Shown: positions 1 through 64,000 of the stretch, piece by piece
Layout of the letters: the number at the start of each line of letters is the position of its first letter
Position numbering within the stretch: the stretch's first letter is position 1
NCBI GenBank assembly: GCA_933207985.1
Contig: OW240916.1
Location: 291,685,514 to 291,749,513, forward strand
Direction: 5' to 3'
Source of the DNA: Pelobates cultripes
Taxonomy: Eukaryota > Chordata > Amphibia > Anura > Pelobatidae
DNA length: 64,000 nt
Program-made: the position numbers and the translations under genes
Notes under the pieces: model-generated
Seen by the model: only the letters and a program-made list of their open reading frames with translations
Databases searched by the model: none
What the model was told of the DNA's origin: nothing

Positions 1-89
1 ATAGCTCTTAATTGCTACAAAAACAAATAGCAGAGCTACACAAAAAGAACACGATCTGCTCTTGTTTTACAATGAGTGAAAATATCACA

Positions 90-1140
90 TTGACTTGGTA
101 CACAAACAACACAGATACACACACTGACCTAATACACAACCATCACAGATATGCACACACTGGCCTAATACACAACCATCACAGATATACACACACTGGC
201 CTAATACACAACCATCACAGATATGCACACACTGGCCTAATACACAACCATCACAGATATGCACACACTGGCCTAATACACAACCATAACAAATATACAC
301 ACACTGGCCTAATACACAACCATCACAGATATACACACACTGGCCTAATACACAACCATCACAGATATACACACACTGGCCTAATACACAACCATCACAC
401 ATATGCACACACTGGCCTAATACACAACCATAACAAATATACACACACTGGCCTAATATACAACCATCACAGATATACACACACTGGCCTAATACACAAC
501 ATCCACGAATATACACACACTGGCCTATACACAACCATCCACGAATATACACACACTGGCCTAGCCACTTAACAATCACAGACACACCCTGACCTAATAC
601 ACAACAATCACAGACACACACTACGGCCTAATACACAACAATCACAGACACACACTATGGCCTAATACACAACCATCACAGATATACACACACTGGCCTA
701 ATACACAACCATAACAAATATACACACACTGGCCTAATATACAACCATCACAGATATACACACACTGGCCTAATACACAACCATCACAGATATACACACA
801 CTGGCCTAATACACAACCATCACACATATGCAAACACTGGCCTAATACACAATCATAACAAATATACACACACTGGCCTAATATACAACCATCACAGATA
901 TACACACACTGGCCTAATACACAACCATCACAGATATACACACACTGGCCTAATACACAACCATCACAGATATACACACACTGGCCTAATATACAACCAT
1001 CACAGATATACACACACTGGCCTAATACACAACCATCACAGATATACACACACTGGCCTAATACACAACAATCACAGACACACACATTGGCCTAATATAC
1101 AACCATCACAGACACACACTATGGCCCAATACACAACAAT
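90..1140. repeat. 36-bp minisatellite
   Basis: About 28 head-to-tail copies of a 36-bp unit containing ACTGGCCTAATACACAACCA followed by a variable TCACAGATATAC-type segment. Some copies read ATAACAAATATA. From about 490 to 660 and after 1050 the units become shorter and irregular. Because 36 is a multiple of three and the unit has no stop in some frames, open frames appear on both strands (His-Thr-Gly-Leu-Ile repeats on +, Cys-Val repeats on -). These are not genes: composition is purely periodic and there is no non-repeat domain. Confidence 0.95.
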
Positions 1141-1554
1141 CACAGACACACACACTCCACAACTATCACAGCTATAGAAATGGTTCCGACAGACACACAA
1201 AGGAGGCTGACACACACCCTTCTACGCAGTGATGCATCAAAGAGCCAATTCTGCCAAATGACAGCTGGGGCTGGAGCCACACACAGCTAACACACAGCAC
1301 AAGGACACACACAGCTAACACACAGCACAATGACACACACAGCTAACACACAGCCGGTCCCCACCCATCTTACCTCCTATACACAGCTCACACCCTGCAC
1401 ACAGGGCAGCTCTGCTCCTAACATGGCTCTGCTCCCTGTCTGTCTGTCTGTCTGTGTCTGCCTCCACCAGCATCACATCCCAGGCAGCAGCATCACATCG
1501 CTGGCAGTGCAGCTGGAATGACGTCAGCACTGCCTCTGCCCACTGAGACCAGAA
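1141..1554. other. Spacer between two minisatellites, CA-rich
   Basis: Contains short CACACAGCTAACACACAG repeats (about 1270-1345) and a CTGTCTGTCTGTCTGT tract near 1436-1455. No gene is seen. Confidence 0.6.
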
Positions 1555-4500
1555 ACAGGGAGGATACAGAGAGAGACAGAGAGAGAGAGGCAGATACTGC
1601 TGGGGACCAGAGACAGGGAGGATACAGAGAGAGACAGAGAGAGGCAGATACTGCTGGGGACCAGAGACAGGGATGATACAGAGAGAGACAGAGAGAGAGG
1701 CAGATACTGCTGGGGACCAGAGACAGGGAAGATACATAGAGAGAGGCAGATACTGCTGGGGACCAGAGACAGGGAGGATACAGAGAGAGACAAAGAGAGA
1801 GGCAGATACTGCTGGGGACCAGAGACAGAGAGGATACAGAGAGAGACAGAGAGAGATGCAGATATTGCTGGGGAGCAGAGACAGGGAGGATACAGAGAGA
1901 AACAGAAAGAGAGGCAGATACTGCTGGGGACCAAAGACAGGGAGGATACTGAGAGAGACAGAGAGTGAGGCAGATACTGCTGGGGACCAGAGACAGGGAG
2001 GATACAGAGAGAGACAAAGAGAGAGGCAGATACTGCTGGGGACCAGAGACAGAGAGGATACAGAGAGAGACAGAGAGAGATGCAGATATTGCTGGGGAGC
2101 AGAGACAGGGAGGATACAGAGAGAAACAGAAAGAGAGGCAGATACTGCTGGGGACCAAAGACAGGGAGGATACTGAGAGAGACAGAGAGAGAGGCAGATA
2201 CTGCTGGGGACCAGAGACAGGGAGGATACAGAGAGAGACAGAGAGAGAGGCAGATACTGCTGGGGACCAGAGACAGGGAGGATACAGAGAGAGAGGCAGA
2301 TACTGCTGGGGACCAGAGACAGGGGGGATACAGAGAGAGAGGCAGATACTGCTGGGGACCAGAGACAGGGAGGATACTGAGGGAGACAGATACAGAGAGA
2401 GAGGCAGATACTGCTGGGGACCAGAGACAGGGAGGATACAGAGAGAGAGGCAGATACTGCTGGGGACCAGAGACAGGGAGGATACAGAGAGAGACAAAGA
2501 GAGAGGCAGATACTGCTGGGGACCAGAGACAGAGAGGATACAGAGAGAGACAGAGAGAGACAGAGAGAGAGAGGCAGATACTGCTGGGGACCAGAGACAG
2601 GGAGGATACAGAGAGAGACAGAGAGAGAGGCAGATACTGCTGGGGACCAGAGACAGAGAGGATACAGAGAGAGACAGAGAGAGAGGTAGATACTGCTGGG
2701 GACCAGAGACAGGGAGGATACAGAGAGAAACAGAGAGAGAGGCAGATACTGCTGGGGACCAGAGACAGGGAGGATAAAGAGAGAGGAAGATACTGATGGG
2801 GACCAGAGACGGAGGATACAGAGAGAGACAGAGAGAGGCAGATATTGCTGGGGACCAGAGACAGTGAGGATACTGAGAGAGACAGAGAGAGGCAGATACT
2901 GCTGGGGAACAGAGACAGGGAGGATACTGAGAGAGACAGAGAGAGAGGCAGATACTGCTGGGGACCAGAGACAGGGAGGATACCGAGAGAGAGGCAGATA
3001 CTGCTGGGGACCAGAGACAGGGAGGATACAGAGAGAGACAGAGAGAGAGGCAGATACTGTTGGGGACCAGAGACAGGGAGGATACAGAGAGAGACAAAGA
3101 GAGAGACAGATACTGCTGGGGACCAGAGACAGGGAGGATACAGAGAGAGGCAGATACTGCTGGGGACCAAAGACAGAGAGGATACAGAGAGAGAGGCAGA
3201 TACTGCTGGGGACCAGAGACAGGGAGGATACTGAGGGAGACAGAGAGAGAGGCAGATACTGCTGGGGACCAGAGACAGTGAGGATACAGAGAGAGACAGA
3301 GAAAGAGGCAGATACTGCTGGGGACCAGAGACAGGGAGGATACAGAGAGAGACAGAGAGAGAGGCAGATACTGCTGGGGACCAGAGACAGTGAGGATACA
3401 GAGAGAGAGGCAGATACTGCTGGGGACCAGAGACAGGGAGGATACAGAGAGAGAGAGGCAGATACTGTTGGGGACCAGAGACAGAGAGGATACAGAGAGA
3501 GGCAGATACTGCTGGGGACCAGAGACAGGGAGGATACTGAGGGAGACAGAGAGAGAGGCAGATACTGCTGGGGACCAGAGACAGGGAGGATACAGAGAGA
3601 GAGAGAGAGAGATACTGCTGGGGACCAGAGACAGGGAGGATACTGAGAGAGACAGAGAGAGAGACAGATACTGCTGGGGACCAGAGACAGTGAGGATACA
3701 GAGAGAGACAGAGAGAGAGGCAGATATTGCTGGGGACCAAAGACAGAGAGGATACGGAGAGAGAGGCAGATACTGCTGGGGACCAGAGACAGGGAGGATA
3801 CAGAGAGAGACAGAGAGAGAGGCAATACTACCGTTGGGACCAGAGACAGGAGGATATGAGAGAGACAGAGAGAGAGGCAGATACCGCTGGGGACCAGAGA
3901 CAGTGGAGGATATGAGAGAGGCAGATACTGCTGGGGACCCTCAAAGACAGAGAGGATACAGAGAGAGAGGCAGATACTGCTGTGACCAGAGATATGATAC
4001 TCGAGGCAGACAGAGAGAGAGGCAGCTACCGGGTTAGACCAAAAAGACAGAGAGGATACAGGTGAGAGAGAGGCAGATACTGCTGGGGACCAGAGACAGG
4101 GGGGATACAGAGAGAGAGGCAGATACTGCTGGGGACCAGAGACAGGGAGGATACTGAGGGAGACAGAGAGAGAGGCAGATACTGCTGGGGACCAAAGACA
4201 GAGAGGATACAGAGAGAGAGGCAGATACTGCTGGGGACCAGAGACAGGGAGGATACTGAGGGAGACAGAGAGAGAGGCAGATACTGCTGGGGACCAGAGA
4301 CAGTGAGGATACAGAGAGAGACAGAGAAAGAGGCAGATACTGCTGGGGACCAGAGACAGGGAGGATACAGAGAGAGACAGAGAGAGAGGCAGATACTGCT
4401 GGGGACCAGAGACAGGGAGGATACAGAGAGAGACAAAGAGAGAGGCAGATACTGCTGGGGACCAGAGACAGAGAGGATACAGAGAGAGACAGAGAGAGAT

Positions 4501-4617
4501 GCAGATACTGCTGGGGACCAGAGACAGGGAGGATACAGAGAGAGAGAGGCAGATACTGCTGGGGACCAGAGACAGGGAGGATACAGAGAGAGACTTATAG
4601 TGGGGGACCAGACACAA
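1555..4617. repeat. Purine-rich minisatellite, 42-56-bp units
   Basis: About 60 tandem copies of a unit with a constant core (GGCAGATACTGCTGGGGACC, then AGAGACAGGGAGGATAC) and a variable tail of GAGA/GACAGAGA repeats, giving units of roughly 42 to 56 bp. The + strand is almost entirely purine in the tail. Between about 3800 and 4060 the units are more degenerate, with insertions such as CTACCGTT and GATATGATACTCGAGG. The minus strand lacks stops over most of the array, which yields a 1,100-residue Ser/Leu/Pro-rich open frame and several overlapping ones. I regard these as artefacts. Confidence 0.95.
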
Positions 4618-5035
4618 GAGGGATAAAGCTAGACAGGGATTCCTGCAGTACTAATGGGAAAGTCAGGCAATGGATGGATAGATGGATAAGAAAAACCTGA
4701 GATAGGTGGGAGGGAGTTGGGAAAGGGACCACTTTCGGGACATGGAGAGGAAAACCACCAAGTTATCAGAGACCCATGATAGCGAGACTGGGGAGGGACA
4801 CAGGGAGGGAAGGAGGGGGCCTATGATGGGTGACTAATAGATCACCGTCTCATGGACTAAAATCTGTTACATAAAACACATTGTACCAATATATTTGCCT
4901 ATTATGTTCGTTAATATTGCATGTTATTACTACCGCCTTTAAAACGTCACATTTTATAGGGCACTACATACAGAAAAGTGGAAATAGGCAAAACTACTTT
5001 AGTGAACCCTCATAGTGAATGGAAGGGCTATTATG
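4618..5035. other. No recognised feature
   Basis: Unique-looking sequence after the minisatellite, with a GGATGGATAGATGGATAAG microsatellite scrap near 4670. No coding sequence or RNA gene is seen. Confidence 0.5.
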
Positions 5036-5450
5036 TTAAAGGGACACTATAGTCACCAAACCAACTACAGCTTATTGTATTTGTTCTGGTGAGTAGAACC
5101 ATTCCTTCCAGGCTTTTTGCTGTAAACACTGTCTTTTTGGTGCTGCACAGTGTGACTGACATTCAATGTCTCCACCCTCTGCATGCAGACACTGAACATT
5201 CCTTATAGAGATGCATTGATTCAATTCATCTCTATGAGGAGATGCTGATTGGCTAGGGCTGTGTTTCGCTTGTGCTGGCTCTGCCCCTGATCTGCCTCCT
5301 TGTCAGTCTTAGCTAATCCAGTGCTTTCCTACGTGAAGGTATTGTGATTGGCTTTTGATCAAAACTTCTAATGATGTCAGAGAAGCAGGCAGGTCATGGG
5401 CAGAGGCAGCAGCTGCAGACTAACAGCATTTTTTACAAATAAAATAAGGT
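5036..5450 (+). repeat. TTAA-type MITE, partial copy
   Basis: Begins with TTAAAGGGACACTATAGTCA, the terminus shared by several interspersed copies in the window (26712, 42325, 47195 and others). The interior has short GC-rich inverted segments and a TGATTGGC motif. A matching right end is not seen, so this is a truncated copy. The TTAA start suggests a piggyBac-like mobilising family, which is inference from the terminus only. Confidence 0.6.
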
Positions 5451-6834
5451 GCATGAACTCAGCATTTAACCCCTCAACCCTTTCATTATCAATCCCATTT
5501 TATCTTAAAAATATTAACAGGTTTATTAACATGGGATGCATACAGAGCAAAAATTAAATTTTGTATGTATTTACCCTTTACTGAAATATTGAGGGAATAA
5601 AAAGTGCTTGAGACTATATGATTCTGGTATCTTGCAATGTCTGAAATAATTCTGTTTAGGCAGATATACCATTTTTGTCACATACTGTAGATGTAACAAA
5701 ACAAGATAGATAAAAATGGTCAAATAACCTGTTTACGTGTATTAGTAAAAAAAAAACCACAATGACATTTTTAGAAATGCTTCTTCAGAAAAACTGAAAT
5801 GGAATGTATAAACAGTGTCTTTATAAGCAGACATAATACTCACATACAGTAAATATGTTTCTAGTAACTATTTCAGTGCCAATGGCTTTGCAAGCTATTA
5901 TATGGACTTGCAAATAACTTCTGTTGGGTACTGAGTGACACGTGAGACCCTCTTTAATGGCTGTTGAATGAAGCAGCCATTTTTTTTCTTCAAAATTTGC
6001 TTATTGTATGAGAGGAGGGAAGAGGGTCTATCATAAAGAGATTTGAATGTAGAGGGAAAACACAGCACAGGCCAAAGCCTAGCAAATGCACTTAACCATT
6101 TAGGACACATGACGTGTGACATGTCATGATTCCCTTTTATTCCAGACGTTTGGTCCTTAAGGGGTTAAACTGCGTTGGTGCCCAAAGTGTCCCTTTAATT
6201 TGTGTATCCATTTTATTGGGAAGGAAGAGGTTAATGGATATCAACACGCATTGTAAATTGTGATATAATGAGATTTGCATAGCTGTGAGGGATGAAGGGA
6301 ATTATCTTGAATATTGGCTGTGTTTACTGTTATTAAACATAGCAACAAAGCTTGCATAGTAACCAAAACATTTTACGTTAAAATATTCAAATAAACATTT
6401 TTTCTTTTTATGAAGTATATACCGGATCATAGCAATGATAGACACCCACCTGTACTCATTTTAATTATTTAGGAATGATGCAAGGCTATTTGATGCTGAG
6501 CTTTGGATCCCAATGTTTTTAGCTTTGGATCGCGAGGCTAGTCTGTTGATCTACATCACTAAATTCATTATTATTTGCAGAATCCAATAAAGATTGGTCA
6601 CAGCTGGTTTTGAGCTGATCCTCGTTCTGATTCAAATTATGGAAAGTTTCTAAGAACCTCTTGTTATGTTTTCTCAAGACACCTCACCTGGTCTGGATGT
6701 GTTTGTTTTAAAGGTGGTATTTATTAAGGACTGTTCCAGATTATAACATTTGTTAAAAGAACATTGCAGAAATTAAACTTGCCCTTATTCTGCAGTATAC
6801 CAAAATTGGTACTGGCCCTGATTCTGCTTTTTGC
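5451..6834. other. AT-rich stretch without a recognised gene
   Basis: Mostly AT-rich. A short frog-type repeat scrap, including GGTCCTTAAGGGGTTAAACT, lies at about 6085-6200. No open frame with recognisable domains is seen. Confidence 0.5.
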
Positions 6835-7685
6835 TAAATAGATACACACACTGACACACATGCAGATACACAGACACACATAGTGACACAGATATGCAGA
6901 TACACATAAATTAACACACATACAGATACACAGATAGACACACATGCAGATACACAGACACACATAGTGACACAGATATGCAGACACACATAAATTAACA
7001 CACATACAGATACACAGACTGACACACATGTAGATACACAGACACACATAGTAACACAGATATGCAGACACACATAAATTAACACACATACAGATACACA
7101 GACTGACACACATGTAGATACACACAGATACACAGACACGCACACTAACAAACATACAGATACACAGACACACAGATAGACAAACATGCAGATACACAGA
7201 CACACATAGTGACACAGATATGCAGACACACATTAATTAACACACATACAGATACACAGATTGGCACACATGCATATACACACACAGATACACAAACTGA
7301 CACACATGTAGATACACACACAGACACACACAGATACACAGACACACACTAACACACATACAGATACACAGACACACACATAGACAAACATGAAGATACA
7401 CAGACACACATAGTGACATAGATATGCAGACACACATAAATTACCACACATACAGATACACAAATTGACACACATGCAGATACACACACAGATACACAGG
7501 GGCACACACTAACACACTGATACACATACAGACATACAGACATATACACAGATAAATAGATACTCATACGACACACAAATAGATACACAGTCACACAGAT
7601 ATATACACACAGAAACACATACAGACACACAGATGCACAGACACACATAGAGATGCATACACAGACACACATGCAACATGCACAC
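6835..7685. repeat. ACACAGATACACA-type complex microsatellite
   Basis: Dense mixture of CACACATACAGATACACAGA and related 10-20-bp units, interspersed with short recurring segments such as TAGTGACACAGATATGCAG. Cys/Val-rich minus-strand open frames here reflect the TGTGTGT composition and are not genes. Confidence 0.9.
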
Positions 7686-7719
7686 ATTTCTAGTCACCTT
7701 TCTGTTTCCTAACTTTTCT

Positions 7720-8080
7720 GTGCAGGAGGGTTGTATCCCTTGGGTCCAGTCAGCTACCTGAGACTGCTGGAAGTCAGAGATTACCCCATGCTGCACTCCC
7801 CTTCTCTCTGTCTTCTCCTTCCATTTGGCTTGGTGTTATCTGAGAGGAAGTGGCCGTTTCTCACTTCCTCCCAGGACAGCTGAGATTACAGAGACCGTTG
7901 TGCAATGTAGCCCTTTAACAGCGTGACTAGGCCCCTGAAAGTACATTGCCATCAGATGGCTCTAAGTGCATGGGCCCTGATGCAAGTGCACTGGTTGCAC
8001 AAGCAGTAGTTCCAGTAAGTACAACTGGTGAAACAGTGTTGGGATTATGGGAGCCCAAGGCTCATTGAGATACAGAGTTA
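7720..8080 (+). repeat. Relic of an interspersed repeat related to 42.4 kb and 58.2 kb
   Basis: Shares short segments with the hAT element at 57978-58990 and with 42350-42850: a CACTTCCTCCCAG block and CTTTAACAGCGTGAC followed by GGCCCC. Boundaries are unclear. Probably a degenerate, rearranged copy of the same family. Confidence 0.4.
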
Positions 8081-8109
8081 CTGTATCGCAAATTGATGAA
8101 AAACTTAAT

Positions 8110-8555
8110 GCTGGCCATGACATGACATTAGAACACACAAAGCATTGCAGTTTGCTGCGTGTGTAGCTGCCGACAGGTCAGAGTGGCCATGATGGCCCGT
8201 GTCCACCACTATAAGCGCCTTCAATGGGGATGTGAGATCAGAACTGGACCATGAAACAATGGAAGAAGGTCACCTGGCTTGACGAATTGTGTTTTCTCTT
8301 AGATCAAGTGGATCGTCATTTACCTGGGGAAGAGATGGCAGCATGAGGCACTATGGGAACAAATCATATCCAACCTTGCAACTTGCAGGACATAAAGGAT
8401 CTGCTGCTAATGTCTTGGTGCCAGGTATCACAGGACATGTTCACATGTCTTGGGGAGTCCATGCCTCAACACATCAGAGCTGTTTTGGTAGCACGAAGGG
8501 ACAAGCTATTAGACAGGTGGCATTAGGCAGGTAGTTTTAATGTTGTGGCTGATCT
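8110..8555 (+). pseudogene. Tc1/mariner-like transposase relic, internally deleted
   Basis: The DNA corresponds to two separated parts of a Tc1-like transposase gene. The first, about 8220-8350, covers the segment usually read as an Arg-Phe, Gly-Glu-Glu-Met region. The second, about 8365-8525, covers the C-terminal helix region and gives MSWGVHASTHQSCFGSTKGQ in frame, equivalent to the GLVESMPRRVRAVLAAKGG end of intact copies. The part that should hold the catalytic DNAP and LNPIEH-type motifs between them is deleted. It ends with TTTTAATGTTGTGGCTGATC, the usual 3' flank of this family. Recognition is from memory of the family. It is non-functional. Confidence 0.6.
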
Positions 8556-8570
8556 GTATATAGTGAATCT

Positions 8571-9596
8571 ATACCTATAGGAAGGTGAACTTTTCTCACA
8601 ATATGTGGGCACAGGTTAATTTTAAATGTAGCAGCAACATTAACCATGATTGTGTAAGGAACAGTGCTGTAATGTACGAACACAGCACACTGTGTTGCTC
8701 AAATGACCTTCAACATTTTGAAGTTACTGTTTCAACAGCAAAAAGGATTGCACAAGCTTGAGTTTAGAGCATATAGTGAATCTTACTGTCCCCATGCTTG
8801 TTCTCTTTGCTCAGTAATTTCTTTTTCCAGACATACAGGATGGGAGGATTTTCCTGGCCAGCTTCCGAAAATTTCCCAAAACATTCCTCTAAGACATAGC
8901 TATTTGTGCACATGAAAGAGGGGCTGGGTATATTAGATGAGAAGCACAGCCAGACTTCGTACACTTTGTTACTTTCTGGAATTTATTTTAATACTGGTGC
9001 ATACTTCAGATTTTTCCCCCAGTAATTTTCCATTCTTTTTGTATGTGCATTTTTGTTCACTTTAGAATGATTTTATTCAGCACATATGATGCTGTGGTAA
9101 GCAGTTTAAGCAATTGTGCAGAGACCTAATTGATTCAGGAGACCAAGTGCAGACTGACCAGTCAGGCACACCACCATGCACCAATGGACAGCAGAAATAG
9201 AATGTTTGTGTGTGTCTGTGTGTGGTGGGAGAGTGTGTCTGTGTGTGTGTAATATAGAAAGGCTTATAGCCCAACAGAACACTGGCAACCAAATGCCTCA
9301 GTAATGCTAGTTACATTCTTTATAAGGGGGTCTATTCACTAAACAGTGAATTGTGGTGAATTAAAAACTGAATTGCAAAATCCAGGCCAATTAGTCGATA
9401 TGGATAAGAACAGAACAGAGCTATTTTACAAAGTGGGTTTTGGTTTATTGCAGTTCATTATTGAGTAAATAAAAGGAACACACCAATTACATAAAGCAAG
9501 TCAGCTTGCTGAAGTGCTTTATATATGAAAAGAGTGTCATTTTTTAATAGTTTTATTTAATTTTTTATAAAAGTTCAAATTTCAGTTGAAATTAGC
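8571..9596. other. No gene; AT-rich with short repeats
   Basis: Contains a GTGTGTGTCTGTGTGTG tract near 9205-9250 and a MITE-like AT-rich segment at about 9322-9440 (CTATTCACTAAACAGTGAAT). That family also appears near 34690 and 42200. Otherwise nothing recognisable. Confidence 0.5.
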
Positions 9597-10032
9597 AGTT
9601 TTATAAATTAACCTTGTTACACTTCCTCCATCAGCTGCCAATCAGACAGCCAGTTCTGTTACTTCCTGGTAGTTTAGATCTTTTTTTTTTTTTGCCTTGC
9701 AAAGAATCCTCTCTCTAGTACAGCTTAATGAGAGCCTGTGATTAGGCAGACACAGAAAGGGGAGGGCTTGCAGTAGTTGCAGATAATAGATCTGAAGCTA
9801 TTGCAAGCCAAGATTTCATTTACCTAAAGAAACATACACAATAAATTGCACGCACCTTTTCTATATCTACTAAAATGTTAAAGAAGTTTTACTTTAAACC
9901 CTGAAATGCTAGGAAGGAGACTAATACCTTAAATGAACACTACAGTGACAGTAATATAAAATGTATACCTGTCACTATAGTTTTAAAAGCATAGTTTAGG
10001 GTCCATTGATTACACTCATGTTCTGCTGAGGA
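9597..10032 (+). repeat. Left copy of 436-bp direct repeat flanking the PLE
   Basis: Starts AGTTTTATAAATTAACC and ends TTCTGCTGAGGA. The same sequence recurs at 13629-14065 with only about two substitutions and one extra T in a T-run. It includes a TTAA/ACTATAG-type MITE segment (about 9930-10000), so it looks like ordinary host repeat DNA rather than element sequence. It abuts the first base of the PLE open frame on its right. Confidence 0.9.
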
Positions 10033-10034
10033 TA

Positions 10035-11216
10035 GTGTTCAGTCCACAACTAGCCCATCATATGAAATATGTATGCATCTGGAAACGCTACATTGATGAT
10101 GTGTTAATAGTTTGGACAGGCACATCAGAACAATTTACTAACTTTGTAGCTGAACTTAATAAAAACAACATCAATTTGGGGTTCACACATGAATTTGGAG
10201 GCCAGAAATTAAATTTTCTGGATGTCACATTGGAGATTAATAATGACAACCAAATCTCCACCACACTTTACAGAAAACCTACGGCTACAAATAACTTTTT
10301 ATACTGGGAGAGTTACCATCCTCCAGCGCTTAAGAGAGGTATACCAATAGGCCAGTATTTACGGCTGAGAAGGAACTGCTCCTCAGTAGAGGAGTTCAAA
10401 CTCAAAGCCCAAATTTTGAGGACCCAGTTCAAGACGAAAGGATATCCGAATAAATGTTTAAAAAGAGCATATCAAAGAGCTCTTTTTACAGACAGAATAG
10501 ATCTACTATCAGACAATCCTCCGTCAAAAAGTCAAAACATCATACGTTGCATTGGGACCTTCGATTCTGGCTGGCCTTTGGTTAAACAAACTTTAGAGAG
10601 ATATTGGCCACTGTTATACCAAGATCCACATCTGAAAGAAGTTTTGACCCCCTTTGTCTCATTGACAGCTAGAAGAGGGCGTAACATTAAAGATATTTTG
10701 GTACCTAGCCATCTCTCTTCAATTGTGAAACCTCCCACTTGGCTGAAATCTCTCGCAGTAGGTACTTTTCAATGTGGACACTGTAAGGCGTGCAAACATA
10801 TAAACAAACATTCTAAAATACTATCAAATTCTACCAATTCTGAGACTTATTCAGTGAAAACATTTTTCAACTGCAAAACCACTGGATTAATCTACCTCTT
10901 GACGTGTAGTTGTGACATGAAATACGTGGGCAAGACCTTTAGACAGTTTAAAACACGTATTTTAGAACATGTCAATTCAGTCAATCCCTCGAGGCATATC
11001 GATACCCCTATATCTCGTCATCTTAAAATAAAACATAATGGATCCGCTCAGGGTCTACGCTTCTGTGGTATTGAGAAAATCAAACTGGGCCCTAGGAAAG
11101 GTGACATTGACAAGACACTTCTACAACGCGAAAGCTATTGGATTTACAAATTTAAGACACTTTCTCCCCAAGGCCTCAATGAAGGGTTTTCATATACACC
11201 CTTCATTTCTGATTAG
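10035..11216 (+). CDS. PLE reverse transcriptase (C-terminal part) plus GIY-YIG endonuclease, 5' truncated
   Basis: An uninterrupted 393-codon frame. The first codon is GTG and is not a real start: the frame runs in from the truncated 5' side at the junction with the left direct repeat. Residues 19-22 are the RT catalytic box YIDD, followed by KLNFLDV (about 58-64) and RKPTATN with HPPALKRGIP, both PLE-type RT/thumb motifs. A Cys-rich CGHCKACKH segment lies near 246-254. The GIY-YIG nuclease then starts near 283 (GLIYLLTC, then KYVGKT) with an RILEH motif, and the catalytic-type Glu is probably in LLQRESYWIYK. The protein would copy and insert the element by target-primed reverse transcription. 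The RT fingers and palm A box are missing, so this copy cannot be autonomous. Confidence 0.9.
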   Translation: MFSPQLAHHMKYVCIWKRYIDDVLIVWTGTSEQFTNFVAELNKNNINLGFTHEFGGQKLNFLDVTLEINNDNQISTTLYRKPTATNNFLYWESYHPPALKRGIPIGQYLRLRRNCSSVEEFKLKAQILRTQFKTKGYPNKCLKRAYQRALFTDRIDLLSDNPPSKSQNIIRCIGTFDSGWPLVKQTLERYWPLLYQDPHLKEVLTPFVSLTARRGRNIKDILVPSHLSSIVKPPTWLKSLAVGTFQCGHCKACKHINKHSKILSNSTNSETYSVKTFFNCKTTGLIYLLTCSCDMKYVGKTFRQFKTRILEHVNSVNPSRHIDTPISRHLKIKHNGSAQGLRFCGIEKIKLGPRKGDIDKTLLQRESYWIYKFKTLSPQGLNEGFSYTPFISD

Positions 11217-12690
11217 TCACCATAACCAATCCATACTCAAGATGCTGATCTCTATTTGATTTATTTTTTAATAATGAAATTAATTATGTGGATATACACA
11301 TTCATTTTTTTCTTAATCTTGACTTAATTTTGATTTCTGTTTTATACACCTATCATACCAGCTAGATGTTCCAATCTGGTCCTCCCTTACACTTGGTGGT
11401 TTCAAATTTTATACGACCTTTTATGATATTATTTAGGGAGTGTCCTTATATGTCTAGTGAGTATCTACCCTTTGCCATGACCTTTATGGTTCTGATAATT
11501 TATTATTAATTTGGTCATAGGGAAGAGATGTTGGTATCCTAACATCATTGGTCTTTACTCTATACAATTACTAGTAATTTTTTACATATTGATTTAATTC
11601 AGTATACACAATAAGTTTTAGCACAATAATAGATTATACACTTAGTTCTACGGCAGTATTAACATGCCATAAGTTAGAGACATCTATACAATGTTTCGGC
11701 ATGAACTGGCTTTACACTACTTATTCGTATATGTGTTACTGAGATACTAATTTCAGCCGCGTTCTGCACTTTATAATATTGGCCACTTATTTTGACCTCA
11801 ATAAAAATTTCTTCCTGAGTAACAATAATAATTCTTTTTACTATCTCCCCCTTTTTTCTTGAAAATTAGGAGAGGGTTGAAGCGTAACAAGTATGAATAC
11901 TTATGAATAAATGTAGCCGTTCTTTATATATCCCAAGGCTGTTAGTTGCTAAAATACAAGGATCCCTTTCCCTCTTCTTTTTGCTTATGATCGATATTTT
12001 TCGTTGATATTTCAAACTACCCATTGTGAATAGACGATGGTGTGACATGTTGTGTTTATATATGTTCCAAAAAAGTTTTGGTTAAGCGATCCTCCTAACG
12101 GCATCTTAACTTTTCGATGGATACGCGATTGGAAATAGGCTGTATAAACGACAAATTTAGACATAACGGTTTTTTGTTTGTAGTTAAATTCAATGACATT
12201 TAATGTTTGCCATAATTGTATTGTCTCTTAAAACCTGTTGATAACAGCTAGCATGAGCATTTTTTAAACATTTAGTGGCAAGCCCCTTTTGGATCGCCTT
12301 TTGTTGTTCGATTTATTTTGATGGCACTTGGTATGGTATAAGGTTTATGTAATGAATAAACATAGAGCTTTCTGCTACAATTATAACCTTTATTTAGTTG
12401 CATCTGTGTAACGTTTACATTGTATGCGCTAACTGCCATACATGTACCTAACACGGGAGTTGGGCTTGTTCCGTAGATACTTATATCCAACTATAAATGT
12501 GTGCAGACTAAGTTATTTTGTCACAGTGTACAGTTAGACATACAACATCTAACCTGATCCAAACATTATATCACGGACAATAAGGAGTACATTTTTTGGC
12601 AAAACAGTTCGTTCCATTCTACTTAGAATTTGATAGGGGCATTTGAACAGCCTCATTTACATAATTTTGGCGCGAATATAACGGCAACAC
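11217..12690 (+). other. PLE 3' non-coding region
   Basis: AT-rich, no open frame of note. It lies between the GIY-YIG stop and the internal promoter/ribozyme segment of the same element. Confidence 0.6.
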
Positions 12691-12697
12691 TAATCGC

Positions 12698-12776
12698 CTG
12701 CTATTGGTTCATCACAAATGTAGTGGGATGATTCAAATGGTATATAAAACAGACCTGATATAATCATTCCAAGTCT
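12698..12776 (+). promoter_or_regulatory. PLE internal promoter candidate
   Basis: A CCAAT-box in reverse (TATTGG, about 12700) is followed about 40 bp later by a TATA box (GGTATATAAAAC, about 12739-12750). A start site about 30 bp downstream of the TATA would fall at about 12770-12780, immediately before the hammerhead-like fold. This is the arrangement expected of an LTR-like PLE end. No transcript data are available. Confidence 0.5.
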
Positions 12777-12777
12777 G

Positions 12778-12823
12778 ACCCCTGACGAAGGTGCACGCAA
12801 GCACCGAAACGCGCGTCGGGTTT
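12778..12823 (+). ncRNA. Candidate hammerhead ribozyme, minimal PLE type
   Basis: The elements appear in hammerhead order. Stem I CCC (12779-12781) pairs with GGG (12818-12820) and can extend by A-U. The core CTGACGA spans 12782-12788. Stem II is GGTGC (12790-12794) with GCACC (12801-12805) around loop ACGCAA. GAAA follows at 12806-12809. A very short stem III is ACG/CGT with a two-base loop, and GUC precedes the predicted cut after 12817. PLE hammerheads are known for tiny stem III. The flaw is one extra A (12789) between the core and stem II, which may weaken or abolish activity. Confidence 0.45.
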
Positions 12824-13455
12824 TCCGTTTTTCACTTTTCTCACTCTTTCACAGGGCACTTTCACTATGTGCAGGCAACCAACATCCTAAGTATGGTTCT
12901 GCACATTAGCACATCTATATTTTTCTAACCTCCTTTCTCTGTCCTAATTCCATTCTTTTATTTAGAATTAAGAGTATTAGACTACAGTTATTACAATAGT
13001 CTTTTCATCTGTTTTCAACATATCATTTTGAGAGTTTTTCTTATAGTTCCATCATTTAGGTATTGCAATTATAGCAATCTTAGTGAGCACAGGGCTCTAA
13101 CAAGCTATTTAGCAACATATGGACATTTAGATACTCTCTTATTTAGAAACTGCAACAATATCGTTATTCAATTTTGATGTTAACAGGCAGTATGCTTGGA
13201 ATTAGGTACTTTTCTCTGTGACTTATTTGATACATATATTTTTCATTACCATTAGACTTTGACCAAACAATTATAAAGTCAGTAGTCTATAGTATATTGC
13301 AGTCACTGATTAGTAAAAGGGAGGTTTTGCCCAACAGGCTGTTTTCACATTTCTCTTCACAATGGGATGATTTTTTAATCTGGATAAGAGATTTTGTTGT
13401 ATACATCAGGGTATTAACAATTAATATCTACTTCACTACTGTTTAATTCCAGTAT

Positions 13456-13610
13456 AAGTTCAATTCACTGGTTTTCCAGTGAATTGACTTAGATTTTTTC
13501 TGTTCATTTAGGGGTTAAGCCCCAGGACACCCCTGGAGTGTCCATTTAGGTGTCTTTTTGGAATCCACTGGAGGTCTGTCCCTTGAGGACAGAACCAGTA
13601 CTGGTGGATA
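13456..13610 (+). other. Array of four hairpins at the PLE 3' end
   Basis: Hairpin 1 (13456-13490): a roughly 15-bp stem, CAATTCACTGG pairing with CCAGTGAATTG around TTTT, with one bulge. Hairpin 2 (13511-13523): GGGG/CCCC. Hairpin 3 (13525-13543): GGACAC/GTGTCC. Hairpin 4 (13563-13609): outer ATCCAC/GTGGAT enclosing TCTGTCC/GGACAGA. They sit within 175 bp of the right boundary of the element and may be the structure the element's RT recognises, which is inference. Confidence 0.6.
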
Positions 13611-13628
13611 CCATAAACATATTTTTGT

Positions 13629-14065
13629 AGTTTTATAAATTAACCTTGTTACACTTCCTCCACCAGCTGCCAATCAGACAGCCAGTTCTGTTACTTCCTG
13701 GTAGTTTAGATCTTTTTTTTTTTTTTGCCTTGCAAAGAATCCTCTCTGTAGTACAGCTTAATGAGAGCCTGTGATTAGGCAGACACAGAAAGGGGAGGGC
13801 TTGCAGTAGTTGCAGATAATAGATCTGAAGCTATTGCAAGCCAAGATTTCATTTACCTAAAGAAACATACACAATAAATTGCACGCACCTTTTCTATATC
13901 TACTAAAATGTTAAAGAAGTTTTACTTTAAACCCTGAAATGCTAGGAAGGAGACTAATACCTTAAATGAACACTACAGTGACAGTAATATAAAATGTATA
14001 CCTGTCACTATAGTTTTAAAAGCATAGTTTAGGGTCCATTGATTACACTCATGTTCTGCTGAGGA
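13629..14065 (+). repeat. Right copy of 437-bp direct repeat flanking the PLE
   Basis: Near-identical partner of 9597-10032 at a constant offset of 4032 bp. Differences seen are T to C at the CTCCATCAGC site, C to G in CTCTCTCTAG, and one extra T in the T-run. It ends in GCTGAGGA and then runs into unrelated LINE sequence. Confidence 0.9.
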
Positions 14066-14760
14066 AGCCATCACGTAGGAGGAAGTATTTAGAAATAATG
14101 ATCACTGTTAAGACCACATCTTGAATATACTGTGCAATTTTGGGCACCTGTTCTAAAGAAGGATATTATGGCACTAGAAAATGTGCAGAGGCGGGCTACA
14201 AAATAAATAAAAGGAATGGAACATTTCATTAAGGTTAACAAATTTAAACCTCTTTAGTTTAAAAAAAAAGTTGCCTCAGAGGGGATATGATAATATTATA
14301 CAAATATATCTAGGGCCAATACAAACCATTGTGTGGCAATCTATTCACAAACCAGACTTTACATAAGACACAAGGTCATGCGTTTAAACTGGAAAAAAGA
14401 AGATTTCGTCTAAAGCAAAGAAAAGGTTTTTTTACTGTAAGAACAATAAGGATGTGGAATTCTCTGCCTGAAGAAGTGGTTGTATCAGAGTCCGTACAGA
14501 TGTTCAAACAGTAACTAGATGCATACTTGCAAAATCAGAATATGCAAGGATATACTTTTTAGGGTAATAGCTTCTTGATCCAAGGATTAATCTGACTGCC
14601 ATTCTGGGATCAAGAAGGAATTTTTTTCCTAGTTTGTTGCAAAATTGGAAGTGCTTCAAACTGTTTTTTTTTTTTTGCCTTTTTTTTGGATCAACAGCAA
14701 AAAACAGGAAGGCTGAACTTGATGGACGCAAGTCTCTTTTCAGCTATGTCAATATAGAAT
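14066..14760 (+). pseudogene. CR1-like LINE 3' end with RT C-terminal relic
   Basis: Reads as the last part of a CR1/Rex1-type LINE polyprotein. Broken frames resemble LEYC.QFW.P..K.DI..LE..Q..A, then from 14329 an open stretch gives HAFKLEKRRFR followed by TIRMWNSLPEEVV, a typical C-terminal hallmark of these LINEs. The 3' untranslated part (about 14560-14750) contains GACTGCCATTCTGGGATCAA and CTTGATGGACGCAAGTCTC. The same tail recurs at 55060-55255 (+) and, inverted, at 36195-36365 and 55905-56070. Degenerate. Confidence 0.75.
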
Positions 14761-14976
14761 GTTCAGGTTATTTGTGAGGTCCACAAGCACATCAAGAGTG
14801 TCAAGGTGGGCTATCCCAGCTATTTCCCTAACTCCATGATTTTACGAGTCACACCTCATGAATAAGTTTGAAAATGGAGAAGCCCCCCAGAAATAACTAA
14901 TGAGCAGTATCATTAGCTGATTTAGCTCTTTTTTTCTCCTTTTTGCCTAAATGCTTAAGTAGTGTAAGACACTTGG

Positions 14977-15106
14977 ATTTATTGAGGTCCCAGAAGATAA
15001 GAAACATTTCTGCCTATACCTGGGTCTTTTTTTCAAGTTTTGCTGAGCTTGATCAAGATCTTGGTCCAGGTTAAAATGTTGGCTGTCTTCTGGGACCTCA
15101 ATAAAT
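14977..15106. repeat. 130-bp foldback element
   Basis: Arms 14977-14997 and 15086-15106 are perfect 21-bp inverted repeats (ATTTATTGAGGTCCCAGAAG and complement). Weaker inner pairing (AACATTT with AAATGTT, ACCTGG with CCAGGT) surrounds CTTGATCAAG near the centre. Probably two inverted ends of one repeat family. Confidence 0.7.
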
Positions 15107-17574
15107 TTGTTGTGTGCTAGTTGGGTTTCTTGGGTGTTTCTTAATTATGGCAGCTGGGGAAAGATATAGTCACCCATTCTTGCAACATCTGTATTCCAGA
15201 GTTCTTGGGATCTTCTAGTTGAATGCTTGAGAAGAAGTCTTAGTTTAAAAAAAAAAATTTTCTTGGCTTGATTCAATGAAGCGTATCACATAAAATAATT
15301 ACAAGCGGTAATTTATAAGTAACACATTTGAGGTTATGGGTTTCAGATCTTAAATGTTCCATCTTAAATATAAATAAACAAAACATTACAAACTAAGTAT
15401 TTGGTGTTTAGGCATTAAATATCTCAATATTGGAGGCAAAAAGCTTGTATTGTAAAATTTATACTGTGGAGCTATGGGTGGCCAAACGACCACAACTCAG
15501 TCTGTAAATTCTAACGTTGATTTGATTTTAGATTGCGTTGCTCTGTCTAGGGAATTAATATGGGTTTGCCAAGAGATGAAAAATGTTTTCATTAGGGTAC
15601 TTTTATTTAACGAGGGTGCTGCCCAATCCATATAAAAAAGGAAGGAGATTTTCATATAAAGTAAGGATAGTGGAGATGGGGAGGGGCAGATCCAATGGGG
15701 TAATATACTTTCACATTCTGCAGCAAGGATCATCTGTGCTAGTTTTGGGATGTGATTTGTTCCCTCATTGTTACCCACTATGTTGCCAACAATGGAGAGA
15801 TTTTAAAAGACCTACCTATTTATATAATTTTTAACTTGCTTTTAGAATATTTCAATCCCCACACAACCCCAAAAGCAATGGTAGAGATCTGCTCTGTCTA
15901 TCCCACATTTTAAAAAGTTGGCTAATTCCCTGAGATTTAGGGGAAATTATTTTTGAGGTCAGTAATACGCATGTTGTTCGATCTTCAAATGCATTTCCTA
16001 ATAGGAAGCTATTGGGAGTAGTTTAGGAATCTTGACAGTCGTTGTTGTGAGTATTTCATGCGTTAATGCTGAAAAGTGGGTTACCCACCTTAAAACACCC
16101 GATTATGTGATCGGGTAGTCTAGATTAGGTCTGATTTAGGAGTAAAGTGATTAATTGAGTATGATGAAGTGGTTGATTGTGTACATGCATACATGCATAA
16201 TCTCTATGGAATGGTCCCAGTCTGCCAAACTGAGATGGAAGAATTACCGATCAGGCTGCGTGTCTTTAAGTATGCAAAATGGGGATATTAAGGTCCAGAA
16301 TTTTGTATCTGATTTGCTGGAACGTAAGGATCTTTTTTTGGATTCATCCAGAATATTTGGCTACGTATTTTGTAGACTTTACATACGCTACTTTATTAAA
16401 GAATGTTCACAACCACATCTATTGAGTACACCAATAACCCCCTTGTATACCTTTTACCATGATGTATCATTAAACTAGAGACCTGTTTTTTAAAGGAATC
16501 CGAGGAAATCCTGAAAAGCACCATTTTTTATTTTGGAGGTCACAGGCCTCACCAGAGGAGGGGACATTGGACAGAGCACATGGCTAACATCATTTGTTAC
16601 ATGACACTGCTTCACTTACACACTTAACATATCGCTTACGCCACAGTAACCCACACCTAGCTCTATTTTCGCACAGTATTTGGGGTAAGGATTCCGTGGG
16701 AATATTCAGTGCCACACAGAGTGCCACACCACCCTATCCATTTATTTATTTTTAATTTAATTAAACAAAACATTGCAATGTTGGTACAGTTCACATCATG
16801 TTCAGCCAGTAGAATACGCACTAACCTTTGGGGTGGCTATGGGAACACGAACTGAATACTGACATGTTAATGCACACAGTTTTCCTGGAGGCACACATTT
16901 TTCTGTATGTACTTAACTTAGATGGCGAGGAGTTCTGAGTGGCAGGGGAGATGCAATGACACCGGGAGGAAGAGAAGACTGGTTAGGAGTCACAAGGGTA
17001 GTATATGTAAAAGTTAGGTACATAGGAAAGCGTTTTAACCCTTACACAGCCAGAGGGGTGCACATTGTAAACAGCAAGATGATTATAATCTTTAAAAATA
17101 GGAAATATGATGAGAAACGTACTGAAAGCCATGAGAGCCATATGAAGTGGTGCATTGAATATGTGCAGTATATTCGCCTTCATTATCCTGGTGGGGGTAA
17201 AGGGGACAGAGGGTAGAAGGGAGGTAGATTGTGTGCTTTTAGCAACCCTTGTGATCCATAACCATTAATCTCCAGCATACAGAACCCATTAGCTTCCACC
17301 ACTGCAGTGTAAAAGCATCCCGGAGCTCTGTCAGCTATTATCATCATACAGCTGGAGGAATAATGCTGGATTAACAGCCTCACTGCCACAATGTAAAACA
17401 ATGACAATATGATTCCTGTGACATCTCCTGCAGTATTGGGTTTTAAGTTGATAAAACTCTGAACCTCTTTACCTTTTATTCCCCATCTCTTCGAATTATT
17501 TTATTAGAGCAGGTCCTTATCATCATAGTATATAGCTCATCATCAAGATATAATGTTTGAAGCTATGTGTTATA
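15107..17574. other. Unassigned, repeat-like
   Basis: No host gene seen. A 93-codon minus frame (15497-15778) has a faintly L1-like C-terminal look (WQTHINSLDRATQ), and a 107-codon plus frame at 16155-16478 has no recognisable domain. Neither is supported as a gene. Confidence 0.4.
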
Positions 17575-18370
17575 GTTTAGGGAAGGCCACTAACTCCTTG
17601 TCATTTTGTAAAGAAGGGCCACTAACTCCATGTTATTTTGTAAGGAAGAGCCACTAACTCCTCCTCATGGTGTAAGGAAGGTCCCACTAAGGATGCTAAC
17701 TCCTCCTCATGGTGTACGGAACGACTGCTAATTCCTAGTCACGGTGTAAGGAAGGTTCCACTTACTCCTTGTCATGGTTTAAGGAAGGGTCGCTAAGTCC
17801 TTGTCATGTTGTAAGGAAGGCCCGCTAACTCCTCGTCATGGTATAAGGAAGGTCCTGCTAACTCCTTGTCATGGTGTAAGGAAAGTCCTCTTAGTCATGG
17901 TTTAAGGAAGGGTTGCTAATTCCTTGTCATGTTGTAAGGAAGGCCCGCTAACTACTTGTCATTGTGTAAGGAAGGTCCTCTTGGTCATGGTTTAAGGAAG
18001 GGCCACTAACTCCTTGTCATGTTGTAATGAAGACCCGCTAACTCCTAGTCATGGTATAAGGAAGGTCCTGCTAACTCCTTGTCATGGTGTAAGTAAAGTC
18101 CTCTTAGTCATGGTTTAAGGAAGGGTTGCTAACTCCTTGTCATGTTGTAAGGAAGGCCCGCTAACTACTTGTCATTGTGTAAGGAAGGTCCTCTTAGTCA
18201 TGGTTTAAGGAAGGGCCACTAACTCCTTCTCATGGTGTAATGAAGGCCCGCTAACTTCTTGTCATGGTGTAATGAAGGCCCACAAACTCCTTGACATGGT
18301 ATAATAAAGGCCCGCTAATTCCTTGACATGGTGTAATGAAGGCCCACAAACTCCTTGACATGGTGTAAAT
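17575..18370. repeat. About 40-bp degenerate minisatellite
   Basis: Around 20 diverged tandem units built from CTAACTCCTTGTCATGGTGT followed by AAGGAAGGTCC. Variants include GTTTAAGGAAGGG and AATGAAGGCCC. A higher-order pattern is visible: 17865-17990 and 18070-18215 repeat the same series of unit variants. Confidence 0.85.
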
Positions 18371-19860
18371 TTCTTGATCCCATAAATTTTGCATACTGCA
18401 GGGCAGCACTTTTCACTTGCCATCCATCAGCAGGGGAATGGTATTTTGCCACATTGCCGAGGATCTATTTTTCAGGCAGAGGTTTCTGTGTTGGCCCCTG
18501 ATTGTGATAATTCTAGGAACAGTTGTACAATCGCATGATACATGCAATATGGACTAGCTGAAACCTCCACTGGCAAGTTAATTAGATACTTAAAATATAA
18601 TAATGCCAAGCAGTAGCTGTGGCTCTAACTTTTGAAAGGTGCCACGTTTCTTAATAACAGCCAACACATGCCACCAATTAAAAAAAAAATCCCCAGCTTT
18701 TTGCCACTAGGAGTTTGGCCTAAGGTTTGCAAATCTCTTATTATGTCTCTAGAATTTATGTTTTAGTGAATACCTAAAACTAGACTCCAGCTCAGTAACA
18801 TGTACGTATCGCATTACTCATTATAGATAATCACAGTATGAGTGCTTTGTAGAAGGTGCACTGTAAAAAGTAGTCACTGAGCGAAACGCGTGTTGGTCCT
18901 GACATTCCTTTCACATTGATGTGAGCAGGAAGCTACAATCAGTCTTTGTATGACAGTCGGTGAGCGAGAGATGATACTGTGAACCCATACACAGAGCCCA
19001 GTGTGTAGGCAGCTGCTGTAGGTTTCATATCAATACTGGCTTTGAGCTCATTCCGGTGAATCACAGAAACCCTTTTGTTTTCTACCTGCAGATTCTACAA
19101 AATTTAAGGCCAAAGTTTAAATCCTTTTTTATTTTATTTTTTATATTCTTTATTTATGGTGTGCAAATGATGACAGAAAGCTTGGTAAGCCCAAACCGCA
19201 TTCACAAACATAGATAAACCAGGTTTTTGGAAACAGTGACATTCGGATCTGGGCAATACTTATCACACTAGAGGAAAATGTTAGACATGGTTAGTTGTAG
19301 GGCATTATAAAATAAATCAAGCAAACAAAACAGGTTAAACGACATGGCATGCTGTATACATCACTTATAGAAAAAACTGTTAAGAGCATGCCATATGCAG
19401 TATAGACCCCTGATCCCCACAGACAGCCCCAGACAGGTTAATAGCTGGAGGAATAGTATGGACCAGGTTAATAATCTGTTAGGATACACTCCCAGGTGTC
19501 AGGTAGGGATCCCACCACCATCACCAGCAGGACACAAGATGTAGACGCAGGTCCGTCTCCTCAGTGTGAGCAGATAGCCATTTTGCTGCTTTTGCAACAC
19601 CAGCTTAAGGCACAAGGTGTCAGGCACAAGTCCACTCAGGGTGTAGGTTGCTGCTTGATGCTGTGGTGGAGGGTTATCAGCCCTTTTCATGCAGGTTCCA
19701 AAGATATCCCCAAAAACTTCCTCCTGTCTTCCACGAAATATATACAAAAAATAGGGGATGATCTGCTAAGCCAATAACAAACAGAAAAACATAGCGTATA
19801 ACTGTGTATATGAATATACCACAAGTATTTCACATATTCACTGAAGTTTTAATGCCTTTA
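18371..19860. other. No host gene; one PLE-like tail motif
   Basis: At about 18877-18898 lies CACTGAGCGAAACGCGTGTTGG, matching the GAAACG end of the PLE ribozyme-like motifs at 12782 and 30507. The rest is unassigned repeat-like DNA. Confidence 0.45.
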
Positions 19861-20345
19861 GTATAAATTCCCTCCAAGGATTCAATCTTCACTCTGTATT
19901 CTTGCAGGAGCAGATTCTCCCGTGGTGGTAGGTCGCCAAGGGTCCGCAGAAGGATAGGTATAACTCACTTTGGCCAGCGGCTCGTTGTCAATGAAAGCTG
20001 CGTTGTCCAATAAATGGGCCTTAGCGCCAGGTAGCTGTGTTCCGGTCTGGGCCACTTGAGCTGTATGTTTCTCAGGTAGGATCGCCCAGAATTGTCCGCC
20101 ATCTCCATCGCCTGCCCGTGCTGTGTGGCAGGCTCGGCAGCCATCTTGTGATGTGGGTGAGTCTACCAACCATTCGGGCCGACAGCAGGGCACCAGGGTG
20201 GACTGGGATAAACCCCACCGGTCCAAAGGGGGGGAAACAGGGCTTGCGCCTTTGAAGTTCGAAGAGTCCGGCTTGTTGCAAACAGGCAGGATAGCGGGGA
20301 GCAGCCGTCCACCCCACTCACCACCTGGATAGGCCGCAATCATGC
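19861..20345 (-). pseudogene. Repeat-derived GC-rich open frame, unidentified
   Basis: A 153-codon minus frame (19882-20343) is Pro/Ala/Thr-rich and GC-rich relative to its surroundings, and it lies inside repeat-like DNA. It might be the 5' leader or ORF1 of a retroelement on the minus strand, but I see no recognisable domain and assign no function. Overlapping frames on the plus strand are shadows. Confidence 0.3.
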
Positions 20346-21092
20346 AGGTTTAATATCACGCAAGGGACCACAGTGCACTGAACTGTCACTTCTCAGTGTC
20401 ATATGAGGGGTTTTGCAGCATTTGTGAACCTAAAGGTCTAAAAATTGTGGGAGCTGTTCTTCCATGTGACTATGCATCTTGACGGTCCGGCCCGCCCCCT
20501 AAAACCTTTTTCAAGTCTCTGGTGTTCTTTATTCCGTGAGTTCCACGGAAGCAGAATTCTGGGACACAAAGTAAGGAATGATTCACTAAACTGAAAATAT
20601 AAACATTTTGGAAAATACAAACAAGCAGGTAAAATAGCTGCAGTAGTAGGATTTTTCCAATTCATCCAGGGATGTGACTAGCTTCCAGGAACACCTAGCG
20701 CTTGAGCCCAAACAAAACTCAACGACCACTAGTTTATGGCTCTACCCAAAGAGCCATATCGCCACCTCTCTCTCTGCAAACCGTGCCAGCTGTGTAAACC
20801 AGGATATCAAAGAAGAAAATGGCCAGAAAAAAAGTTTCTGGATTACCAGGTATTGAAGGTAATTCTGCACTACTTTAGCAATGCAGGAGAGGTACAGTAC
20901 AATACCATCCTTATTCCCTTAGTAGCCTGGAGGAACATTATATCAATGCCCTCCCCTAGCAAACACCTTTGAATTCATACATTTTGGCTTAAAGTATGCA
21001 GTTGTAGAAGGATAGTGTAAATGAAAACTCCAGGCAATATAACTGCTGCAATTTGCTGTAGTGGTTATGGTGTCTGGATTGTTCCTTTAATG
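20346..21092. other. No recognised gene
   Basis: Short open frames only. A TTAA-MITE scrap lies at about 21020-21092 (CTGCAATTTGCTGTAGTGGT, then TCCTTTAA). Confidence 0.4.
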
Positions 21093-21560
21093 CAAGCATG
21101 TCAAACTAAAAGGCTAGCACGGGCCAAGTAAACAAGGTTTAAATTTATGATTTTATGCAGGCCGCAAAAAAAAAAAAAAAAAAATTCAATCTTCATAGGA
21201 ACATTTATTTTGAAAAGTACAGTATTAAAAAAAAAAAAAAACAGCAACCCCCTCTACTAAACCACAGCACCCCTCTACTGAATCCCAATCCTCCCCCTCT
21301 ACTAAACCCCAGCCCCCTCTACAAAATCACAGTCCCTTCCCTCTACTAAATCTTAGCAACCCCTCTACTAAATCCCAATCCTCCCCCTCTACAAAATCCC
21401 AGTCCCTTCCCTCTCCTAAATCTTAGCACCCCCTATACTAAGCCCCAATCCAACCCTTCTACTAAACCCCAGCCCCCCTCTACAAAATCCCAGTCCCTTC
21501 CCTCTACTAAATCTTAGCACCCCCCTCTACTAAATCCATCTCCCTGTTTAAAAAAACAAA
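21093..21560 (+). repeat. hAT-like left end followed by C-rich repeats
   Basis: Starts with CAAGCATGTCAAACT, the same terminus as the hAT at 39912, then shares GGCTAGCACGGGCCAAGTAA with it. From about 21240 to 21535 a 25-35-bp CCCTCTACTAAATCCCA-type unit repeats. The equivalent CCACTCTAATACACTGCCCC repeats occur inside the 39912 copy. No right end is identified. Confidence 0.6.
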
Positions 21561-21664
21561 CAATATTAGCCAACAAGCAGTATCCGGAGTCCAAAGCGGA
21601 TCCTCACGCTACGTCAGAATGTGACGTGGCGTTGCGTGTCTCCATGCACCTCCAGGTCCTCCAC

Positions 21665-21910
21665 TCTCCAGCCACAGCCATCGCAACACTGACTGACACT
21701 GACTGACACACACTCACTGAGACACACTCACTGACAGAAACACACACACACTCACTGACAGACACACACACCAAGACACACTCACTGAGACACACTCACT
21801 GACAGACACAGACACACACTCGCTGACAGACACACAGTCACTGACAGACATACACACTGACAGACATACACACTCACTGACAGACACACACATTTACACA
21901 TTCACTCACC
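21665..21910. repeat. CACTGACAGACACACA microsatellite
   Basis: Alternating ACACTCACTGACAGACACACA units. The minus-strand Ser/Val/Cys frame is an artefact. Confidence 0.85.
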
Positions 21911-21924
21911 CTCACAAATAATTA

Positions 21925-22075
21925 TATTTATTGCTGATTGCTCCCAACCTTGGTTAGTACTCCACCAGCGTTACTACAGGTTTGATTCCCAGTATGATCA
22001 GTTCAGTCTTTCATCCTTCCAGGATCTATGAATTGAATATCGTTAAAGAGTCACCATGAGTACCTGTATTGCAAG
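21925..22075 (+). repeat. Degenerate tRNA-derived SINE
   Basis: A B-box-like GGTTTGATTCC (21979-21989) is followed by TTCAGTCTTTCATCCTTCC and an ATGAGTACC segment, the same order as in the better copy at 59669-59911. The A box is not clear. Confidence 0.55.
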
Positions 22076-22469
22076 GAGACTGGCTTAGAACTGCAGCACT
22101 TTCTAAATATCACAGCAGCTCTGAGAAGGAGCCGAGAGCTTTCAGTCAGGATGCTGGAACAGTCACAGTTGTCATTCCAATGCATGATATAAATTTTGTC
22201 CAAGCTGTGTTGGACAGGGGTTTACAGAATAAAAGTAGACGCTATGTCCTAGGATGAAATGCTCCTGATTGGAGCATCGCTTCATAATGAGAGAGAGTGG
22301 TTACCCTACAGCTGCAGTTAAACTCACTAAAAAGTTAATCTGCTGGAACTTTGATGGTGAGTATCTTCCATTAGCTGGCCTCTCTTAACCAATGAGCTTC
22401 TATAAATTTAATAAACTTAGAGATCATACAAATTTTCTGTATAATCTTTTCTCCTGTGTAAAATGTGTT

Positions 22470-23125
22470 GTACCTCCATGCTCTGCTGTTGGGGAGTTGG
22501 TAATCTCAGCTCTGCTGTTGGGGAATCAGTAATCTCAGCTCTGCTGTTGGGGAGTTGGTAATCTCAGCTCTGCTGTTGAGGAATCAGTAATCTCAGCTGT
22601 GCTGTTAGGGAGCCGGTAATCTCAGCTCTGCTGTTAGGGAGCCGGTAATCTCAGCTCTGCTGTTTGGGAGTCAATAATCTCAGCTCTGCTGTTGGGGAAT
22701 CAGTAATCTCAGCTCTGCTGTTGGGGAGTCGGTAATCTAAGATCTGCTGTTGGGGAGTTGGTAATCTAAGGTCTGCTGTTAGGGAGTCGGTAACCTCAGC
22801 TCTGCTGTTGGGGAATCAGTAATCTCAGCTCTGCTGTTGGGGAGTCGGTAATCTAAATTCTGCTGTTAGGGCGTCAGTAATCTCAGCTCTGCTGTTGGGG
22901 AATCTGTAATCTCAGCTCTGCTGTTGTGGAGTCAGTAATCTCAGCTCTGCTGTTGGGGAATCAGTAATCTCAGCTCTGCTGTTGGGGAGTCGGTAATCTA
23001 AATTCTGCTGTTAGGGAGTCAGTAATCTCAGCTCTGCTGTTGGGGAATCTGTAATCTCAGCTCTGCTGTTGTGGAGTCAGGAATCTCAGCTCTGCTGTTG
23101 GGGAGTCGGAAATCTCAGCTCTGCT
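22470..23125. repeat. 29-bp minisatellite
   Basis: About 22 copies of a 29-bp unit, CTCAGCTCTGCTGTTGGGGA followed by GTCGGTAAT. Variation is mostly G/A in the GGGGA and in the third quarter. The block at about 22800-22910 recurs at 22945-23060, indicating a larger duplication inside the array. Confidence 0.9.
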
Positions 23126-26100
23126 GTTAAGAGGAATCAGTAACATATAAGGACCTGCGGTCAGCAGAGAATGACTAGAACTGTGAAGCCAAATGCATTT
23201 TTCTCCAGAGTATCAGAACAGATGGGTTAGTTCTGGGGCAGCCAACGTTTTAGTAGTGCAGTACCAAAACAAGATTTTGAAGTAACTTGGCATGTTGATA
23301 CTATTTTTTTCAAATTGAGGTGTTTTGGTGTATTCTGCTTGTGTTATATAAGGGTGCTGCAGTTGCTTTGTGGCACTGTATATGTGTGTATGTGGGCTCC
23401 TATATTATACACTGTACGTTTATGTGTAGTTTGTCCATTGTGTATCATACCTATGAATGTGGGCTCTGTATGGGGGCTGCTAGTGTAATTGTATGTGTGG
23501 TCGATATGTCACATTGTGTGTTTGGTGTGGGTATGTGTTTGGCTGCTTGGGGTATTGCATGTGAAAGGCTGCTTGTGTGGTTGTGTGTGTCAGTGGTCTT
23601 GTGTTTGTGGGTGTGACAGAACACCTAACCTGAATCTCAAAAAGAGGCTAGCTACACCAATACTAGAATATCAACTAATATGGTCAAAGCCCTGTCTGTG
23701 CCTTCGAGGGCACCAATCAAAATACCCCTGAGTAGCTAAGCTGATTCTAAGAGATCGGCTTTCTCCTCTAAAAACTAATTGCTAGCAATAGACGAAAAAA
23801 CAGAACGCCCATCATGAAAGTCTCATAACAAGATAAGAAACAGATAGTAATTCTGATAAATAAGATGGGTGTCCTAGAGACCCTGACACGCGCGTTTCTC
23901 CACCATGCTCATCACCTTTCTCACCAGCCCGGTAAGCAAAATTGGAACGCTGATGGGTTGACATGCCAGACAGAACTCACTAGTTAAAGACCAAGTACGG
24001 ACATCCCCAAGTTGACCCGAAAAGGGTTAAGCCATGTCTACCAGAGCACCATGCAAGGGGGGAGCAGTGTTACAGAACACCTAGTCACCGAACCGTTGCT
24101 GGCAGTTCAATAACTACTTATGGTTCAGGAACCGAACAAACACATGAGTTGCCCATTTATACTCCCCCCCCCCCCTGTATTTTGACCACCTCTGTTAATG
24201 TCTCTTGACACCTCTATCATCGTTTACACCTCGTTATTTCAAGCGTGGGAAATGAGTTGGTGGCCATCTTGTCGCACGAACGCAGGCAGCGGTGTTCGGT
24301 CTTCATGTGCATGGACCTTCTTAGGAGTGTCACAGTAGAGGAGATAATTCATAATCCATAGTGACGTGCTCTTGTTGGTAGAAATAGTTCCTACCCCAGG
24401 GACTTCTGGAAGACAACACAGTCTAACAATAATTAAAACTTGTTGATCCTAGAACACCATCCTTCTCTGTCTATTTGGATTTTTACTGCTGTTTTCTTTT
24501 TGTTTGTTTGTTTGTTTGTTAGTTTTTGCTGATTTCTTCTTTTCAACACCTCAGTTTTCTTTAATTGTTCCTGTTCTTTAATTTATATCTGAAAATGTTG
24601 TTTATCTTCACACACTAACCACTTTTGACTCCTGTACGATTTGAAGAAACAAAATAAATTTTAAAAAAGACTAACAAATTTAGAAACGTACAGTCAAATT
24701 TATTGGAATAGCTTAAAAGGATATAAGTAAATAATATGTTTTCATCAATATGGAGAAAGCACATTCTGTTCCTCAGAGTTAAATAATTTTGTAAATACAC
24801 ATGAAAATGACTTAGTAGTTGTTATTGCTGTTAACTATTCTGCCCAAATGCAACTGTTTTTTTTTTCTTTAAAAGACTGTCAATAGATTAGTGGCTTTAT
24901 GCATTTTATTACGAAATATCTGTCTTCTACATTAGTCTGGAGTATAATACTGACCTCTTGTGGAATGTTTAGGTAACACAACAAATGACAATAATAAAAG
25001 TATTTAAACAGGAAAGGTACATTCAGATCACTCTGGTTTTCAAGTACGGTCACTACTGTGACACGCAGTTTCTTAGTATACTGCCTTGCCTTATTTAGAA
25101 CAGAGTGATGTTCATGTATCCATATTTCGTAGAGCTTACCTTTTGTTTGTATCTACCTCGAAGGCTTACTGTGGCTTGCATATACTCTACAGTAGACAAA
25201 TTTTACTCCAACCTAAATGTATCTTTTGTATAATTACTTAAAATTGGCTGTAGATTCCAGACAGAATGTTAGCTGTCTATTTCGTGTTACACTGCACTTA
25301 TGTCTTGTGTTTATTGTGATGTATTATCTCGACTGCAGAATTAAAAACAAAAGCACACAAACCACATATATAAGAACTTGTCACACTGTAATCTGGTCCC
25401 AAACTTTAGAAGCTACTGTATATATTGCATGCCCCATAACACCCAAACTTCATCCATCATTTTTCATTCTTACCTACATGATAATTCTAATACAATGGTG
25501 CTGTTGTAGAGACCAAACTGTAAACAATATACAGATTAAGGAACAGTGCACACATAAAAATACAGTTTTACATTCTATAAGGCTACTCAACATCACCTAT
25601 CTCAGCAAAACAAGTATGGAGATTCAGCTCCACTATGTGGCCATATTGTGTTAAGCCCACCTCTACGCCACATCACCCCAATATCTATGGGTCCTACACT
25701 AATTCCAACATGGGAGACAAATCAAATAGTGCTAGTGCTAAATAAGATAAGGTGTATTTAAATAATCTGTTGTAAGAGCATTGTGATTATATATAATGCA
25801 TAATCAAGGTAAAAAAAAACAAAACACAATACAAAAAAATGCAGAGTCAAAACTAAACAATTAAAGTGATAGTGCTTTGATGTATATACTCACAATGCAT
25901 ATCATACAGTATCTCTGCTTTATACTAAATGAAAATTATAATTAAAATTACATTACTATCCAAAAACCTCTTCAAATTTATACCTGTGGTCACCTGCAAA
26001 GGAGCCTTTGAAGCTGGCGGTCGGGGTGCTCAACCCAAAAGGAATCTGGTCTGGACTCCAAACTTACATAGTGAAGAAAAAAGGGAATTGGGGGCACACC

Positions 26101-27000
26101 TGGAACATGCATTGTTCAGCAATGGTTCTCCCGTGGTGACCAAAATGTATACCATAATACAGATTAAGGAAAAGAAAACACATAAAAATATGGTTTTAAA
26201 TATTATAAGGCTACATTAATCATCTATCTCAGCAAACAAATATGGGGATTCATTTAAGCCCATCACTACTTCACAGTACCCTGATATCGGTGTTTAGAGT
26301 CTTTAGCATTCTTCCTTGACATTTGTTAATTTCAATGTCTAATTCTCTAATATTTTCTCTGCATCTTTTTATTTTCAGCAAAATAATGCAAAACAATACA
26401 AGATAGCAGGAAGTGCACAGACCGCACACAGGCGCCTTTAGGAAGATCAGTAAATTGGATAAATCAGTAACATTGTTATTTAACAAGGTGCATCTTGGAC
26501 ACCTTCCAAATGTTGATACTTTTGTACAGTAAGACTGTAGCATAGTGGAGTAATGATACATTAAACCCTCCTGCCCCCCCTCCCCTTATTTTGATACTCA
26601 CCCAAATCTCTTGCTTGACCAATTCTCACCTCCTCTGTTCATTTCCATTCCATAGCTTTAATGCAGTCCAGTCCTTTTTGACTCTAATATCTCTGTCTTC
26701 CACAGTCTGAGTTAAAGGACTATAGGCACCCAGACCACTTCAGCTTAATGAAGTGGTCTGGGTGCCAGGTCCAGCTAGGGTTAACCCTTTTTTTCTATAA
26801 ACACAGCAGTTTCAGAGAAACTGCTATGTTTATATTAGGGTTAATCCAGCCTCTAGTGGCTGTCTCATTGACAGCCGCTAGAGGCGCTTGTGTGCTTCTC
26901 ACTGTGATTTTCACAGTGAGATACGCCAGCATCCATAGGAAAGCGTTGAGAATGCTTTTCTATGAGACTGGCTGAATGCGCGCGCGGCTCTTGCCGCGCA
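23126..27000. other. Unassigned AT-rich repeats, no host gene
   Basis: Includes a GTGTGTATGTGGGC-type stretch (23370-23620) and a segment bounded by CAGAACACCTA motifs (23629 and 24075) that may be retroelement LTR debris. A diverged tandem duplication is also present: 25528-25700 and 26155-26300 share ACAGATTAAGGAA and CTATCTCAGCAAA at an offset of about 628 bp. The short open frames have no domains. Confidence 0.4.
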
Positions 27001-27201
27001 TGCGCATTTAACCGAGGAGGAGGAGAGGAGGCGGAGAGGAGGGGGAGAGCTCCCCGCCCGGCGCTGGAGAAAGAGGTAAGTTTAACCCCTTCCTCACCCT
27101 AGAGCCCGGTGGGAGGGGGACCCTGAGGGTGGGGGCACCCTCAGGGCGCTATAGTGCCAGGAAAATGAGTATGTTTTCCTGGCACTATAGAGGTCCTTTA
27201 A
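26712..27201. repeat. Complete TTAA-bounded MITE
   Basis: Begins TTAAAGGACTATAGGCACC and ends GGCACTATAGAGGTCCTTTAA, imperfect terminal inverted repeats with TTAA at both ends. Just inside the left end is a perfect 18-bp hairpin (GGCACCCAGACCACTTCA with its complement around GCTTAA). No transposase frame is present. TTAA termini are typical of piggyBac-type targets, and assignment to that superfamily is inference. Partial copies lie at 5036, 32984, 43620, 47195, 52050 and 62030. Confidence 0.75.
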
Positions 27202-27439
27202 AAGTTCCCTGCTGGAAACCAAAACAGTTCTCAGTTGCCCGCCCACCCCTCCCCTCACCACACCACACCACCCCAAGCTCTTTATTCCATTTATAGATAG
27301 AATCTCAATATAATTTTAGATGATTAGAAACGACAGCTACAAACACTAACTGCATTCAGAACACTCCTACACTCCCTTAACCCCTAACACTCAGTCTCTA
27401 TTCTCCTTAATTCTGCTCATTCTGCTTTTCTCAAAGTAC

Positions 27440-28712
27440 TTAATCATCTGAGCAATGCTCTATCTTCTCCTCTTTTCCCTCCTCTCCTTTACTTCCTTTG
27501 AAGTTTATACTGTCTACATATATAAGCCCACTCCTTTAAGAATTGCCATAATTTATCGTCCCCCTTGTCATCCTAGGCTATTCACTGAACACTTTTCTTC
27601 CTGGCTACCCCACTTTCTCTCCTCTAGCACTCCTTCCCTCATACTTGAAGACGTTACCATCCCAATCAACAACCTTAACTGCCCTGGTGCCTCCTGTCTG
27701 CTCTCTGTAACCTCCTCCTTCAGCCTAACACAGTGGTCTATTTCAGAAACTCATACAGCAGGAAACACTCTTGACCTCATCTTCACCAATCTCTGTACCA
27801 TCTCTAATCTCTCCATTGTTCCATTTCTCCACCAAACTCCAAATTCTCCTTTTGCCCATCTCAAATCTCACTTGCCCTAACTCTGCAACCTCATTCTACA
27901 ACTGCACTCTCTCCTCTCAACTAGATAACACGGCACCTCCTACATGTAAATGCAGCAAGCATTCCCAACTACAACCCTGGCACAACAAGCTGACCCAATA
28001 TCTCCAAAAATGTTCCAGAACTGCTGAATGCTGTTGGAGAAAGTCTCACTCTGCACCTGACTTCATCCACTATAAATTTATGCTGTGCTCCTACACTCTG
28101 GCTCTTTCCTCTGCAAAAGTAAATTACTTCAACACCCTCAAAGGCACCCTGTCCTGCCAACCCAAATGCCTATTTCACACTTTTAGTGCTCTCCTTCGCC
28201 CTGTTGCTCACCCTCCTCCTACCACCCTGTCTGCCTCAAACTTTGAAACTCACTTTACTGAGAAGATTTCTTCAATCAGGAAAGAGATTTCTAACCACTC
28301 TTCCTCCCCTTCCAATCCCACTCACTCCACTGTTCTATGCTCATTCGTACCTACTACAACAGAAGAGGTTTCTGCTCTGCTCCGGTCCTCCAGCCCCACC
28401 ACCTGTTCCCTCGATCCTATTCCCTCATACCTCATCCGCACTCTGTCTCCCTCCATTGCTCTTCTTCTCACTAAAGTTTTCAATCTCTCCCTTTCCTCTG
28501 GCACATTTCCTTCACCCTTCAAGCATGCAACCATAACGTCAATTCTGAAAAAGTCCAACATCGACCCCAACTCCCCATCCAACTACCGCCTTATATCGCT
28601 ACTGCCGTTTGCATCCAAGATCCTTGAGAGAGTTGTGTATGCGTGATTGACAGACTTCCTCAAATCCAACTCTCTGCTTGACCCGCTTCAGTCTGGATTC
28701 CCCGCTCATCAC
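27440..28712 (+). pseudogene. L2-type LINE fragment: endonuclease end and RT start
   Basis: Two overlapping frames (27455-27880, 27771-28646) form one frameshifted polyprotein. The first has AIIYRPPCHPRLF and GNTLDLIFTN, the APE-type endonuclease block of L2/CR1 LINEs. The second continues with SSPTTCSLDPIPSYLIR and KKSNIDPNSPSNYRLISLLP, the first RT blocks. A stop follows at 28644 (ERVVYA then TGA), and the match ends at about 28712 (LDPLQSGFPAHHSVN) where a CA microsatellite begins. The RT catalytic FADD region is absent here. The 3' end of the same family sits separately at 43697-44404. Confidence 0.8.
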
Positions 28713-28771
28713 TCTGTTAATGTCTCACACTCTCACACACAGCACACTCTCACACATATTCAGCACACACA

Positions 28772-28802
<31 letters not shown>

Positions 28803-29400
28803 GTATACTATATAAAATAACCCTCAGTAAGTTAACAGACAAAGAAAATTAGAAACATAGAATGTGACAGTAGATAAGAACACCCTCACACACCCAGCAC
28901 CCCTCTTACACACACACTGCACTCCTCACACACATGCTGCACCCTTCACACATACACACTGCACAGCCAACACACTGCGCCCATCACACATACAATACGT
29001 CCAAACATATATATATATATATATACTACAGCACCACTACACACATTACGCTCCAGATACACGCTACATCCCTTACCCTATATACACTCTGAATCCTCTA
29101 TATATACACACACACACACAACAATCTACTATATACACTCTGGGTCCTTTACACACAAGATCCCCTACACACACACACAGCACAACCTACACACACTCTG
29201 GATCCCCTATGCACACACTACATTCCTTGTAACCAAACACACACAGCATTCTCTAAACACACACTCTCTACAACCCTTACACACACTTGCTACATCCCCT
29301 ATACACACTATGCTCCCTATACACACACTCTCTACAACCCCCAGCCACACATATTACACCACAAACATGAATAAAATCGACCTATTTACACAATACCACA
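28713..29400. repeat. CA-rich microsatellite field
   Basis: Blocks of (CA)n, (TATA)n and CACACACTCTGGATCCCCTA-like units. No gene is seen. Confidence 0.85.
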
Positions 29401-29404
29401 CCAC

Positions 29405-29470
29405 AATCAGCTCACTCTACACAAGCACGCGCAAGCACGCGCAAGAGTGACAAGCACGCGCAAGAGTACT
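29405..29470. repeat. CAAGCACGCG short tandem repeat
   Basis: Three to four copies of ACAAGCACGCGCAAG(AGTG). Short and without further context. Confidence 0.6.
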
Positions 29471-29573
29471 TTCAGGACGTTTTATTTCAGGCAGACTTCT
29501 CATGCCTCTTTAACTTAGGTTAATTCTTAGCGTTAAAAATGCAAATATGAAGCTTCCTGTCATGTGGTAAAAC

Positions 29574-30176
29574 TGAAGATTATGCTAGCTTTAGTGTACT
29601 AATAATCTTAATTTTAGTAATGACAGGAGGCAAGTATTTCCCACCCTAATCTTTCCCTCCCATTGTGGCTGTGATTATGTAACATTCTAAATTTTCTCTG
29701 GTTTTACTTTATAAGATAGTTATGTATTGCAATTATATGGCATTGACTTTGTAAGCTTAATCTATCTTGCTATCATGACATGCATAATAGTTGTTACACA
29801 GTTGGATGTTCATTATATGCGGGCAACTTTTTCTTTCCGCGTGATTGGCTATCCCCCACGGATGGACTCACCTTTCTGTTTACCCATCTGAAGTTCGTAC
29901 CGGATTTCGGATGACATTAGTGGGTTTCAATTTGGACTTATGTTGTTGATCACGTTTTTTCTGTATTATTCTGTTTTTCTATCCTCGCTACAAAGAAAGA
30001 GGAAAGATGTCACCGTCATGGCCTTTTATGTGTCATCTGACTTTTTTCTGATTGGTTGTTACTGTTTCTGTGCTGCTGAAGATTTACTCTTTCAGTAAAG
30101 AGAGTTATGCAAATACTCGCCTCCTGTCATTACTAAAATTAAGATTATTAGTACACTAAAGCTAGCATAATCTTCA
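29574..30176. mobile_element. 603-bp non-autonomous DNA element with 66-bp TIRs
   Basis: Left arm 29574-29639 and right arm 30111-30176 are inverted repeats with about one mismatch. The outer end reads TGAAGATTATGCTAGC and the inner end GACAGGAGGC(A/G)AGTATTT. The 471-bp interior has no open frame. Flanks show no clear target duplication (GTGGTAAAAC on the left, ATTATTCAAA on the right), so the superfamily is undetermined. Confidence 0.8.
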
Positions 30177-30499
30177 ATTATTCAAAATACAAATATATCA
30201 TGTTTAATTTGTGGCTGTTGTATTAAGTTTTATTAAACAATTTGTGAGTCCACATACTTATTACTTTGATAGTATGTTTTAAAAGGTACACACTATGTAA
30301 CCACTACAAATGTGTATTCCTAACACTGCAGTGCCCTTGTAGCCCGGATTGGGAAAAAAATTTGGCCCGAGCATTTTTAAATCACAACGGCCCCCTGAGA
30401 AGGGAGCGGGGCTAGAGAGGGATAGTTTTATACACACCTGTAATTGTTTTTTAATTGTTTGCCATATAAAAATAAGAGCTATTTTAGTTGTAACTACAC

Positions 30500-30560
30500 A
30501 TTGCACCTGAGGAAGACCCTCTATATTGGGTCGAAACGCTTAGTGCCTTTTTATTGTTTT
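30500..30560 (+). repeat. PLE-type ribozyme-like terminus
   Basis: CTGAGGAA (30507) is followed by GACCC, a TCTATATT loop, GGGTC and then GAAACGC. This is the same core-stem-GAAACG layout as at 12782, including the extra A after CUGANGA. A PLE end fragment, probably inactive. Confidence 0.45.
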
Positions 30561-30727
30561 CTATTTTGTATCAATAATTAATATTCATTATATTTACATC
30601 TGGCTACCTGGTTCCTGATCTTCCTGACCGAGGACTGCAAACACCTCCTGGGGGGACCTAGCTCAGACATATGAACATCTGATTGATGCATTCTGCCTGC
30701 ATAGTTTAGAGCAAACTCATAAATGCT

Positions 30728-31877
30728 CTAAAAATTTTGAGTTTTTCCAAGCTTCTCACTTTTATATTTTATGTTTAAACATATTACCCTATGTTGGTGT
30801 TCTATATTTACAGAACCTAAGGACGTTCTACCGAACAGTAGGCCTTTAGCTTCTGGCCCGAGTTCTTTGGATCCAAGGTCCAATAACTTGTTATCAATGT
30901 GGAGTAAGGCCGATCTGCAACGCTCGGTGCATAATGCAGCATTAGAATTTCCCAGCAGGTATATGGCTTGTTGGGTCCATTCGCGAATAGTGTGCGAGTC
31001 TAGTTGGGTGCCTTGGGAGAGCGCCAGGTCTGCAAAGTAGAGGATTTTGGCAGTAGGGCCGAGCAAGTCTAGTAGCTTGTCTTGTGTGGCCTTTAGGCCC
31101 TTCTCAGTGCCCTTGCATGGATCCCGCCCAGAACAGGACATAAAGGCCACCACCATGACGTCGAATTCCGGAGTACAGGCCACTTTATCCGGTAGGAGCG
31201 GTCTAGGGCATTCAGCCTTTAGGTATGCCCGAACCTCCCTATCTAGGGGCTTGCATAGCCAATAGTGTACGAATCTAGCCAGATGGTCGGGGAGGGTCCT
31301 CTCCGATGATCGGGGATGGCGAATGTTCCGAGGGTTGAAGAGTGCTACTCCTTGCTCGTCCAAGAAGTTACCATCTTCAGCCATCTTAGTTTTAGGGACC
31401 CTCGGGTCTCTTTGACATATCATGAGGAAGAATGTGGTAGATCCTGCCAGTCATCATCGTCTGAGAGTGAGCCGTCTTCGCACCACTCATCCACAATATT
31501 AAGGTCACCTGGTGGGTCATAGTCCTCTTCGTCGGAGGAAGGTGGTGGAGGGGGAGCGGGTTCCCTTTGTTCCACCCGTTTCGGCCGTTTAACCGGCGTG
31601 TTGACTTGGTCCGAGAGGCCGGAGGGCTTGTTCCCTTCCAGTATTGTTTGGATTTTGAGCCCGAGAGCTCCGCCAGATCAGATGGGCCTGTGGGTAGTGC
31701 TCGTAGCAGAGCCTTCTCTACCGAGACCGCCACCGCGGCATTAATCATCGTTTGGAAGTCTTGGGTCAGTTGCTGTGTGTCTTCCATGTCTGGAACTGTC
31801 CTGTGTGTGAAATAGTGATGGACAGTGAGGTGCAATGGTGGCGGGCCATACAGAGAGGTATCAGCCTCCTTGTACAA
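30728..31877 (-). pseudogene. DIRS-like retroelement gag (ORF1), frameshifted
   Basis: Two overlapping minus frames. The upstream one (31877-31392) gives MEDTQQLTQDFQTMINAAVA, followed by a charged linker rich in Pro/Arg/Thr. The downstream one (31423-30728) carries VALFNPRNIRHPRSSE, DHLARFVHYWLCKPLDREVR, ECPRPLLPDKVACTPEFD, then helical blocks with CKGTEKGLKATQDKLLDLLG and GPEAKGLLFG. That layout is what I recall for the gag-like ORF1 of DIRS/Kangaroo elements in frogs. The frame changes near 31400-31425. No RT or tyrosine recombinase follows within the window, so the copy is truncated and dead. Confidence 0.65.
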
Positions 31878-31879
31878 CT

Positions 31880-32980
31880 GGGGCTCGTCCAGTGTATAGT
31901 GACCCCCAAATTTTTTTTGCCTCTGAGTTTATATTATTGTGTGTGCCAATGCGGGAGGGCCTTCTCACCTGATAAAACAGGGGGATACCCTTGAAAGGTA
32001 GCTCAGACCTGTGTGTCTTTTGGGAGCGGGTGGCCCAGACTCCCTAGTGTACTGGGTGTATCACAGTTGTACCTGGAGTTGAACCACGTTCACATCAGAT
32101 TAATGCATCACGTAGGAACATTCAGTGCATAAATTATTTTCCGCCATAGCAGAACCGCATATAATTAGCTGGGGTTTGCCCCAGGTGGTGTGCAGTGACA
32201 ATCAGAGGACACTCACGTTAATAATAGGCACAATATCGGGTAGACATGGATAGCTGGGAGGTCACCCCAGGTGGCATGCCATGAAAAAAGCCAGAGGACA
32301 GCCACAGTACTGTGTGCACCCTTGGTACATTATATATGTAAATAACTATGTGAAGGGTGCCAGTATATGCCCTCAGGCAGCATAATATATACACTCAGTT
32401 TCCTTGAGAGAAGCCACCTTTAATTTACAACAGCATCCTGCAAGTGCATCCTGAATCAAATGTTTTAGTTGCCAGAATAATACAGTAATCCTAAGAGTAA
32501 ATAAGCTACCTCTTCAGTTGAAGCCAAATGAGCTGAGCAAATCAGCCCAGTAGGTTCTTTAAAAGCAGATCATTTTAATCCTGATCTGGAATAAAATCAG
32601 AAGATGGCCGCCATGGTACCCGCGAGATCCAAAATGACCGCCGCTCGCACAACTGTAAGCAAGCCCGTGATTGCGGGCCCGCCAAAAATGCTGCAAAGAG
32701 CCCCGGTCTACCCCCCCCAGCCCGAACCCCAAGCCGACTGGTCCCACAGCAGAATCCCTAAACTGATCTGCAGCACGAGCGCGGCACTGGCAGCCGTGAC
32801 GCCCGCAGACCGAGAGGGGCTGGGAAGCACAAGGAACAGCAGGGCTAAGGCTGGAAACACATTGATAAAGAATTAATAAAATATTTAAAACATATAAAAA
32901 GACAGGTTTAGGGGAAGCCAGGGAATAGTAATACCAAATAATAAATGAAAGGAGAAAAAAACAGCAACAGAAATTATCAT
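31880..32980. other. Repeat-like, no host gene
   Basis: Contains a GC-rich AAGATGGCCGCCATGG segment (32600-32860) reminiscent of a LINE 5' leader. The 90-codon plus frame there has no recognised domain. The rest is unassigned. Confidence 0.35.
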
Positions 32981-32983
32981 TAA

Positions 32984-33110
32984 AGGACCACTCTAGGCAC
33001 CCAGACCACTTCAGCTTAATGAAGTGGTCTGGGTGCCAGGTCCAGCTAGGATTAACCCATTTTTTTATAAACATAGCAGTTTCAGAGAAATCTTGTATAG
33101 TCGTATAGTG
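32984..33110 (+). repeat. TTAA-type MITE, partial
   Basis: ACCACTCTAGGCACCCAGAC and the same 18-bp hairpin as at 26728-26770, ending within the CAGTTTCAGAGAAA segment. Confidence 0.65.
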
Positions 33111-33540
33111 ATATCATATCCTCTCTGAGATGCCTTTTTTCTAAAGAAAACAAATGTTGTTTTCTAGTCTTTCTTCATAACTAATGTTTTCCATCCCCCT
33201 GATTCATTTTGTAGCTTACCTCTGCATTTATTCTCATTCTGCAATAAACTCTTTTAAAAACTGGTGTTCAAATGGAACTGCATATTCAAAGAGGGGTCTC
33301 TTACTATTGATTTAAAAAGAGACAAACTTGTATTTTGAGCAAGTGAATCAATACCCCTTCCAATGCATTGTGATGTCATTTGCTAGATGTTTAAAGGAAG
33401 CCTATATGAAGTGGTCTGGGTGCCATGCCACTCTCGTTTTAACTCTACAGTGTAAAACATCGCCATTCTGCAAGGTTTAAAGGCCATAATGCTCTTACAG
33501 CTATAACATAAGGGGAATTGTAGTCCACAACATCTGGAGT

Positions 33541-34509
33541 CAGGGACGTATTAGCCACGAGGCAAAGAAGGCATTTGCCTTGGGCGCTATTTTCCAGGGG
33601 GTCGGCAAAAAAAGCCGCCCCCAAATGCCCAGGGCAAATGTCTTGTTAGCCTTGCGGCTAACAGACATGCTGGGCTGGGCTGGCGGCTGGCGAGGGAGCT
33701 CTTCCTCTGAGCGGTCATATTCCGGTTCCCAGCCTCACTCTGCGGCGCGCGAGGGAGCTGAGCAGACCGCTCAGAGGAAGAGCTCCCTCGCCAGCCGCCT
33801 GCCCGCCCAGCCCAGCAGCCACTGGACCACCAGGGAGAGAGTGAACCTCCCCCCCCCTTCAGAATTCCCAAAGGTAAGGAGACTGGGGGGGGTTAAATAA
33901 ATAAAAAAAATATTTTAATGTGAGTGAGTGGGTGCATATGTCTGTTAGTGTGTGAGTGTGTCTGTTAGTGTGTGAGTGAGTGTGTCTGTTAGTGTGTGTG
34001 TGTCTGTGTCTGTTAGTGAGTGTATGTGTCTGTTAGTGAGTGTGTGTCTGTTAGTGTGTGTCTGTTAGTGAGTGTGTGTCTGTCTGTTAGTGAGTGTGTG
34101 TCTGTTAGTGTGTGTCTGTTAGTGAGTGTGTGTCTGTTAGTGTGTGAGTGTGTGTCTGTTAGTGTGTGTGTGTGTGTTAGTGTGTGTCTGTTAGTGTGTG
34201 TGTATGTTAGTGTGTGTGAGTTTGTGTCTGTGTGTGTCTGTTAGTGTGTGTGTGCCTGTTAGTGTGTGTGTGTGCCTGTTAGTGTGTGTGTCTGTCTGTT
34301 AGTGAGTGAGTGTGTGTCTGTTAGTGTGTGTGTGTCTGTGAGTGAGTGTGTCTGTTAGCTAGTGTATGCGTATCTGTCAGTGAATGTGTGTGTGTGTGTA
34401 TTTAGAGGGCGGGGCGGGGGAAGGGTTGGGTGGGGGTGGCGCGGGGAACGTTGGGGGGCGCCTGAGTTTTGTCCTGCCTAGGGCAGCACAAAACCAGGAT
34501 ACACCACTG
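33541..34509. mobile_element. hAT-type element with 8-bp target duplication TCTGGAGT
   Basis: Bounded by TCTGGAGT at 33533-33540 and 34510-34517. Ends are CAGGGACGTATTAGCC on the left and GGATACACCACTG on the right, so both begin CAG in inverted orientation as in hAT elements. The interior holds a GC-rich inverted pair (GGGAGCTCTTCCTCTGAGCG near 33694 and its complement near 33767) and a long TCTGTTAGTGTGTG array. No transposase. It sits inside an older repeat (ATTGTAGTCCACAACATCTG before, GGTTGCATAACCCTG after). A fragment with the same right end occurs at 40923-40952. Confidence 0.9.
33918..34402. repeat. TCTGTTAGTGTGTG minisatellite inside hAT
   Basis: About 30 units of 14-24 bp built from TGTGTCTGTTAGTGAGTG. 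The Val/Ser/Cys plus frame is an artefact. Confidence 0.9.
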
Positions 34510-34517
34510 TCTGGAGT

Positions 34518-35542
34518 GCAAAAGGTTGCATAACCCTGTCATAAGTAATTTGTAATGTGTACTTTACATAAAAGTAACAATTCTCCTTTAACTGGGCAGT
34601 GTTTCATGTTTCTAACCTCATTGCTTCATTCTTCAATCCCTAGCATGTTGTTGGACTGTTACTAGCAGGTGACATTTAAATAGGGGTGTATTTATTAAAC
34701 ACTGAATCTTATTGAATTAAATCTTGAATTTAAATTCGAGGCAGGCTGAAATAGCTCATTTGGAAAGATTCTTCAACTCTAATGTACTCGCAGCGTGTGC
34801 ATTTTACCATAACAATGTCAGTTTTTCCTAAATCATTCCGTTTTCAATCCGCTGTTTAGTGAACAATCCCCACAGTGTTAAAGTCAAACTAAGGTAATTG
34901 CTGGCAAGTTCCCTCAAGGCAATAAAATGATGTTGCAATATACTTATAAAAACAAATTACCCAAGTTGAATAATTATATGGTGCAAAGTTGGAAAGGCAG
35001 GGAGGAGTAATAAACACAGTCTGCAAATATTTCTTATTACTTTTATATGTGTGCAAACAGAAAAACGAAGGAAATTGGGTAAGCCGATACACTATTTCAC
35101 AGGGTCCTCTGTTCCTCATACATAGTGCATGTATTTTTCCATTTCTGATATACATTTGGGTAAATAAAAACAAATAGGGCTCATGTCAAATAAAGTTTGT
35201 TTACTGTCACAGTAAAATAATTGTATGCTGTGAAATTGTTTCTACAAATTCACCTGTCACAGATATGGAGTAGGCTAAGGCACATAACATGAACAAAGCC
35301 CCTTATTATATTTTATCAGATTCCGCTGGTTTCTTAGCTGTAGTACTTTCTGTAAAAACCTTCCAGAATTATCCCAAGTTTCGTATTTTGTAAACCAATT
35401 GCAATTCAGTATTATCACTCCTTTAACTATGATTTATAAGGTTTGTTTAATGCCACAGTTGTATCCATCGCCGCAGAATGGTTGGCATGTGTAGAGGGGA
35501 CCAACTGCTCCAGAAATAAACAGATCAACTTTGTTTGAACAT
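34518..35542. other. No recognised gene
   Basis: AT-rich. A MITE-like segment similar to 9322 and 42200 starts near 34683 (GTGTATTTATTAAACACTGA). Confidence 0.4.
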
Positions 35543-35876
35543 TTTTTGTGTGAGGGGCAAATAAGGCCGTAGGGGAAATAAGTCGGTTGAGGTGTGCCGG
35601 AACCGACGTTGTGGTAGGCCTGTAATAAAAGAGGGCCCACCCATGAGGTGTAATGAAAGTAGAGATAGAGGGAGTGGAGGGTGGGGACATGTGAGTCGCT
35701 AAAAACGTAAGGGACGGAGAAAGGTGAGTATGGGGGTTTAAATAGGTACCATGCCCCTCCCAAACTGCAGGCCAAGCCTTAACATTTGTGTGAGGGGCAA
35801 ATAAGGCCGTAGGGGAAATAAGTCGGTTGAGGTGTGCCGGAACCGACGTTGTGGTAGGCCTGTAATAAAAGAGGGC
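35543..35876. repeat. 95-bp segment duplicated at 238-bp spacing
   Basis: 35543-35637 and 35781-35876 are essentially identical (GTGTGAGGGGCAAATAAGGC through AATAAAAGAGGGC). The intervening part encodes nothing recognisable. The duplication produces a 160-codon minus frame that repeats internally. Confidence 0.85.
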
Positions 35877-36194
35877 AAAAATTGGGAACCTGCCTGAAAC
35901 GAAAAACAATCAACAAAACCGGTTTGCCTAGCTGTATGGTAAATGCCTAACGGGGAAATAGTAGCCCAGCACTTGAACCGGTGCTCTTAATTGTACCAGA
36001 GGAAGTAAGGTATATCAAACGTGTTGGCCCCCCACCCCCAGACTAAATGTGGGGGTAGACAGGGTAATCAGTAGGCTGCATGAATGGTGAGATTTCGTAA
36101 GACAATGCTGCAAGAAGGATGTGGTGGCTGTGGGAAAGTTTGTGGGACCCAAGAAACTGTGGAAGCAAGAATAGTGGCTCATCAACTAGACACA

Positions 36195-36365
36195 AGGTGA
36201 AAGTGACTAGTGCCCATCAAATACAGCCTTCCTCACATTTGTGTTTAAACGGTTGATCCAAAAGAAGGCGAAAAAACCCAGTTTGAAGCGCTGCCAATTT
36301 GCAACAAGCTGGGAAAAAATTCCTTCTTGACCTCATAATGGCAGTCAGATTATCTTTGGATCAAG
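36195..36365 (-). repeat. CR1-like LINE 3' tail, inverted
   Basis: Minus-strand match to the tail seen at 14560-14750: GGTTGATCCAAAAGAAGGC, GCAACAAGCTGGGAAAAAA and ATGGCAGTCAGATTATCTTT. Confidence 0.65.
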
Positions 36366-36599
36366 CAGATATAGCCCTACATGTAAAAGTTGGTGCTTGG
36401 TCCATAAAGGACAGGCAACCAATAGGTCTGATAGAGATTGAAAAAATTGGAAGCAGATGGGGAAACCGTAAGATGTAAAAATTGTTCCGGGTACCGGAAA
36501 TGTCTTGTGTAAGGTACTAAACTGGTATGCGGACATGGAAACTGCGTATGAAAAGTAAACCCGTGCAGCATGTGAAGTTGTAATCCGGATAGGTAGAGT

Positions 36600-38340
36600 T
36601 GATGTAAGTTAGAGGTGGCAAAAGGCAAAAAAAAAAACCGCAGACAACAAAATCAAAAGAGACAGAAACAGAAAGGCCCTCAAGGAGAAGAAGGCCCTAA
36701 CACGTACAGCAAGCGCCAGTAGAGCCAGACGCGAAAGATGACGACCACGAGCTAACAAGGCAGGCAGTCCACGAGCGGAAAACGCGAAAACGCAGGGAAC
36801 AGCAGCAGCTACGGGAGAAGCCGCGGGCAGAGCCATGCGGAAGGCGTAGAGGAGGCCCAGGAGAGATCGTATGAAAAAAGATGCAGGAAGACCGGCTCGG
36901 AACCAGCCAGAGCGGCAGACGCCAGGTACCCAAGTTGCCATCCGAAACCACTCCATAGACAACAGTAGCGGAGAAGAACGAGATCGGGGCCCCCTCCAGG
37001 AACAGCGCAACCCGTGGAGGGTGGACAGACGCTGAGAGTTCGGCCGTCCGAAAGGCTGCAGGGGAGAGAGAAAAGGTGGACTTGCGAGAACCGCAGCGAA
37101 GCAAGGAAGAGACCAGGACACGAAAAGAAGGTAGGAGTAGCCAAAACTCCACAGCGCGAAAAGACAAAAACAGAGCATAAGCGACCCAATGTGTGTGTGT
37201 GAGTGGGTGAGCGTGCGCATTGTGTGTGTGTGCACGCGAGTGCGTGTGCTGGCATACTAGCTAATGCCAAAAGGCGAAGCAATTAAAAACTAGGTTTGGT
37301 GACAGGTGAGGCCCTGCTAGATGCCAAGTGGCGTGAGAGGCTCTATCTATGCGTTGGCGCGAGGGGATAATGTGGCCACTGAAACGATGTGGCAGGGTGT
37401 TGGCCTCTCGGTGACAGTTAAACATAAGATAGAATGGGAGTGACAGGTGAGGCCCTCTCTATGCCACATGCAAGGCGACTAACTATGATTTGGCCCGAGG
37501 GGCGCAGTGCCTACGGGTATGAGGATGGGTGTCAGCCTCGCGGGACCACTAACCTAAGGCAAAGAAGCCAGGGGGGGGGAATTACCAACTAGTGGACACC
37601 TAGGACCCTGACAGCCAGCCACAGTAACTAAGAGGGGGAAAAAGGTAGCGTAAGAGAGGACGGAATTGGTGAATGCGTATGGAAAATGTGAGGTGAATGA
37701 GGAAGTACCGCAGGGCCGACCGTAACTGAGGTGCAGAGAAAGCACGACAGAGACCAGGTGGTCCAGCCGCATGGAGCATGACCGGCAATAGGTAATAGAA
37801 ATAAGAGTTGACGCAAAGCCCACGGGACCCAGTGCGAGCATGTGCGAGTTCGAGCGTCTGCGCGTGCATGTGTGTGTGTGTGTGTGCGCTGGCATACTAG
37901 CTAAAGCCAACAGGCGAAACAATTAAGACTAGGTTCGATGACAGGTGAGGCCCTGCTAGATGCCAAGCGGCGTGAGAGGCTCTAACTATGAGTTGGCGCG
38001 AGGGGACAACGTGGCCACTGAACGTTGTGGCAGGGTGTTGGCCTCTCGGTGACAGGTAAACATAAGATAGAATGGGAGTGACAGGTGAGGCCCTCTCTAT
38101 GCGACAATGCGAGGCGACTAACTATGATTTGGCCCGAGGGCGTAGTACCTCCGTGTATGAGGATGGGTGTTGGCCTCGCGGGACCACTAATCTAAGGCGA
38201 AGAAGCCAGAGGGAATTACAACTAGTGGACACCTACGACCCTAACAGCCAGCCACAGCTAACTCAGGATGTACTGCGGTACGAGAAAAAAGCAAATATGA
38301 AAGTGCTGTAAGCAAATATGAAAGTGTCAAATCTGGTTGT
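36600..38340. repeat. Unidentified GC-rich repeat with 641-bp tandem duplication
   Basis: 37248-37630 and 37889-38262 align over most of their length, both starting GCTGGCATACTAGCTAA and ending in AACTAGTGGACACCTA plus CAGCCAGCCACAG. Each copy contains two internal sub-repeats of roughly 130 bp starting GACAGGTGAGGCCCT, and each is preceded by a GT-rich tract. Overlapping minus frames at 36609-37282 and 37554-37922 lack domains. Possibly satellite-like or retroelement non-coding DNA. Confidence 0.6.
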
Positions 38341-39381
38341 GGTTGATTAGTGAAAATCCCCCCCGTAGACCCTAACGATTATCAAGCCGGAAATCACGAG
38401 TAGGAAAATTCTGAGATCGTGGAAATCAAAGCGATATCGCGTAACAGGTAAAGCACTCCATGTGTCTCTTCCTCCTTACTTCCAAGGGATTGCATGTGTA
38501 TTCCCGTCCCGAGAATTATGCATTGGAAAAAACAAATGAAACATCATTGTAAAAAAAAAATATATATATAATTTAGATTTTAGTGCATAGACAAGGGTGC
38601 ACAGGCAGAAGAAAAGACATTAGTTAAAAGTAGACTGCAGAGGATGGAATAAGTGAAATCTGGTCCCATGCATAACTGTACCTGGGACTCTGACAGGAGT
38701 TTTAGCAGCCAGCTATTCATGCTTTGTTTAGTTTCAGACTATGATGGCAAACACTCATCATGGTGTCTGTGATGAAACTATGCAAGAATGTGTATGTTCA
38801 GAAAACACATGAGGGTGTTCAGTCTACCACCTATTTGTGGTTTTATTACAGTGGAGATAAGAAAAACTGAAGATGATTGAACTTGACAGCTAAGCTTCCC
38901 CTTTCTGTTTTCTTGCAAGGTGAGTCCCTTGCCTTCTCATGTAACCAGATCTGCCTCTTTCAGCGATCAGCATGAAACTGCTTCATGGTTTCTCACGCAA
39001 ATCACATACTTTATGTAATGAAGGTGTGTGAGGAGTTTGACTGAGAAAACCTATACGTGAGCCGTGAACCAGCGCCACATGCAGCCTAACAGAAACTGTT
39101 TCTATGTACCTTTAACCATATAATGCCGGCGTTCGAATGCCAAACGCACGTGTGCTGCAAGCCGGAAACAGGCGAATGCAAAACAAGTGCAAGCGATCCG
39201 ACCAACAAGACGAACAGAAACAATAAAAACTCCCGAACGGGCAAACGACGGGAGGACACGAATAAAAAACGAAAAAAGAAAACCGCGAAAAGGATTAGAG
39301 GGGGGGAAGGGGAGATACCCAAACCGCGGTGCGACGGCAGGGTAAGTAAACTCACAGAGCAGAAAAAATTACAGGAGGGAC
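38341..39381. other. Unassigned; ends at assembly gap
   Basis: A Lys/Arg/Asn-rich plus frame begins at 39123 and runs into the Ns, so it cannot be judged. It resembles no domain I know. Otherwise no feature is seen. Confidence 0.35.
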
Positions 39382-39481
39382 NNNNNNNNNNNNNNNNNNN
39401 NNNNNNNNNNNNNNNNNNNNNNNNNNNNNNNNNNNNNNNNNNNNNNNNNNNNNNNNNNNNNNNNNNNNNNNNNNNNNNNNN
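39382..39481. other. Assembly gap, 100 Ns
   Basis: Exactly 100 N characters, the convention for a gap of unknown size. Open frames crossing it are meaningless. Confidence 1.
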
Positions 39482-39911
39482 AATTGTTTTGACTACTTAC
39501 ACTGAGGGGGTGCCAAGGCTTTCTAGGCACCATAAACAATACAGTGCCATGTAGTAGTTATGGTTCTTGGAGAGTTTCTTTAAGCTGCTGGTGGATGAAT
39601 GAGTGTAATTGTTTAGCGGCTTGTTTGCCCTCAGCAGATAACAGGGCAAGATGGCATTGTACAAGGAAGCAGGAGATTTAGCTTCACCCACAAATATGAG
39701 TCAGTTTCCATAGAAAGATAAAACCTCTGTGTATTCAGTGTCAGATAGCTGTATGACACCGAGATGTTTCTCTGATATTACTGATACTATCTCATGACTA
39801 CTCTGTAGACTGGATGCATTATTTAATTAACTTGCAACCCTGACATTTAACAATCCAGGATCTGCCCTTCTTTAGTGTGCTATAATACCATCGGGACATA
39901 ATGTCTTACAG

Positions 39912-40668
39912 CAAGCATGTCAAACTCAAGGGCTAACACGGGCCAAATAAACAAGGTTTAAGTTTATGCCGCAATTTATTTTTTACAAAAATAAAGAGTT
40001 CTTACTAGACCAACACAAACCAAAATTACTTGTATCATTCTCATACAAACACTATGTAATCCTGGGTACATATATATAATTTACTCAAAAGTTACTTACT
40101 ATGCCCACCAATCTAATACACAGCCTTCCGCAGCCCCACCTCCCCCCAATCTAATACATTGCCCCCTCTCCCTCCACTTTAATACACGGCCCCCACTCCC
40201 ACCACTCTAATTTAATACACTGCCCTCCCCCTCCCTTCCCCCAATTTAACTCACTGCCCCCTTCCCACCACTCTAATACACTGCCCCCACCTCCTTACCC
40301 TAATTTAATAAACTGCCCTTCCTCCCCTGACGTTAATACATTGCCCCCACTCCCCGCCCCCCAAATTTAATAAACTAAACTACAGGAAGATTCCTCCAAT
40401 TCCTTTTCCCCCTATCTTAAGCCGTCTTCCACTCCAGGCCCTACAGTATCTTCTTTGCTCAAGCAGGCCACACACTCCTCTGGCACTGCGAGCAGCAGGA
40501 AAGGGGGAGTGGTACAAGCAGCCAGCCACTCTGTGCACTGTAGCGCAGCTGCCAAATATGACTCCATACGATGGAGAAGCCCCAGGGCAGGCAGCCTACT
40601 AGGAATTATCCCCAAATGCCACTGGGCCACAAAGATACCCAGTGTGGGCCGCATGTTTGACACGCTAA
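39912..40668. mobile_element. hAT-type MITE with 8-bp target duplication TCTTACAG
   Basis: TCTTACAG flanks the element at 39904-39911 and 40669-40676. Ends are CAAGCATGTCAAACTC and GTTTGACACGCTAA, inverted repeats of hAT style. The interior has a CCCCACTCTAATACACTGCC repeat zone (40110-40370) and no transposase. Confidence 0.9.
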
Positions 40669-40919
40669 TCTTACAGTGTCGTTTTACATTACGCTTGGAC
40701 TCTCAATAGATAGATTATAGCTTTTTTTGTGTGTGACACCTTTTTATAGGACTCTTTTACAGGGTAGAGGCTCCAAAATTAAAACAAAACCCAAAAATCT
40801 ACAGATTCTTATTAGGAAAGTATTACAACCTGAATTCCACATTAAATTCCTCTCTTTTTTTTATTTTTGGGTACCGGTAACGTTCTCTCAGAATCTAGCA
40901 GATTGCTACATATTACAAT

Positions 40920-40955
40920 CAGTGGTGTATCCTGGTTTTGTGCTGCCCTGATTTT
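40920..40955 (-). repeat. hAT end fragment
   Basis: CAGTGGTGTATCCTGGTTTT is the reverse complement of the right terminus of the 33541-34509 element. Only about 30 bp match. Confidence 0.6.
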
Positions 40956-41178
40956 TGTGATCCTACACATGGAAACGATAGGTATATCCCCAGAATGAAA
41001 TATTATCAACATGAAAGGCTTCAGGGTCTTTGCATCATGACCTCTTCAGTAAGAGAAGGTGGTTATGGTGTTTATAGTGACCCTTTAACAATCACAGACA
41101 TTAGAGGAACATATTCTAGGGACTAATCAATGCGTGTAATGGTTGTTAACTATTTCTTGTATTAATATATATATACAC

Positions 41179-41429
41179 GATATATTGATGGAGAGCACTC
41201 AAAGTACTCAAAATGTATTTCAAATAGTGCTTTTTATTTAAGCATCAAATCTTTGGATACAGAGTGTCAACGTTTCAGTCCCACTGGTCTTTTTTCAAGA
41301 CCTGGACTCTTGAGAAAAGTCCAGTGGGACTGAAACGTCGACACTCTGTATCCAAAGATTTGATGCTTAAATAAAAAGCACTATTTGAAATACATTTTGA
41401 GTCCTTTGAGTGCTCTCCATCAATATATC
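41179..41429. repeat. 251-bp near-perfect palindrome
   Basis: Arms 41179-41293 and 41314-41429 are inverted repeats with only a few mismatches, separated by about 20 bp. Each arm runs from GATATATTGATGGAGAGCAC to CGTTTCAGTCCCACTGG. The GAAACGT motif near the centre resembles PLE-type ends, so the palindrome may be two such ends fused head to head. Confidence 0.85.
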
Positions 41430-42344
41430 ATACATATTTAAGCCGGGGATTGCACCAAGGCAACAAGACCAGGAACTGTGAGTGCGGGACAAACTGATTT
41501 GTATTTATATATATATATTTATTAGCCTACTCTTTCTCCACACAAATAAAACTTGGACAAGATTAATACTTGTAACACATACCGTGGGCTGATAACTAAG
41601 TGGCCAGCTTAGAGATGTGGCCATTTTTACAAATTGCTACACGTCCAAAGCATTCTCCGAGCTAAGAGTTGTCTCAGCTGGCTATGTGCTTGACAACTTT
41701 TTAAGTTACGTAATGTTGAGATGGTGCTTGGAGTGACTTTTAATCGATGGCCTATTTTACTTCTTGCCAGTGTAACACAATTTAACTCTTGATAGCTGGA
41801 CGCCTGCCTAATGCCTTGACATGCATTGCAGGGATACACAACGTGTTAAAGTTGTGTGGCTCTGTCTGCACATGACTGGTGTTAGCGTTAGCTATACATA
41901 AAGAAGTTAACAATATATTCTGCTGACATGGTCTGCTGAATGCCAATGGTTCTATGTAAAAGAAATCTAGGTGTTTGTTCAGCTGAGTGGCATCCTCTAA
42001 AACTCTGTTAGCTAATCATGTGACGTGGAGCTGCTTTCAATCATCAAATGAACAATAAACTGGGAATATGGGGTTGAGGGGACGGATGTAATGCACTCAT
42101 TAACGTCCAACATATTTGCATTGTATTTGGGAATACACGTAACAGAATTCATGAGTGCGCTGGTATTTTGACACTTACTCTAATAACATCGACTGAAGTG
42201 ATACACAAACAGAATTATTCACAAATGTGTGAATTGTGGGGAATTCATAGTGAATTTAGGCCGATCTAGCTGAACTGAAAACATAACTGAACTTGAAAAT
42301 TATTTGAATTCAGCAATTTCAAATTAAAGGAACACTATAGTGTC
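41430..42344. other. No recognised gene
   Basis: AT-rich. A MITE-like segment lies at 42195-42350, ending in AGGAACACTATAGTGTCAG. Confidence 0.4.
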
Positions 42345-43312
42345 AGTAGTACAAGCGTGATAAAGTGCAGACCTGCACAACATGTGGTCCAGCAAAGGAT
42401 TTCCGGTGGCCTGCGAGGAACTACTGTTGGGGTAGCTGCTGCGTTGCACTGGGGCCTGCACACGTATGATGCCCATCAGGTGGCCCATGCATTTAGGACT
42501 ATCTGGTGCGCATGTGTCAGCAGGGTCCTGTTTGGGTACTGTGGTGCTTTAACAGCACAACCGGGCCCCTTGCTTAACAACAGCATGGAAGGAGGTGAGT
42601 GCCGTGAGTCACTTCCTCCCAGAAACCGGAGCCGCGTGGGTGGGGGAGGAGGCTGTGAGGAAGGGGCCAGAATTGGTGAGACTGGAGAGAGCAGAGAGAA
42701 GAAGGCATGATAGGATGGGTTGCAGGCTGCAAGAGCCAGATCCTAACTTTCAACATCCTCAGCGTGCAGACTGGACACAAAGGAAGCCACCCTCCGGTAC
42801 CCAAAAGGTAGGAAACTGAAGGCTGGCTATAAAATTGTATAGTTTGACCTGCATGTGTGTGTCTGACAGTGTGTATGTATCTTTGTGTCTCAGTGTCTGT
42901 ATGTCTGTCAGTGTGTGTTGTGTATCTGTCAGTATGTGTACCTATGTGTCTGCCTCTGTGTGTATCTGTTTGTTTGTCTGTCAGTGTGTGTGTGTATGTC
43001 TGTCAGTGTGTGTGTATCTGTATGTTTGTCAGTGTGTGTGTGTATGTCTGTCAGTGTGTGTTTATCTCTGTCTGTCAGTGTGTGTGTATCTGTTTGTTTG
43101 TCTGTCAGTGTGTGTGTTTGTGTGTGTGTGTATGTCTGTCAGTGTGTGTTTATTTCTGTCTGTCTATTCTCCACCAGGGATTATTAAAAAAAAAAAAAAA
43201 CCACATTTCCCATAAAACAGTGTCTGCATTTGGGAGGGGGTGGCACAAGGGGGAACATGGCATGAAGTAGGGGGGACCGTGGCCCCCTCTGGGCCCACCC
43301 TTGTGACGCCAC
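42345..43312 (+). repeat. Composite hAT-like repeat with TGTG array
   Basis: The first part (42380-42830) shares GGTGGCCCATGC, CTTTAACAGC and CACTTCCTCCCAG blocks with the hAT at 57978. A TGTGTCTGTCAG array follows at 42856-43165. The right end GTGACGCCACTG (43301-43312) is a hAT-like terminus. The left end and target duplication are not identified. Confidence 0.5.
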
Positions 43313-43619
43313 TGTTTAAAGGTGCCCCTCTCCCTGGCGCCCTCCTCCCACGACACCGAAGTTATTAAATACCCCTTCAGTCACTTACCTGAATCCAGCG
43401 CCGATGTCCCATGTGTTGAGTCAGACTCCGCCCATGATCCTCTCTCGCCGATGTCAGCCGGCAGGGAGACCTAATATGTATGCGCAGCAATGGCCGTTTT
43501 AGACTACCAGGACGGGGGAAACTGGACGTCCCTCTAGTGGCTGTCTGGGAGAGGTGGGGTTAACCCTGGCAGGTAATTATTGCACTTTATTAAAATCTGC
43601 AATAATTACATGCTCAAAG

Positions 43620-43695
43620 TTAAGGGTGATGGGACACTGCACCCAGAATACTTCAATAAGCTGAAGTGGTCTGGGTGCCTGCAGTGCCCCTTTAA
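43620..43695 (+). repeat. TTAA-type MITE scrap
   Basis: GGGACACTGCACCCAGAATA, TGAAGTGGTCTGGGTGCC and CAGTGCCCCTTTAA. Both termini are brought close together, consistent with a very short derivative. Confidence 0.6.
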
Positions 43696-43696
43696 C

Positions 43697-44404
43697 TAAT
43701 AACCCCTCTATTTCCATTTTATACTTGGATTATTGTAACCCTCTCCTAATTGGTCTTCCCAAAAGCCATATTGCCCCACTACAGTCTGTAATAAATGCTG
43801 CCGCTAGACTGATTTTTCTCACCAGTCGGTCCTCTCTCCCCTGACCCTTTATCAGTCCTTACATTGGCTTCCTGTATGCTATAGGAGTCAATTCAAGGTA
43901 CTTATCCATACCTAAAAGCATTGAACAATTCTAGCCCCTCTTATATCTCTTCACAGATCCATAGGTATGCCCCTCCTCGTTCCCTCTGCTCTGCCCGTGA
44001 CCACCTCCTGACTGCTGTTCGCACCCGTACGGCCAACTCGCGCTTGCAGGACTTCTCATTTAAGAAGTGCCTTAAAAACCCATCTCTTTAGGAAAGCTTA
44101 AGGCCTCCCAGAGTAACCTCTACCTCACATACCTGTCTCTTGCTCTCTCTTAAAGGGCAGCACTCTACTCTCTCCTCCAGCTCTGATTCACTCCCACCTA
44201 ATTTGACTGCAATTTCCTGTCCTAATATGTTTTATACCCCACCTCCTATAGATTAAGCTTGTTTGAGCAGTGTCCTCTTCCACATATCGTTCCTGTAAGT
44301 TTTCTTGTAATTGTCCTATTTATAGTTAAATCCCCCCTCTCATAATATTGTAAAGCGCTACGATATCTGTTGGCGCTATATAAATGGCAATAATAATAAT
44401 AATA
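43697..44404 (+). pseudogene. L2-type LINE 3' end
   Basis: Translates to LDYCNPLLIGLPKSH, then LQSVINAAARLIFLTSRSSL, a stop, and later RSLCSARDHLLTAVRTRTAN, the classic C-terminal part of L2/CR1 LINE RT. The 3' end is TGTAAAGCGCTACGATATCT, then GGCGCTATATAAATGGC and an (AAT)n tail, typical of L2 3' ends in frogs. Degenerate, 5'-truncated. Confidence 0.8.
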
Positions 44405-44769
44405 CTGTATTTATTATTTCAGTACCAATAATATATATTTTTAACCTGTCATGGTTATGTATTACATTTATATATATATATATGTGTATATATATGTATA
44501 TAGTTTGTATATTGTATTTTTATTATATTGTATCCTATTGTAATAATGCAATGTTTTGTGGACCCAGGACATACTTAAATACTAGAGCAATCTCACTGTA
44601 TCCATCCTGGTAAAATATATTTTATAAATCAATCAATGTATAGGTAAACACTGGAGAGCATTGCTGCCACCTGCAGGCAGGACACGGTATTACAGCTCAG
44701 CACACTGTATGGGCTATTGAAAGGCTATGTGGGGGATTTCTACACAGAGCGTCCACCTCAAACGATTAC
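44405..44769. other. AT-rich spacer upstream of the hexosaminidase promoter
   Basis: TATATATA-rich (44455-44520). GCTGCCACCTGCAGGCAGG at 44662-44681 loosely resembles a CTCF site in reverse, but this is weak. Confidence 0.35.
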
Positions 44770-44777
44770 CGCAGTTA

Positions 44778-44787
44778 GTCACGTGAT
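44778..44787 (+). promoter_or_regulatory. CLEAR element (TFEB/TFE3 site)
   Basis: GTCACGTGAT matches the CLEAR consensus GTCACGTGAC at 9 of 10 positions, with an intact CACGTG core. It lies about 135 bp upstream of the ATG. Human HEXA and HEXB are known TFEB targets. Confidence 0.7.
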
Positions 44788-44857
44788 CCATGCTAGCCCC
44801 GGCCAGTTCCCTCCAATCAGAATCCGGCTGAGTGTGAGTTGTGGGCGTGGCCGGCAG

Positions 44858-44867
44858 GTCACATGAC
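44858..44867 (+). promoter_or_regulatory. CLEAR-like element, CACATG variant
   Basis: GTCACATGAC differs from the CLEAR consensus only in the central G to A. The 53-bp spacing to the ATG and the palindromic flanks GTCA/TGAC support it. An upstream ATG inside this box (44863) has a weak context and is not chosen as the start. Confidence 0.55.
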
Positions 44868-44919
44868 GGTGCTGTCTTGTGATCGCAGTCAGTCGGTTGG
44901 TAGCCGAGCACGCGGTGAC

Positions 44920-45182
44920 ATGGTGTGCGCTCCGGTGTCGGTCCTGTCCGTGCTGCTGTGCTGGTGCCTGGCGGTGCGGGGCGAGGGTCTCTGGGAGGCG
45001 GGGGAGGACCCGAGCGTGCTGAGAGCCGAGGAGTCCCCGTACGGCTCCCTGTGGCCGCTGCCCCGCTCGGTGCAGAGCTCTGCCGAGTGCCTCTTCCTGT
45101 CACCGGACAGCTTCAGCATTGTCCATGGCAGCGGCTCCACCGCGGGGCCCTCCTGTGTGCTGCTAGAGGATGCCTTCCGCAG
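44920..45182 (+). CDS. hexb: Hexosaminidase exon 1: signal peptide and N-terminal domain start
   Basis: The ATG at 44920 has a strong context (G at -3, G at +4). It is followed by a hydrophobic signal peptide ([19 protein letters not shown]), which fits ER import. [10 protein letters not shown] is the usual mature N-terminal motif. [13 protein letters not shown] supplies the Cys that pairs with the one in exon 2. The exon ends at phase 2 (AG then GTCAGT). An in-frame ATG at 44839 or 44863 would add a non-hydrophobic extension and is rejected. Confidence 0.93.
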
Positions 45183-48100
45183 GTCAGTGTGCCGGCAGCC
45201 CATAGCACCATGCTGGCACTGCCCGGGTCTACCCATTATACCCTGTAACCTGGCACTGCCCATAATACCCTCTAACCTGGCACTGCCCATAATACCCTCT
45301 AACCTGGCACTGCCCGGGTCTGCCCATAATACCCTCTAACCTGGCACTGCCCGGGTCTGCCCATAATACCCTCTAACCTGGCACTGCCCGGGTCTGCCCA
45401 TAATACCCTCTAACCTGGCACTGCCCGGGTCTACCCATTATACCCTGTAACCTGGCACTGCCCGGCTCTACCCATTATACCCTGTAACCTGGCACTGCCC
45501 GGCTCTACCCATTATACCCTGTAACCTGGCACTGCCCGGCTCTGCCCATTATACCCTGTAACCTGGCACTGCCCGGCTCTACCCATTATACCCTGTAACC
45601 TGGCACTGCCCGGCTCTACCCATTATACCCTGTAACCTGGCACTGCCCGGCTCTACCCATTATACCCTGTAACCTGGCACTGCCCGGCTCTACCCATTAT
45701 ACCCTGTAACCTGGCACTGCCCGGCTCTACCCATTATACCCTGTAACCTGGCACTGCCCGGCTCTGCCCATTATACCCTGTAACCTGGCACTGCCTGGGT
45801 CTACCCATTATACCCTGTAACCTGGCACTACCCATTATACCCTGTAACCTGGCACTGCCCGGGTCTGCCCATTATACCCTGTAACCTGGCACTGCCTGGG
45901 TCTGCCCATTATACCCTGTAACCTGGCACTACCCATAATACCCCCTAACCTGGCACTGCCTGGCTCTACCCATTATACCCTGTAACCTGGCACTGTCTGG
46001 CTCTGCCCATTATACCCTGTAACCTGGCACTGCCCGGGTCTGCCCAAAGTACCCTGTAACCTGGCACTGCCCATAATACCCCCTAACCTGGCACTGCCCG
46101 GGTCTGCCCATAATACCCTGTAACCTGGCACTACCCATAGTACCCTCTAACCTGGCACTGCCCGGGTCTGCCCATAATACCCTGTAACCTGGCACTGCCC
46201 GGCTCTACTCATTATACCCTGTAACCTGGCACTGCCCGGCTCTACTCATTATACCCTGTAACCTGGCACTGCCCGGCTCTACCCATTATACCCTGTAACC
46301 TGGCACTGCCCGGCTCTACCCATTATACCCTGTAACCTGGCACTTCCCCACCAGAATAAGCAAACCGTTCAGATTGCAAGTGTTATTTGTTTTTTTTAGT
46401 ATTTTTTTTTTTTTATTCTCCAACTACTGTGAATCTTGTGGGTTGTTTTTTTTTTTTTTACCACCAGCTTAATGTGTAGATTAAATCTCATCTTTAAGTT
46501 GCAAAATGTGATGCGCACACACAATGCTTATCGCAATGACTCTCCAACCGCATGGAGTTGGTCAGTTATTGATCAAGAGGCAGACCTAAAAAGCAAAATA
46601 TATGGCCCCTGACTCATTCCCACGCATGCTGCTTCTCATGTACCTCTCTATCTGTGCAATCCTATCCTTTCCCCAATATCTGCCTGTCTCCATTGGGATA
46701 GGATGCTAGGTAGTACCTTATGTTTTGCACATTGCAATGCCCATTTGTGGAGTACTGGGGTGGAAATGCACACGAAATGAGGCTTTATGTTGTATGCTAC
46801 TTATTTGCATCTGGCTCCGATGGAGCTTGAGCGTCTGCGGCAGTGAGCTCAGGAGGAAGTGGCTTGTTTGCATACAGCTAGTCTGGTAAGGAATTAGAAT
46901 TTCTGGTGTTTCCCCCTCTTTGTTTCCACTCCCATTGGAGGAACCCCAGAATTTCGTATGTCAGAAGGATCCTGTCATATACTAAAGGTTGGAATGAGGG
47001 GTCTTTTTGGATTACTGGACTGTGATACCTGTATTTTATTTTTATTTTTCTCTTTATTTATTTTGGCCTGTGTGGTTTGACATTTTAGGGACTGCACAAA
47101 CCAATGGTGTTTACATAATCTAGAAGTTGTGTAAAACCATAACTATCCTTGTATGTCAGTAGTTCCTGTGCCTTGCGTGCACAGTATTCTACATTAAAGG
47201 GACACTATAGTCACCTGAACAACTATAGCTTAATGTAGTTGTTCAGGTGAGATCTATAGCTCCCTGCAGGCAATCTAATGTAAACACTGTATTTTCAGAG
47301 AAAAAACAGTGTTTACGTTGATAGAAATACCTCTAGTGGCCGTCACCCTAAAAAGGCCATGTACACGTCATTAAAATACGTCTGACATGTGCAGGAGAGA
47401 GAGGGCACTGTGTGCGCGCCTTCTCTCTCCTGCCTGTCAGCAGAGGAGAGGGGGCGGGCAAAGACTGCAAGCTGAGCGGTCAGTCAGCTCACGGCCGCGC
47501 ATGCGCGGTAGTGCGCTCAGGACTTCATAGGACGGCAGTAATGCCGCCCTATGAAGTATATGCGCGTGTGCAGCGAAGCAATATAAATGAACTATCTCTG
47601 ATCTGTATTTTTGCACTTTTTACTTTTTTATATTTTGTTAAATTATCTCTTTTTGTTATCCATATCCCGTTTTTATATTGCATCAGTCTATAGAGATACA
47701 GAGTTCCACATACTGTGTTGCCAATATACATAGATACATTTATCTTTGACATTTCAAAGTATAATATTTGGAGCAGGCACCATCTACCCTACATTTCATT
47801 ATGGATAGAGATACTTGCTCTGTACATATATTGGCTGCATCCCGATCTAGTAATTTATTTCATTTTATTTTTGGTTTTTATTCTTTCTTTTCTTATTTTC
47901 TACTACCTTCAATATTCTCTCTTTTCCCTCTCTCTGGTTCTATCTATTTTTTTTTTCATTCATTTTTTTTTTTCTCATTCACTTTTTATCCACTATCCCT
48001 CACTGCAATTAAAGGCACAGTAATTATTTTTATCATAATTATTTTTCATTTTTACAATATAATTTTTTTTTTTTTTTTTTAATTGATTCTCCCACTTCAT

Positions 48101-51100
48101 TTTAATTCATCTCATACGATTTTTCACTTAATATATTTAAGCCGCCACTAGCCAACTCCTGGACTTTGCACACTATCTTTTTAGAGTGTTCCTATCTGCA
48201 TGGACCTTCTATGTTAGATACCTGAACTTACATACAAATGGCATCAGAGGGCAGTAGAGCCCCTAACGGGGAGAATGGTAACAAAGGTAAGTGAGCTCGG
48301 GCGAAGGAACGAGGGACTACCACTTCTCTTGAAGGAACATCTCCTCTTTAAAATGGAGAACAGGAATAGCTAGTGTGCAATCTCATCTCTTCCTAGTTGT
48401 CAGGATTACTACTTGATCCAGCACGTAGAATTGTCACACAGATGACTAATGGGTAACATATTACCGTGCCTTAGAATGGCCGGGCTAACGTACTAGAGAT
48501 TAGTCAAGATACTAGCCGAGGTCAGGGGACACAGAAAGGGACACAACGATAAAGGAAAGCCAGAAGTCGGGGATACCAGAATACAGGGAAGTCAAAAACA
48601 AAGCCAAAGTAAAAAAACAGAATATAACTGTTCAGGAACGCACTCTTGGACAACCACTAGGGAATCCATGACAGGGCATTGAGGAAAGGTAATTTTGAGT
48701 TTAAATTCACGTTTTTCCTTTCTGATTGGTCGAGATCGATCTTTGACTCCAAAACGTGCTCCTGCGTGACGTCATGTGCATACCGACGTCAAGGACGTGG
48801 GGGTATATTTTACCGTGGATCCGCAGCATGCTCCAAGTGTCAGTCACGCAGACGCACAGCCGCTGGTTGCAGAGACCGCACGATGCGGGAGTATGTTACA
48901 CTAGTGACGTGATGGTATTCCACATCCAGTAGTAGGATGCCCTGTGCATCCTTTTAGGGCACTAATTGTGGATGAGGAAGAAGCAGTGTTTATGTAGCAT
49001 ATCCTTTAATCTATTTCATTTGCTATCATAAAAATCATAGCCCACTTGATCGGCAAGTTTCACTGTAGATTAACCTCTCTCTCATATTACCTGAATACAC
49101 AATCTCAGATACAAAGGTTAAAGTGGAGTCAAAAGAAAATACTGGGCTCAAAAGATAAATATCCTATTAATCCCTCAGCGAGTCTACATGCATATCATAT
49201 TAAATTAATGCTTAACTCTAATTGACTGCCTAGTGCCACTATGAAGATTCCAAGCCCAATGACGTAACTGTCCCACGGTTATCTCGGCTTAATAAATGTA
49301 CCTGTACAGATAGTGGCTTGCAAGGTCCAGTGCAGATATCCGTGAAAACAAATTCCAGAGAAATAAGACCATTTTCACTCTGTCTTTAAGTTCTGTGTAA
49401 AATAAACAAGCTAACCGCAATGACAACAATTTAATCATATGTAACACAGTAAAGGAGTTTAAGCATGCGTGGGAAAGGCATAAGGCTATCCTAACTATAA
49501 GATAAGGCTAGGGACTAATGAAAGTATTTAGAAATTTGGGCAGACTAGATGGGCCGACTGGTTCTTATCTGCCGTCACATTCTATGTTTCTATGTTTCAC
49601 CAACCATAAAATGTTCTATGTTGAGCATGCAACTGTATACATTAGTCTAGGGGTAGGCAACCTATGACACTCTCTTATTTATGGACTACATCTCACCTGA
49701 TGCACTTACAGCCACATTGCTGGAAAAGCATTATGGGCGATGTGGTCTGCAACATCTGTAGTTCTGGAGGTTGCTTACCCCTGAAGTAGGAGTTCCCAAA
49801 AAGTAGACGCCCCCCCCTATCTTTTAGTTCTTAAAAAATCTAGTAATCTCTAAGCACACAATTTTAAGTTTTTTTTAATGGATTACTTCAGGTACAGAAA
49901 CTTGGTGAGTTATGGGGTTCTGGTGGCTGGTCAGGGTTTACATCTTGCACTTATGGTTGGATTTGTTTTGTTTTTTTCATTGTACTAGGTATTATGAGTA
50001 TATATTTGGATATTCAAAGCGGAAGAATGTTCCCATTAACAAAGAGTTGGGAGAACTACTTCAACTTCAGGTTATAATTACCTCTCGAGACAACGACTGC
50101 CATAAATATCCAAGCATCAGTTCGGATGAATCATGTAGGTATTACCAATACACTGCACTTTTCAGTCTGTATGTTTGTACCTGCAATCCACTTATATTTA
50201 TAATAATCACCACTCTGCGTTCTATAAATCCATAGCTGGAATTTATCATTTATTTAGCTGAACTCGTCATGGAATACCGTTAGGGGACAAATAATCTATC
50301 AGTTGTTTATGTCTTATTTGTCTTATCTTGTATCAAGGCTGAATTACTGACAGGGCAGTCTTTGGCCCAAAATGGTAGGTAGCTTACTGCCTGTAGTTGC
50401 AGAATAAGTGTATTTGGCTACAGGTGTCTTCGTTGAATTTGGAGATATACACAAATTTAAGAAACCTTTGTTTGCTTTGGGTACAGTGTTAGTGTTATTT
50501 ATGACTTATTTAAAAAAAAAAAAAAAAAAAAATGATAGAAAACACTTCAAATAATAACCAATTTGTGGTTAACAGTCAGGGATGGTCGGTGATTAAAAGG
50601 TGCAAACAAGGTCTATGCAATATACAACACCACAGCAGCAACACCAGTCCATACATTCACAAAAGCATGGGATCGAGAAATACCGAACCACATAACGGAG
50701 AGCCAATGGGCCCACATCTTCCGGGCACATAAGAACCTCTCACTGTGTGCCTCCCATATGGAAATCACACAGAAAATTTTGTACAGATGGTACCAGTGCG
50801 CCTTAAGAAAGGCAATCCAAACATACCAGACACATGCTGGCGCTGCCTAAGCGACAAGGGATCTATGCTACATATCTGGTGGTCGTGCCCGAAATTGAAG
50901 CAATTCTGGCTAGACATCACAACCACGATAAGGGAGACCACGGGGATCAACCTCCAGCAATCCCCCGAAATATACTTATTACAATTATTTCCAAAAGGCC
51001 TATGTAGAACCCACACATATCTCATATACCATATCATAGTAGCAGCCCTCCAAACTATTAGTAGACATTGGCGCGACCCAAACCCACCGAAAATGGCTCA

Positions 51101-54100
51101 ATGCACAACAGCATTACAGCTAACAAAACAATACGAACTAATGGCGCGGGAAAATACGGCACCAAAACCATTTATAGTGGCAGCCTGGGAGCTATGGGAG
51201 CAGCACATAGCAAGTACGTAGAGATGGGGCCAATACAGATTCACTCTTTAAGTACGAGACACATAAACCACTCCGACAGCTGAGACCATCCAAATGGGGA
51301 AAACCTGTTCAATAGACCACGTAATAAGAAACGTATGCACCCATGCAATGTACCTAAGAAAGGTATCAGGATATTGCACATACACAGAGCAACTATATAA
51401 GGTAACTGCAATTATACAGGAAATTAAATGACCTCTAGAGAACACTACCGCTTCTCCTGGACCCCCCCCCCCCTATTCTCCCTCTCTACCCTTATTTACA
51501 CCCCACCTTGGTTAAACTGTTAAACAATCAACAAGTTAGCAAGGAATGAGACAAGCATTATGTAACAGGACCGAATATGATGTATACCGATGTCTGTAAT
51601 TAATCCCTGTTGTACTCCACATGTGTCAATTTGTTGATATGGCAAAATGCAAAAAAAAAAAAAAGTGCAAACAAGGGGCCACACAGTAAGGGGGTTCGGT
51701 AAATGAACGGGGATATACGGACAGCCAAATGAAGGGAATAAAAGTATATTTGGGTACTCCATTCCACTAAAAGATCATGCTTCTGAAGTCGCGTTGCTCA
51801 ATTCTCTGCCTAAACACTTCCTTTAATGAGTCATCTAAAATGTATACTTTCTTTATTGCAAATATTTTATAATTTCTTCTCTTGCACTGTTAATAGCTTG
51901 CTAGGCCCTACAGGGGCTTACTGTGTGTATTTAAAGTTCAATTAACAGAGCAGGAGACAAATTTTAGGTTGAAAATTATAGTTTTGCTTTCATGCAGGCT
52001 GTGTCAGTCACAGCCAGGAATGGTGTGGCTAGGGCTGCATAAAGAGAAACAAGTGATTTAACTCCTAAATGGCAGAAAATTGAGAAGTGAGATTTCTGAG
52101 ACATTACCTATACACCAAAACTGCTTCATTAAGCTAAAGTTGTCTTGGTGACTATAAAGTCCCTTTACGTTCACGCTGCCTCTTCGGATAAAAAATACAA
52201 ATACTGACCATACGCTGCACTGAGCATGACTTTTGTTCTGGAGCTGTGGATATACAGTCAGCGTTTCTAGTCTGGAGGCTTCAATGTGTATTCTGTACAG
52301 ATTCAGAATACATTGCATTATTCATTGTGTTATTTGCAGTCATTCCATCTAATCTATTTTAACATCTGATTATTTTACGCTCCAGAGATGGTATACACCA
52401 TATATTCCATAACCTGACAGCTGGTATTTTTTTTTTTTTTCTTTCTGAAATAAATACTTGGTGCTTCCTATAATTGAATATTCATAATTGATTTTGTTTT
52501 TCTTTAGATAAATTAAATGTTAATGGCAGTGCTGCAGTTCTTCAAGCCAGTCAAGTGTGGGGTGCTCTGAGAGGTAATGTTGTTTACTCTTCTTATTTAA
52601 GAGTAGATCCTTCCTTCGCAGTGATCTATCATGCCTGTGTTTTTTTGTTTTGTTTTTTTTTGTGGTTTTTTGTTGTTTTTTTTTGTCCTTTCTAAGCCAT
52701 TCCAGTTTAGCGCAGTGTCCCTTTTACAATTACCAACTTGCTTTATTTCTCCACTGTACAGTGCGGCAGACTGTCATCGCTGTGTGAGTATACGCCTGTA
52801 TACTTACCTGTTGCTTATGAATAGATACAACTTATGCAACTAATATGCCCCTGTAGAAATTTGAGGTCCTGTGCCAAGGTTGCCTTTTGACTTTGTTCTA
52901 TCTAGACAAACTCAAATGTCAACAGCATATTTATAGAACTAACAAAAATGGGTATGTGCATGTCTTAACTTACTAAAAGCAGAATATAACTTGCCCTATA
53001 CAAAACATCAGCAAGGACATGGTCACGTTTAGTCTTTAAATTATACCTCTATAAGATGTGCACTTTTTTACTTTACTATATATGATAAACCTTTCCTTTG
53101 TCTTTTTGCTTATTCCACCTGTGTCCAAACTTACCTTTTTGAATTTTTTGTAAGTCTAGATTTATGTAATCAACTAAAGCATAAAATGTAATTTAAAAAT
53201 AAAATGAAAGCCGTGTTATTTGTTTCTCTCTAAACTTAACAGGTCTAGAGACTTTCAGTCAGTTGGTTGAACAAGATGACATTGGTTTGGTAAGTGTTTC
53301 ATAAGCAACCAAATGGTGTTCACTACTCTAAAACACAAAAAACAAACTGGATTTTGACTCTGAAAGTGCTAGTTCTTAATTATCTCGCCCCAATGTCTTG
53401 TCCTTGCGGTAGGTAGACTTTTTTTTTTTTTTTTTAAACAAACAAAAACTGTGCAGTAATGCGGTTCTGGGGAGGACATACTTTTGAGGGCTGCAATTTC
53501 AGCAGTTTGAGGGAACTCTCTTGGGGGTCCTAACACAATCTTGGGTGTCTTTTGTGAAGTTGGGCAGTACAGGTTTTCTCTCCTTTGACTGCAGGTTGGT
53601 ATTGGTTTTATTATACTGTATACTGCTTATATTGTTACCCGGTAGTGTTATGGTGTAATTCCCATCTTGCTGTTTATTCTGTTTTGTTGGTATGGTTAGA
53701 AGTATAAAGATAAGTGTAGTATTCACGCTCCATCCTTCACCATAGGCCTAGTGTTTGGCATGGAAATGGAAGCCATGTCTGAGAGAGGATTCTGTTTGGC
53801 TGTTATGAACATACAGGGTTATATACCAACGTGAGAAAGTGAATTTCAAATGTATCTGTGTTTAGTTTCCCTGTCTGCAGCCAGATTGTGAATTTAAAAC
53901 CACTCTGTGCCGTTAGGAGCTGAGTTGTCTACATGTGTTTGATAAGGAAGTGTCTTTGTGCAATGCATTAAGGAGGAAGGCTTATGGTGAAGTGCTGCTA
54001 TGGTCAAGGCTAGCAAAACTGAAAACCTATTAAATTTGCCGTCATTTTATTTTGCCTCCTGTATGCTTCCTCCCTTTATCTGGAATCTATGGCTTGGCTT

Positions 54101-57100
54101 CTAGATATATATCAATTCAATGTAATTGTGTTCCTGGCAAATTCGAAGGGGAAGGCATTGTATTCATTGTAGTGCTACCATGACACAGCCTAAAGAGAAG
54201 AGCCAGTCTGAATTGTTTTTTTTTTTTTTTGTGTTAGGATGAAGTTTTATACCTCATCAGACGCATTGTATGATACACTTGCCTTACAGGCATATTGCTG
54301 GTGTCTGATATATTTTACGTTGAGACTTGGTAACGTAGGTGTAACATGGCCTTTACAATGCACACCAAGTGTGCTCCAGTGTTAACGTAATGCGTGATAT
54401 ACACCTGGAAACAATGTGGAAGTACAAAAGACTGAGTTTTTCCACACCTGTGTGCAATTCCCATGCCTCTTCCACCCTTTCCTTTGCAGTTTCGCATAAA
54501 TTATACCCAAATATCTGATACACCGCGGTTTGCACACAGAGGGATTCTGCTGGATACATCCAGGCACTATCTTCCATTGAAGACCATCCTGTTAAACTTG
54601 GTGAGTTAATACAAGATTGTTGGCAGTGTCTCATGAAATGTTTTCTGACTGTAGTTATAACAGATCTTTGTGATGGGATATCTGCAATAGGTATTCACTG
54701 GGATACTCCAGACAAATACTGAGCATTGATTTAAAAATGGCGCTTGGGTTAGTCACTTTATTTTTCAATTTAAGGATACAAATCTAACGTCAAAATGGCT
54801 AAACTGGAAATACATCAGACTTCTTTCAATTCAGCAAGTAACCCTGAATCTTTGAAATGCTCTTCCTGCATGCTAGTAAAGGAAGACCTTTTGATGTTTC
54901 GGCTTTGCTCCATCCGATGTTTCTAACTTTTTTGCCTCTCAAAAAAAGAGGTGGTCATAACACTTTCTTAACAAATAAACTTAAAGCATAACTTTTATTA
55001 CTATATTAAATTAAAAAAAACAAATCGTTACAGCTACAAAACACCGTAAATACGTTTTTTTTGTTTTTAAATCTGACTGCCATTCTGGGGTCAAGAAGGA
55101 ATTTTTTTCCTAGCTTGTTGCAAAATTGTGCTTCAAACTGTGTGTGTTTGTGTGGTTTTTGGGGGGTTGCCTTCTTTTGGATCAACAGCAAAAAAAACAA
55201 ATGTGAGGAAGGCTGAACTTGATGGACGCAAGTCTCTTTTAAGCTATGTAACTCTGATGTAATGGTCCTCAAAAAAAATAAACTTAAATATAAACCAAAT
55301 ATTCTATCTTCCAAAAAACTGATCTGTAACGACTAAACGCTGTGTGCCTTCGAGGGTTACCAAAGCTTAGAAACAGGAGTGCTGAATCTGAATGTAAAAA
55401 TGGACATCTACACCAAAAATGGCCATGGAATCCATTTCTATGACTAATAATCGCAGTGGTGTCCTCATATTGCCAAAGCAGGGAATGGAGCCAAGCCCTG
55501 ATGTGCGTTTAGTCAGACTTAGCAAGCATACAGCTGGTGTTTGCCAGCTCCTTGCTTTGATTTCATTTGTAGCACAATGCAGGTTAACGCGCTGTTCAGA
55601 AGTAACTATTGGGAGTTATCTAAATCTGTATCTCGTAGAATTTGGGGGTGGGGGATGTCACAAACTTTAAAAATGAAGCGATATATGTGAGGGTCCCATT
55701 CACTTTATTGAGTTCTCCACTTTGAAGGCTTAGCACTTCCTTCTATATCACCAACACCATTTGCTCTGTTCAAGTGCTACTTGGCATATACTTTTGTTAT
55801 AGTGGGGGAAAAAAAAACTTGAATGTTGCATGAGATCTGTAAAAACCTTCCATTTAGATTGCTAAGGCACTGATAAATATGTAAATTGTGAGTGTGAATA
55901 TTTCTTACATAGGCCGTCCATCAAGTTCAGTCTTCCTCACATCTGTTTTTGCTGTTGATCCAAAAAAAAACAAAAACCCAGTTTGAAGCGCTTCTATTTT
56001 TACAACAAACTAGGGGGGAAATCATTTTTGACCCCAGAATGGCAGTCTGGTCTCTCCTTGGGTCAAAGCGTGCATAGTAGGAAAGCAATGGCTTTAAGAG
56101 GGGGTTCTGGATACCATCTTAAGAAACCAAAAATGAAATGTGTTGTCTCTTAAATCCGCCCTCCCCCACTCTCAATGCATTATATAGAGAATACATATAA
56201 TAGTATATATTAGCCATTTTTATTAGAGCAATGCAAAGTGCTTGACATTCTTACACTGATCCTTTGAGTGATGTATAGCTATTGCAGCCATTTTATAGTG
56301 ATTTATAGCCATATACTATAAACATGTTTTGTCACACTGTTATTGGCATTGTCACCCATAGTCCGTACATTATTTGATACATGTGTCTGAGTAAATTGCA
56401 GACTGATCATAGTGTGTGTTCATGTAACTTATTTCTCTTCTTGCCACAGGATGCCATGGCCTTTAACAAGATGAACGTTTTCCACTGGCATATTGTCGAC
56501 GACCAGTCTTTTCCTTATGAGAGTATTACTTTTCCTGACTTGAGTAAAAAGGTGAAAATCTTTGTAGTCTGTGCCATCCAAAATCAACACTGTGATGTTT
56601 TTATAATTTTATTTAGATTTCTGTATGTAATAGGAGGCTCATGATGGCATATCTTCTAATATAATCCCCTGAATACAAGCTTGTAGCATGGTGTGTTGGG
56701 TTTATTAATCTGTAGCTTTAATTCTTCACGCAAATTTTATAAATGTTGTTCCTAGGGAGCTTATAATCCGTTTACCCATATTTATACCTTCACTGATGTC
56801 CGACTGGTGATTGAATATGCTCGCCTACGAGGAATTAGAGTTGTTCCAGAATTTGATTCACCTGGACACACTGAGTCATGGGGTGCAGGTATGGTTTCCA
56901 TTCAATATTACATTTTTTTTATTTATTTTTTTTTTTTTGCTTGCTGGCTGTCTGGTAACTGCTTTATATAGACAAGGAATGTGTGGGCCTTATATTAATG
57001 CTCATGTTGCCAGTCATCTGTGCAATGGATGAGTCAGGTATAAGCATATGTATTTGTTACAAGGGAATGATTCCTTTTATCCCTCCCCCAGGGCAACCAG

Positions 57101-60100
57101 GCCTTTTGACCCCATGTTTTAAAGGAGAAGAACTTTCAGGAACATATGGACCTGTAAATCCCATTTTAAATGACACCTACAACTTTATGTCCCAGTTCTT
57201 TAAAGAAATCTCCAAAGTGTTTCCTGATAAATACATCCATTTAGGAGGAGATGAAGTAGACTTCTCTTGCTGGTAAGTTCTAAAAGATTTTTAAAGTGGT
57301 ACTCCTCATCAGCCCAGTAAATGCTATTGTAGTGAATAACGCAGCAGAGGAAATATACCCTTTTTTTTTTTAAAGTAACATCCCATAAGGCTTGATTTCA
57401 CTGCCCCATGATGCCATGGCATCGACAGAGAAATGCTCAAAGAGTGCATGCAGGCGTAGGCATCCCTTTAGTAGTGCTTTACACTCACCTGTGGTACGGT
57501 AATAGTTAATTTTTATTCATGCAAAAGTCAGTCCACATATGTAAATTAAATCTAACGCAGTTTTTGAAAGCTACATAACACACATCCTACCCAACTATTA
57601 GTTGACCATTTTCTACTACAACCGTTCCTCTTTAAATAATTCCGGTTATATCCTTATGGTTCAGTATACACGCTGATATACCAATATAAAACCTGTCTTA
57701 TACTTGCTAAACACATCTTGCATCAGATGAAAATATTGTAATAAACCTTTTGCTTTCCTGATCTAAACGGCTATTATTATTTTTGCAGGAAATCTAATCC
57801 TGATGTTTGCAAGTTTATGGCTGACCATGGTTTTGGCACAGACTACACAAAGTTGGAGTCCTATTATATTCAACTGTAAGTTGAGAGTATTTAGAAAATT
57901 GGGCAGACTAGATGGGCCGTATGATTCTTATCTGCTTTCACATTCTATGTTTCTATACGTACCAGGAAAGGTTAAAGCATGGGTCGTCAACCTGGTCCCT
58001 ACTGCCCACTAGTGGGCGTTTCAGGATTCCAGGTGGGCGGTAGGGATTTTCTAATTTTGACAGATTGGGCAGGCGGGTGCGAGCCAACGGTACCCCTGCG
58101 ACTGGGTACCGCCATCACCACTTGCGGTCCTGGCCCGCGTGGCAAACCGCCGGGCCGCACATGCGGGGGGGTTCATCAGGTGGCCCATGCTGTCAGGGCC
58201 ACCCAATAGATGTGGATTGTAATGGGGCCCAGTCAGCACTGGGCGCTTTAACAGCGTGACCGGGTCCCCTGTGATTACATCACACGCTGGGAGGAAGTGA
58301 CTGCATGTCACTCCTCCCAGCTCCCAGGAACTCTGACTCCCATCTACCTGAGCCACCACTGGATCCCAGGGAAAGTCACCCTCCTGCACCTTAAAGGTAG
58401 GAAACAGGAGGGTGACTTAAATATAATGTGTATGTGTCTTTGTAAGTATGTCTTGTGTGTGTGTCTGTATGTATGTGTGCCTGTCTGTTATAATGGGCTA
58501 TAGTAAGTGGGATTCCTAGCTCAGCCTTCCTACTGGGCACTGCTATAAGTAAGGTTAAAAAAGGGGGGTAGGGATATTGAGGAGGGGAGCTGACGCACAG
58601 ATGAGAAATCATATTATGCGCAAACAGAGAAGTCATCTGAATATCACCGAAAAAGGAGACCTTCGTTTGTTCCTTACAAAAATCGAACCATATAAAATAA
58701 TTAGTCTTGCAGCATCAACCTCAAGGATCTCATTAATCACTAGTAAAGGTAATTTCAATTTACTTTATTGTTTTCTCATTAAACTTTATAAAGTTAAAAA
58801 CATTATAAACATGCATTAAGTAGAAATAAAAAGATAAATGTACGTACATTTATTTTTTTAAAACCCCCTCCTTTCTAAAAAAGATTCTGCACTTGCGCGA
58901 AAACTGGTGGGCGGTAAGGAGATTTTTTTTTTTTTTCAACCAAAAAGATGCATTAGCGGGCGGTAGGTAGAAAAAGGTTGACTACCACTGGGTTAAAGGA
59001 TCCTAATTTCTTTACTTTAGTCAATAGTTTATCCTTTCACTTTAAGTTGTGAGTTCTTATAGCAATAGTTACATAAGGGACACACTTACTATAAGGATAT
59101 TAATGAGAAGATCTGCTGTTGAGTGGTCCCATTGCCTTACCAAATGCTGAATTTGCAGTCATATTCATCTTGATATAAAGGAACTAAATCAGTCTGCATG
59201 CACATTAGAACAGGAATTTGGTAACCGCTTCCTGAACCGGACTGGGTAGAATCCTCTGATCAGAAGTAGGGTTTTCACAGCGCCTCCAAATCTCAACATG
59301 ATCGCTATAAAATAAACTGAATTTAGGCTTAGGTTTCCTCTGGTATGTTCTTAATGTAATACACACTTTTTTTAATTTACATTTTTTTTTCTCCTCCCTC
59401 TTATTTAGACTCTTGCGTATAATTACATCATACAGCAAGGGTTATATGGTCTGGCAAGAGGTATTTGATAACAATGTTAAGGTACGTACATACCTTCTTA
59501 TGGATATCCTCTCTATATAGGCTTAGACACTAGTGCTGCGAAAGTGAATTTTTCAGAAAACTTTTAAATGTATGACAAGTATGCAACTGGCTTTTTTTTT
59601 TTACTTTTTACTGCCCTTAAAAATTGAGTGGGTTTTTATTCTTGCTAAAGCAGAGTTTCTGACACGCCATGCCGGTGAGATAGCTTAGTTGGCTAATGCA
59701 TCATCAGTAGAATCTGTTCAACCTTTGGGTCGCAGGTTTGAATCCCAGCAGAGTTGACTCAGCCCTTCATCCTTCCGAGGTAGATAAAATGAGTACCATT
59801 AAATTGGGTAATAGTAACAACCCCTGTATGTTGGGCTAAGGTAACATCCCCAGAACGTACTTGAAAATCACAGTAATCTGAATGTGCCTTTCCTGGTTAA
59901 ATACTTTGTTATTAACACAGTAAAGGAGTTTAAGCATGCGTGGGACAGGCATAAGGTTATCCTAACTATAAGATAAGGCCAGGGACTAATGAAAGTATTT
60001 AGAAATTTGGGCAGACTAGATGGGCCGAATGGTTCTTATCTGCCGTCACATTCTATGTTTCTATGCCATGCTTTTTGTCCACTGACTTCGATCCTGGTTT

Positions 60101-61470
60101 CCTGTTATATGTGAAAAGGGTTGGAATGAAGAAGAAACTATCCCTTGCTCTTTGCATTATGCGTAAAAGGAAGAGCTATAATGGTCAAAGACAGCTTGCA
60201 AATGACACATCTTCCACTAGCCACCATCTTTAAATGGCCGATATATGTTGGGGCATTACTGACTGTAGCATGAGCGGAACGATGCTATAGGTATATATTT
60301 TTACTTATTTGGGAACCCCTACTTGCAGCTCTAAAACCATAAGCAGTCAATTTTTAATTATTTGTGCTCTTCTACACCTCTAATGTATGGCATGTAACCC
60401 ACTCTAATACTCCATTACGCGACTGGCTTTTAACAGAACGTGACCGGATTCATGTTCACTCCTCTATTGCAATTCTTACAGATTAACCCAGACACAATAG
60501 TGGAAGTATGGAAAGGGGAATCATGTTTTGAAGAACTGTACAAAGTGACAGCGAAAGGGTTTCAAGCTATCCTCTCCGCTCCATGGTACCTAGATTACAT
60601 TAGTTATGGGCAGGACTGGCAGAAATACTATGTTGCTGAGCCGCTAATGTTTGATGGTTTGTTAACTTTTACTATTAATGAAATAAGTAACGCATGTCTT
60701 TTTACACCTTCATAACCTTCATCCTCTAATGCTTGCATAACATCTCCAGTGGAATCATCTTGCTTTTTAGTGTCAGGTCTGTATAGCTTTCAATATGAAT
60801 GACACTACTTACATTTTCAGCTTAAAAATAACTGGACACAATTTTTGTCAGTTCTGACCGTCCCTTGTTTAACACCTATGTACCAAAACAATGACTGCCG
60901 CAGTTTCCCACTCTCAGAATTGCCTGAGCTCCGGGTACAATAATACCGTATAAAGGGCCAGCCTAAGCACTTTAACCGTTATGCATATGGTAAACACTCC
61001 ACTAATGATTCTTCTATTTGTAGTTTAATCTCTAAGTAAATTCAGCTTCCTGATGTCTGATTGGCATGGCAAACATGACATACCTGTTCCAATCACCAGG
61101 AGCTCAGTAAGATTGCAAGATCAGTTTGGGGTCCAGATCAGTGAATAAGTAAAACCATTCTAGATTTTTGTTTTGGGTTCTGAACATACTGTAAAGAGTA
61201 CACCGGTTTGTCCTGCTTTTACAGTAACATACTTTCCTTTTGCAGGACACCGTGTAATTTTGCCCATTAAATAAAAGGTATGCTTAATTCCGTAGCTGAA
61301 TCCAGACACTGTTGTTGAAGTTTGGAAGATGGAGAAGTATCAAGATGAGATGGCAGCTGTAACAGCTGCTGGCTTTCAAGCTCTTCTTTCTTCTCCCTGG
61401 TACTTAAACCGCATTTCGTACGGTCAGGATTGGATCCAGATCTACAAAATTGAGCCATCAAACTTTAAGG
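44920..61470 (+). CDS. hexb: Lysosomal beta-hexosaminidase (GH20), HEXB/HEXA-type, partial gene model
   Basis: The enzyme removes terminal beta-linked GlcNAc/GalNAc in lysosomes, and alpha/beta subunits dimerise as Hex A, B or S. The model joins 44920-45182, 49989-50134, 52508-52573, 53243-53289, 54490-54600, 56450-56551, 56756-56888, 57092-57272, 57789-57875, 59409-59481 and one of two exons 11 (60482-60656 or 61296-61470). All junctions are AG/GT and in frame. The coding length to the end of exon 10 is 1209 nt (403 codons). Catalytic residues in this numbering: Arg199, Asp228, Asp343-Glu344 and Trp394, matching human alpha R178, D207, D322-E323 and W373 with a constant offset of 21. Early exons look beta-like, exons 8 and 10 alpha-like. 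Exons 12-14 (with GGEACMWGE) are not visible and should lie downstream. HEXB is the nearest symbol, and a separate paralogue is possible. Confidence 0.9.
45231..46345. repeat. 37-bp minisatellite in intron 1
   Basis: About 30 copies of a 37-bp GC-rich unit (CTGGCACTGCCCGGCTCTAC then CCATTATACCCTGTAAC), beginning some 50 bp after the exon 1 donor. Subtypes (CGGGTCTGCCC, CGGCTCTACCC, short 23-bp units) cluster in blocks, showing repeated local expansion. Confidence 0.95.
46346..47190. other. Intron 1, no feature recognised
   Basis: T-runs at 46388-46460 and otherwise unremarkable intron sequence. Confidence 0.5.
47194..47580 (+). repeat. TTAA-type MITE in intron 1
   Basis: Starts TTAAAGGGACACTATAGTCA, followed by a hairpin (CACCTGAACAACTA...TAGTTGTTCAGGTG). 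GC-rich inner part at 47490-47570 (GCCGCGCATGCGCGG). Right end not clear. Confidence 0.6.
47581..49435. other. Intron 1, unassigned
   Basis: A T/C-rich tract at 47590-48080, then sequence at 48390-48920 that looks like retroelement leader or LTR debris (TGACAGGGCATTGAGG, CGTGACGTCATG). No gene is supported. Confidence 0.35.
49440..49605 (+). repeat. CR1-like LINE 3' tail
   Basis: AACACAGTAAAGGAGTTTAA through GCAGACTAGATGGGCCGA and CACATTCTATGTTTCTATG. Same tail at 57885-57955 and 59912-60065. Confidence 0.75.
49650..49792. repeat. Short hAT-like MITE
   Basis: Ends AGGGGTAGGCAACC and GGTTGCTTACCCCT are inverted repeats, with a TTATGGGCGATGTGGTCTGC-type interior. No 8-bp target duplication is evident. 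Confidence 0.6.
49989..50134 (+). CDS. hexb: Hexosaminidase exon 2
   Basis: Acceptor TACTAG then GTATTATGAG; donor TCAT then GTAGGT. Codes for (R)[15 protein letters not shown] and ends YPSISSDES, enters at phase 2 and leaves at phase 1. RYYE.IFGY and SSDES are HEXB-like rather than HEXA-like. The Cys in DCHKYPS should pair with the exon 1 Cys. The N-glycosylation site that human HEXB has here (FPNISS) is lost because Asn is replaced by Ser. Confidence 0.92.
50135..50599. other. Intron 2 start, no feature beyond a poly-A run
   Basis: A run of about 20 A at 50512-50532. Nothing else recognised. Confidence 0.5.
50612..51664 (+). mobile_element. 5'-truncated L1 LINE with 12-bp target duplication
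   Basis: GTGCAAACAAGG at 50600-50611 is repeated at 51665-51676 right after an A-tail (ATGCAAAAAAAAAAAAAA). The insert holds the C-terminal end of L1 ORF2: a first short frame, then 50745-51221 with [20 protein letters not shown] (the CCHC-like Cys/His end) and [10 protein letters not shown] frameshift or stop near 50731 breaks it. The insertion lies in intron 2 in sense orientation. Clean target sites and tail suggest it is fairly young. Confidence 0.88.
51677..52507. other. Rest of intron 2
   Basis: An inverted TTAA-type MITE end at about 52050-52170 (AAGCTAAAGTTGTCTTGGTG, then ATAAAGTCCCTTTA). Otherwise nothing recognised. Confidence 0.5.
52508..52573 (+). CDS. hexb: Hexosaminidase exon 3
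   Basis: 66 bp, acceptor CTTTAG, donor AGAG then GTAATG. Codes (Y)[28 protein letters not shown] is the family motif closing the N-terminal domain. NGS is a potential N-glycosylation site. Confidence 0.92.
52574..53242. other. Intron 3, no feature
   Basis: Ordinary intron sequence with T-runs (52641-52690). Confidence 0.6.
53243..53289 (+). CDS. hexb: Hexosaminidase exon 4
   Basis: 47 bp, the length I recall for this exon in human HEXA. Acceptor AACAG, donor TTG then GTAAGT. Codes (G)[22 protein letters not shown] is invariant in the family and begins the link to the catalytic barrel. Leaves at phase 0. Confidence 0.93.
53290..54489. other. Intron 4, no feature
   Basis: No repeat family is recognised. 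The short minus frames at 54315-54634 overlap exon 5 and are shadows. Confidence 0.55.
54490..54600 (+). CDS. hexb: Hexosaminidase exon 5: substrate-binding Arg
   Basis: 111 bp, phase 0 to 0, acceptor TTTGCAG, donor TTG then GTGAGT. Codes [20 protein letters not shown], then [17 protein letters not shown]. The Arg of DTSR (Arg199 here) corresponds to alpha R178, the substrate-binding Arg mutated in B1-variant Tay-Sachs disease. NYT is a glycosylation site at the position used in human HEXB. RGIL and the Lys in LK.IL are beta-like. Confidence 0.95.
54601..56449. other. Intron 5 with two CR1-like tails in opposite orientation
   Basis: 55060-55255 (+) and 55905-56070 (-) both match the LINE tail of 14560-14750 (CATTCTGGGGTCAAGAAGGA; complement GTTTGAAGCGCTTC). 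The pair could fold on itself in the pre-mRNA. No other feature is recognised. Confidence 0.65.
56450..56551 (+). CDS. hexb: Hexosaminidase exon 6: HWH and VDD motif
   Basis: 102 bp, phase 0 to 0, acceptor GCCACAG, donor AAG then GTGAAA. Codes [20 protein letters not shown], then [14 protein letters not shown]. The first Asp of VDD (Asp228) matches the active-site alpha D207. DAMAFNK and [10 protein letters not shown] are HEXB-type. Confidence 0.95.
56756..56888 (+). CDS. hexb: Hexosaminidase exon 7
   Basis: 133 bp, acceptor TTCCTAG, donor GCAG then GTATGG, leaves at phase 1. Codes [31 protein letters not shown] and [11 protein letters not shown]. The EFD.PGH motif is a family hallmark. YNP.THIYT is alpha-like, while VPEF is beta-like. 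Confidence 0.95.
57092..57272 (+). CDS. hexb: Hexosaminidase exon 8: catalytic Asp-Glu, alpha-like loop
   Basis: 181 bp, acceptor CCCCCAG, donor GCTG then GTAAGT. Codes [42 protein letters not shown] and [13 protein letters not shown]. Glu344 in GGDEVDF is the proton donor and Asp343 the assisting residue. Cys298 and the Cys of FSCW match a conserved disulfide. NDT is a glycosylation site. The 301-304 loop (Gly-Glu-Glu-Leu) aligns with alpha Gly-Ser-Glu-Pro 280-283, needed for the GM2 activator. The human beta subunit differs there. SGT.GPVNP and DEVDF are alpha-like. Confidence 0.95.
57273..57788. other. Intron 8, no feature
   Basis: Ordinary intron sequence with a T-run at 57360. Confidence 0.6.
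57789..57875 (+). CDS. hexb: Hexosaminidase exon 9
   Basis: 87 bp, acceptor TTTGCAG, donor CAACT then GTAAGT. Codes (W)[20 protein letters not shown] and [12 protein letters not shown] is alpha-like and GFGTD beta-like. Leaves at phase 2 so that CT+A gives Leu with exon 10. A CR1-like tail starts only about 10 bp after the donor. Confidence 0.94.
57885..57957 (+). repeat. CR1-like LINE 3' tail in intron 9
   Basis: GAGTATTTAGAAAATTGGGC, AGACTAGATGGGCCG and CACATTCTATGTTTCTAT. Only the last 70 bp of the family tail. Confidence 0.7.
57978..58990. mobile_element. hAT element with 8-bp target duplication GGTTAAAG
   Basis: GGTTAAAG at 57970-57977 and 58991-58998 flanks a 1013-bp element. Its ends CATGGGTCGTCAACC and GGTTGACTACCACTG are inverted repeats of the CAGTGGTAGTCAACC hAT type. 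Near the right end (58645-58690) a plus frame reads [14 protein letters not shown], the conserved C-terminus of hAT/ZBED-type transposases, so this is a deletion derivative of an autonomous hAT. It sits in intron 9 of the hexosaminidase gene. Confidence 0.9.
58999..59408. other. End of intron 9, no feature
   Basis: Ends with a T-rich acceptor tract (TTTTTTTTCTCCTCCCTCTT). Confidence 0.6.
59409..59481 (+). CDS. hexb: Hexosaminidase exon 10
   Basis: 73 bp, acceptor ATTTAG, strong donor AAG then GTACGT, leaves at phase 0. Codes (L)[19 protein letters not shown] and DNNVK. The Trp of VWQEVFD (Trp394) matches active-site alpha W373. [15 protein letters not shown] is alpha-like. Confidence 0.95.
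59669..59911 (+). repeat. tRNA-derived SINE in intron 10
   Basis: The tRNA-like head has a perfect A box (TAGCTTAGTTGG, 59681-59692) and a B box (GGTTTGAATCC, 59735-59745). The body then has CAGCCCTTCATCCTTCCGAG and TAAAATGAGTACC. It ends at the start of a CR1-like tail. The tRNA part is not a functional tRNA: it lacks a proper cloverleaf and a CCA-compatible acceptor. Confidence 0.8.
59912..60066 (+). repeat. CR1-like LINE 3' tail in intron 10
   Basis: Near-identical to 49440-49605 (AACACAGTAAAGGAGTTTAA to TCTATGTTTCTATG). Confidence 0.75.
60482..60656 (+). CDS. hexb: Hexosaminidase exon 11a, beta-type (Asp-Tyr)
   Basis: 175 bp, entered at phase 0 after exon 10 and left at phase 1. Acceptor AATTCTTACAG; donor GATG then GTTTGT (weak). 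Codes [15 protein letters not shown], then [19 protein letters not shown] and EPLMFDG. Residues 441-442 are Asp-Tyr. They align with human beta D453-L454, which suit neutral substrates, whereas alpha has N423-R424. The exon also has the human beta length (175, against 184 in human alpha). It carries an extra Cys (residue 418) not seen in 11b. Confidence 0.93.
60657..61295. other. Intron between exon 11a and 11b, 639 bp
   Basis: No repeat family and no exon 12-like sequence. It is too long for simple steric exclusion of splicing, so any exclusivity would need frame-based decay or regulated splice-site choice. A GGTATG donor-like hexamer lies at 61277-61282, just upstream of exon 11b. Confidence 0.6.
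61296..61470 (+). CDS. hexb: Hexosaminidase exon 11b, alpha-type (Asn-Arg)
   Basis: A second, intact 175-bp copy with the same phases (0 in, 1 out). Acceptor AATTCCGTAG (weak pyrimidine tract); donor AAGG then GTGTGT. Codes [34 protein letters not shown] and EPSNFKG. It is 36/59 identical to 11a at the protein level (counting the shared last Gly), so the duplication is old, yet the frame and splice sites survive. Residues 441-442 are Asn-Arg as in human HEXA N423-R424, which bind the sialic acid or sulfate of acidic substrates. Its length and GQDW are beta-like. Confidence 0.93.
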
Positions 61471-64000
61471 GTGTGTGTGGTTTTTTTTTTTTGGGGTTTT
61501 TTTTTTTTGTAATTTATTATTTATTTAATCTAGTAACAAAAATGCCCACAGGTAATGGGAGATGAGGACAGGGCTTAAAAAAAAAAAAAAAAATGCATAA
61601 GTCGCCTTGTTCCACCTTTCCTGTCATTTTATATAATCATGCCCCTGCAGTCTACGTGCTCAATTCACCGCTATTAAGGAGTTAAATACCCATTGTTTCT
61701 GTTTATGCAGCCCTAGCCACACAGCATGCATGAAAACAAAATGGTTTCATTTTCAATCAGATGTTAACTTACTTTAGAATTTTTGCTCTGTAAATTGAAC
61801 TTTAATCACACACAGTAGGCTCCTGCAGGATCTAGCAAGCGATTAACAGTGCAGAAGATAAATTCTAAATTAAAAAATTTGCAATAAATGAAGGATAAAC
61901 ATTAGATTTCACTTCACAGGAAGTGTTTAGGAAGGCTTTACACTTGCATACAGGGAGGTGTGACTAGGGCTGCATAAACCAAAGTGATTTAACTCCTAAA
62001 TTGCAGAGAACTCTGCAGGGGCATGATCTGTACACAAAAACTACATAATTAAGCTAAAGTTGTTTTGGTGACTATAGTATCCCTTTAAATTGGGCCAGTG
62101 CAGAGGTGTGACCATACTTGCGGCATATTGTTTCCGTTTTACAATCAAAGCCGTTTCTAGATCACCTGAATGTATTGTTGGCCCCTCCCCATAGGCCACA
62201 CAAAATATAGTGCTGTGCAAATAGAGCAGAATGACTTTGGGGGGTGAACAATAAATATATATAATCTCTATACGAACGACAAACACAGGTTAGTGTTGAA
62301 CATCACATTGCCTGTGCAGACCTACTTCCCATAAATGACACGTTCCTAGCCTGATTCCCTCACATGACTTGGCTATGAAAGTACTGTTTAGTAGATATCC
62401 AGTGGTGGGTTCTGGGCTGCATGGGTCTGGAGCTTAACAGGAAAAGCAGGTTTTCCATTGTCATAGCATTTATGCACGTGGCCAACCTACTGCTAGTCTA
62501 CACAACATCTGGCTTTGGCACACCTCAATGCATAGTGCAGACTGGAAACCATTCATAAAAATACATTAATATGATGCTGTCACTAGAGGGATGCTCCAAT
62601 TTTATTTCATGATTAATAAAAAAAAAACAAGAAAATGTTTCCTTTGGACCTTTGAAATTGGTGCCAACAGACTCCATATTAAAGCAGAAAGATAAGTCCT
62701 GCGCTCACTACCATCACTGGGCCGTCAGCAATGACTACAGTACACATCAGCCCCAATATATCGTAGAAGAACAAAGAAAAAAAAGTTACCTGCGCTCGCT
62801 CCTTAATACCTATATATTTTTAAACAAATGAAGGTTTTTGTGTTCCCTTCAATGGCCATGAGAGGATGAGCCCACCTGCCAACATCAAGGCATACCCCCA
62901 AGGTGGGTCCTAACGCTAACCATTCACCTTTCTTCCTTGAGCCTCTGGCAAAAATCTATAATGAGTCAGGTATTTTTATATACACCCCTATATATTATTA
63001 ACCCTTAATAGGGGAACACATGGGATGGGCGACTCCATATTAAAGCATAGGCCTGGAGCTGCAGCTCCAATAGCCCTATGTTAATCTGACCCTGGATGTG
63101 CTCCTGCATAGGAACATTTGATTAATAACACTAAGCTGCATTTTAGTTTGCAGATGGTACAATTTATTTTCTATTACATCTTTGATATACACATTATTCC
63201 TTCCCCCACTCGTGGGCTGTTTCTCTTCCTCCATTGTGGTGGCATTTGAAGAGTTCTATTTTTATTTATTTTTTGACCATTTCCATTTCTTTCCCTTTCA
63301 GTATCTGTGCATCCCTCCCTCCATCCTTCAGTCTCCCATCTTAGCCTGTGTTCTCGTTGGATCTGCAAAGAGCTGTAGTTACCTGCTGGTCACTCATGCA
63401 CCATTCTCAATGCATGTGTACGGGTTTGATTAAAATTGCAGCATTACTCTGCTACATACATGGCAGGTGCTTCCATTCACGTGTGTGCAAACGGTTTCCT
63501 TCTTTCATTTTGGGAAGCACTGCACATACAACTTGTCTCCCACTGAAATAAAGGGGTGCTTATTAAGAGAATGACACTCTGCAGCTCTTTGACAAATTTA
63601 GTCATGTTTAAGCCCTCTGTGAGATCTTGTGCTTGAGTCCCCAGACAAGGCTGGTATCCTGTCAGAAATCCTGAGTAACTTTGCATGCATGCGAGCATCT
63701 TGTTGCACTTATTGTGCATGGCTACCTGCAGTATATGCTTGCAGGCTGTGCCAGGTATATTAATCTTCTTACTGGGATTTTTAGTGGTTCATGAGTTTTG
63801 ACACACTGCCTTACCTATTCTGTACTGTTTTATCCATCCATGTATCTCCCTAATAGACCAAGATATAACCATTCTCTGCATGATTATGGCTTTACTTCCA
63901 GAAACTGCTCCAGAGATGCTGTTAGCATGCACGCTGTAATCTTTACTTTAAAATGTAGTATTTCCTTCTCTGTGAGAACTGTGCATGGAGTGGAAGGAAC
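61471..64000. other. Intron 11 onward; no further exon seen
   Basis: No sequence encoding GGEACMWGE or the later exons is visible, so the 3' part of the gene lies past the window. An inverted TTAA-type MITE end is at about 62030-62090 (AAGCTAAAGTTGTTTTGGTG, then CCCTTTAA). The remaining sequence is unassigned. Confidence 0.6.

Follow-up and report, generated by a model that had tools for sequence, protein, structure and literature searches.

Tandem exons 11A and 11B of toad HEXB as a probable switch between beta-type and alpha-type active sites

Within a 64,000-nucleotide stretch of Pelobates cultripes DNA (the window), we identified two consecutive copies of exon 11, 11A and 11B, in the HEXB gene. 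We consider it probable (about 0.8), from sequence comparison, that they form a mutually exclusive pair that switches the active site between beta- and alpha-type substrates. In the proposed mechanism, each HEXB mRNA would take one copy: the 11A isoform, with the acidic beta-type pair D-Y, would favour neutral N-acetylhexosaminides, and the 11B isoform, with alpha-type N-R, would accept sulfated or sialylated substrates, e.g., MUGS and perhaps GM2. Tay-Sachs and Sandhoff disease both go back to the division of lysosomal hexosaminidase into alpha and beta. What is new, judging by the aligned residues, is that 11A and 11B differ at both of the positions on which substrate charge depends in the human subunits. 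Beyond the first-pass annotation, which had described the duplicated exon in a hexosaminidase gene, we found the pair also in fish and in HEXA genes, and found no HEXA in the toad assembly.

The gene with the duplicated exon is HEXB and not HEXA. In a tree of 52 rows built outside exon 11, the HEXB clade (support 100/100) and the HEXA clade (100/98) separate, and the window gene sits with HEXB. Isoform A of the window is contained in the P. cultripes protein P0001, whose start is an ATG 57 nt upstream of the exon 1 coding start at 44920. Both PF00728 and PF14845 (GH20 catalytic and domain 2) score above cut-off in P0001 (A) and in P. fuscus P0002 (B). Exons 12-14 were located just past the window end; the features inside it, all on the forward (+) strand, are as follows.

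44920..45182, + strand: HEXB exon 1, coding part from the ATG, 263 nt
49989..50134, + strand: HEXB exon 2, 146 nt
52508..52573, + strand: HEXB exon 3, 66 nt
53243..53289, + strand: HEXB exon 4, 47 nt
54490..54600, + strand: HEXB exon 5, 111 nt
56450..56551, + strand: HEXB exon 6, 102 nt
56756..56888, + strand: HEXB exon 7, 133 nt
57092..57272, + strand: HEXB exon 8, 181 nt, with the partly alpha-like loop GEELSGT at the GM2-activator-binding loop
57789..57875, + strand: HEXB exon 9, 87 nt
59409..59481, + strand: HEXB exon 10, 73 nt, the upstream exon common to both isoforms
60482..60656, + strand: exon 11A, 175 nt, beta-type
60657..61295, + strand: intron between 11A and 11B, 639 nt
61296..61470, + strand: exon 11B, 175 nt, alpha-type

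Exons 1-10 total 1209 nt, so 11A and 11B are both entered in phase 0; each has AG/GT borders and is left in phase 1. The copies agree at 104 of 175 nt and 35 of 58 complete codons, or 36 of 59 residues once the glycine split with exon 12 is counted, and the anatomy first reported for them is thus borne out. A single copy, 11A or 11B, joined to exons 12-14 gives a 546-aa protein, whereas both or neither shift the frame and end translation early, 351 or 172 nt before the final exon junction; such transcripts would probably be removed by nonsense-mediated decay. These early stops, together with paired isoforms in relatives (below), support the earlier claim that one copy is used per mRNA. By a simple consensus score, the intron between the copies is bounded by the weakest donor (11A) and the weakest acceptor (11B) of the gene's 14 of each, and 11B inclusion may be low because its acceptor is weak and its pyrimidine tract poor. 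Minor-spliceosome incompatibility of the two sites was dropped as a candidate, since by eye the donor of exon 10 (gtacgt) is unremarkable. Short inverted repeats near 11B were considered as candidate RNA switches.

Between the two copies, synonymous sites are saturated (pS 0.80), with dN at 0.40. In 20,000 neutral simulations placing the same 71 differences, 1,322 exon copies stayed free of stops and none reached the observed 35 of 58 identical residues, the best being 27. The 58 residues of 11B are all identical in P. fuscus isoform X2. Across sets chosen by hand (20, 12, 17 and 31 rows), frog exon 11 has an average pairwise identity of 0.80 (A) and 0.84 (B), exceeded only by exon 6; the fish values, 0.78 (A) and 0.76 (B), lie below those of exons 3-10. 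The simulations and the conservation rule out a chance or pseudo-exon origin. Taken as sequence evidence, they support long-term purifying selection on both copies, as the first-pass annotation had proposed.

The same search of other frog and fish HEX genes that had been suggested for this pair recovered both types. Database proteins of A-type and B-type, identical at all aligned positions outside exon 11, occur in eight species (Ascaphus, Dendrobates, Anomaloglossus, Labrus, Tautogolabrus, Xyrichtys, Conger and Labeo), and in seven of these both members are named as isoforms, the Conger B-type being a "hypothetical protein". Because these frog and fish proteins differ only in exon 11, mutually exclusive use is very likely. 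The eight come from 13 pairs compared; we did not count Pelodytes (382/479 identical outside exon 11), Lates (the partner is a fused model), Polyodon (proteins from different contigs), sturgeon (two species) and Scophthalmus (both B-type). We weighed whether 11B is a relic in P. cultripes itself, open by chance or recently disabled and not usefully spliced. The database protein of P. cultripes, P0001, has 11A, and the weak acceptor of 11B would fit a failing exon; against this stand the P. fuscus identity, the simulations and B-type exons in proteins of 14 further frog species, from Ascaphus to Dendrobates, which make a relic very improbable. No P. cultripes B isoform was seen among the database proteins, and one could be hidden behind P0001, which represents a cluster of seven sequences. 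Use of both copies in this toad is what the sequence comparison leads us to infer.

Exon 11 encodes the active-site segment that matches Y421/N423/R424 of human alpha and Y450/D452/L453 of human beta. As far as the accessible part of the study goes, the human N423-R424 versus D452-L453 residues are held to govern substrate charge specificity (PMC3587417). At this charge pair, 11A (D-Y) resembles the human beta segment and 11B (N-R) the alpha segment; humans divide the two between two genes, the toad between alternative exons of one. The substrate Tyr and the Ile/Tyr named for hexosaminidase dimerisation (PMC2492878) are the same in both copies. We typed 240 segments from 228 proteins as A or B by their downstream pattern, a count that leaves out proteins lacking the motif or with short ends and the teleost HEXA found later. 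HEXB A-type segments carry D in 71 of 71, and HEXB B-type segments carry NR in 63 of 65 and NF in the other 2, so that the split is near absolute over 136 HEXB segments. HEXA B-type segments carry N throughout (103/103), followed variably (NR 58, NH 26, NV 8, and others). Since HEXA does not conserve R424 and the newt 11B pair is N-F, an alpha role does not strictly require the Arg. The A-type exons of teleost HEXA have D, but inside a rebuilt loop (YLDQPGPTHDW and similar), which means that the pair is not simply a charge reader everywhere.

Since 11A and 11B differ at the charge-setting pair, exon choice probably switches the toad enzyme between HEXB-like and HEXA-like substrates, and mixed A/B dimers would presumably act like Hex A. 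The pair might instead be mutually exclusive with its effect not on substrate charge but on stability, dimer pairing, folding or expression level. Besides the charge pair, the copies differ at 21 of 58 residues, several in the loop after VEVWK, and residues 440-442 are poorly resolved in the isoform B model, so that the predicted site may depend on the dimer. We regard this as unlikely, given the near-absolute D versus N-R split at the very residues to which the charge preference of the human subunits is attributed (PMC3587417). A specificity switch in the toad protein, as predicted from these residues, remains our preferred reading.

Engineered human enzymes offer the closest likeness. In modHexB and the H1/H2 hybrids, human beta carries N-R and a GSEP-type loop, and PDB 5bro is modB. 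The best PDB sequence match of 11B is 5bro and that of 11A is wild-type human beta; the predicted structure of P. fuscus isoform B likewise has 5bro, "modified HexB (modB)", as best fold match, narrowly above wild-type beta. Toad isoform B similarly combines N-R with the partly alpha-like GEELSGT (5/7 to GSEPSGT, by eye). Unlike modHexB, it would be a natural enzyme made by splicing and reversible through exon choice, with putative GM2 activity. According to the accessible sections of the sources, human beta given N-R plus loop residues gains MUGS hydrolysis, the H1/H2 hybrids gained MUGS activity and not GM2 hydrolysis with human GM2AP (both PMC3587417), and in Sandhoff mice modHexB lowered GM2 (PMC13198282). 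Considering the hybrids, isoform B should not be taken to turn over GM2. The match to GSEPSGT averages 5.3/7 in 72 fish HEXB, 3.4/7 in 35 frog HEXB and 3.8/7 in bird and reptile HEXB (n=11); the loops of these 11 being also partly alpha-like, the activator loop does not track the presence of 11B.

With salamander, caecilian and turtle HEXA queries, no HEXA gene was found among the best-scoring candidates in the one P. cultripes assembly. All matches (8/8, 10/10 and 10/10) land within the one HEXB gene, where exons of as little as 44% identity were detected, and each query scores 11B above 11A (59 v 52%, 66 v 50% and 61 v 52% identity). This suggests that the toad has lost HEXA. Should HEXA exist and be missing from the assembly or have escaped the search, 11B would not be the sole alpha-type site. 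The absence is read from one assembly and its best candidates, with no neighbour gene as a positive control, and the lack of frogs among the HEXA matches listed is weak evidence, as teleost HEXA, which exists, is absent there too. Because even poorly conserved exons led only to HEXB, we think a present HEXA rather unlikely, although far from negligible.

In sturgeon and some teleosts, the HEXA models contain both exon 11 types, at the same position and in the same A-then-B order as in HEXB, so the duplication may, on sequence grounds, predate the HEXA/HEXB split; the teleost HEXA set was gathered with an A+B query, and its A-type share is not representative. The first Tyr of YY is missing in HEXB-B (25/26) and HEXA-B (21/21) and present in HEXB-A (28/28) and the outgroup (7/8), and fish HEXB-B and HEXA-B have longer loops, which frog HEXB-B does not. 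These shared features, and the preference of HEXA queries for 11B, speak against separate duplications, or likeness kept by conversion, as the source of the HEXA and HEXB pairs. The first exon-11 tree (93 hand-picked segments, 92 of them different; 61 columns; two of eight outgroup rows, P0251 and P0255, taken as invertebrate) does join HEXB-A with HEXB-B, with support 90/90. On a set smaller by 13 (2 outgroup, 11 teleost HEXA), a tree constrained to unite HEXB-A with HEXA-A beats the unconstrained search by 4.15 log units, which is not significant, and AU tests are compatible with either arrangement (p 0.47 to 0.65). With 61 columns too few, the exon 11 trees do not settle ancestry, and we hold separate origins to be a credible minority possibility. 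Tentatively, at somewhat under even odds, an ancestral vertebrate HEX made both sites by exon 11 choice, human HEXA and HEXB lost opposite exons, and toad HEXB still makes both, its 11A/11B dimers equivalent to Hex A. If true, the Tay-Sachs and Sandhoff genes would be two halves of an ancient splice choice.

We found no paper in the open literature describing an exon 11 pair in HEXA or HEXB. The earlier statement that none is described agrees with this as far as the literature goes; database records already hold the isoforms, so the pair is undescribed rather than unseen. It also questions the statement of 14 exons in all vertebrate HEX genes. One-gene exon choice would mirror the human two-gene alpha/beta division and offer a direct way to ask if duplicated genes and splice isoforms can stand in for each other, and the toad and its relatives would supply natural single-gene enzymes resembling modHexB, itself in preclinical gene therapy. 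Mutually exclusive homologous exons from tandem duplication are reported, in the accessible parts of the sources, for U2AF1 (PMC5224494) and OGDH (PMC7969005), with wider surveys in PMC5740500, PMC9741552 and PMC7954323. As in those pairs, the toad exons are adjacent and homologous, here with equal length and phase, they are old and conserved, and the isoforms differ solely in the swapped segment; unlike them, the toad swap strikes two charge-reading residues divided between human paralogues, and HEXA/HEXB is not named as a case in the accessible text. A reef-fish study names hexb as differentially spliced, the event type not being visible in its accessible part (PMC8933327).

We read the window gene exon by exon and placed two consecutive versions of exon 11, termed 11A and 11B, between exons 1-10 and three further exons that lie just past the window end (window-extended numbering):

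44920-59481: HEXB exons 1-10, summed length 1209 nt
60482-60656: exon 11A, 175 nt, AG and GT borders
61296-61470: exon 11B, 175 nt, AG and GT borders
65090-65180: exon 12, past the window end
65560-65664: exon 13, past the window end
66692-66752: exon 14, past the window end

Given the summed length of exons 1-10, exon 11 starts in phase 0. The two copies are identical at 104/175 nucleotides and 35/58 complete codons, or 36/59 residues counting the split glycine, so the tandem pair described in the first-pass annotation (two 175-nt exons with AG/GT borders, phase 0 entry and 36/59 identical residues) was reproduced in full. Its claim of frame-incompatibility also held: either copy alone yields a protein of 546 aa, joint inclusion leads to a stop at codon 469 (351 nt upstream of the last junction), and omission of both to a stop at codon 412 (172 nt upstream). 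Under the usual exon-junction rule, mRNAs with such early stops are decay targets, and mRNAs carrying both or neither copy should thus be removed. The Pelobates cultripes HEXB protein in the database (P0001) contains isoform A, the version with 11A, letter for letter, and in a tree built without exon 11 the window gene groups in the HEXB clade (100/100), not the HEXA clade (100/98).

Scored against a simple consensus, the weakest of the gene's 14 donors is that of 11A (72.3) and the weakest of its 14 acceptors is that of 11B (76.2). An 11A-11B junction would use exactly these two sites, which may discourage such joining; as both sites are also needed for the normal junctions, this is a hint only. 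The gene also has a minisatellite in intron 1 (45232-46348, about 30 copies of a 37-bp unit), a 75-nt dispersed element with one copy in intron 9 (57882-57956) and another, 92% identical to it, in intron 10 (59990-60064), and a 22-nt inverted repeat 3' of 11B (61701-61722 and 61958-61979, 95% complementary). Among the open-licence papers listed by the literature searches, no title or abstract opening described a HEX exon 11A/11B pair; hexb is reported as differentially spliced in a reef fish, the accessible part of that report not showing the event type (PMC8933327).

Between 11A and 11B, synonymous sites are saturated (pS 0.80) and dN is 0.40. We simulated neutral divergence 20,000 times with 71 differences, as observed: no run retained 35/58 residues (best 27), and 1,322 were free of stop codons. 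The 11B segment of the window matches that of P. fuscus isoform X2 at 58/58 residues, compared with 306/315 for exons 2-10. Exons of the 11A kind are termed A-type and those of the 11B kind B-type. Averaged over protein pairs, exon 11 identity in frogs is 0.797 for A-type (n=20) and 0.839 for B-type (n=12), exceeded in both sets by exon 6 only; in fish it is 0.784 (n=17) and 0.761 (n=31), for both types below each of exons 3-10.

Looking beyond this toad, as the first-pass annotation had suggested, a first homologue search (best 120 of 6,805 matches, each entry a 90%-identity cluster, so that more isoforms may be hidden) revealed the B-type exon in proteins of at least 14 other frog species and, among the matches listed, in many fish proteins. 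In at least 8 species, the A and B proteins differ at no aligned position outside exon 11 (482-512 residues compared) and share 32-35/59 residues within it. Database isoforms of this sort are usually backed by RNA evidence. Models fusing both exons, 11 from fish and one from a frog among the matches listed, have the order A then B. Pelodytes ibericus has two HEXB-like proteins (P0010 and P0032), one B-type and one A-type, from contigs of equal length but identical at only 382/479 positions outside exon 11; these are perhaps two genes dividing the exon pair between them.

According to PMC3587417, cutting of anionic substrates by the human enzymes is set primarily by alpha N423-R424 versus beta D452-L453. 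At this charge pair 11A reads D-Y and 11B N-R. We assigned 240 exon 11 segments to type by their downstream pattern, independently of the charge pair; among these listed matches, D occurs in 71/71 HEXB A-type segments, and N in 65/65 HEXB B-type (NR 63, NF 2) and 103/103 HEXA B-type segments, while the single A-like HEXA segment carries N-L. The substrate tyrosine beside the pair is the same in 11A and 11B, as are the Ile and Tyr that PMC2492878 names for dimerisation. At HEXA position 424, regarded as the alpha charge reader, 58/103 of the listed segments have Arg (NH 26, NV 8, others), versus 63/65 at the equivalent position of HEXB 11B.

Among solved structures, 11B alone best matched 5bro and 11A alone wild-type beta. 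By alignment, 5bro, titled 'modified HexB (modB)', is human beta with N-R and the GSEP loop; modHEXB is given in PMC13198282 as beta with DL452-453NR and RQNKLDS312-318GSEPSGT. At the GSEPSGT loop, exon 8 of the window, common to both isoforms, reads GEELSGT (5/7 by eye), human beta matches at 0 of 7, and mean matches of 7 are 5.3 in fish HEXB (n=72), 3.4 in frogs (n=35) and 3.8 in amniotes (n=11). With N-R in 11B and this loop in exon 8, isoform B of the toad is, by sequence, a natural modHexB counterpart. However, engineered human H1 and H2 hybrids gained activity on the anionic test substrate MUGS with no GM2 hydrolysis with human activator (PMC3587417), which warns against over-reading the toad isoform. 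AlphaFold2 gave mean pLDDT values of 84.8 for P. fuscus isoform B and 82.9 for P. cultripes isoform A, and a fold search with the isoform B model returned 5bro first (E 1.2e-74) and wild-type beta a close second (4.7e-74).

Whole-assembly searches with salamander, caecilian and turtle HEXA queries placed all matches (8/8, 10/10 and 10/10) in the single HEXB gene, with no separate HEXA, and 11B outscored 11A each time; a P. fuscus HEXB query likewise gave 13/13 matches in this gene. Named frogs are absent among the best 120 of 4,308 HEXA matches to the human alpha chain, which is weak evidence since teleost HEXA is missing there too. Taken from these searches, HEXA has likely been lost in the toad.

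A second HEXA set of 55 was found using a sturgeon model with both exon types as query. Acipenser ruthenus HEXA isoform X2 (P0230) splices the A-type exon to exon 12, and the A. ruthenus and A. sinensis models include A then B in one model. Polyodon HEXA isoform X2 (P0231) is A-type, ending in unrelated sequence; it lies on a different contig from the B-type Polyodon HEXA (P0219), so an exon pair in one paddlefish gene is not demonstrated. Of 17 teleost HEXA examined, 3 have both types (Metynnis, Danionella, Labeo), 13 have A-type only, and one, from Denticeps (P0247), begins as A-type and ends as B-type. Teleost HEXA A-type exons, outside the 240-segment table, carry D within an altered loop. 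This active-site loop is strongly altered, reading YLDQPGPTHDW or similar in, e.g., P0243, P0248 and P0250, and such isoforms may act in a new way or be inactive.

At the charge pair, nine outgroup proteins (seven of them from named invertebrates) have N plus L, I or Y. The first Tyr of YY is absent in both B-types (HEXB-B 25/26, HEXA-B 21/21) and B-type loops are longer in fish, which would favour a single exon duplication predating the HEXA/HEXB split. On the other side, the loops of frog HEXB-B do not exceed those of A-type in length and the first tree joined HEXB-A with HEXB-B, while AU tests gave no decision on exon ancestry. Among the matches listed, amniote HEXB proteins are A-type (11/11) and amniote HEXA segments B-type, a protein-level pattern consistent with reciprocal exon loss.
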